From an uncultured Eubacteriales bacterium (lineage in GTDB: Bacteria > Bacillota > Clostridia > Lachnospirales > Lachnospiraceae), in assembly GCA_949292795.1 (NCBI GenBank), contig CASFBR010000104.1, positions 1 through 36,247 on the forward strand: a stretch of DNA of 36,247 nt. Direction: 5' to 3'. Below, in pieces: positions 1-36,247 of the stretch (position 1 is the stretch's first letter; every line of letters starts with the position of its first letter). The position numbers and the translations under genes are program-made. Under the pieces are notes generated by a model, which saw only the letters and a program-made list of their open reading frames with translations, was not told where the DNA came from and did no database searches.

Positions 1-1201
1 GGCCGGACGGCATTTTTTCAAAGGTTCCGAAAGCCTTCTGGCAGCCGTCCAAAACCATAACCTGGCCTTTGGCGATTACTGTTTTTAATTCCAGGGAATC
101 CTCGGTCAGCAGGCAAATGTCTGCGTCAAAGCTTTCCCGGATGCGGCCTTTGCTGTGCAGCTTTAATATGGACGCCGGATTGGACGTGACGCCTTTAACT
201 GCAATTTCCAGCGGAATACCGCCTTTGAGCACACATTCACGCACCTCCTTAAGAAGGCTTGAAGCTTTTCCGATACCGATACCCTCGTATTCACCACGGG
301 CATTAAATATCGGCAGGCTTCCCTGTCCGTCGGAGGAGATCGTAAACCGGTCGCTTGAAATCCCACGGTCTAAAAGCCGGCTGATTCCATTACATACCCG
401 CACCTCGTCGCTGACCGTCTCCCAGTAGTCAATTTCCTCATTTCCTGTAAAATCGATCGTTCCCCCGGCAGCCGCAAAGTCCAGGCAATCGTCAAATAAC
501 GCCGCATTGCGGTTGACATGGGTCGGAAGGAACTGCGAGAACGGTATTTCCGTTTCCCGGACAACGCGCCAGAGCAGATCGAGCCTGCGCGGACTGTCCC
601 CCAGATGCACATTTACAATACCGGCTTTGCCTGAGAGCATTCCCGCAACCCGGGCATCCGCCGCAATGCGGGCAAATTCTTCAAACGTCGGCTGGGATGA
701 GCGGTGATCGGAAAGGGCAACCTCGCCCACGCCAATCACCTTATCCAGCATCATTATATCCTTCATCAGGCTGTCTGTAAGCGTCTGCACCGGAACATGA
801 TAGGAGCCGGTATAAGTATAAGCTGTGATCCCTTCATGTTCCAGGCCGTGCGCCTTTGCCAGCAGCGCCGCCATATCCCGGCCGACGCCGTCGGTGCCGA
901 TACATCCCACCACTGTTGTGATCCCGTTTAAGATCAGCCCGCTAAGCGTCGCCTCCGGTGTCCGCGTATGGAAGCCGCCCTCACCGCCGCCGCCAAGAAT
1001 ATGTTCGTGGCTGTCAATAAATCCCGGCACTGCTGCCAGCCCATAAGCGTCCAGCTCCTGCACTAAAATATGCCCGCCAAAATCAGCCTTAAGATGGCTG
1101 CCCACAGCGGCAATCTTATTGCCGAGAATAAGAATATCTTTTACGCCGGCATACTCCGGCATATACACCTTTGCATTTCTGATGATCGTAACCATTTGCA
1201 T
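1..1201 (-). CDS. iadA: Isoaspartyl dipeptidase (beta-aspartyl peptidase), 3' end cut by window edge
   Basis: About 400 residues are visible, and the C-terminus runs off the window edge; the family is near 390 residues, so little should be missing. It is an amidohydrolase-fold (M38) metallopeptidase that cleaves beta-aspartyl dipeptides arising from protein turnover. Seen: PGFIDSHEH (the first metal-binding HxH), GGGGEGG followed by TRTPE, GEVALSDHRSS in the carbamylated-Lys strand region, HVN, and SSDGQGS with the catalytic Asp. All match the IadA pattern rather than dihydroorotase. The start at 1201 is chosen because GGAAGGAG lies 5 nt before that ATG; an in-frame ATG at 1195 is also possible. 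The gene follows the YfcC-type transporter by 38 bp, a usual pairing suggesting uptake and cleavage of the dipeptide in one operon. No long continuous frame was interrupted by stops. Confidence 0.9.
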   Translation of the reverse strand, partial: MQMVTIIRNAKVYMPEYAGVKDILILGNKIAAVGSHLKADFGGHILVQELDAYGLAAVPGFIDSHEHILGGGGEGGFHTRTPEATLSGLILNGITTVVGCIGTDGVGRDMAALLAKAHGLEHEGITAYTYTGSYHVPVQTLTDSLMKDIMMLDKVIGVGEVALSDHRSSQPTFEEFARIAADARVAGMLSGKAGIVNVHLGDSPRRLDLLWRVVRETEIPFSQFLPTHVNRNAALFDDCLDFAAAGGTIDFTGNEEIDYWETVSDEVRVCNGISRLLDRGISSDRFTISSDGQGSLPIFNARGEYEGIGIGKASSLLKEVRECVLKGGIPLEIAVKGVTSNPASILKLHSKGRIRESFDADICLLTEDSLELKTVIAKGQVMVLDGCQKAFGTFEKMPSG

Positions 1202-1239
1202 CTGAACTCCTTCCCAACATCTGCCATCACCTTAACCAA

Positions 1240-2988
1240 TTACTGAAAATTGACCGCAACCGCAATGGCAATAATCACCGTACCGAGAATAAAGAAAAAT
1301 GCCTGCATTTTTATCTGGAATTTTGCCCATTTTCCCCACTCGATCCGGGCAACACCAAGCACACCGATCAGACTTGCCGATACCGGAGTGAACGCATCCA
1401 CAAAACCGGCGCCAAGCTGATAAGCCAATACGGCGATCTGACGGGGCACGCCGACCAGGTCTGAAAGCGGCGCCATAATGGGCATCGTCAGTGCGGCCTG
1501 TCCGGAATTGGATGTCACAACCAGGTTAAATAAGCTCTGGAATATGTACATAAACCAGGCGCCAATAAAGGATGGAACACCTTCCAGCACCCGTCCGATC
1601 CCATAAAGAATCGTATTCAGTGTGGACGGCACATTGGCCTCAGAGCCGCCCAGTACAAGAAGAATACCTTTGGCCATACCTACAACGACCGCTGTACCGG
1701 CCAGATCGGAAACGCCGCCCTGGAAAGCGGACGCCATGCCGTTGATGGTCATCCCGTTAAGCTTAAAGATAATCGCTGTAACACCGGCAGCAAAGCCCAT
1801 CACAAAAAACTGTGAGGCGATCTCCGGAATATAAAAGCCTCTCTGGGTTACGCCCCAGATGATCCAGATGAGCACGGCAAGCATTTCCAGCAAAATCAGC
1901 TTATGTCCAAGGTTAAACGCCCGCTCCTCTTCCGTTACCGCATCCATCCGTTCCCGAAAATAGGCGTCTCCGGCATAAACGACCGACTTTTGCGGATTTT
2001 TGCGGATGCGCTCTGCATAGACCATCATAAAGCCTGCGGCGGCCAGCGTGACAACGATCCACATCACAAGGCGGAAGGTCGCGCCGGACAGCACCGGGAC
2101 ACCGGCAATTCCCTGAGCCACAGCCACCGAAAACGGGCTCATCCAGGAGGCGGCGTTGCCGACCTGAGATGCCACATAGGTCACGGTCACTGCCACAATG
2201 GAATCATAGCCAAGGGCAATGACAAACGGCACCATGATCATCGCAAACGGAATACATTCCTCCGCCATTCCAAAGGTCGCGCCGCCAAGAGAGAACAGAA
2301 TAAACAGCAGCGGAAGCGCCAGACGTTCCAGCCCCTTTGTTTTTTTGATAAACGCATAAATTCCCGCGTCAATAGCGCCGGTTTTCATAATGATACCAAA
2401 GGCGCCGCCAACCACAAGAATCAGAGCGCAGATGCCGACCGCTGAACCGGAACGGTCACCGCTTACAAGACCTTCAAACACATAGTTTAAAAAGCCAAAG
2501 CCGCCGAAATCATCGGTGCCCCACACGTTTGCCGTTTTATGGAGCTTTTTACTCGTGTCATAGAAGCCCTCTCCGTACAGGCTGTACATTTCATCATCAC
2601 TGATGCCGGCAGCATCCAGGTCCTTTTGTGTCCATTGAGATGAATCGGTTTCAAGAAGCGCATCCAGCGCTTCGGCATCGACGCCCACCTCCTCCATCTG
2701 TGACGGATTTTCACGGATGTCTGCCAGGGCGTCTGCTACAAAATCCGTGTTAAGCCCATAGCTGTACCGGAAGGTATCGGCCATCAGTACGGTTCTTGTG
2801 GCCGTCTCCCCGTTGGCATCGGTGTACTCAATCGTATGCGTGCTGAACTTTCCGGCAGGAATAATAAATGTTAATATCCAACAGGCCAGTACGACAAAAA
2901 AGATAATTGCGTAAGTGTGGGGTGTCTTAAGCCTGGTCAGGTCCTTTTTAACCGCAGGCCCAGTCCCTTTCTTATGTTTCCATGGCAT
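1240..2988 (-). CDS. YfcC-family membrane transporter (DcuC/AbgT-like superfamily)
   Basis: A 582-residue polytopic inner-membrane protein. After a short basic N-terminus there is one membrane helix (about residues 25-45, ending in PAGKF), then a hydrophilic extracytoplasmic stretch of about 120 residues, then a dense run of helices to the C-terminus. Motifs such as GGAFGIIMKTGAID, GMAEECIPF, SNSGQAA and GAGFVDAFTPVSASL are those of the YfcC/C4-dicarboxylate carrier group. Family members are called C4-dicarboxylate, basic amino acid or dipeptide carriers; the substrate cannot be read from sequence, but the iadA partner points to acidic (iso)peptides or amino acids (inference). The ATG at 2988 has GGGAGGAG 9 nt upstream. 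The large loop after helix 1 is a common feature of the family. Confidence 0.88.
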   Translation of the reverse strand: MPWKHKKGTGPAVKKDLTRLKTPHTYAIIFFVVLACWILTFIIPAGKFSTHTIEYTDANGETATRTVLMADTFRYSYGLNTDFVADALADIRENPSQMEEVGVDAEALDALLETDSSQWTQKDLDAAGISDDEMYSLYGEGFYDTSKKLHKTANVWGTDDFGGFGFLNYVFEGLVSGDRSGSAVGICALILVVGGAFGIIMKTGAIDAGIYAFIKKTKGLERLALPLLFILFSLGGATFGMAEECIPFAMIMVPFVIALGYDSIVAVTVTYVASQVGNAASWMSPFSVAVAQGIAGVPVLSGATFRLVMWIVVTLAAAGFMMVYAERIRKNPQKSVVYAGDAYFRERMDAVTEEERAFNLGHKLILLEMLAVLIWIIWGVTQRGFYIPEIASQFFVMGFAAGVTAIIFKLNGMTINGMASAFQGGVSDLAGTAVVVGMAKGILLVLGGSEANVPSTLNTILYGIGRVLEGVPSFIGAWFMYIFQSLFNLVVTSNSGQAALTMPIMAPLSDLVGVPRQIAVLAYQLGAGFVDAFTPVSASLIGVLGVARIEWGKWAKFQIKMQAFFFILGTVIIAIAVAVNFQ

Positions 2989-3035
2989 AAATCATTGCTC
3001 CTCCCTAAATCAATCTGATACGCAAAACATGTATT

Positions 3036-3064
3036 ATTATATATGAATGAATAAAAATACACAA
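3036..3064 (-). promoter_or_regulatory. Candidate promoter for the transporter-iadA operon
   Basis: On the minus strand TTGTGT (3059-3064) and TATAAT (3036-3041) are separated by 17 bp in a very A/T-rich stretch. The -10 box is perfect, the -35 box is weak (first three bases only). Confidence 0.45.
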
Positions 3065-3083
3065 TATACTTTTTTTATAAAAT

Positions 3084-4985
3084 TTATGTCATCGGAAGCA
3101 GCTGTCTGATTTCCAGATTTTCCATGTTTTTTTCAAGAAAGAGCATCCGCCACCGGATATTTTGGGGTGGATAAAAATACAATGATGAACAGGCCACATA
3201 CGGTGCTGCCCCGTTTTCTGAAGCATTGCCGCTCTCCGGCCCGCAGGCATTGTTCTTCCCGGCGATAAATACAGCTGTCGGGCCGTCTGCTCCGCCGATC
3301 ACACCGATGCCTGATACCGGCACTGTTTTAGCTTCCGATACATCCTTAAGGATAAACGAGCCATCCGCAAGGGGCGGTGTGACCGTGTAGGTTAAAAGCG
3401 TATAGTATACGGGTGTTTTCACAGCCTGCTCCAGCTTCTTTACCTGGCAATCCAAAACCCTGAGAAGATAGGATTGCCCATTCACCGGATGTGTCATCGG
3501 AACATATGCTCCCGTCTTTGGCGTAAAAAACTCAGGGCCCTCAAATGACTGCGCCATACGCTCCATCCGCAGGCCAAGGGATGCCAGGCCGTCCGGTGCA
3601 CCGGACAGCTTCTCCCCTGCGCACCAGTCACCGGATGATTCCGGACTTGTGTCCGGTGCACCGGACAGCTTCCTTTTGGGCCATCGGAAGGAGCATCGGT
3701 AAACCGCCCATCCCATTGAGCAGTCAAGGCCATAATGTTTAAGTAGCTGCTGCATCCGCTCCTCCGGATGAAAGCTTTCATCCAGGCAGGATTTTGGAAT
3801 CCACGACACCATGCATCGTCCGGATTCAGGCTGCAGCTGTCCGTCAAGGAATATCCATGGTTTAAATTCCGCGGTCAGCGGGTGTTCCTGCCCGATTCTG
3901 GCACGCTCCTCCTCGGAATAGCTGTGCGCATCTTCATGGAGCAAATCCCAGCGGTCAATAAACGATTTCAGCACGTCCGGCCGGGCTTTCAGGCATAAAT
4001 CCATCACAAGCCCTTCCGGGCAAAGATAAACCGACGGTATGAACCACTGCTCATTCCCCCATAAAAATGAAGTATTAAGCGCAAGCTCTGTGCCGGCCGG
4101 GCCATTATTTTTCCAAAAGCTTCCGCCAAAGCTTACCTTCCACGGCGCCTCCGGATGTCCGCAGTCTTTCTTTTCCGGCACCAGGCCCCCATGCTTTTCC
4201 GTCTCATGGGCCGGATGCCCATAGCCTTCGATTTCATACGCAATATACTCGTAATCTAAATGATAGCCCAGCTTCATTGCCAGTGATGCGGAGCTGGAAT
4301 TGTGCGCATCCCAGCTTGGATACAGCCCACGCTTTTGACATTCTAAGATCAGCCTGGCGCAGCATGCCGCGGCAAGCCCCTGCCGCCGGTAAGGCTCCTT
4401 TGTCTCAACCTGAATTTCAATGCCATCCTTATAACGGCTGTATGAAGCCGCACCGGAAACCGGTTCGCCGTTTTTCAGGGCGATTACGCCAAGCCCCAGC
4501 CGGCAAAATGTCTCATAATCTTTAAATAAAGCGACAAAATCCCGGCTCCACGTCTGGCTTATACATACATCATAAAGCTTTCGGTCGATCATTTTAAAGG
4601 TGACCGATTCATCTGCTGCACCGGCCAGCTGGCGCAGGTATCCGGTGTGAAATGCATCCGGTTCCTTTTTCATGGCAAAGCGGCGTCGCTTATGCGCATT
4701 TTTCCCATAAACTGAAGTAATAAGGCCGTGCCAGTCCGGCGAAGACGCTGCCATGATAACATAATCGTTTTGACAGCCATCGGGCCGGCAGCTGACCAGC
4801 TCCCTGCTTGGTTTACCGGCTAAGAAGCAAAAATCTCCCAGACAGGCCATTGCCGAACAGGGCTGCTGCAATTCGTCCGTATATACATGTCCCATGATCC
4901 CGTCCAGACAGGACCAGATCATCGTTTCCCTCCATCCTTCAAACAGCTTTCGGACAGGCTGTGTGTCCTTTAATTCATAAATCAA
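3084..4985 (-). CDS. GNAT-family acetyltransferase with an unassigned C-terminal half carrying a GGADGPT motif
   Basis: A 633-residue soluble protein with two parts. The N-terminal ~255 residues look like the GNAT_acetyltran (ZmaR-like) group: the acetyl-CoA loop is seen as EPYRRQGLAAACCARL, followed by SWDAHNSSSASLAMKLGY. The remaining ~370 residues are not recognised; they are rich in Trp and Tyr, and hold a duplicated KLSGAPD segment (near residues 442-470). Near residues 559-577 there is GIGVIGGADGPTAVF, a motif typical of the membrane beta subunit of Na+-pumping decarboxylases (OadB), yet no membrane helices surround it. Translation most likely begins at TTG (4985), because GGAGG lies 7 nt upstream. 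Spacing to the upstream gene is about 160 bp, so it may be its own unit. Function of the C-terminal half is unknown. Confidence 0.72.
   Translation of the reverse strand: MIYELKDTQPVRKLFEGWRETMIWSCLDGIMGHVYTDELQQPCSAMACLGDFCFLAGKPSRELVSCRPDGCQNDYVIMAASSPDWHGLITSVYGKNAHKRRRFAMKKEPDAFHTGYLRQLAGAADESVTFKMIDRKLYDVCISQTWSRDFVALFKDYETFCRLGLGVIALKNGEPVSGAASYSRYKDGIEIQVETKEPYRRQGLAAACCARLILECQKRGLYPSWDAHNSSSASLAMKLGYHLDYEYIAYEIEGYGHPAHETEKHGGLVPEKKDCGHPEAPWKVSFGGSFWKNNGPAGTELALNTSFLWGNEQWFIPSVYLCPEGLVMDLCLKARPDVLKSFIDRWDLLHEDAHSYSEEERARIGQEHPLTAEFKPWIFLDGQLQPESGRCMVSWIPKSCLDESFHPEERMQQLLKHYGLDCSMGWAVYRCSFRWPKRKLSGAPDTSPESSGDWCAGEKLSGAPDGLASLGLRMERMAQSFEGPEFFTPKTGAYVPMTHPVNGQSYLLRVLDCQVKKLEQAVKTPVYYTLLTYTVTPPLADGSFILKDVSEAKTVPVSGIGVIGGADGPTAVFIAGKNNACGPESGNASENGAAPYVACSSLYFYPPQNIRWRMLFLEKNMENLEIRQLLPMT
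3591..3672. repeat. Two identical 22-bp direct repeats with a 16-bp perfect palindrome, inside the GNAT gene
   Basis: The 16-bp palindrome GTCCGGTGCACCGGAC occurs at 3591-3606 and again at 3651-3666, exactly 60 bp apart, each followed by AGCTTC. The 60-bp period keeps the reading frame and duplicates KLSGAPD in the protein. Confidence 0.85.
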
Positions 4986-5021
4986 ATGCTTCCCTCCTCA
5001 AACATGCGCAATATAACAGGC

Positions 5022-5090
5022 TTCTTCCAGTACCTTCACCACATTTCTTCCAGTATCTTCACCGCATTTCTTCCAGTGCCTTCACCGCCC
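5022..5090. repeat. Tandem repeat, 23-bp unit, three copies
   Basis: Units starting TTCTTCCAG at 5022, 5045 and 5068, continuing with a CTTCACC block and differing by single bases. It lies in the intergenic gap between the NifX-FKBP gene stop and the GNAT start. Confidence 0.9.
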
Positions 5091-5102
5091 GGATAACGAA
5101 GG

Positions 5103-5129
5103 GGCCAGGGAAAGCATCTTTCCCCGGCC
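5103..5129 (-). terminator. Hairpin downstream of the NifX-FKBP gene, possible terminator
   Basis: Arms 5103-5114 and 5118-5129 pair over 12 bp (one G-U) around a 3-nt loop, starting 14 nt after the stop codon. There is no T-run, so it may act as a 3' stabiliser or a Rho-type/weak terminator. Confidence 0.45.
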
Positions 5130-5143
5130 GGTTATATCCTACT

Positions 5144-6031
5144 CTACTTTACTTCCACCAACTCAATTTTAAAGTTTAATTCCTTGCCCGCCATTTCGTG
5201 ATTGGCATCAAGCGTGATCGTCTTTTCCTCTTTTGCAACAACCTTCACAGGGAATGGCTGTCCATACTGATTGGAAAGATAGACCTGCTGTCCGACCTCA
5301 AGGCCTTCAGAACCCGGAAGCTGTGCAATCTCAAACGTCAGAATCGCATTGGGGTCCGGCATACCGTAAGCTTCCTCCGGCATCAGATGAACATCTACGG
5401 TCTGTCCGACTTCCATATCCGCCACAGCCGCATCAAAGCCCCGGATCATCTGTCCGGCTCCGCAGACAAATTCCAGAGGCTCTCCCCTGTCATAGGAGGA
5501 ATCAAATGGTGTTCCGTCATTAAATGTACCGATGTAGTGTGTGCGGCATGTCTTGCCTACATTCCGCCCGGTCAGCGCGGTATGCCCGCCGCAGCCGCCA
5601 CAGCCACCGGCACAGGAATGTCCGTCATCATGTCCGCCGCAGCCATGCTCCTCTCCATGTCCGCCACAGCCGTGATCGCCGCAGCTATGCGCTTCTCCGT
5701 GATGATGATCACAGTTCGCTCCGGTCGATGCAAGCTCGCCCTTCAGGTAAGCCTCCACCGCCTGATCAGCATCTCCGGAAGCGCCGGCACACAGCTGGAC
5801 GCCGGCTTCAGTCAGAGCTGCCACAGCGCCGCCTCCGATACCGCCGCAGATCAGTACATCCACGGCCTGCTCTGCCAAAAGTCCGGCAAGAGCCCCGTGA
5901 CCGGCGCCATTGGAGCCAATCACCTGGCTTGAAATCACGTTCTTATCTTCAACCTCATAAATTTTAAAATGCTCTGTTTTTCCAAAATGCTGAAAAATCG
6001 TTCCGTTATCATAAGCTACTGCAATTTTCAT
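5144..6031 (-). CDS. Fusion: NifX/NifB-type Fe-Mo cluster-binding domain, His/Cys-rich linker, FKBP (SlyD-like) prolyl isomerase
   Basis: A 295-residue protein with three parts. Residues 1-100 match the dinitrogenase iron-molybdenum cofactor domain (MKIAVAYDNG, FQHFGKTEHFKIYEV, GAGHGALAGLLAEQ, CGGIGGGAV). Residues about 105-148 are a stretch of alternating Cys, His and Gly (CDHHHGEAHSCGDHGCGGH and so on), well suited to bind Ni, Zn or Fe clusters. Residues about 150-295 are an SlyD-type FKBP domain (THYIGTFNDGTPFDSSY, GAGQMIRGFDAAVADM, EEAYG) with its insert-in-flap region. E. coli SlyD has its His-rich tail at the C-terminus; here the metal-rich segment joins the two domains. Start: the ATG at 6031 has GAGG 9 nt upstream; a longer TTG reading to 6046 overlaps that site and is unlikely. 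No nif genes are near, so a general metal or redox role is inferred. Confidence 0.85.
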   Translation of the reverse strand: MKIAVAYDNGTIFQHFGKTEHFKIYEVEDKNVISSQVIGSNGAGHGALAGLLAEQAVDVLICGGIGGGAVAALTEAGVQLCAGASGDADQAVEAYLKGELASTGANCDHHHGEAHSCGDHGCGGHGEEHGCGGHDDGHSCAGGCGGCGGHTALTGRNVGKTCRTHYIGTFNDGTPFDSSYDRGEPLEFVCGAGQMIRGFDAAVADMEVGQTVDVHLMPEEAYGMPDPNAILTFEIAQLPGSEGLEVGQQVYLSNQYGQPFPVKVVAKEEKTITLDANHEMAGKELNFKIELVEVK

Positions 6032-6073
6032 TGATCTAATCCTCAACTTTCATTTTTACTGTGAATCCGCTTA

Positions 6074-6268
6074 TCCGCGGACACCTTTATGATTAATCCA
6101 CGGACAGCTTTTACTGTCAATCCGCAGACACCTTTTTTATTTGACTGCGGGCTCCGGCTCCTGATTTAACCGTAACCACCGGCTCCTGATTTAACCGCAG
6201 TCACCGGCTCCTGATTTAATCGCAGCCACCGGCTCCTGATTTTGCCGCAGGCACCGGCTTCTGATACC
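6074..6268. repeat. Tandem repeats after yaaA: 25-bp unit x 4.5 and a related ~24-bp unit x 3
   Basis: CCGGCTCCTGATTTAACCGC-type units start at 6154, 6179, 6204, 6229 and (partly) 6254, exactly 25 bp apart and directly adjoining. A second degenerate set starting TCCGCGG / TCCACGG / TCCGCAG lies at 6074, 6097 and 6121. The array begins 5-6 nt after the yaaA stop codon and fills the gap to the next gene. Units are contiguous, so this is not a CRISPR. Confidence 0.9.
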
Positions 6269-6271
6269 GCG

Positions 6272-7033
6272 TTATTCCGGATGCCTGTCCCGCCTTGTCA
6301 CAAATACCCATGTATGGTCATCGGACCGGGAGGCGTCAAACCGGTAGCCAAGATGGTCAAAGGACTGAATCTGCTCCGGAACAGCCGCCTGCTGCTGCGC
6401 CATATAACGCACCATCTCTCCCCGGGCCATTTTACACAATGTCCCTTTTTCGACAATTCTTCCGTCTTTTTCCTCGCCAAATACGCATGTAATAAAACGG
6501 ACGGACGCCGGAAGGTGCCTTGAAATGCAAATACTATATTCCCGTGAGGCCAGATTGATAATACAGTCTGTCTCTAAAGCCAGCGCCTTTGCAAGACAAT
6601 CACCCCAGAACGCATACAAATCTTTGGCGCCATCTACAGCCAGCCGCGCCTGCATTTCCAGGCGATACGGCGTTACGCCGTCTAAAGGCGCCAGCATGCC
6701 GTAAAATCCCGACAGAATACGAAGATGCTCCTGAACATAGTCCAGCTCCTGATCGGTAAATACGCCGGGAGCCATATACTGATAGGCAATGCCTTCATAG
6801 GACAGGATGGCCGGCGTCAGCGCGTGATACAAATCCATATGCGCAATACGCTCCACATTCAGAGCCGCAATGGAATCGTTGCATTTCCAGAGCTTTTTTA
6901 GCGCTTCATAAGACATCTGCTTAAGCTGGCTGCAAAGCTTAAGCGTTTTTGGAAGAAACGCCGGGAGCTCCCGCCACGGCAGGCTATCCGTATCCACACG
7001 CATCTTTTTAGCCGGGGAAATGATTATTCTCAT
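6272..7033 (-). CDS. yaaA: YaaA peroxide-stress protein (DUF328/UPF0246)
   Basis: A 253-residue cytoplasmic protein, the usual family length. It begins MRIIISPAKKM, the signature YaaA start, and contains LSGFYGMLAPLDGVTPYRLEM and FWGD followed by LINLASREY, all family hallmarks. In E. coli YaaA lowers free intracellular iron under H2O2 stress and binds DNA. Its ATG shares one base with the stop of the peroxiredoxin gene upstream (TAATG), so the two are translationally coupled; together they form an oxidative-stress pair. Confidence 0.93.
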   Translation of the reverse strand: MRIIISPAKKMRVDTDSLPWRELPAFLPKTLKLCSQLKQMSYEALKKLWKCNDSIAALNVERIAHMDLYHALTPAILSYEGIAYQYMAPGVFTDQELDYVQEHLRILSGFYGMLAPLDGVTPYRLEMQARLAVDGAKDLYAFWGDCLAKALALETDCIINLASREYSICISRHLPASVRFITCVFGEEKDGRIVEKGTLCKMARGEMVRYMAQQQAAVPEQIQSFDHLGYRFDASRSDDHTWVFVTRRDRHPE

Positions 7034-7497
7034 TACTTATTCTCCGCAAGCCAGGTCAGTATTTCCGCCGCATTTGTATCCGGCTTCACCTTTGGCATCA
7101 CTTTTTCAATCATTCCCTGCGCATCGATGATATACGTCGTGCGCACAACACCCATGCTCACCTTTCCGTACAGCTTTTTTTCCTTCCACACGTCATAAGC
7201 CTGGATCGCACAAAGCTCCGGGTCTGAAAGAAGGATAAAGGGCAGGTCATACTTGTCGGCAAACTTCTGGTGCGAAGCAACACTGTCTTTGCTTATACCG
7301 ATTACAACAATATCCTGATTTTTAAACTGTTCATAGCTTGCGGCAAACGCACATGCCTGCCGGGTGCAGCCCGGCGTATTATCTTTCGGATAAAAATATA
7401 AAACGACTCTTTTCCCGAGAAAATCCGACAGGCTCACCGGATGGCCATCCTTGTCTAAAAGTGTAAAATCCGGCGCTTTCATTTTTGTTTCTAACAT
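7033..7497 (-). CDS. bcp: Thioredoxin-dependent thiol peroxidase (BCP/peroxiredoxin Q)
   Basis: A 154-residue cytoplasmic peroxiredoxin that reduces peroxides with thioredoxin as donor. Seen: LYFYPKDNTPGCTRQACAF, with peroxidatic Cys44 in the PxxxTxxC motif and a second Cys49 five residues later, the E. coli BCP-type arrangement; later GISKDS and SDPE. RBS AAAGGAG lies 9 nt before the ATG. The stop overlaps the yaaA start by one base. A 69-bp gap separates it from the membrane protein gene upstream, so the three may be co-transcribed. Confidence 0.94.
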   Translation of the reverse strand: MLETKMKAPDFTLLDKDGHPVSLSDFLGKRVVLYFYPKDNTPGCTRQACAFAASYEQFKNQDIVVIGISKDSVASHQKFADKYDLPFILLSDPELCAIQAYDVWKEKKLYGKVSMGVVRTTYIIDAQGMIEKVMPKVKPDTNAAEILTWLAENK

Positions 7498-7566
7498 AAC
7501 TTCACTCCTTTATGATCTTATAAAGCCTTGGTTACAGCGATCATTCTGCCATTTCTGCAAGAATCA

Positions 7567-8103
7567 TTATCCAATTTCAAGACTCTGGGCGTGGCCGGTG
7601 TGCCGGTAATACCGGACAGTGACCGCGCCTCCCTGGGACAGCCGGCTATAATCGTCCGCTGATATTTCAAGCTGTATTTTTTCGCCCCGGTCATCCACGC
7701 CAATCAGCGTGTAGTGATTTGAAAAAATACCGCTGTATCCCTGAGCGTGATACACTTGAATGTCCGTAAGCACAGTCGTTTCAGGCCCCTGGATCACATC
7801 AAGAACAATGTCCTTTCCAAACCATACGCCAAGCCCCAGACAAATTACAACAACAGCGATACCGGTCACCTTTGCGCCGATACCTTTCTTTCTCCTGCTG
7901 CTGTCTCCCTTCTGACGGAAGCTCCGGATGACCCAACGCATGACATATGCGCCTGCAAGCCAGAGCATTAAAACCTGACACAGCTCATTTAAAAGGGCAG
8001 CACTACCGGTTTCCGGCACCAAAGCCGCAGCCAGAGCAAGAATAAGGATCGCAATCACAAACGCCCATTCGTACCGGCCGGGTTTTTTATTTGAATTTTT
8101 CAT
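7567..8103 (-). CDS. Hypothetical membrane protein with three N-terminal helices
   Basis: A 178-residue protein I do not recognise. Predicted membrane helices lie near residues 12-28, 37-58 and 76-94, with a basic loop (RQKGDSSRRKKG) between the second and third, followed by a soluble ~80-residue C-terminal domain. The C-terminal part (VDDRGEKIQLEISADDYSRL then GGAVTVRYYRHT) reads like a small beta-rich domain. The start at 8103 is preferred because GGGAGG lies 8 nt upstream; an in-frame ATG at 8136 has no such site. Confidence 0.7.
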   Translation of the reverse strand: MKNSNKKPGRYEWAFVIAILILALAAALVPETGSAALLNELCQVLMLWLAGAYVMRWVIRSFRQKGDSSRRKKGIGAKVTGIAVVVICLGLGVWFGKDIVLDVIQGPETTVLTDIQVYHAQGYSGIFSNHYTLIGVDDRGEKIQLEISADDYSRLSQGGAVTVRYYRHTGHAQSLEIG

Positions 8104-8154
8104 CGTTCTTCCCTCCCTATGCGTACATTTGCACATCAGTTTGCCCGCTTCGCT

Positions 8155-8350
8155 CGCTGCGCAAATGACGCGGTATAATCGCCGCTATGCGGCTATTATA
8201 TCATGTGCGCTGCCGCATCCATAGTATGCTTCCCCGTCCGCTGCCGCGCACATGCTATGGCTCCGCACGGATGCGTACGTTTGCGCTAAGGAATGCTCCC
8301 TTCGCAAACGACGCGGTATAATATAGCCGCTCTGCGGCTATATTATACCA
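8155..8350. repeat. Paired palindromic repeats in the gap after helD
   Basis: The 220-bp gap holds two related hairpins. The second (8315-8349) is a perfect inverted repeat with 16-bp arms, GGTATAATATAGCCGC, and a 3-nt loop; it starts 7 nt after the helD stop codon. The first (8172-8202) is an imperfect copy. Both are preceded by GCAAA(T/C)GACGC. Between them are nested inverted segments (CATGTGCGC at 8202-8210 with its complement at 8246-8254). No T-run follows the hairpins on the minus strand, so termination by this route is uncertain. Confidence 0.75.
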
Positions 8351-8356
8351 TGGCTG

Positions 8357-11300
8357 TCATGGATGAGCAATGGCTTTGGAGGGGGATGGCAAAGGTTTAG
8401 GGGAATTGCCGGAAAAATCTGTAAGCTTCCGATACAGCTTGACCGCCCCTTCTCTGCTTTTTCCGTATAGGAAGTAGTAGTCGGTCTGGTCGGTTCCGTC
8501 GGCGTACACATAGGTGCCATACATAGAAATGGCACAGCACAGGACGGTGCCCGGCGCTGCTATCCCGATGCCATAGCCCGCATCGGATACAAGCAGCGGC
8601 ATACGCATTTTCATTCCGCCAAAGCTGATATAGCGGGCTTTATGGGCCATACGCTCCAGCGTATCATTAAGAAGCCCCTTGGCATAAATTTTTTCATCAT
8701 TTCTCCAGTTAAAATAGCTCCATGCTTCCGGTGCGCCGCCCGATTTCAGATCGCGGGGATGTGCCGGGTCTTCTGCCAGCAGCAGCTTTCCCTCCGGTGT
8801 GAAAAAGGACAGCGCCCCTGTGGCTGCCGTAAACCGCACGGTTACAGCATCCGTCGCGGCCTCGACGATTGAGCGTCCGGCTCTTACACGCCACTGCGCC
8901 AGAATATCGGGCGACGCTTCCCAAAAGCTTTCTTTAAAAGGTATTTTAAAATCCTTTTTATACTGCACGCGAATAATATCCGCTGCCAGCGGCGTCAGTC
9001 TTAGCACTCCGTTTACACTGGCCACATCCAGATAATGCTTTGTCTTTTTAATCTTTTTCACAGCACTGCTGCCAGAGCCAGAGCTTTGCGCCTTCACAGC
9101 CTCTGTTCCAAAGGGTGAACGCAGCGCACCCGATGCCGGGCAATCGCCAAAGTGATACGGCGACGGGTTTATTGGGCGGTTGTCCCTGTACTTTAAAAGA
9201 GGGACTGTCAGATGTTTGCCAGGCGTGGCCTCCTCTCCGGGCTGCACGATCTGCTGCGGCGCTCCGGCCTTTGACGCCTGCCGCGGCAATTCCGACTCTG
9301 ACGCCTGCCGCCGCAATTCCGCCCCTGCCGCCTGCTGCGGCGCTCCGGGCTGCACAGGTAAATCGTCACGACTTATATTTGCGGTGTCCCCGGAAGTTTC
9401 CGGCAAAATAAGATTGGCATCCCGCTCTGCCGGGAGTGCGATCAAATCTGTAAGGTCGCCCTGGTGAACAATGGCCAGTTCGTGAAGCGCCCTGGTCACA
9501 GCCACATAAAGCTGCCGGACGCTGGCATCATCCGACGGATAGCGGTTTCTGGACGGATGATAAATAACGACACCATCAAATTCCAGCCCCTTCGTGTATG
9601 TCACAGAAAGCACCATGATCCCCTGTGTAAAACCGGCGCTCTCAGGATCGCTGTCCGCCAGCGTCATGGAAGCTCCCAGGCGCCGGCGGACCATAGCGGC
9701 TTCTTCATCATCCCCGCAAATCACCGCCAATGTCTCCCGCCCCTCCTGAAGCCACTGTCTCAGGAGCGCTTCTGTCTCCAAAAGCATCTGTGCTTCACCC
9801 AGGCATTCCCGAATACATACCGGATGTCCATGGCGGCAGACCGGCTCTGCGGGATATATGGCAAAGCTGCCGTGGCGAAGAATTTGCGCGGCAAATTCAG
9901 AAATTTCAATCGTATTGCGATAGCTTTTTTTCAGAATACAAAAGCCGCTTTTCCCATCCGGAAGGAACAGCTTTTTTAAAGGCTCCCAGTCATTAAGGCC
10001 GTAACCGCAATGGATATTTTGCGAAACATCTCCCATAATTGTATAAGTACAGTCCCTAAGACAATAAGCAAGCGCCTCATACGCCATCATCCCAAAATCC
10101 TGCGCTTCATCGATAATCATATGGCTGGTCTCCCGGATGCCATCGGTCTCCTTGATTCTCCTGTACAGATAGGCCAGCGCAGCCAGATCATAAAGGTCAA
10201 AATCATTTTTTTCATAAGTCACTGCGTTTCCTGCGGCTTCTTCATGGCAAAGAAACTGCTCGTAAAGCTCAAAAACAGAGCCCTTCCATACATTCCCTCC
10301 AAAATGGCGTCCATAGCGGCGTAAAAGCTGCTTTTGCAAAGCTTCCGGATAGGTCACATACCTTCCGCTCATTTCATTTTCCAGACGGGATAAAAGTACG
10401 GCATTAAGTCCTGAAATCTTCTCCTGCATGGACATTCCCGGATGATTCTTAATATAGCGGTCAATATCAGCAGTTTCCATCAGCAGGGCTCCGGTTTCCT
10501 CCACATAAACAGATGCCCGGGGAATCCAATTCTGTTCGCAGGTACAGCAAAATGCTTCCAGCGCATGAAACCACTGGCTGCTGCCTTTCATCCATGCTCC
10601 GGAATCTGCCGGATCAAGCGCCCGTATGCGGTACCGCTTATCATCCCAGTCCTCGTAGAGCAGCCGCACAAAAAGCTGCTCCATCGTCATCTGACGCACG
10701 CCGTATACATCCAGATCCGGCAGTGCGCTTGTAATATAGTCAAGCAGTATGCGGTTGCTCCCGATAATGTAAAAATCCTCCGGCCTGAAATCCTCTTCAT
10801 AGTTATATAAAATATAGGAAATGCGGTGCATCGCCACCGTTGTTTTCCCGGAACCGGCGACCCCCTGAACGATCAGATTGAATTTCGGTGACCGGCGGAT
10901 AATATCATTTTGCTCCTGCTGGATCGTCGCGATAATCTCGCCGAGTACAGCGGTTTTATTTCGGGCAAGATATTTTGTCAGCAGCGCATCATTGGCCACC
11001 ACATCCGAGTCAAAATAATCCTTCAGCTGATCATTTTCAATTTCATAGGTGCGCTTCAGCCGCAGCTCCACCTCATAAGTACCTTCGTTTTTTACCGTAT
11101 AGCGGCAGCGGCCCGACGTATTTTCATAATACAGAGAAGCAACCGGCGCCCGCCAGTCGATAACGATCGGTTCTGTCGGGCTTTTAAAAATACCGGCCCG
11201 GCCGATATAATAGCATTCCTCTCCAAAACGCTGCGCGTCTTTAAAATCGATCCGGCCAAAATACGGCTTTTCCCGGGCTTTTTTCCGGCGCATCAGGTCT

Positions 11301-11539
11301 CTTTTGCTCTGATCCATCTGCACCTGGATATTGCGCAGCATCGACAGGCCCTCTTTCTCCTTCGGCCCGTAGGATTCCATCAGTTCATGAAGCTGCCCGG
11401 AAAGCGTTTCCGTCTCAGCCTCTGCCTGTTTGAGGCGTTCCTTCGCCACACTGATGATCAGCTTAAGCTGTGCTTCCTCCTCAGCCCGGCTTTTCCCCGG
11501 AACCGGCCGGGGCTGTATATCTGTTATCTGTTTTTTCAT
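8357..11539 (-). CDS. helD: HelD-type UvrD-like helicase fused to a GH31 N-terminal (non-catalytic) domain
   Basis: A 1060-residue protein. Residues 1-~720 are a HelD-type superfamily-1 motor that releases stalled RNA polymerase: an N-terminal coiled coil (about 20-90), YFGRIDF, Walker A GVAGSGKTT (226-233), MIIDEAQDF, TYTKGLEFDGVVIY, and YVAVTRALHEL. Residues ~720-835 are a low-complexity Q/A/R/P/S linker with a 27-bp DNA repeat. Residues ~835-1060 resemble the N-terminal beta-sandwich of GH31 alpha-glucosidases/xylosidases: RLTPLAADIIRVQY, EASPDILAQWRV, NDEKIYAKGLL, MPLLVSDAGYGI, GTDQTDYYFLYG, and LYRKLT. The protein ends where the GH31 (beta/alpha)8 catalytic barrel would begin, so no glycosidase activity is expected. 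RBS GGAGG lies 4 nt before ATG 11539. A ~750-residue HelD would normally end near 720. One continuous frame, so this is not an assembly break. Confidence 0.85.
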   Translation of the reverse strand: MKKQITDIQPRPVPGKSRAEEEAQLKLIISVAKERLKQAEAETETLSGQLHELMESYGPKEKEGLSMLRNIQVQMDQSKRDLMRRKKAREKPYFGRIDFKDAQRFGEECYYIGRAGIFKSPTEPIVIDWRAPVASLYYENTSGRCRYTVKNEGTYEVELRLKRTYEIENDQLKDYFDSDVVANDALLTKYLARNKTAVLGEIIATIQQEQNDIIRRSPKFNLIVQGVAGSGKTTVAMHRISYILYNYEEDFRPEDFYIIGSNRILLDYITSALPDLDVYGVRQMTMEQLFVRLLYEDWDDKRYRIRALDPADSGAWMKGSSQWFHALEAFCCTCEQNWIPRASVYVEETGALLMETADIDRYIKNHPGMSMQEKISGLNAVLLSRLENEMSGRYVTYPEALQKQLLRRYGRHFGGNVWKGSVFELYEQFLCHEEAAGNAVTYEKNDFDLYDLAALAYLYRRIKETDGIRETSHMIIDEAQDFGMMAYEALAYCLRDCTYTIMGDVSQNIHCGYGLNDWEPLKKLFLPDGKSGFCILKKSYRNTIEISEFAAQILRHGSFAIYPAEPVCRHGHPVCIRECLGEAQMLLETEALLRQWLQEGRETLAVICGDDEEAAMVRRRLGASMTLADSDPESAGFTQGIMVLSVTYTKGLEFDGVVIYHPSRNRYPSDDASVRQLYVAVTRALHELAIVHQGDLTDLIALPAERDANLILPETSGDTANISRDDLPVQPGAPQQAAGAELRRQASESELPRQASKAGAPQQIVQPGEEATPGKHLTVPLLKYRDNRPINPSPYHFGDCPASGALRSPFGTEAVKAQSSGSGSSAVKKIKKTKHYLDVASVNGVLRLTPLAADIIRVQYKKDFKIPFKESFWEASPDILAQWRVRAGRSIVEAATDAVTVRFTAATGALSFFTPEGKLLLAEDPAHPRDLKSGGAPEAWSYFNWRNDEKIYAKGLLNDTLERMAHKARYISFGGMKMRMPLLVSDAGYGIGIAAPGTVLCCAISMYGTYVYADGTDQTDYYFLYGKSREGAVKLYRKLTDFSGNSPKPLPSPSKAIAHP

Positions 11540-11604
11540 AAGCCCTCCATTTCACAGGCATCTGCCAACTCCTGATTCACATTTCATAAGCCTCTCTGAA
11601 ACAT

Positions 11605-11680
11605 AAAAAAGCCCGACAGTAAAAACATATACTATCAGGTCTTTCCAGACAGTAAAAATATATACTATCAGGTCTTTCCA
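11605..11680 (-). terminator. Duplicated terminator hairpin upstream of helD
   Basis: A 33-bp unit (GACAGTAAAAA... ) occurs at 11615 and 11648. On the minus strand the proximal copy folds as an 8-bp stem (11632-11639 with 11612-11619, two G-U pairs) followed at once by six T residues (11605-11610), an intrinsic terminator. The distal copy has the same stem but no T-run. The terminator ends 66 nt before the helD ATG, with no clear promoter in between, so helD must be read through it or have a weak internal start. Confidence 0.6.
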
Positions 11681-11689
11681 GAACAAAGA

Positions 11690-11816
11690 GTTCCGTCTGC
11701 GGAACTTAAGCGCCAAGCGCGGTCGCTTCAGCGACAATTTTCTTATCGCGCGCATGCGCATCTTAAGCGAAGCTTTATTATTGCATAGGAACGCAGTTTC
11801 CTATGCAATAATAAAG
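11690..11816. repeat. Dispersed palindromic element, copy 1
   Basis: A ~125-bp intergenic element: AGTTCCG(T)..CGGAACTT hairpin, a CGC-rich module ending CGCGCATGCGCATC, then a perfect 19-bp stem (11773-11791 with 11798-11816) containing TTATTGCATAGGAA. A closely related element stands at 20846-20973 and partial ones at 24739-24848 and 35160-35353, same orientation. Confidence 0.8.
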
Positions 11817-11842
11817 CCCGTAAACGCAAACATTTACGGGCT
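11806..11842 (-). terminator. Intrinsic terminator of tRNA-Asn
   Basis: A 10-bp stem (AGCCCGTAAA at 11815-11824 with 11833-11842) lies 11 nt downstream of the tRNA 3' end on the minus strand, followed by a T-rich tract (TTATTATT). Confidence 0.6.
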
Positions 11843-11852
11843 CATTTTTGGA

Positions 11853-11925
11853 CTCCCCCTGCCGGGCTCGAACCAGCGACACTTCGGTTAACAGCCGAAT
11901 GCTCTACCGACTGAGCTAAGGAGGA
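11853..11925 (-). tRNA. tRNA-Asn (GTT)
   Basis: 73 nt on the minus strand, no encoded CCA. Acceptor TCCTCCT pairs with AGGGGGA (one G-U), discriminator G; D-arm AGCTCAGTCGGTAGAGC; anticodon loop CTGTTAA reads GTT; T-arm ends GGTTCGAGCCCGG. All arms fold normally. Confidence 0.95.
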
Positions 11926-11976
11926 ATATGGTTATATCTTATGCCTTTTTAAAACATTTGTCAAGAAATTTTTCCC

Positions 11977-12183
11977 TTACCAGAAAATCAGCATCAGAGC
12001 AACAATGATGCCAAGCCCTGCCAGAAAGGCCAGAGCGATCAAAAGAGCACTGGACAGGGCGCCTAAAATAACCCAGCGGCGTTCCTTAGGGCTCAAATCT
12101 GTATTGGGAATCATCTGGCGTCCGGACTCCGGCGGGCATTCCCCTTCATCATGAATCCATACATCCTCATCTTTTTTTCGCAT
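11977..12183 (-). CDS. Small membrane protein (68 aa), unknown
   Basis: A 68-residue protein with a hydrophilic acidic N-terminal half (MRKKDEDVWIHDEGE) and a long hydrophobic C-terminal run from residue 37 (WVILGALSSALLIALAF...), enough for one or two membrane helices. The start at 12183 is chosen for AAGGAGG 5 nt upstream; longer in-frame readings up to 12294 include repeat and hairpin DNA and are unlikely. It sits between the peptide importer and tRNA-Asn. No family recognised. Confidence 0.6.
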   Translation of the reverse strand: MRKKDEDVWIHDEGECPPESGRQMIPNTDLSPKERRWVILGALSSALLIALAFLAGLGIIVALMLIFW

Positions 12184-12218
12184 CCTGGCCTCCTTACATG
12201 CGGTCATAAAACTGCCCT

Positions 12219-12258
12219 TTGGGGCATGGCCTGCCAGCGCAGCCTGGCCATGCCCCAA
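12219..12258. terminator. Strong hairpin between oppF and the small membrane gene
   Basis: A perfect 13-bp inverted repeat, TTGGGGCATGGCC (12219-12231) with its complement at 12246-12258. Probably a processing or termination point of the importer operon; no clean T-run follows on the minus strand. Confidence 0.5.
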
Positions 12259-12308
12259 ATATTCCGGCAGTCTGACAGCATCAAAGCATGACAATAAATG
12301 ACAGCCTG

Positions 12309-12450
12309 CATAAAATGGCCGCTTAACATATTAAAGCAAGTGACCGCTTACAGTAAATGGCTCCTTAACATATTAAAGCAAGTGACTGCTTACAGTAAAT
12401 GGCCCCTTACATATTAAGGCAAGTACCCTCTTACAGTAATGATATTTTAC
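12309..12450. repeat. Tandem repeat after oppF, ~42-bp unit, three clear copies
   Basis: AACATATTAAAGCAAGTGAC begins at 12325 and 12367, with a third diverged copy at about 12408. Degenerate copies continue on both sides; the one at 12430-12460 overlaps the last codons and stop of oppF. Confidence 0.85.
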
Positions 12451-13466
12451 AATAAGTGGCATCTTACAAAATGTCCGGGCTCGATTTCCTTTTGTTCCGG
12501 AACCTCCGTTTTGCACCGCTCCATGCAATACTGGCAGCGGGTATGGAACTTGCATCCTGACGGCGGATTTGCCGGGGACGGGATGGAGCCCTGGAGCACA
12601 ATACGGCTCATCTTGGCTTTCGGGTCCGGGATCGGGATTGCCGAAAACAGCGCTTTTGTATAAGGATGCACAGGATTTTTGAAAATATCCTCCGTCGCAC
12701 CGTATTCCACAAGATTCCCGAGATACATAACGCCGACAGTGTCTGAAATATGTTCCACAACGGAAAGATCGTGGGAAATAAACAGATAGGTCAGCTTATA
12801 TTTTTCCTGGAGGTCTTTTAACAGGTTAATGATCTGCGCCTGAATCGACACATCCAGTGCGGACACAGGCTCGTCGCAGACAACGAACTCCGGATTCAGT
12901 GCCAGTGCTCTGGCAATGCAGATACGCTGGCGCTGACCGCCGGAAAATTCGTGGGGATAGCGGTCTTTGTGGAACGGCTGGAGACCACAGTTGTCCATCA
13001 CCTGATCGATATAATCATTAAACTCAGCCTTTGGCACAAGGTGATGCTCCCGAACAGCCTCGCCGATGATCTCGCCAACCGGCAGACGGGGAGAAAGGCT
13101 GGAAAACGGGTCCTGGAAAATGATCTGCATTTTTGTACGCAGATCGCGAAGCTTATCCTTCGGGATGTCATACACTTCCTGACCGTTAAAAAGTACCTGG
13201 CCGCCGGTTTTTTCTCCGGAAAGACGCAGAATCGTCCGTCCGGTCGTTGTCTTTCCGCAGCCGGATTCACCGACAAGTCCCATCGTTGTTCCCCGCTTCA
13301 GATTGAAGGTTACGCCGTCCACGGCCTTAACCTGGCCAACCACACGGGATACCATCCCGCCCTTGATCGGGAAATATTTTTTTAAGTCATTGACCATTAA
13401 AATATATTGGGGGTCATAGGTTACCGGTGTAAAATCCGCATCGTTCATTTCTTTTGTATGAGCCAT
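12447..13466 (-). CDS. oppF: Oligopeptide/dipeptide ABC transporter ATP-binding protein (OppF type)
   Basis: A 339-residue ATPase of the peptide/nickel importer group. Seen: Walker [14 protein letters not shown]-loop region IFQDPFSSLSPR, signature FSGGQRQR, Walker B FVVCDEPVSALD, H-loop LFISHDLSVV, then the C-terminal oligopeptide-transporter extension with the Cys cluster CKFHTRCQYCMERC that in this group can hold an iron-sulfur cluster. Its ATG overlaps the oppD stop (TGATG), so the two halves of the ATPase heterodimer are coupled. It pairs with OppD to drive OppB/OppC. Confidence 0.93.
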   Translation of the reverse strand: MAHTKEMNDADFTPVTYDPQYILMVNDLKKYFPIKGGMVSRVVGQVKAVDGVTFNLKRGTTMGLVGESGCGKTTTGRTILRLSGEKTGGQVLFNGQEVYDIPKDKLRDLRTKMQIIFQDPFSSLSPRLPVGEIIGEAVREHHLVPKAEFNDYIDQVMDNCGLQPFHKDRYPHEFSGGQRQRICIARALALNPEFVVCDEPVSALDVSIQAQIINLLKDLQEKYKLTYLFISHDLSVVEHISDTVGVMYLGNLVEYGATEDIFKNPVHPYTKALFSAIPIPDPKAKMSRIVLQGSIPSPANPPSGCKFHTRCQYCMERCKTEVPEQKEIEPGHFVRCHLL

Positions 13467-14638
13467 CAGTTCTCCCCCTTTCCGGATGCCGGTGAAGCCC
13501 CGGCATTTTTATAATATCTGTAACAGCTCACCTTATGGGTCGGTGAAAGGCTGATCTCATCCGGATACTTTCCGCTGCATGCCTCAACGCACATTTCGCA
13601 GCGGTCTTTAAAATAACAGTAATCGGGCATATTGACCGGATTGGGCACTTTTCCTGGAATCGAATAAAGCTTATCCACCGGCTTGCCGACCACGGGCTTT
13701 GAAGCCATCAGTCCGATCGTGTACGGATGGGAGGGATGTTCAAAAATCTCCTCCGCAGTCCCTTTTTCTACAACACGCCCGGCATACATAACGACAACCT
13801 CATCGGCCATCTCCGCGATCACGCCCAGGTCATGGGTAATGAGCATGATGGAAGAATTAATGCGGTCTTTCAGGTTTCGGAGCAGATCAAGAATCTGGGC
13901 CTGGATCGTCACGTCCAGCGCTGTGGTCGGCTCATCGGCAATGATCAGCTTCGGATTACATGCCAGAGCCATGGCGATCATAACGCGCTGGCGCATACCG
14001 CCGGACAGCTCGTGCGGGAACATTTTATAAACGCCGGCACTGTTGGCAATGCCGACCATATCTAACAGCTCGATCGTACGCGCCTTAATCTGTTCCTTGC
14101 TCTTTCCGGCGCCGTCATGCAGGGCGATCACCTCATCGACCTGCTGTCCGATACGGAATACCGGGTTTAAGGAGGTCATGGGCTCCTGAAAGATCATGGA
14201 AATATAGTTGCCTCTAAGCGACTGCATCACCTTGTCCGGCGTTTTTGCGACATCATAGGCTTTATCCCCGAGATTCAGACGAATCGCCCCGTCTACAATC
14301 TGGCCCTGGGGTCTTTGGATCAGCTGCATCAGCGAAAGGCTGGTCACAGACTTGCCGCAGCCGGACTCGCCTACGACGCCGACCGTCTTTCCGATGGGCA
14401 CATCAAAGGTTACGCCATCCACACTTTTGACCACACCGGAGTCTGTATAGAAATAGGTATGGAGGTTATCAAACTCTACGGCATTTTTCGGATCACGCAT
14501 CGTCGTCATATACTCCGACTCCGGGATATGCTTACGCTTGCGCTTTTTCTCCAGGGCATTGGTGATCCTGCGGTTTTCTTTGGAAATCCTGCGGGCCTCT
14601 TTACCTGAAAGATAGCCTTCATTTTTTTTCTTAGCCAT
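13466..14638 (-). CDS. oppD: Oligopeptide/dipeptide ABC transporter ATP-binding protein (OppD type)
   Basis: A 390-residue ATPase. A basic, N-terminal extension of ~50 residues (KKRKRK) precedes the ABC domain: [11 protein letters not shown] (Walker A), [12 protein letters not shown] (Q-loop), LSGGMRQR (signature), [12 protein letters not shown] (Walker B), LITHDLGV (H-loop), and the C-terminal Cys motif [14 protein letters not shown]. OppD proteins are usually 320-350 residues; the extra length is the N-terminal extension. It starts 12 bp after oppC. Partner of OppF. Confidence 0.93.
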
Positions 14639-14650
14639 CCTTTTTCCTCC

Positions 14651-16198
14651 TTACCGTTTCATTTTCGGGTCAAATGCATCTCGCAGGCCATCGCCGACAA
14701 AGTTAAAGCCCAGTACTGTGATAAGCAGGCAAATACCTGCCGGAATCCAGATAAACCAGTAATTCGTCATAACGTATGCATTATTGACATCATTAATAAT
14801 ATTTCCCCAGGAAGCAAACGGGAATTTTACGCCCATTCCGAGGAAGGACAGCGTTGCTTCGGTGATGATCGTAGAGCCAAGGCTCATTGTACATGTAACG
14901 ATCAACTGAGGAATGACATTCGGGATCAGATGCTTGAAGATTCTCCGGCTGGCACGGATGCCGCAGGCTTCCGCAGCGGTCATAAACTCCTGCTCTCTTA
15001 AAGAAAGTATCTGGCCTCTGACAAGACGGGCGATGGACGGCCAGCTTAAAAAGCCCAGCACGAGCATCAGATAAAGCATACGGATCATCGGATCGATCTG
15101 AAGCGCATCCATGGCCGCACCGAGGATCAGCATCAGCGGCAGCGACGGTATACAGTAGAAAATATCAACGATACGCATAATCAGGTTATCGACCCAGCGT
15201 CCGAAATAACCGGCAATGCCTCCGAGGATAACGCCCAGCACAGCGGCAATGATCACGACGATAAATCCGATTACAAGCGAAATACGTCCGCCGTACATCA
15301 GACGGGTAAGCATATCCATACCATTTGTATCGGTTCCAAGCCAGTGGCTCTTTGACGGCGCAGCGTAACGGTCATACACATACGTTTCCGTGGACTGGCT
15401 CACAGACCATGTCTTTTTGGACGGGTCGTAAGTAATCTTATAATCAACCGGCTCACCATTGGCATCGGTCACCGTCACGCTCTCCTGATCTTCCTCAATG
15501 GCCATGGCAATCTGCTCACGCACCTCGCGGGAAATCACAGCGCCGTTTTCCACCGGAGATACGACAAGACGGCTGATGTAGGCAACGGTCGTTCCGTTGG
15601 CAGCGATATTGCCTTCCTCATCCAGCGTATAGTCGGTGCCGTCGGCAGAAAAAGAGGTTTCGCCGGCGCCATAGGCCTTAAGAGCAGCCAGACGGGTGTT
15701 AAATGAAAGTGTCTGTCCGTCCTCCACATTGATAATGTCTTTTGAGGCAAGGGCCAGCACGGTGCCGCCTGTGGAAATCGTATACAGCTCATCGCCTTCC
15801 TGGGTAATATCATAGGTCACATCCTTATTTTCAAAGGATGGATCACCCTTGCCCTGGGCGAGCAGAAACTTTGCCTCAAGGATGGAGCTAAATTCCTGAC
15901 CGTCCGCCTCTGTGTAGCGGAAATCTTCATTTTCAACAACGCCGGCATAGTCCTTTTGCATGTTGGTATAGGTGTAAAACTGCTCATCCTGTCCGTAAGG
16001 ACTAAGCAGTCCTCCGACAAATGAAAAAATAAACATCACGACCAGCATAGTCAGTCCAAGCACGGCCAGACGGTTTCTGAAAAAGCGGCGTGCGACAAGC
16101 GCACCCGGAGACAGCACCTTTACACGGCGGTCATCATTTAACGAATAGGCATTGTCCGCGGAGTTTTTATCTTTATCGTTCTTCATAGGATCACTCAT
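14651..16198 (-). CDS. oppC: Peptide ABC transporter permease (OppC type) with a ~200-residue extracytoplasmic insert
   Basis: A 515-residue permease, where OppC is typically about 300. After the N-terminal helix (LTMLVVMFIFSFVGG) comes a large hydrophilic, Asp/Glu-rich insert, about residues 70-280, before the usual SHWLGTDTNGMDMLTRLMYGGR region and the five-helix permease domain with the EAA loop (AAEACGIRASRRIFKHLIPNV). The insert faces outside and could contact the substrate-binding protein or peptides (inference). Start 16198 is chosen for AGGAG 8 nt upstream; longer readings to 16294 overlap oppB. Gap to oppB 16 bp. Confidence 0.9.
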   Translation of the reverse strand: MSDPMKNDKDKNSADNAYSLNDDRRVKVLSPGALVARRFFRNRLAVLGLTMLVVMFIFSFVGGLLSPYGQDEQFYTYTNMQKDYAGVVENEDFRYTEADGQEFSSILEAKFLLAQGKGDPSFENKDVTYDITQEGDELYTISTGGTVLALASKDIINVEDGQTLSFNTRLAALKAYGAGETSFSADGTDYTLDEEGNIAANGTTVAYISRLVVSPVENGAVISREVREQIAMAIEEDQESVTVTDANGEPVDYKITYDPSKKTWSVSQSTETYVYDRYAAPSKSHWLGTDTNGMDMLTRLMYGGRISLVIGFIVVIIAAVLGVILGGIAGYFGRWVDNLIMRIVDIFYCIPSLPLMLILGAAMDALQIDPMIRMLYLMLVLGFLSWPSIARLVRGQILSLREQEFMTAAEACGIRASRRIFKHLIPNVIPQLIVTCTMSLGSTIITEATLSFLGMGVKFPFASWGNIINDVNNAYVMTNYWFIWIPAGICLLITVLGFNFVGDGLRDAFDPKMKR

Positions 16199-16214
16199 AA
16201 CAATCGCTCCTTTC

Positions 16215-17201
16215 TCAGGCAATGCGCACGCGGGGGTCAACGACCGCATACAAAATATCGGACAACAGGTTGCTTGCCAGTGTAAGAATGGCAATAAAGG
16301 TTAAATAAAACATTGAAAATGGAATGTCACCGATGATCATCGCCTGGTAAGAGGTCCAGCCGATTCCGGGAATCGAAAACAATGTCTCGGTGATCAGAGC
16401 GCCGGAAAACAGGCCCGGCAGGGAACCGCCGATAATAGTCACCAGCGGGATCAGCGTATTTCTGAACGCATGGTGATAGATGACCCGGTGCTCGCTTAAG
16501 CCTTTGGCGCGGGCTGTACGGATGTAATCCGCATTAAGCACCTCGAGCATATTTGTACGGGTATAACGCATCAGGGAACCGACAGACACAATAACGATCG
16601 TTGCAATCGGCAGTACGAGATGATTGCCCATGTCAAGGAACTTGCCAAAGGCATCCAACTGCGCGTAATCACGTCCTACAAGACCGTACAGGTCAAACCA
16701 TCCCAGATGGACAGAAAAGATGAGCTTTAATATGGTCGCAAAGAAAAACGTCGGCAGCGAAATACCGATGAGCGCGCCGGCAGTAATGCCGTAGTCCAGA
16801 CGGGAATACTGCTTTGTCGCAGCGATAATTCCAAGAGGAACGGCGATAATGATCTGTAAAACAAAGGCAATACCGCCCATAACGACGGACACGCCGATCA
16901 CTTCTTTAAACTTATCGATCACGGGCACCGCATATTTCCAGCTATCGCCGAAATTGCCCTGAATCGCTCCGGACAGCCATGTGAAAAATCCCGGGATCAA
17001 CGATTTATCCATACCATAGGTCGCATTAAGCTGGGCCAGCCACTCGTCATAGGATTTGGCCCCGGCGCCCTGGGACAGGGTCATGGCCTGCGTTTCCACA
17101 AAGGAACCCGGCAGACTGCGCATGAGCGCATACAGGATAAATGTCACACAAAACAAAATACCGATGGACATCAGTATTCGTTTAAATATATATTTTTTCA
17201 T
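16215..17201 (-). CDS. oppB: Peptide ABC transporter permease (OppB/DppB type)
   Basis: A 328-residue permease of normal family length with six membrane helices. The first helix (RILMSIGILFCVTFILYALM) is followed by the large periplasmic-side loop typical of DppB and then the BPD_transp_1 core; the EAA loop is seen as RTARAKGLSEHRVIYHHAFRNTLIP. Likely forms a heterodimer with OppC in the membrane. It follows oppA across a 140-bp gap filled by two hairpins. Confidence 0.93.
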   Translation of the reverse strand: MKKYIFKRILMSIGILFCVTFILYALMRSLPGSFVETQAMTLSQGAGAKSYDEWLAQLNATYGMDKSLIPGFFTWLSGAIQGNFGDSWKYAVPVIDKFKEVIGVSVVMGGIAFVLQIIIAVPLGIIAATKQYSRLDYGITAGALIGISLPTFFFATILKLIFSVHLGWFDLYGLVGRDYAQLDAFGKFLDMGNHLVLPIATIVIVSVGSLMRYTRTNMLEVLNADYIRTARAKGLSEHRVIYHHAFRNTLIPLVTIIGGSLPGLFSGALITETLFSIPGIGWTSYQAMIIGDIPFSMFYLTFIAILTLASNLLSDILYAVVDPRVRIA

Positions 17202-17228
17202 GGAAATCTCTCCATTCTTTTGCGTGGC

Positions 17229-17315
17229 GTCTTTTATGACATAGGAAAGTACCGCACCCTTTCCTATGTCATAAAAGACAAAAGGGAACCGTTCCGGTTA
17301 TGGAAGCGGTTCCCT
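17229..17315 (-). terminator. Intercistronic double hairpin between oppA and oppB
   Basis: Two stem-loops. On the minus strand the first reached is 17283-17315 (9-bp outer arms, then an inner stem), followed by the T-rich TTTTGTCTTTT; the second is a perfect 21-bp inverted repeat (17229-17249 with 17259-17279). This is the classic place for partial termination or mRNA-end protection that makes more binding protein than permease. Confidence 0.7.
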
Positions 17316-17340
17316 GTATCCATGTCTCGCTTCAGTTCGA

Positions 17341-19680
17341 TTAATTTAATTCCAGTTTTTCGATGTCGTTGGTCCAATCCCAGAACGGTGTAAGGTCCGG
17401 CGTTAAGGTAGCCATGTTCACACGCTCTGTGGAGAACAGATAGCACTCACTTCTCTGATAGATCGGAAGCTCAACGCCCCAGTCCATGATGATTTCCATC
17501 GCAGCCTGATATAAGCCCTTGCGGTAGGTCTGATCGGTGGACTGACGGGCAGCAATGATCAACTCATCCAGATCCGCATCGTTGATCTTATAGTAGTTGG
17601 TCGCACCATCGCTGGCATATAACTGATACATATCCGGGTCTGCGGTTGCCTGCCATGCAGCTACCCACATATCCGCCACGCCGGACTGATAGGTCTGGTA
17701 CAGCTCTGCTGCTGTAGAAATATCGTTGACAGTCAGAGTCATACCGATCTCGGCAAACGCATCGGATGCATTTTTAAGCATCAGGAATGCCGGATGGTCG
17801 CCCTGGCCGTTTGCGCCGATATTAACCTGGTAACCCATCTTGGCGCCTTCCGGAGCAGCGGTCACCTTGCCGTCTGCTACGGTATAGCCTGCAGCTTCAA
17901 AGAAGCCAAGCGCAGCTTCCTTAGCGGCAGCGTACTTATCTTCTGTGCTCATGCCTTCGGTATAGATCGGATTTCCGTCAACATCGGTGGAATATGCAAC
18001 CTGATAACCGTCATCGGTTACTCTTGGAGCAGCCCAGGAAGTATCGGAAATCGGGTAGTTAATGATCGTTGCGGTATCGCCGTAATAAGAATTAATCGCC
18101 TCATCACGGTAAACGGAAAGAAGGGTTGCGATACCTTTACGCAGGTCTTTGGATTCCTCAGAGGCAGGATCGCTGCCGACCTTGACATTATCTGCGCTCA
18201 GTGCCAGATAGCCATAGCCAAGGAAATCGTAAAGCTTCATAGTTACGACGCTGCCTTCAAGGTCTTCGCTTCCGCCGTTATACTCGGCAACCTGCTTGCG
18301 CACCTCGTCTGAATAGGAAGGATCGCTGACATCGATGGTTCCGGCCTGGATACCAACGGTCTTATCGTCCTCCATTGTCTCAAGGTAGTTCAGATACTTG
18401 ATTTTAGGCTCACCCTTGTAGTATGTCGGGTTTGCTTCCAGATATACAGTACCGTTGGAGAAATCCTTGAATACATAAGGACCATAGCCTAAAGGCTCGG
18501 TTGTCTTTGCACGCACGGTGGAAAGATCACCCTTGTCAAAGCCGAATTTATGATTTTCATAATCATACTTGGATGTATCACCATAATAATGCAGCGCACC
18601 GACATTTGTCGTGAACTGATAAATCATATTGGCTGATACTTCTGTCGTTGTAATGCGCATGCTGTAATCATCCACACGTTCGATACCTTCGATGTAATCG
18701 GCAGATTCGCCGGTGCTTACACCAACGGTGGAATAATTATAAACATCCTCAGGAAGCAGTGTGGACAGTGTATGCTCTGCATCGGCAGCCTCAGCGTCCA
18801 TGGAAGCAAAGTTCCAGTCATAGGCAGCACCGATAGCCATAAAGAAGTCTTTTGCCGTAGCATCTTCTGCAAGGCCGGGATAAGCCCACTGCTCGGCAGC
18901 TGTGGCTACATCGCCTTCCTCAGCAAGGCCCTGAGCAACACAGGCATCTACGATGGCCTGAGCAAACGCAACGCCGCCGTCATTGACAGCATCCCAGAAA
19001 GCGGTCTGCTGCTCTTCGGTCCAGTTTGTAAAATCTGTATTATCTTCACCGGCATTGGCAATCAGTGAAGACAGCGTGGACATACCGCTGCGGTATTCTT
19101 CCAGGCCGAGAATCGGCTGACTGTAAACGGTCGCTGAGCCATCATAGGTCGGGTCACATAACACATAAAATGTAAAGATGACATCGTCGATGGTCATCGG
19201 TGTGCCATCGGAAAATACAATATCATCACGGATTTTCAGATCATAAGATACAGTGCCGTCCTCATTCTCAGTAACCGCCACATCACTTAAACCGGTATAA
19301 GTATAGTCTGTGCCGTTAAATGTGCGCGTTTCACCTTCAATGGCATTTTCAACGATCGCGCCTTCGCGGTCGCTGGCTGCCAAAGGCGGTGCAACAAGGT
19401 TCACGATCTTCATATCCTCGCCGCTTGCAGCAAAAAACGGGGAAAACTTTCCTTCAAAATGGTTTGTAGCTGCAACCAATGTCTGACCGTCGCCGGCTGC
19501 TGTCGTGCCCTGCGCACTGCTTTCGCCGGCAGCACCTGTTTCGCCGGCAGCGCCTGTGGACTCCGAAGCTTCGGAACCAGCGGTTGTGTCTGCTGTGCCA
19601 CCGCCGCCGCATGCCGCCAGAGAGCCTGCACACATGGACAGCGCCAGTGCCATGGCTAATAACTTCTGTGGTTTTTTCAT
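17341..19680 (-). CDS. oppA: Peptide ABC transporter substrate-binding lipoprotein (OppA/DppA type, SBP_bac_5)
   Basis: A 779-residue lipoprotein; typical OppA is ~540, so this one has large insertions (acidic region about residues 215-330). The signal peptide ends LAAC with the lipidated Cys24, followed by a Gly/Ala/Ser/Thr linker ([12 protein letters not shown]...). The binding domain shows [43 protein letters not shown], and [19 protein letters not shown], the normal SBP_bac_5 landmarks. It captures oligopeptides outside the membrane. RBS AAGGAGG lies shortly before ATG 19680. First gene of the importer operon, with its own consensus promoter. Confidence 0.93.
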
Positions 19681-19772
19681 AATATCCTCCTTGATCTCAG
19701 CCGCTTAACGCCACCGGCAGACGCCGCCGGGCACGGCTGAATATATTTACCCGCCTGAGATAGATAAGGTTT

Positions 19773-19820
19773 TTTGTATGTCATAAAATGACATACAAAG
19801 GCAGGGGCGCCCCTGCCTTT
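19773..19820 (-). other. Hairpins in the oppA 5' leader
   Basis: A perfect 24-nt palindrome (19797-19820, GGCAGGGGCGCCCCTGCC core) and an adjacent stem 19773-19784 with 19788-19799. They lie inside a ~170-nt leader between promoter and start codon. On the minus strand no T-run follows either hairpin (A-rich sequence instead), so attenuation is not supported. Confidence 0.6.
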
Positions 19821-19856
19821 GCCCGCAGCTCCATCATTCAGCGAGAGCAGTTTATT

Positions 19857-19885
19857 ATTATAAATAAAATTGTGTTTTTTGTCAA
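19857..19885 (-). promoter_or_regulatory. oppA promoter, consensus sigma-A type
   Basis: Perfect TTGACA (19880-19885) and TATAAT (19857-19862) on the minus strand, exactly 17 bp apart. Confidence 0.88.
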
Positions 19886-20016
19886 TTCGTCACAACATCT
19901 TGCGCTCACAGCATCGAATCAGTCAAATAACGCTGTACTGCTTTATTTGACTGCCGTAAAAATGCTTCTATTCCTTAGAGCGGAGGTGATCCAGCAAAAA
20001 TATCTTTCTAAAAAAT

Positions 20017-20168
20017 ATTTCTACTTGAATATTTCGATTTGGATGCTTCTGCAGGACTGCTCTTTTTCTGAAAAGCATTTCTATTTGAATGTTTCCTCAG
20101 GCTTGCGCTTTTCCTGAAAATCATCTCTGTTTGAATGCTTCCTCAGAAGTGTCCTTTTCCTGAAAATT
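20017..20168. repeat. Tandem repeat at the 3' end of the four-helix membrane protein gene
   Basis: Units starting ATTTCTA(C/T)TTGAAT at 20017 and 20077 and ATCTCTGTTTGAAT at 20123, each ending near TTTTCCTGAAAA; lengths 60, 46 and ~46 bp. The last unit is the final coding segment (FQEKDTSEEAFKQR) and the two others repeat it after the stop, so the coding tail has been duplicated beyond the end of the gene. Confidence 0.85.
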
Positions 20169-20768
20169 CTGCCCGGATGCAGGCTCCGCATGTTCTTCCT
20201 CCAGCATCTGCGCCGGAGATTTTTCCGTTGCGTCACATTTCCATACAAGCCCCCGGACGATCCGGTAGATTACCGCTGCAAAAATGCAGACAGCCACCTC
20301 CAAAACAGCAAAAACGGCAATCCATATGGCCTGAGAGCCAGTACCATGAAGCAGGACATAAACGGCCTCTGCGGCAATAGCCAGCACATTGAGCACGATT
20401 GTCAGCACGGCTCTGTGCGGAAGCTTTTTAACGGTCACATCATAAATATAGGACTTTAACGCTTCACCTGCGGTGCTTAACCGGCACAGTCCCCATCCAA
20501 GACTGATGGCTCCCATCAGCCCCAGGGCATATGGGATAATCACATAAGCAGTTCCCATCAATCCCGGTGCCGGGATGCAGCCGGCGCCGACAACACATAA
20601 GATCAGCGGAATATAGACCGCCCACATGCTCCATTTCTTCCTGGAAAAAGCTTTGCCGGTCACCTGAGGCGTAAAAACCTTTCCTCGGTATTCATATTTT
20701 CCCTCATTATTTTTATGATAATCATCAAGATACGCTCTTTTTTTCTTTGTATGTTTCGGCTGCTCCAT
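20121..20768 (-). CDS. Hypothetical four-helix membrane protein
   Basis: A 215-residue protein I cannot assign. A basic cytoplasmic N-terminus (EQPKHTKKKRAYLDDYHKN) precedes four predicted helices: about 48-68, 75-98, 122-142 and 149-170, then an acidic C-terminal tail (KSPAQMLEEEHAEPA). Start 20768 has AAAGGA upstream; longer in-frame starts up to 20846 have none. The C-terminal tail lies in a tandem repeat. It follows the rplT terminator, so it is probably a separate unit. Confidence 0.65.
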   Translation of the reverse strand: MEQPKHTKKKRAYLDDYHKNNEGKYEYRGKVFTPQVTGKAFSRKKWSMWAVYIPLILCVVGAGCIPAPGLMGTAYVIIPYALGLMGAISLGWGLCRLSTAGEALKSYIYDVTVKKLPHRAVLTIVLNVLAIAAEAVYVLLHGTGSQAIWIAVFAVLEVAVCIFAAVIYRIVRGLVWKCDATEKSPAQMLEEEHAEPASGQNFQEKDTSEEAFKQR

Positions 20769-20845
20769 AATTTTCCTTTCAGACATTCGCGATATGCTCC
20801 AACAATTAAACGAGCTTTCTATGGAAGTTTCTATGCGTAAAATCA

Positions 20846-20973
20846 AGTTCCGTTTACGGAACTTTCGTGCCGCGCGCAGCCGCTTTTCGCGGCTCTTTCC
20901 TGTGCGCGCGTGCGCATCCTGCGCGGAGCGCTTTTTTATTGCATGGAAACGGAGTTTCTATGCAATAAAAAAC
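20846..20973. repeat. Dispersed palindromic element, copy 2
   Basis: Same order of modules as 11690-11816: AGTTCCGTTTACGGAACTT hairpin, CGC-rich block with GCGCGCGTGCGCATCC, then a long stem (20932-20950 with 20954-20972, TTTTTTATTGCAT core) that merges with the rplT terminator. Confidence 0.8.
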
Positions 20974-20996
20974 CCTTGAGTACCTCAAGAGTTTTT
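20966..20996 (-). terminator. Intrinsic terminator of the infC-rpmI-rplT operon
   Basis: On the minus strand ACTCTTGAG - GTA - CTCAAGGGT followed by TTTTTT; on the plus strand it also ends in T6, so it can work both ways. It starts about 22 nt after the rplT stop. Confidence 0.85.
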
Positions 20997-21018
20997 TATA
21001 CCATTCGCTATACTAATA

Positions 21019-21375
21019 TTAAGCTAATTTTGCCTTAGCAACATCGCAAAGCTTTGTGAAGCCTTCAGCATCGTTGATTGCCATCTCGGATAACATCTTT
21101 CTGTTAACCTCAACCTGAGCCAGCTTTAAGCCGTACATCAGCTTGCTGTAAGACAAACCGTTCATGCGGGCTGCCGCATTGATACGGGCGATCCAGAGCT
21201 GTCTGAACTGACGCTTTCTCTCCTTACGGCCGGAATAAGATGTGGCCAGAGCTCTCATTACGGACTGCTTTGCTACTCTATACTGTTTGGATCTGGCTCC
21301 TCTGTAACCTTTAGCCAGCTTTAATACTCTGTTATGTTTCTTCTTTGCGTTTAAACCGCCTTTAATTCTTGCCAT
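21019..21375 (-). CDS. rplT: 50S ribosomal protein L20
   Basis: 118 residues, standard bacterial L20: [26 protein letters not shown] at the start (basic rRNA-binding extension), then [21 protein letters not shown]. Binds 23S rRNA early in 50S assembly and, in Firmicutes, feeds back on its own operon leader. Last gene of infC-rpmI-rplT, 26 bp after rpmI; RBS GGAGGT before the ATG. Confidence 0.98.
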
Positions 21376-21401
21376 TCTTACAGTACCTCCGTTTCTTCAA
21401 A

Positions 21402-21599
21402 TTAAAGATATGGTAAAATCTTCTTCATGTTCTTTACATTAGTTACATCGGTCATTGTCGCTTTTCTTAAGTTTCTCTTTCTCTTTGTGGACTTCTTGGT
21501 GAGGATGTGACTCTTGTAAGCCTTCATTCTTTTTAATTTACCAGTACCTGTCTTTTTGAAACGCTTTGCTGCTGCTCTGCTTGTTTTAATTTTTGGCAT
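21402..21599 (-). CDS. rpmI: 50S ribosomal protein L35
   Basis: 65 residues, very basic, typical L35: [21 protein letters not shown] near the start and [15 protein letters not shown] in the middle. Sits between infC and rplT as in most bacteria; RBS AAGGAGGAAATTAC before the ATG. Confidence 0.98.
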
Positions 21600-21629
21600 T
21601 GTAATTTCCTCCTTAATAACAAAAATGAA

Positions 21630-22136
21630 TTAACGCTTTTCCGATAAAAACATGACCATGCTTCTGCCTTCAAGTTTCGCAGGCTTGTCAATTACCGCAA
21701 TGTCTGAGAGCTTCTCTGCAAACTGATCGAGGATGACTTTACCGGAGGCAGTATGCGCCAGCTCACGTCCGCGGAAACGGACACTGACCTTTACTTTATT
21801 GCCGCCTGTGATAAACTTGCGTGTCTGGTTCATCTTTGTATTCAGATCGTTGACATCGATATTTGGTGAAAGACGGATTTCCTTCACTTCGATGGTTTTC
21901 TGCTTTTTCCTGGCTTCCTTTTCCTTGCGGGCCATCTCATATCTGTACTTTCCGTAGTCGATGATCTTGCATACCGGCGGTTTTGCCGTAGGAGCGATCT
22001 TTACCAGGTCCAGATTTGCCTCTCTTGCGATCTTATAGGCATCCCGTGCAGACATAATCCCTAACTGCGCTCCATCCTCACCGATAAGTCTGACTTCCTT
22101 ATCTCTGATTTGCTCATTGATCATTAAATCGCTAAT
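21630..22136 (-). CDS. infC: Translation initiation factor IF-3, probable ATT start
   Basis: 168 residues from the chosen start. N-domain (MINEQIRDKEVRLIGEDG, LDLVKIAPTAKPPVCKIIDYGKYRYE), basic linker (RKEKEARKKQK), C-domain (IRLSPNIDVNDLNTKM, VKVSVRFRGRELAH) are all standard. IF-3 binds the 30S subunit, polices start codons and keeps subunits apart. Start choice: GGAGGTG (22143-22149) is followed after 6 nt by ATT at 22136 (I-S-D-L-M-I-N-E-Q...). The in-frame ATG at 22151 overlaps the SD itself and the next ATG (22124) is 18 nt away from it. A rare AUU start is known for infC in E. coli, where IF-3 represses itself through it. Confidence 0.93.
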   Translation of the reverse strand: MSDLMINEQIRDKEVRLIGEDGAQLGIMSARDAYKIAREANLDLVKIAPTAKPPVCKIIDYGKYRYEMARKEKEARKKQKTIEVKEIRLSPNIDVNDLNTKMNQTRKFITGGNKVKVSVRFRGRELAHTASGKVILDQFAEKLSDIAVIDKPAKLEGRSMVMFLSEKR

Positions 22137-22160
22137 AATTGACACCTCCATATGTCCAAC

Positions 22161-22290
22161 AAAAAATGGTGAGCAGCATACTACTCACCATTTAAGTCTA
22201 TAACCGTGTTAAGCTCTTAAATATTAACCCGAGTCATCATCGTTGGATGCTGAGGTGAGAGTGAGTACTCTGCTTTGTTTTCATGTATTT
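22161..22290 (-). promoter_or_regulatory. infC operon leader with intrinsic terminator (L20-leader type)
   Basis: About 150 nt between promoter and infC. On the minus strand it ends in AAATGGTGAG (22184-22193) paired with 22164-22173 and followed by T6 (22161-22166), a proper terminator 25 nt before infC. In Firmicutes this operon is controlled by L20 binding to such a leader and causing termination; the position and order fit. I did not trace the pseudoknot that mimics the rRNA site. Confidence 0.75.
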
Positions 22291-22305
22291 TCATACAACT
22301 TCTAT

Positions 22306-22334
22306 ATCATAGCACGCGGCTATCCGTTCGTCAA
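22306..22334 (-). promoter_or_regulatory. infC operon promoter
   Basis: TTGACG (22329-22334) and TATGAT (22306-22311) on the minus strand with a 17-bp spacer. Confidence 0.8.
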
Positions 22335-22411
22335 CCCCGTTTTTTAAAAACTTTTACCGGTCTTTTGTTTTCTGAAGCTGTAATCGCCGCCCGGCCGTAC
22401 GTCCGGCCGTT

Positions 22412-22894
22412 TTAGTCCCAGTAGCCTTCATGCACAGCGGCCGCCTCGCGGACAACCTCTTCCACCGGTCCGGTCACTTCGATCGCCTTCTGGCCTCTGG
22501 CAAAAACATCGCGGCAGGGCAGGTCAAACGTTGGATTTTGTTCGTTGCTGCCGGTCATCGACAAAAGCTGGCGTTCGGTCATGCCGTAAACTACATGGCC
22601 GATATTCGCCCAGTAGATGGCGCCGGCGCACATTGCGCATGGTTCCGCGGTCGTATATAAGGTGCAGTTCCAGAGAAATTCCCGTGAATATTCGTGAGAA
22701 GCTCTGGCCGCCAGCGTAGCCTCCGCGTGTCCGGTACAGATTTTTTCAGTAATCTCGATATTTTCCTGCTCCATGAGCACATTTCCTTCACTGTCCACAA
22801 GAATCGCTCCAAAGGGCGTATTTCCGTGAGCTCTGGCACGCCTGGATACTTCGATTGCCTGTCTTAAAAAACGAATATCTTCTTCATGTGACAT
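22412..22894 (-). CDS. Nucleoside/cytidine-type deaminase (CDA fold, zinc-dependent)
   Basis: A 160-residue zinc hydrolase. Zinc and catalytic motifs are both present: HAE (in TGHAEATLAARAS) and PCAMC (in TTAEPCAMCAGAIYWANIG). The length and the YGMTERQLLSMTG tail resemble the guanine deaminase/nucleoside deaminase group rather than the tRNA adenosine deaminase TadA, but the substrate cannot be set from sequence. RBS AAGGAGG before the ATG. It follows thrS by 28 bp and has no own promoter visible, so it probably shares the T-box transcript. Confidence 0.85.
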   Translation of the reverse strand: MSHEEDIRFLRQAIEVSRRARAHGNTPFGAILVDSEGNVLMEQENIEITEKICTGHAEATLAARASHEYSREFLWNCTLYTTAEPCAMCAGAIYWANIGHVVYGMTERQLLSMTGSNEQNPTFDLPCRDVFARGQKAIEVTGPVEEVVREAAAVHEGYWD

Positions 22895-22922
22895 CTGTGA
22901 TGCCTCCTTAATTTATACACGA

Positions 22923-24686
22923 TCAGATTCTTTCTTTATTTTCTTTCACCACTTTTGTAATGAAAGCTTCCATGGACATTGTTTCAGATTCTCCGGTATC
23001 ACGGCTTCTGACTGTAACTGTACCGGCCTCCGTCTCCTTGGCGCCGATAACAAGCATGTATGGGATGCGATCCACCTGCTGGGCTTCACGAATCTTATAG
23101 CCGATCTTTTCATTGCGCTCATCCAGTTCGCAACGTATACCGGCAGCCTTTACCGCCTCACATACTTTGGAAGCATATTCCATATGCTTATCAGATACCG
23201 GCAGTACCTTAACCTGTACCGGAGCCAGCCATACCGGGAATTTTCCGGCATAGTGTTCAATGAGAATACCAAGGAAACGCTCAATGGAGCCAAAAACAAC
23301 GCGGTGGATCATGATCGGGCGCTGCGGCTGGCTGTTCTCGTCAATATATTCCGCTTCAAAATTCTGCGGAAGCTGGAAGTCTAACTGAATTGTACCGCAC
23401 TGCCATGTTCTTCCGATGGAATCTTCCAGATGGAAATCAATCTTCGGACCGTAAAATGCGCCGTCACCTTCATTGACCACATAATTCATGCCCATTTCAT
23501 CCAGCGCCTGACGCAGTCCGTTTGTTGCTTCCTCCCAGTCCTCATCACTGCCCATGCTGTTTTCCGGGCGGGTGGACAGCTCGACATGATATTTAAAACC
23601 AAACTTGGCATATACTTCATCGATCAGACGTACAACGCCTTTGATCTCCTGAGGAATCTGTGCGCGCGTCATAAAAATATGGGCATCATCCTGAGTAAAG
23701 CAGCGCACGCGGAATAAGCCGTGAAGCGCACCTTTAAGCTCATGGCGGTGCACGATACCAAGTTCGCCGCAGCGGATCGGAAGTTCACGATACGAATGGG
23801 GACGGCTCTTGTAAACAACCATACCGCCTGGACAGTTCATAGGCTTGATCGCAAAATCATTATCATCGATCTTTGTCGTATACATGTTATCCCGGTAATG
23901 ATCCCAGTGACCGGATGTTTCCCACAAAGAGCGGTCTAAGATCATCGGTGTAGATACCTCAATATAGCCGTTTTTGCGGTGAATCTCACGCCAGTAATCA
24001 ATAAGGACATTTTTAATGATCAGACCATGATCCAGGAAAAACGGAAAGCCCGGGCCATAGTCGCTTGTCATAAACAGATTCATCTCGCGGCCGATCTTTC
24101 GGTGGTCACGCTTGGCAGCTTCTTCAAGCATCTTAACGTGAGCGTCCAGTTCATCATTGCTGCGGAAAGCAATACCGTTGATGCGGGTAAGCATCTTGTT
24201 GTTCTTATCCGCTTTCCAGTAAGCACCGGAAAGGCCGGTAAGCTTGAATGCCTTAAGCGCTTTGGTATAGGTCAGATGGGGGCCCACACACATATCAATA
24301 TATTCGCCCTGCTGATAAAAGCTGATCACCGCATCCTCCGGCAGATCATCAATATGCTCCAGCTTATATTTTTCCTGACGTTCTTCCATCAGCTTCTTGG
24401 CTTCCTCCCGGGAAAGCGTAAAGGCACGGATTGGCAGATTCTCCTTGCATATTTTGCGCATCTCTTTCTCGATTGCCTCTAAATCCTCATCGCTGATTTT
24501 GGCATCACCAAGATCAACATCATAATAAAAGCCATTGTCCGTCGCCGGGCCATAAGCAAAATCCGCCTGCGGATACAGGCGTTTAATGGCCTGTGCCATA
24601 ATATGAGCCGCCGTATGGCGGATAATATGAAGCTCCTCCTCCGGCGCACACTCTCCCACGGAGCCGTTATTATAAATTACCTTCAT
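22923..24686 (-). CDS. thrS: Threonyl-tRNA synthetase lacking the TGS domain
   Basis: 587 residues; full-length bacterial ThrRS is about 640. The protein opens almost directly with the editing domain (HTAAHIMAQAIKRLYP, YIDMCVGPHL), so the ~60-residue N-terminal TGS domain is missing. Catalytic core: MNCPGGM (zinc Cys), RELPIRCGELGIVHRHE, TQDDAHIF (zinc His), MIHRVVFGSIERF (motif 3 and third zinc ligand), and the anticodon-binding domain (LAPVQVKVLPVSD). It charges tRNA-Thr. Start: ATG 24686 with AGGAGG 8 nt upstream; a TTG one codon earlier is less likely. Expression is under a Thr T-box. Confidence 0.96.
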   Translation of the reverse strand: MKVIYNNGSVGECAPEEELHIIRHTAAHIMAQAIKRLYPQADFAYGPATDNGFYYDVDLGDAKISDEDLEAIEKEMRKICKENLPIRAFTLSREEAKKLMEERQEKYKLEHIDDLPEDAVISFYQQGEYIDMCVGPHLTYTKALKAFKLTGLSGAYWKADKNNKMLTRINGIAFRSNDELDAHVKMLEEAAKRDHRKIGREMNLFMTSDYGPGFPFFLDHGLIIKNVLIDYWREIHRKNGYIEVSTPMILDRSLWETSGHWDHYRDNMYTTKIDDNDFAIKPMNCPGGMVVYKSRPHSYRELPIRCGELGIVHRHELKGALHGLFRVRCFTQDDAHIFMTRAQIPQEIKGVVRLIDEVYAKFGFKYHVELSTRPENSMGSDEDWEEATNGLRQALDEMGMNYVVNEGDGAFYGPKIDFHLEDSIGRTWQCGTIQLDFQLPQNFEAEYIDENSQPQRPIMIHRVVFGSIERFLGILIEHYAGKFPVWLAPVQVKVLPVSDKHMEYASKVCEAVKAAGIRCELDERNEKIGYKIREAQQVDRIPYMLVIGAKETEAGTVTVRSRDTGESETMSMEAFITKVVKENKERI

Positions 24687-24738
24687 CAATCATTCCTCCT
24701 TACCTATCAAAAACCGTAAAGAATCCTGCCTGGCAGGC

Positions 24739-24848
24739 TTCTTTGCCTGCGGCGGGCCGCATAAGCGGCATCTTTTTTTCCGCCACAATGTAATCTAAAG
24801 CAGAGCTTTTTTATTTCACTAAAAACACAGTTTCCATGAAACAAAAAA
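24739..24848. repeat. Dispersed palindromic element, copy 3, inside the thrS leader
   Basis: TTCTTTGCC-CGGCGGGCCGCATAAGCG-CATCT ... AAGC-GA-CTTT-TTATT is shared with 35243-35353 over roughly 100 bp. It stands between the T-box terminator and the thrS ribosome binding site. The end hairpin (TTATTTCA...TGAAACAA) overlaps the terminator T-run. Confidence 0.78.
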
Positions 24849-25129
24849 TCCCTTTCCGCAATAAACTACTACGGAAAGGGACGAGTTCACATCAGATACT
24901 CGCGGTTCCACCCTTGTTGTTGTCGCAACACATGCTAAACCACTTCATTTCGGCGATAACGGTGCCTGCCGGACTTGATTGGAGCCACTCCGAGGTAGTC
25001 TTCGGCCGGTTCCCAATAAAGCGCTTCCAGCATATGCGCTTCTCTCTGTAAAGCTTCCCGGCGTACTCGTCTCATCTGCGTGTTTGCTCTATGAAGATCG
25101 CCCCCTCTGCGGGCACGACCATTACATCT
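24843..25129 (-). promoter_or_regulatory. T-box riboswitch (Thr) controlling thrS
   Basis: On the minus strand: a Stem I region with AGAGAG and the GCGCATATGCTGGAAGCGC apical hairpin, a specifier candidate ACC (Thr; 24994-24996), the invariant T-box AAGGGTGGAACCGCGAG (24899-24915) that binds the uncharged tRNA acceptor end, and a terminator whose stem is TCCCTTTCCG (24872-24881 with 24849-24858) followed by six T (24843-24848). Uncharged tRNA-Thr would favour the antiterminator and raise thrS expression. Confidence 0.93.
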
Positions 25130-25135
25130 GCACTC

Positions 25136-25164
25136 ATTATAAACACCGCTGCCCCTTTTGTCAA
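25136..25164 (-). promoter_or_regulatory. thrS promoter, consensus sigma-A type
   Basis: Perfect TTGACA (25159-25164) and TATAAT (25136-25141) on the minus strand, 17 bp apart, just upstream of the T-box leader. Confidence 0.9.
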
Positions 25165-25182
25165 TGCCGGATTTGAATAACT

Positions 25183-25343
25183 ATTCAGCCATGCGGCCGG
25201 CGAAGCCGAAAGGAGGGACCGGCTTGCCGGCGCACAGCTTTCGGCTTCGCCGGACATACGGCGCTTAGCCGCCATCGAGCGTTTTGCCGTGTCAGCGGCA
25301 ATTCGCAGCTCAAGCTGCGAAAACGCGAGATGCATGGCTGAAT
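25183..25343. repeat. Nested palindromic structure between the Ig-protein gene and the thrS promoter
   Basis: Outer inverted repeat ATTCAGCCATGC (25183-25194) with its complement at 25332-25343. Inside: a perfect 16-bp stem (CCGGCGAAGCCGAAAG, 25197-25212 with 25238-25253), and a second multi-stem part with CGCAGCT/AGCTGCG and AAAACGCG/CGAGCGTTTT. The right outer arm is echoed once more just after (GATGCATAGCTGAAT). Lies downstream of the Ig-protein stop, so it may end that operon. Confidence 0.7.
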
Positions 25344-25362
25344 GATGCATAGCTGAATCCTT

Positions 25363-28300
25363 TTATCCTCTTACATGCGGCCGGCGCCGCCGTACAACAA
25401 TCAGTGTAATCAGAAGCGCTGCTGCCGCTGCCATGGCCGCAGCCCCTCCCCAAAGCAGCGGTTTATTTAAAATAAACTGAATCCACCGGTTATCCGTCAC
25501 AAGTACCTCATATTCCGGCGTTTTCGCCGTATTTCCTGCCGCATCGCAGGCAATGATCGTGATCGTCTGTCTTGTATCGCGGCTGTCAATGGCAATGGTC
25601 AGCAGGCCGCCGCTTGCTTCCAGCATCCCGGCATCATAGTGCTGCACAGATACATTGTCCACAAGCAGCTCAACATAATCTATAATCGCATTGTCCCTGA
25701 CACTTACCGTAAATTCATGGGTATGCTCACGGTAAATTCCATGCTGTTCAAGATTGGAAACACTGATAAGCGGCGGCGTCTTATCGACGATAAATTCAAC
25801 ATCCACACCTTTGACCCGGTTTGTCATAGCATTTTGGGCCTTATCCTGTGAATAAATATGGATCGCATAGGCGCCCTCCGTTTCAAAGCATCCGGCCCGG
25901 ATCGTATAAATATACCGCTTCCAGCTGCCATCGCCGCCAAAGCTCTCCACAGTATAATCAATCCCCTCTTTAAGATGAATCACATCGCCGTCCCTGCTGT
26001 AAACCAGCTCCACAAATTCCAGCGTGTCCACATTGATTTCCTCAATCACAATATCCCCGGGGCAGTTTGTAATACCTGTTTTTAGAAGCTGTACCGTTTC
26101 CGGACTCAATATATAATTAGAGCCTTCCCGGTTCACCGAAAAAGTAATCTGTTTACAGGTCTTATTCCCGGCCAGATCACAAGCCTCTGCGGTAAGTGTA
26201 TAAAGATCATCCGATGCATCCGCAAAATTCTGTAATATCATCTGCTGGCCGCCGGTCTGTCCGGTGCAAAGGAGCATATGATCAAGCGGAATCGATCCCT
26301 GTTTTACCCCGTGCAGTGTCAGCGTGATTTTGCGGGCATCATAATTTGCATCGGACAGCGTGACTGCCGGAATAACCGGAGATTTATTGGCTGAACAGTC
26401 TTTAACACCGTCAATAAATATCTCCGGCGGTGTCCGGTCGATGGTAAACTGCTCCTTTATTTCCGGTGAACGATTGCCCGCAGAATCAGTACAGGCGATC
26501 TCCAGCGTGTAATCGCCGTCCGCCTCAAACGCAAGCGCCATTGTATGTCGGTCACCGTCAGACGTCCACCCATCAGGCTTTGATACTGAAATTTCCCTGC
26601 CGTTTAAAACGGCTGTAATTTTAATCCGGGCATCCTCCCTGCAAAAATTATGTTCCGTAATGACTAGCGTTGCCCTGCGCACATCTTTGTAATAATGTCC
26701 GTTCCGGGCGGTGCTGCTATCCTCATAGGACACTGTAATCTCTGGCGGCGTCCGGTCAACGGTAAATTCCGGCAAACAAAGCTTATCCGACAGGTTTCCG
26801 GCCAGATCGCGGCACTGAAACTGCACCGTGTAATCGCTGTCTCCGTGAAAGGTCAGCACACCGGTATGTATCTCATCGTGCGACGACCATCCGCTGAATG
26901 TATAGCCTCCGCCGCTTGCTGATAAAACCTCCGGAACGCAGGACGGATCAAAATTGCGTTCATTTACCGTGATCATCAGCTGCCTGGCTGTGTTAAAAAA
27001 GCGTTCTTTGGATATATCTGAGGTATCAAATTCAAAATCAACGCCGGGCGCCTCTGTGTCGATTTTTAAAGGGCCTTCCTGCACATCGGCCGTATTTCCG
27101 GCACCATCGGTAACGGTTATAAACAGACGCACATCATTGCTATACAACTCCTTTAAACGGTGCCCGTCTCCCTCTAAATCCATATGGCCGCTCCATGAGC
27201 GTACCAAACCGCTGCCCGGCAGTGCTCCGCTGCTTTGACCGCCTTCCATAAGCGTCCGGCTCCACCGTGTCCCCGTCGTTTGATTCACTACGGTACAGGA
27301 AACACGAAAAATTCCGGAGCCGCACCTGTCATCCCCTATATCCGTAACTGTAACGTCAATTCCCGGATGATCCTGCTCTGAAAAAACATCCGTCCCGCCG
27401 GATGGCTTTTCCGGTGTTACGGTGACCGCAGCTTTCGGCGGCGTACGGTCAATGACAAACTGCAACGCTTCCGATACCGTCCGGTTCCCAGAGCGATCTG
27501 TAATCTCTGTATTCAGGGAATATGCCCCTTCCGCCCAAAACACAAGGCAAAGCTGGACGGATGGCAAAGCGCTGTCTGTCTGAATATTCTCAGACAATGC
27601 ATACGCTTCCTGTATCTGTTCTTTTTTCATGCATGGCAAAGGGCTGCTGCAAAGCTGATCAAAGGTGCCGGTATAAACCGCCGGTTCCTGTCCGTCTTTT
27701 GTATAGCTGATCGTATAGACAACATCTTTAAATTCCAGATATTGTTCTGCAATATTAGTTGTCACTGCCACATCTGACCGGTAATAGCCGCTGCCCGGCG
27801 TCGTCCCTTCAAGTTTACAGGTAACCGACGGCGCCTTTTTATCAATAACGACCCAGTACGCTCCCGAACGGCTCACATTCCCTGCAAAATCCACAGCCTC
27901 TGCCATCAGCAGGATTTTTTGGTTCTCGCCGTCTTTGACCTGATCTAAAGCAATATTTGAGTTTACATAACTCAAAAGATTCTTTGTCAGCACATCCGGT
28001 GTCATGCACTCCATATCGGAATAATCAGCCTTTGCTAAAATCACCGGCGTACGGTCATTCTCATACCTGGCTGTAACCATCACAGATTGAATACCCGAGC
28101 AAATATCGTCCGCATATCTATTCTCCCGGACAACAATTTCAAACACGGCATCTGAGTTGACATAAATTGTATTTTCTGTCAGCTCTGCATCGGTCAGGCC
28201 GGCAATCTGAATGTCCGGCGGGATATTTTCCACAATGATCCCGCTGCTCCCGCAAACCATCGTATTTCCTGCCCAGTCTGTTACTTCTGCAAAAATCACA

Positions 28301-30390
28301 TAACAGCCGCTCCCCGGTTTACTGTCATCCAACGCTCCAATCGCTTCCTCCAGATCAAAACACAGCATTTCTTTCCCTTCGCCCGTTACCGGAATATCCT
28401 TATAGGTCACCGGCACCGCATCCAAAATATCCGCATATGTCACAGAGCTTTGAACATCAAATCCGGCCATCGCCCCAAGGTCCGCCACTCCATACCGGCA
28501 TGATTTTATACCCGAACCGGATATAGCCTCTGAAATCTGCGGCTCGCACACAGTCAGCTTAGCCTGGATATTTGTCCTGGAAAAAATTCCAAAAACCAGT
28601 GTATCTGAGAGTGCCCTAAAAGGTATCTGTGTCTGTCCGGTCACCACAAAAGCTTCCGGGGGATCGTCATCACGGTAAACGTTCACGGAAAATGACTGTG
28701 TCGAGTGCTGCTGTGCCGGGTCCTGATCGAGTTTCACAAATCTGAATGTCTGAACAGAGACATCAGGAAGATCGGCAAAATCATAGCCATCTGTAATATC
28801 GGTCCACTGCTCCCCCGTTTTAAGAAGAAGGCCGTTAAATCCTTCCTTAAGCTGAAATTTCACCCGGGCCGTACGGCCATCCTCCTGTGTCCGGATATAC
28901 ATGCATCCTCTGTGGTCTATAAAAGCACCGCAGCTTTCCTCGGATAACCTAAGGCATCCGCCGTCTGAACCGGCCACTGCCTCCGGCAGCACGCGCAGTG
29001 AGGCCCTGCCTCCTTCAAAAAACTGATAATTGCGCTGATATGCCTGGCTATCCTGATTCATTGCAGCAATATCGACGCCGATCACCCCTGGATAAACCCG
29101 GCCATTTTCATCAAGTCCCGCAGGTGATGTCTCATCCACCCCGGAAACAACAAAAACCGGCGCCGCATAATCAGATAGTACATCCGCTGTTTCACCTCCG
29201 GCAAAGCCCGCATAGCAAATGCCGGTCCTTCCCGAACGGTAAAGTGTTTCGGAATCCGGATTTTTAGTATGATAATCCCGGCAAAAACCGCCGTCAAGAT
29301 CAATGACATCCACTCTCAGCTTTTCCGGCAAAATAACGGCCGCCCCGACCGGTACAGCCTGTGAATCGGACAAGGTAAAATTGTGCCATCCCGGATGCGT
29401 CTGCGTACTCAAAGTCAGTGCCGCCCTGGCATCCCCGGTACTATCCCTGACATTTTTCACAGCACCGCCGTCCGGCCCCGATACAGGTACTTGTTTAAAG
29501 CATAAATGCCCGTTCTCCGGCAGTGCCGCCTTTAGCGCATCGGTCATGCCGGAGGTTGCCGCTTCTGCCTCGATGTCAAACAGATTTGTGCCATCATACA
29601 CTTTTTCAGCTACTTTAACGTTCGTCAGGACAATTTCCTTCGGTTTGACCGTCACTTTAAAATACAGCGGCGGGGATGCGCTCTGGCCGCCGTCACTTTT
29701 TGCCAGGCCGATATAAACCTTTTCCGCCGCAGCCTCCGCCTTTAAAATAAGCACCTGGCTCTGCTCCCGGACTTCCACACGGGCAGTGACCGGAGCTAAC
29801 GAAGGATCACAGGGCACATAAGTATCTTCAGACTTTGTAAACACACCTGTGACCGCACAGCTACTGTCTGCGGAGGCCGCTTTGCCGCTCTCTCTAAGCC
29901 TTAACACAAGTTCTTCGTCACCAAAGGTCAGAATCACTTCCTCAAGCTCAGCCCCCTGCGCATCCACAACACAAAATCCGGGTACCGGCTCCTGCATATC
30001 TTCTACCGGCGTTTCTGCCTCCGTCATACCGGCTTCCGGCGCTTCCAATTCCCCCGCTCTGCTTTCCGATACTTTCATATCGGTCTCTCCGGCTCCCGGC
30101 GCCTGCATTTCTGCGGCCAGAATGCCCCGTCCAGCAGGGATTCCCGGTATCGCCGTGCTCATCATGATAAAGCCTGCCGCAGCGGCCACCACAGTAAAGC
30201 TAACCACAGCGGCTGCGCTCTGCCATAATTGCCGCCCATCTATACACCTGTTCTTCCTCCCGTTTATACGTCCGTTCTTTCTCCTGTTTATCCACCTGTT
30301 TATTCGCCTGTTCTTTCTCTTGTTTATCCGCCTGTTCTTCCCCCCGCCCGTACGCCTGTTCATCCGCTGAGCCCGCCTGCGTCCGATCAT
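25363..30390 (-). CDS. Giant surface-exposed protein with many Ig-like modules and a C-terminal membrane anchor
   Basis: A 1675-residue protein. Residues 1-52 are a very basic tail of NRRI/NRRK-type tetrapeptides, followed by one hydrophobic helix (about 55-80, AAAVVSFTVVAAAAGFIMM). From ~80 a long extracellular part holds repeated Ig-like/CHU-type beta modules joined by D(R/K)TPP-type seams (for example DRTPPKAAV, DRTPPEITV, DRTPPEIFI, DKTPPLISV, DKKAPSVTC), with recurring DxAGNxS strands. I count about eight such seams. The C-terminal end has a second helix (about 1640-1665, LLWGGAAAMAAAAALLITLIVV) and a RRRRPHVRG tail. Start 30390 has GGAGGTGA just upstream, and overlaps by ATGA the stop of the preceding gene. 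No catalytic motif was recognised; adhesion or sensing is inference from the operon. Confidence 0.85.
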   Translation of the reverse strand: MIGRRRAQRMNRRTGGGKNRRINKRKNRRINRWINRRKNGRINGRKNRCIDGRQLWQSAAAVVSFTVVAAAAGFIMMSTAIPGIPAGRGILAAEMQAPGAGETDMKVSESRAGELEAPEAGMTEAETPVEDMQEPVPGFCVVDAQGAELEEVILTFGDEELVLRLRESGKAASADSSCAVTGVFTKSEDTYVPCDPSLAPVTARVEVREQSQVLILKAEAAAEKVYIGLAKSDGGQSASPPLYFKVTVKPKEIVLTNVKVAEKVYDGTNLFDIEAEAATSGMTDALKAALPENGHLCFKQVPVSGPDGGAVKNVRDSTGDARAALTLSTQTHPGWHNFTLSDSQAVPVGAAVILPEKLRVDVIDLDGGFCRDYHTKNPDSETLYRSGRTGICYAGFAGGETADVLSDYAAPVFVVSGVDETSPAGLDENGRVYPGVIGVDIAAMNQDSQAYQRNYQFFEGGRASLRVLPEAVAGSDGGCLRLSEESCGAFIDHRGCMYIRTQEDGRTARVKFQLKEGFNGLLLKTGEQWTDITDGYDFADLPDVSVQTFRFVKLDQDPAQQHSTQSFSVNVYRDDDPPEAFVVTGQTQIPFRALSDTLVFGIFSRTNIQAKLTVCEPQISEAISGSGIKSCRYGVADLGAMAGFDVQSSVTYADILDAVPVTYKDIPVTGEGKEMLCFDLEEAIGALDDSKPGSGCYVIFAEVTDWAGNTMVCGSSGIIVENIPPDIQIAGLTDAELTENTIYVNSDAVFEIVVRENRYADDICSGIQSVMVTARYENDRTPVILAKADYSDMECMTPDVLTKNLLSYVNSNIALDQVKDGENQKILLMAEAVDFAGNVSRSGAYWVVIDKKAPSVTCKLEGTTPGSGYYRSDVAVTTNIAEQYLEFKDVVYTISYTKDGQEPAVYTGTFDQLCSSPLPCMKKEQIQEAYALSENIQTDSALPSVQLCLVFWAEGAYSLNTEITDRSGNRTVSEALQFVIDRTPPKAAVTVTPEKPSGGTDVFSEQDHPGIDVTVTDIGDDRCGSGIFRVSCTVVNQTTGTRWSRTLMEGGQSSGALPGSGLVRSWSGHMDLEGDGHRLKELYSNDVRLFITVTDGAGNTADVQEGPLKIDTEAPGVDFEFDTSDISKERFFNTARQLMITVNERNFDPSCVPEVLSASGGGYTFSGWSSHDEIHTGVLTFHGDSDYTVQFQCRDLAGNLSDKLCLPEFTVDRTPPEITVSYEDSSTARNGHYYKDVRRATLVITEHNFCREDARIKITAVLNGREISVSKPDGWTSDGDRHTMALAFEADGDYTLEIACTDSAGNRSPEIKEQFTIDRTPPEIFIDGVKDCSANKSPVIPAVTLSDANYDARKITLTLHGVKQGSIPLDHMLLCTGQTGGQQMILQNFADASDDLYTLTAEACDLAGNKTCKQITFSVNREGSNYILSPETVQLLKTGITNCPGDIVIEEINVDTLEFVELVYSRDGDVIHLKEGIDYTVESFGGDGSWKRYIYTIRAGCFETEGAYAIHIYSQDKAQNAMTNRVKGVDVEFIVDKTPPLISVSNLEQHGIYREHTHEFTVSVRDNAIIDYVELLVDNVSVQHYDAGMLEASGGLLTIAIDSRDTRQTITIIACDAAGNTAKTPEYEVLVTDNRWIQFILNKPLLWGGAAAMAAAAALLITLIVVRRRRPHVRG
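30241..30360. repeat. In-frame 12-bp tandem repeats (about ten units) at the 5' end of the giant gene
   Basis: Eight clear 12-bp units from 30241 to 30336 (plus two degenerate ones to 30360), minus-strand forms AACAGGCGGATA or AACAGGAGAAAG, each giving a tetrapeptide of type NRRI or NRRK. The unit length is a multiple of three, so gain or loss of copies would change the basic tail length without breaking the frame. Confidence 0.92.
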
Positions 30391-30788
30391 TCAATCACCT
30401 CCCCGGTGTGCACCTTGACAATACTCCGTATCACACAAAAACCGCCGTTTTCCGGCAACGATACCGTACAGCAGTCCGGGCTGTCCGATGCCGTTCCCCG
30501 TACGGCATCGGATATAGCCGCCGTTTCCGGTGCAGCGGCTGCTTTTCTGGCCATTTTAACAACAGACATTCTGCGGCGCACACGGCCGCCCTTTTCTTGC
30601 TGAGCAGACATCCGTGCAATAGCCGCTCTCGCTGTATGTCCGCTCAGCTCCAAAAATACTTTTGGAATTTTCAGCCATATAAATAAAACAACCGCAGCGG
30701 CCGCAAATAAAATCGCGCCGACACCGCAGTATAGAAAAATACAATGGTACAGCCCTGCAAGATGTTCAAAATTTTGCGTTCGCATCAT
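30387..30788 (-). CDS. Hypothetical single-pass membrane protein (kinase operon)
   Basis: 133 residues, not recognised. One strong helix at residues about 15-40 (CIFLYCGVGAILFAAAAVVLFIWL), then a basic, Ala-rich cytoplasmic-type region (KGGRVRRRMSVVKMARKAAAAPE) and a short C-terminal Cys-containing segment (SPDCCTVSLPENGGFCVIRSIV). ATG at 30788 overlaps the kinase stop by ATGA and its own stop overlaps the giant gene start by ATGA, so all are translationally coupled. A small adaptor between kinase and surface protein is an inference from position only. Confidence 0.68.
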   Translation of the reverse strand: MMRTQNFEHLAGLYHCIFLYCGVGAILFAAAAVVLFIWLKIPKVFLELSGHTARAAIARMSAQQEKGGRVRRRMSVVKMARKAAAAPETAAISDAVRGTASDSPDCCTVSLPENGGFCVIRSIVKVHTGEVIE

Positions 30789-32611
30789 ATCCCATCTCCT
30801 TCCCCTTGTGTCTCCCCGTCTGTGGAAAAAACAGCCTCTATATTTTTTCGTGCCAGGCGGATATTACTCTGAAGCGCTTCAACAAGCTGTTTTTCATAAT
30901 TTTTTGACGTTCCCGATCCCGAACTGTTTTGATTCTCACTCGCAGGGAGCCTGTCCATGCAGCGCTCAACCTCAGCCAAAGCCTGCTCCATCGCGTCCCG
31001 TGTGAGCCCGGCCTCATTTTTAAATTCCACGGCTCTTGTGCATATCTGTCCGACAATCTCGTTATATAAACGCAGCTCCGTCATCGTATTGTCCTTACCG
31101 GCCACATCCCCGTCCAAAAGTGCCATAAGGTCATTCCAGTAATCCCGGTAAGAAACTTCAGCGTCTCCGGCTCTGTTTGTAACGCCAAGCTTGCTTTTAT
31201 AATAGCTGCCGATACGCCCCAAGACCCGGGCCCGTGCCTGCCAGGCCTCTTTGTACGGCTCGTCCGCACCCAGGTCAAGCGCGTCCATATCCGCCTCTGC
31301 CACCGGTTCAAACCAGCCCGCCGCAACAGACTTATCACCGCTGCCATCAGCGGCATCATAGTAATAGGTCGTCCCCATCTTATACGCAAACTTCACATAT
31401 CCGCTTTTGTTTGTCTGAAGATATGCCTGGTTATCCATCGCACGTCCGTAAGCTTTGGAATGAAGCACCGATGTGACCGTACGCTCATCCTCCGCCGAGA
31501 AATCACCATCCGCAGTCATCACATCCAGCATCTGCAAATATGCTTCTTCCCGCACCGGGTCTAAAGCAACCGCCTTCTTATAAAAATCCATCTGCGCTTT
31601 ACCGCCTGCGGTTTTTGCCCGCTCTAAATAATAGTCATAGCCGCTGTTGGCTGTATGCCGTTCCATCCCCATGCCAAATAACGAAGCGCCGCCAAAAACC
31701 AGCGCCATACATACACAGCCCAAAAAGGCATAAAGTGCCCTGGACAGCTTTCTTCTGTAAGGAAGCCCCAGCGTCTGCGGATGCTCCAGATCATATTTCA
31801 GTTCGGCACAGGATGCATAACGCTCTTCCATCCCATATCGGGTGCACCTTTCAATAATCATCTCCAGACCGAGCAACGCCCCTCTCAGCCTCGCAGGTGT
31901 CTCCTCCAAAAGCGACGGCCGACAGCAGGTAATCCTTGGAAAATAAAAAGGCGTTGCCTGCGGGTCTCTGCCGGTGATCAGATGATGAAGCGTTGCCCCG
32001 AAATTATAAATATCGGTCTGCGGCCGGCTCTGTCCGCCTCCATACTGTTCCGGAGCCGCATATCCTGGCGTGCCAAGGCAGGTCGTATCCTCCGGCTTTC
32101 CCTGCTTAAATACCCGGGCTATGCCAAAATCCACAACACAAATATCTCCATCCGGTTTAAGCATCACATTGCCCGGCTTTAAATCTCTGTAAATCACCGG
32201 CTGGGGCCGGGTATGCAGATAATACAGGACATCGCAGATCTGACGCCCCCATGAAAGCACCTCCTCCACACCGGGAGGGATGCCTTCTTCCTCAAGCCGT
32301 TCGTTTAAAACGGTATACAGCGATTTTCCCTGTATGTAATCCATAACGATCAGCAGTGTATCACCGGTATCGATCACATCTACGATCGCCGGCAGGTATT
32401 TATGATTCAGGCCTTTTAAAATATGAATCTCCGTCATGATCCCCTGACACACCATATCAAAGTCCTGTACACCATCCTTTCGGACTTCTTTTATCGCCCA
32501 CATTTTATTCGCCCGCTCATTGATTGCCAGATATACAACGCTCATGCCGCCCTGTCCGATCTTTTCAAGTACCTTATACGTTCCGCCCACAAAAGAACCG
32601 ATCTTAATCAA
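30785..32611 (-). CDS. Transmembrane Ser/Thr protein kinase with a TPR-like extracellular domain
   Basis: 608 residues from a TTG start. Kinase domain (about 10-270): Gly loop GQGGMSVVY, AIKEV (catalytic Lys41), YRDLKPGN (catalytic Asp143, Tyr in place of the usual His), VDFG (Asp161), GTPGYAAPEQY. A helix at about 291-315 then leads to an outside domain with a TPR-like start (YYLERAKTAGGKAQMDFYKKAVALDP) and helical repeats to the C-terminus; no PASTA modules. Start choice: AGGGAGG lies 7 nt before TTG 32611, and that TTG overlaps the phosphatase stop as TTGA; the ATG at 32629 has no SD. Pairs with the PP2C gene just upstream. Confidence 0.9.
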   Translation of the reverse strand: MIKIGSFVGGTYKVLEKIGQGGMSVVYLAINERANKMWAIKEVRKDGVQDFDMVCQGIMTEIHILKGLNHKYLPAIVDVIDTGDTLLIVMDYIQGKSLYTVLNERLEEEGIPPGVEEVLSWGRQICDVLYYLHTRPQPVIYRDLKPGNVMLKPDGDICVVDFGIARVFKQGKPEDTTCLGTPGYAAPEQYGGGQSRPQTDIYNFGATLHHLITGRDPQATPFYFPRITCCRPSLLEETPARLRGALLGLEMIIERCTRYGMEERYASCAELKYDLEHPQTLGLPYRRKLSRALYAFLGCVCMALVFGGASLFGMGMERHTANSGYDYYLERAKTAGGKAQMDFYKKAVALDPVREEAYLQMLDVMTADGDFSAEDERTVTSVLHSKAYGRAMDNQAYLQTNKSGYVKFAYKMGTTYYYDAADGSGDKSVAAGWFEPVAEADMDALDLGADEPYKEAWQARARVLGRIGSYYKSKLGVTNRAGDAEVSYRDYWNDLMALLDGDVAGKDNTMTELRLYNEIVGQICTRAVEFKNEAGLTRDAMEQALAEVERCMDRLPASENQNSSGSGTSKNYEKQLVEALQSNIRLARKNIEAVFSTDGETQGEGDGI

Positions 32612-33390
32612 TGCTGCGCCTCCCTGCATGTGCGTATCAACGCTGCGGAAATATTATCTGTCTCCCGGCGCTGCTTATTCATCCGGATCAATGTCTGTAA
32701 CCCGTCTGTCATATCCGTTTCACAGACGGCCGCCCCGGGATTAAGATAATCATAAAACTCTTCCGGCGACACCCGGTGGCGAAATCCGTCAGTGCACACG
32801 AGAAACATCTGATCCGGCAGCACCCCGCCCTGATAAAAATCCGGAACGACCGTATCTGAGGCCCCGACACACTGAAGCAGCACATGACGCCGTGGATGGC
32901 TGATTGCTTCCTCCAAAGTCATACTCCCCTGATCCAGCGCATACTGAACCCACGTCTGATCTTTTGTCAGCTGATGGAGCGCCCGATCCAGCATATATGC
33001 CCGCGTATCCCCCACATTCATCAAAAAATACTGTCCCTGTATGATCAGCAGCGCGGTCACCGTTGTCCCCATCAAAGCGCCCTGATGCCGTGCATAGGCG
33101 CCCATGCGCTGATTTTCATCCAAAATCATCTGCATCCAGACAGACTTTAACAGCTGCACATCAAAATTTCCTTTAAGCATTTCCGGGAAATCCCGTTCAA
33201 ACCAGCGCTCAAAGGCCCGGATAAGCGTCCCACTGGCCAGCTCCCCCTTAGAAAGCCCGCCCATGCCATCACAGACAACACACAGACAGAGCCGCCCCAA
33301 AGCCGACAGTGCCACCTTCACAAGCAACGCATCCTGATTGATTTTTTTAAGGATACCGGCATCACTGTGAGCAGCAATCAAATAATCCAT
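32608..33390 (-). CDS. PP2C-family Ser/Thr phosphatase
   Basis: 260 residues, normal for a stand-alone bacterial PPM phosphatase. Metal-binding motifs are all visible: NQDA near the start, VCDGMGG, NVGDTRAYM, VCTDGF, and RETDNIS near the end. It removes phosphate from proteins phosphorylated by the partner kinase. Start 33390 is preferred for GGGAG 8 nt upstream and because the PP2C domain begins right after it; two longer ATGs at 33432 and 33405 have no SD. First gene of the four-gene operon; its stop overlaps the kinase start. Confidence 0.92.
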   Translation of the reverse strand: MDYLIAAHSDAGILKKINQDALLVKVALSALGRLCLCVVCDGMGGLSKGELASGTLIRAFERWFERDFPEMLKGNFDVQLLKSVWMQMILDENQRMGAYARHQGALMGTTVTALLIIQGQYFLMNVGDTRAYMLDRALHQLTKDQTWVQYALDQGSMTLEEAISHPRRHVLLQCVGASDTVVPDFYQGGVLPDQMFLVCTDGFRHRVSPEEFYDYLNPGAAVCETDMTDGLQTLIRMNKQRRETDNISAALIRTCREAQH

Positions 33391-33619
33391 AGCAACATCT
33401 CCCATCACCAAACGGACAGCATACCGCGTCATACAAAGTCGGAAAAATTATCGGGAATCCGGCTTCGGTATACAGGGGCAATACATTTTCAGGCATGCTG
33501 CCCTTTATGCACCGACATAATCATTTACTAAAATGGCTGATACAAGATAAACTCAGAAATCCTGATGGATCAAACGAACACATATAGAATTGGTTTAAAG
33601 AAACTTTCAGATTAATAAC

Positions 33620-33625
33620 ATTATA
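33620..33625 (-). promoter_or_regulatory. Candidate -10 box of the PP2C-kinase operon
   Basis: TATAAT on the minus strand about 230 nt upstream of the phosphatase start, in an A/T-rich stretch; the -35 box 17 bp upstream is poor. The rest of the 33391-33735 gap has no coding sequence I can support. Confidence 0.35.
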
Positions 33626-33673
33626 CACAAATAAACCAGAAATTTCACTCATAAAGTATCGACATCATTCGAC

Positions 33674-33716
33674 TGCCGCAATCTCCGGCGGACCATTCCT
33701 GCCGCCGGCTGCGGCA
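33674..33716 (-). terminator. GC-rich hairpin downstream of the (p)ppGpp synthetase gene
   Basis: TGCCGCA...CCGGCGG pairs with CCGCCGG...TGCGGCA (33674-33716) with an internal bulge, starting ~20 nt after the stop. No T-run follows on the minus strand. Confidence 0.4.
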
Positions 33717-33735
33717 CAGCTTGTCTTTTAATGAT

Positions 33736-34404
33736 TTACAATGACTGCATCATCGTGTACAGACGTTCCATTTTCGCATCTGTGTCATGGATGATCTCTG
33801 CACACTCTCTTAATTCATTGGAAATTTCCTCACTTGGCTTTCCATCGGTTTTATAGCGGATCTGATGCTCCAGGCTCGCCCAGAAATCCATCGCCATCGT
33901 CCGTATCTGGACCTCCACCTTTAAAAACTGCTTTTTATCCGAAAAATAAACGGGAATTTCAATCACCAGATGCAGGCTGCGGTAACCGTTCGCCTTTGGA
34001 TTTTTAATGTAATCCTTCACCATAAGAACCATCACATCGTCCTGCTTCATGAGCATTTCTGCGATGGAATAAATATCGGAACCATAGGCACAAATCACAC
34101 GCACACCGGCAATATCATGCATATTTTCCCGCAACGATTCCATCGTGACCGGGTAGCCTCTCCGGTGCATCTTCTCCAGAATACTGGCTGGCGTTTTAAT
34201 GCGGCTGTTGATGTAATGGATTGGATTTCTCCGGCTGCGAATTTTAAATTCATCATTTAAAACTTCCAGCTTTGTGCGTACCTCCCGAATCGCTCCGGCA
34301 TACATCATCATCGCTTCCTCAAAATCTCTGCGCATCTGAGTATAATCGACGATCTCCTCATCATCCCCGCCCAGGGCACTTAAAATTTTCTCCAGCTCCG
34401 TCAT
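33736..34404 (-). CDS. Small alarmone synthetase (RelQ/YjbM-type (p)ppGpp synthetase)
   Basis: 222 residues with only a RelA/SpoT synthetase domain and no HD hydrolase, TGS or ACT parts. Seen: IKTPASILEKMHRRG, HDIAGVRVICAY, KDYIKNPKANGYRSLHLVIEIP and VEVQIRTMAMDFWASLEHQI, the ATP/GDP-binding and catalytic strands. It makes (p)ppGpp or pppGpp in response to stress. Start at 34404: GGGGTGGGG lies just upstream (imperfect SD); an ATG at 34422 has none. Monocistronic by appearance. Confidence 0.9.
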   Translation of the reverse strand: MTELEKILSALGGDDEEIVDYTQMRRDFEEAMMMYAGAIREVRTKLEVLNDEFKIRSRRNPIHYINSRIKTPASILEKMHRRGYPVTMESLRENMHDIAGVRVICAYGSDIYSIAEMLMKQDDVMVLMVKDYIKNPKANGYRSLHLVIEIPVYFSDKKQFLKVEVQIRTMAMDFWASLEHQIRYKTDGKPSEEISNELRECAEIIHDTDAKMERLYTMMQSL

Positions 34405-34474
34405 ATCCCCACCCCATAGCATAAACTTATTTTTAATGAATCTTCACAGGCAAAAGCTTTGATCTGTTATTGAT

Positions 34475-34483
34475 ATTGTATCA
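34475..34483 (-). promoter_or_regulatory. Extended -10 promoter for the alarmone synthetase
   Basis: TGATACAAT on the minus strand (TGN extended -10 with TACAAT at 34475-34480), about 70 nt before the start codon; no convincing -35 box. Confidence 0.4.
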
Positions 34484-34512
34484 TTTATAGAAACACCGTT
34501 TCCAATAAAAAA

Positions 34513-34583
34513 AGCAGATAAGGGGAATCGAACCCCCCTTTCCAGCTTGGGAAGCTGGCGTTCTACCGATGAACCATATCTGC
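34513..34583 (-). tRNA. tRNA-Gly (CCC)
   Basis: 71 nt on the minus strand, no encoded CCA. Acceptor GCAGATA pairs fully with TATCTGC, discriminator T; anticodon stem CCAGC/GCTGG with loop TTCCCAA gives anticodon CCC; T-loop TTCGATT. A T-run follows at once. Confidence 0.93.
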
Positions 34584-34635
34584 ATGTCGCTATTATAACA
34601 TCGATCTTGGAAAAAGTCCATTACTTTTTTCGTTT

Positions 34636-34664
34636 TTGACGTCCGTGTATCCATATGATACAAT
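34636..34664 (+). promoter_or_regulatory. Promoter of the plus-strand GNAT gene
   Basis: TTGACG (34636-34641) and TACAAT (34659-34664), 17 bp apart, 38 nt upstream of the start codon. Confidence 0.75.
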
Positions 34665-34701
34665 AGTTTCGCAAAATACTAACTTTTCAGGGAGGGAGAT
34701 T

Positions 34702-35151
34702 ATGGAACTTTTAAAAATCCGCGAGCATCCGGATCTGGCTTTATCTGCGGCTGCCTGGTTTCATACCAAATGGCAGATTCCCCAGGAGGAATACGAGACA
34801 AGCATCCGCCAATGCCTGCGGTGCACCGGCGCCATTCCGCAATGGTATGCTGCGGTCCAGGACGGCGCAATCATCGGAGGGGCCGGCGTTATTGAAAATG
34901 ATTTTCACAAACGTACCGATCTGACGCCAAATATATGTGCACTTTATGTCTCCGAGGAATACCGTGGGCGCGGGCTTGCCGGTCAGCTTTTACAGCTTGC
35001 CTGTGATGATATGGCCGGCTTTGGCATCCATACACTTTATCTGATCACCGAACATACTTCTTTTTATGAACGTTACGGCTGGCAATTTCTATGCATGGCT
35101 GAAGAAAACTCCGGGGAACTGATACGCATGTATGTCCGGCAAACCAAATAA
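34702..35151 (+). CDS. GNAT N-acetyltransferase
   Basis: 149 residues, single GNAT domain; the only plus-strand host gene here. The acetyl-CoA loop is ALYVSEEYRGRGLAGQLLQLAC, and the C-terminal strand pair reads YLITEHTSFYERYGWQF, typical of small GNATs. The substrate is not readable. Start at 34702 has GGGAGGGAG 4 nt upstream; an earlier ATG at 34636 lies in the promoter and is not real. Own promoter. Transcribed towards the tRNA-Ser remnant. Confidence 0.85.
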   Translation: MELLKIREHPDLALSAAAWFHTKWQIPQEEYETSIRQCLRCTGAIPQWYAAVQDGAIIGGAGVIENDFHKRTDLTPNICALYVSEEYRGRGLAGQLLQLACDDMAGFGIHTLYLITEHTSFYERYGWQFLCMAEENSGELIRMYVRQTK

Positions 35152-35159
35152 ACCTTTCT

Positions 35160-35353
35160 TACCGCGCGTGCGCATCCGGCGCAAAACATTTTTTATTTTA
35201 CAGACTGCGTTCCTTAAAAACAAAAAATCCTGCTGTATAGGATTCTTTGCCCTCGGCGGGCCGCATAAGCGACATCTGCATCTTCACCGCAGTGTGATTC
35301 CAAGCGGAACTTTGTTATTGCATAGGAACGCCGTTTTCTATGCAATGAAAAAA
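35160..35353. repeat. Dispersed palindromic element, copy 4 (composite)
   Basis: Begins CGCGCGTGCGCATCCGGCGC, then TTTTTTATTTT, and a second part from 35243 that matches the thrS-leader copy, finishing with the TTATTGCATAGGAACG...TTCTATGCAATGAAAAAA stem (35309-35353) seen in copies 1 and 2. It joins both sub-types in one place. Confidence 0.78.
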
Positions 35354-35373
35354 CTCCGGCAAAAATATGCCGG
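35348..35373 (-). terminator. Intrinsic terminator of the disrupted tRNA-Ser gene
   Basis: Minus strand: CCGGCA/TGCCGG stem (35368-35373 with 35356-35361) followed within 2 nt by T6 (35348-35353), 17 nt after the tRNA-Ser 3' end. Confidence 0.75.
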
Positions 35374-35389
35374 TGGATAATGCAGATCA

Positions 35390-35446
35390 CGGAGATGGGG
35401 GGATTTGAATCCTCGCGCCGGTTGCTCGACCTACCGCATTTCGAGT
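35390..35446 (-). pseudogene. 3' half of tRNA-Ser(CGA), probable attachment site
   Basis: From the anticodon loop onward the minus strand reads CTCGAAA (anticodon CGA), TGCGG (3' anticodon stem), a class-II long variable arm (GGTCGAGCAACCGGC), a T-loop TTCAAAT and the acceptor CATCTCC plus discriminator G, a typical tRNA-Ser end. The 5' half is absent: the sequence before the anticodon loop (ATAAAA) does not pair with TGCGG and no GGAGATG is found. The T-stem is also imperfect. This is the mark left when an integrative element recombines at the tRNA anticodon loop. Confidence 0.75.
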
Positions 35447-35947
35447 TTTATCGCCGTCTGTTAATTACATAGTTTCTCCTGTCAGTTTCAGTCAGCCTTG
35501 TACACCCGCAAACCCGCATGAAATCTGGGCTTTTTGAAAAAATCGCCCGAAAATACTAAGAAATCGCCCATCGGTTCCAATCAACGATTTTTCCGCTTTT
35601 GGAAAGGACTGCGGAAAGAACGGAAAGAACAAAAATCAAAAGGCAATACACGGACAGTTCGAATGCCGACAAAGATTATCAAGATATCCGCACCCTGCAA
35701 GGCTTTTCAAGCTGGCGGAAAATCCGTGACCTGCACACAGCAGACAGCGAAGGGAGTGCTGAGTAATGACAAAGAAAGCTTTCTGAAAGAATGAAATGTC
35801 TACCAAATAGCAATTTAGTCAACTACGATTGACCAAATCGTGATTGACTAAAATTTTCAATAAGCAATGTGCAATCATCAAAATCGCACATCCGTAAACG
35901 AAAATCTCCTTTGGTACAATGAACGTATCAAAGAAGGGTTTTGCATT
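35447..35947 (+). other. Left end of a mobile element: gene debris, no intact gene
   Basis: 500 bp without a convincing gene. A plus-strand reading frame, about 35647-35766, gives a protein tail (NADKDYQDIRTLQGFSSWRK..., ending SEGSAE and TAA) and its stop overlaps an ATG (TAATG) of a 6-codon remnant MTKKAF, the layout of two formerly coupled genes of a mobile element now reduced. An overlapping 86-codon frame at 35534-35794 is probably not real. Base composition is lower in GC than the neighbours. Confidence 0.5.
35912..35920 (+). promoter_or_regulatory. Extended -10 promoter for tnpV
   Basis: TGGTACAAT, a TGN extended -10 (TACAAT at 35915-35920), 28 nt upstream of the tnpV start; no clear -35 box. 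Confidence 0.5.
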
Positions 35948-36247
35948 ATGGTTAAAACAATATTTGAACAACTAGGCGGCACATACACCATGCAGGGAGA
36001 TTATTGCCTGCCTAATCTCACCTTACCACCCGAAGAAAAACGCCCCATCGGCGTGTGGGGACAGCGCCGGCTGCGCTATTTAAAGCAGCACCGAAAAGTC
36101 TTGTATTATAATTTGCTCACTTCCGGTAAGCTTCGTTCCCATCTTGCCGATGTTGAGGAAGAAACGCAGCCCCTTTTTCTTCGGCTGGTAAAACAATACG
36201 CCGAGAGAGAAGGTATTACCGAACAGCTTAAGGATGAGAATCCAATG
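35948..36247 (+). CDS. tnpV: TnpV-family transposon protein, 3' end cut by window edge
   Basis: The first 100 residues are visible. QLGGTYTMQGDYCLPNL, then IGVWGQRRLRYLKQHRKVLYYNLLTSGKL and LRLVKQYAEREGITEQLK are the signature of TnpV, a small protein of Tn4451-type and other integrative/mobilizable elements of Clostridia; its function is not established. RBS AAGGG lies 9 nt before ATG. It marks the DNA right of 35.45 kb as mobile. Confidence 0.88.
   Translation, partial: MVKTIFEQLGGTYTMQGDYCLPNLTLPPEEKRPIGVWGQRRLRYLKQHRKVLYYNLLTSGKLRSHLADVEEETQPLFLRLVKQYAEREGITEQLKDENPM

Follow-up and report, generated by a model that had tools for sequence, protein, structure and literature searches.

A HelD-type motor protein of Lachnospiraceae that ends in a GH31 N-terminal beta-sandwich without the catalytic barrel

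We analyzed a 36,247-nucleotide stretch of DNA (the window) from an uncultured bacterium of the Lachnospiraceae, in which one gene encodes a 1060-amino-acid protein whose homology makes it a HelD rather than a glycosidase. Its C-terminal residues 832-1039, taken together with their relatives, are unambiguously a GH31 N-terminal beta-sandwich that lacks the barrel normally following it. The best explanation is that such fused proteins make up, within class I HelD, a subclass specific to the Lachnospiraceae lineage. What the added domain does is a more tentative matter. With somewhat less than even confidence, we favor the idea that it was exapted as a noncatalytic binding arm, whose most likely ligand is nucleic acid near RNA polymerase. 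The features on which the argument depends are collected in Table 1.

Table 1. Parts of the fused HelD gene and their positions in the window
Feature	Position	Strand	Remarks
Whole gene: HelD motor, linker, and GH31 N-domain; 1060 aa in one frame	8357..11539	-	ORF list/translation
HelD motor, residues 1-704	9428..11539	-	SF1 motifs intact
Walker A of the motor	10838-10864	-
DEAQDFG of the motor	10091-10111	-
Linker, residues 705-831	9047..9427	-	Fast-evolving, length variable
27-bp tandem repeat, 3.4 copies, within the linker	9251..9341	-
Conserved short linker motif NPSPYxFGxxPxxxxL, residues 791-806	9122..9169	-
GH31 N-terminal beta-sandwich, residues 832-1039	8423..9046	-	Profiles, hhalign, AF2, Foldseek
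Residues 947-979, position of the putative GH31 N-loop region	8603..8701	-	Enzyme residues lost, basic in most relatives
C-terminal tail, residues 1040-1060	8360..8422	-	Low model confidence

The frame is uninterrupted over its full length, as a preliminary description of this DNA had claimed. That description had also assigned HelD/UvrD-like motifs to residues ~1-720; every motif looked for is present (Walker A, DEAQDFG, SYRNT, TKGLEFD, and TRALHEL), while the end of the motor lies nearer residue 704. A region of ~90 residues, the candidate place for the N-terminal coiled-coil arm with which class I HelD enters the secondary channel, stands upstream of the conserved KPYFGRIDF block in the motor N-terminus. 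The motor is homologous to class I HelD of B. subtilis, matching PDB chain 6wvk_H with an E value of 4.1e-65 and the NCBIfam model HelD_BACSU with 3.6e-95, and together with the SF1 motifs this agrees with class I; the models for class II HelD score below HelD_BACSU on the same protein. The HelD_BACSU score of 319.5 bits does not reach the equivalog cut-off of 419 bits, and we suspect that the model is tuned to Bacillus-type sequences. In contrast to 6wvk chain H, which has no GH31 N-domain, the window protein continues for ~355 residues after the motor. The unfused HelDs of Lachnospiraceae likewise end with the motor, with 0 to 12 residues past position 704 in 31 rows.

The window sequence by itself gives only a marginal indication of what these additional residues are. 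PF13802 (Gal_mutarotas_2) matches at an E value of 0.034 and 14.9 bits, short of the gathering score of 27 bits, and BoGH31A matches the window domain at 0.029. Its relatives are far more informative: in an alignment of 77 of 79 rows, from which the near-duplicates L024 and L088 were omitted, PF13802 matches 57 of the 77 domains at E <= 0.1 (best 7.7e-6), and a PDB sequence search with a profile of these 77 domains returned nine matches, all of them GH31 (best 7kmp, E 6.6e-12). When the fused-domain profile was compared by hhalign with 13 GH31 rows, two of which (L014 and L130) are one locus, the probability was 99.9 and the E value 1.3e-35. Searching 145 related genomes with the window domain also found frames of ~800 amino acids, with E values down to 1.7e-12, that are GH31-like enzymes by sequence. 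The AlphaFold2 model (pLDDT 88.7, pTM 0.87) is all-beta apart from a single helix at the C-terminus, and the best 50 of 66 Foldseek matches in the PDB at E <= 0.001 are alpha-glycosidases of GH31, headed by the alpha-xylosidase 5zn6 (E 1.7e-11, TMq 0.69); where a title omits the family, we presume that the entry belongs to GH31. The Pfam search and the AlphaFold model, both proposed as checks in the preliminary description, thus point to the GH31 N-terminal sandwich that it had placed at residues ~835-1060. The fold identity stands, and the bounds move to about 832-1039 plus a tail (~1040-1060) that has no counterpart in nearly all relatives (occupancy 0.07). The hhalign alignment stops just short of the barrel-entry segment of the enzymes, which bears out the earlier remark that the protein stops where the barrel would begin: the frame ends before barrel entry, the catalytic (beta/alpha)8 barrel is absent, and no further protein follows.

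The fusion is not peculiar to one assembly. At 78 of 80 related loci the fused protein is whole in one frame, and the other two are cut by contig ends. These loci were chosen by similarity among 280 relatives found in a genome collection, and two of the six search peptides came from the domain, so the set favors fused forms. A less biased view comes from 299 sampled Lachnospiraceae genomes, where a motor-only search (E <= 1e-20) detected a HelD core in 98 genomes and the domain profile a fused-type domain in 24. Of these 24, 21 have intact single frames of >1000 amino acids, two (G051 and G009) are cut by contig ends, and one (G206) has the motor in one frame (750 amino acids) and the domain in another (323 amino acids). 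The other domain-profile matches in the 299 genomes are enzyme-size frames or fragments, as judged by reading six loci and by length for the rest. Among isolates, the fusion is present in Catenibacillus scindens (Lachnospiraceae according to NCBI), Kineothrix alysoides, Roseburia porci, and Oliverpabstia intestinalis, as well as on the complete chromosome CP102274.1 of Hungatella hathewayi. The preliminary description had named a single assembly with a frameshift or chimeric reads as grounds for giving up the fusion; we reject a chimeric or frameshifted origin, given the 78 single-frame loci and the complete chromosome. In samples of wider rank, which overlap with the family sample and with one another, domain matches in frames of >1000 amino acids occur in 11 of 392 genomes of the order, all Lachnospiraceae, and only in the window's own genome among 391 of the class and, at E <= 1e-20, among 348 of the phylum. 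Among the genomes sampled, the fusion was therefore found only in Lachnospiraceae. Several genomes (e.g., G159, G031, G310, and G175) encode a short HelD in addition to the fused one; in the window's genome, only the fused form turned up.

Phylogenetic trees support a single origin of the fusion. In a motor-only FastTree, 92 fused rows and the two-frame row group apart from 31 unfused rows, a subset of those matched by the motor-only search, with a support of 0.996; the fused rows include near relatives and perhaps the same genome twice, entered under separate names. Four unfused rows are sister to the fused group, and unfused HelDs of Lachnospiraceae (e.g., L146, L148, L149, and L162) are its nearest motor relatives. 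A 58-row IQ-TREE, in which 27 fused rows were hand-chosen, requires a single state change (SH-aLRT 98); the program flagged one long unfused branch, L163. The domain tree likewise sets the 100 fused rows apart from the 19 GH31 rows. Since then, motor and domain have been inherited as a unit: their pairwise identities across 79 proteins are correlated with a Mantel r of 0.88, a value reached in 0 of 999 permutations. Purifying selection acts on the domain, with a median dN/dS of 0.157 (67 pairs), compared with 0.121 for the motor (69 pairs) and 0.328 for the linker (55 pairs); two pairs of very low dS, with domain dN/dS >1, fell outside the dS range from which the medians were taken. Median pairwise identity is 0.67 for the motor, 0.19 for the linker, and 0.48 for the domain. 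On both measures, the domain is maintained slightly less tightly than the motor.

These results speak against another suggestion of the preliminary description, that of a frozen fusion left after the loss of a neighboring GH31 gene. We reject such a recent local event: the fusion occurs in 24 of the 299 family genomes, in 21 of them as an intact frame; motor and domain have traveled together; the domain is constrained; apart from the 79 fused genes themselves, none of the 759 ORFs in the available flanks of the aligned loci carries a GH31 N-domain at E <= 1e-3; and a search of the window's own genome at E <= 10 found the domain only once.

The domain kept its fold and changed its surface. It shares with the N-domains of GH31 alpha-xylosidases and alpha-glucosidases (MeXyl31, 5zn6; BoGH31A, 5jou; Xac1773, 7kmp) the core residues R857, E923, E949, G955, Y970, P981, S985, Y989, and D1020, and it differs from them in the missing barrel, the loss of N-loop residues, and a reversed charge. 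At six alignment positions of the N-loop region (Q956, E958, G960, R965, Q973, and N975), the residue is kept in 16-19 of 19 distinct GH31 rows; in contrast, none of the six survives in 89 of 100 fused domains, while 10 keep one and 1 keeps two, so that the putative substrate-facing residues of the enzymes are lost. From the alignment, the altered region probably corresponds to the N-loop, which in GH31 enzymes is part of the active-site pocket, forming just one wall, and which in glucosidase II contributes Asp303, a residue that touches the +1 sugar (excerpted text of PMC4742823). Other residues have become conserved in the fused domains, namely P928-R929, W940, A968, S972, G974, R979, and C1002, and lysine or arginine is specific to them at 886, 929, 947, 950, 954, 967, 969, 976, and 979. 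Counted over the same two sets, net charge is +7 (0 to +13) in the fused domains, three of which are at 0, versus -9 (-19 to 0) in GH31, a contrast that is essentially one branch of the tree, so that a P value attached to it would say little. As a yardstick, 47 of 563 flanking ORFs of at least 200 amino acids (8.3%; mechanical ORFs) reach +6 per 208 amino acids.

The basic character is not uniform across the family. In a basal group of eight rows the loop is lost, with L205 still reading LYGLG at the loop start, and the basic residues 950, 954, 967, 976, and 979 are present in 0-25% of these rows versus 78-97% of the other 92. We would read this as loop loss first and gain of basic residues later. 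Together with the three fused domains of zero net charge and the lysines absent from the window at 947 and 976, this means that the initial retention of the fusion cannot be put down to basicity.

The linker has evolved fast around one conserved point. The repeat claimed for it in the preliminary description is there (Table 1), and its length between fixed points varies from 62 to 180 amino acids across relatives. Most relatives share the motif NxSPYxFGxxPDxxxLRPxGHSRID, of which the window linker keeps the first part and is missing the GHSRID part. The window linker is acidic (net charge -3), whereas the relatives' median is +5.

How might a HelD use such a domain? Because the motor motifs are intact, we assume that the motor would clear and recycle stalled RNA polymerase as in Bacillus. 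Bacillus HelD works with the delta subunit. In B. subtilis, as described in section 8 of PMC7749167, a channel arm of HelD displaces nucleic acid and a clamp arm opens the clamp, and a positive patch could meet downstream DNA or the acidic tail of delta. The tethered basic sandwich may grip a polyphosphate, with DNA or RNA at the polymerase as the most probable partner, and might thereby keep HelD at stalled complexes or catch a displaced strand. An extra grip on nucleic acid could be useful in Lachnospiraceae because delta was not found there: it scored in 0 of 100 genomes of the family, with B. subtilis and L. lactis scoring among 14 controls, in line with section 3.4 of PMC8655204. Delta may assist HelD at the polymerase in the way proposed here for the domain, but its fold is different, and its disordered tail is acidic (excerpted text of PMC7749165), in contrast to the basic fused domain. 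Replacement of delta is weak as the sole cause of the fusion, since the unfused HelDs of the family also live in delta-less hosts. The fuller scenario, in which a beta-sandwich was exapted into an arm binding nucleic acid or polymerase, its loop first dismantled and then rebuilt as basic in a lineage without delta, we hold a little more loosely than the binding arm itself. Three observations weigh against nucleic acid: the basal members are weakly charged, the window domain has no lysine at 947 or 976, and the window linker is acidic. The preliminary description had offered a recruited binding sandwich as one possibility; the recruitment is supported by the single origin, the purifying selection, the loop loss, and the new conserved residues, while the binding is carried forward here as a proposal.

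A docking role fits nearly as well as a grip on nucleic acid. The sandwich could work without nucleic acid by docking on RNA polymerase or back onto the acidic motor, where it would serve as a tether or regulate the ATPase, and we consider this a serious possibility, if a less probable one than the nucleic-acid arm. The motor core is acidic (median net charge -20) and the domain basic, the newly invariant residues W940, A968, S972, G974, and C1002 are not basic and suggest a specific surface, the conserved linker motif lies ahead of the domain, and the basal members keep the domain though much of the basic set is missing. On the other hand, the variable length of the linker argues against rigid docking on the motor.

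Two further roles are improbable. As a sensor of sugar or sugar-phosphate, the fold would still bind its ligand and couple sugar supply to polymerase recycling, for which the GH31 ancestry and, by record titles, the many hosts that are gut bacteria might speak. However, the sugar-holding barrel is absent and the N-loop wall of the pocket has lost its residues, and of the nucleic-acid, docking, and sugar readings this one fits least. Slightly less probable again is an oligomerization module that pairs HelD or RNAP-HelD complexes, for example, in a storage dimer. The N-domain sheet of one GH31 enzyme joins in hexamer formation (excerpted text of PMC9061262), and RNAP-delta-HelD dimers are known in Bacillus, but those dimers form without such a domain and with HelD outside the interface (excerpted text of PMC7749165). 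That the gene is a relic, a pseudogene, or an assembly artifact is very improbable, for only G206 splits motor and domain, against 78 of 80 intact loci, the complete chromosome, and a domain dN/dS of 0.157.

HelD is a recently understood transcription factor. It has been sorted into three classes, with large and small variants by arm length, and we found no mention of an extra C-terminal or folded domain in the excerpted text of the study concerned (PMC8655204); the words C-terminal, extension, and fusion have 0 occurrences in its main text. No report of the HelD-GH31 N-domain architecture was among the matches listed for open-licence PMC papers, a search in which "HelD" also matches "held." A conserved further architecture in a gut-bacterial family shows that additions to HelD are not limited to its channel arms, and half a glycosidase may be reusable in transcription. 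The basal members, with the loop lost and the basic residues not yet gained, make this route of exaptation testable.

An upstream consensus scan for a rifampicin-alarm dual promoter gave two promoter-like sites versus 1.8 expected. We saw no conserved operon partner, with no gene family in more than 28 of the 79 neighborhoods. The commonest neighbor clusters, at varying distances, are one that we take to be sensor-kinase-like (28 of 79 loci) and ABC-transporter ATPases (21 of 79).

A short linear motif, NxSPYxFGxxPDxxxLRPxGHSRID in most relatives, precedes the GH31 N-terminal domain in the window (9122-9169) and in related sequences, and is kept despite the fast-evolving linker around it. Its GHSRID part is missing in the window and in three near relatives (L021, L022 and L054).

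In one sampled genome (G206:C1, loci L142/L181), motor and domain lie in two separate frames of 750 and 323 aa, and the switch between them falls within the linker. It may reflect a mutation, a sequencing error or frameshifting.

A possible second HelD fusion, L161 (G035:C53:5000-9500), was found in a single genome as a minus-strand frame of 1032 aa. Its HelD is distant (28.7% identity), and the extra domain, which presumably resembles a ketopantoate-reductase-type domain, is joined at the HelD N-terminus. The frame may be two genes run together.

Elsewhere in the window, a 300-aa protein unusually combines a Nitro_FeMo-Co domain (residues 13-102) with an FKBP_C isomerase domain (163-240), and imperfect direct repeats, found by eye, lie past an ABC-transporter gene. 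A 1675-aa protein with bacterial Ig-like domains adjoins a kinase and a phosphatase.

Other features of the window
Feature	Position	Strand	Remark
Nitro_FeMo-Co/FKBP_C protein	5144-6046	-	
Direct repeats	12300-12460	-	~65 bp
Ig-like/kinase/phosphatase group	25363-33432	-	
Ser/Thr kinase	30785-32629	-	neighbour of Ig-like protein
PP2C phosphatase	32608-33432	-	neighbour of Ig-like protein
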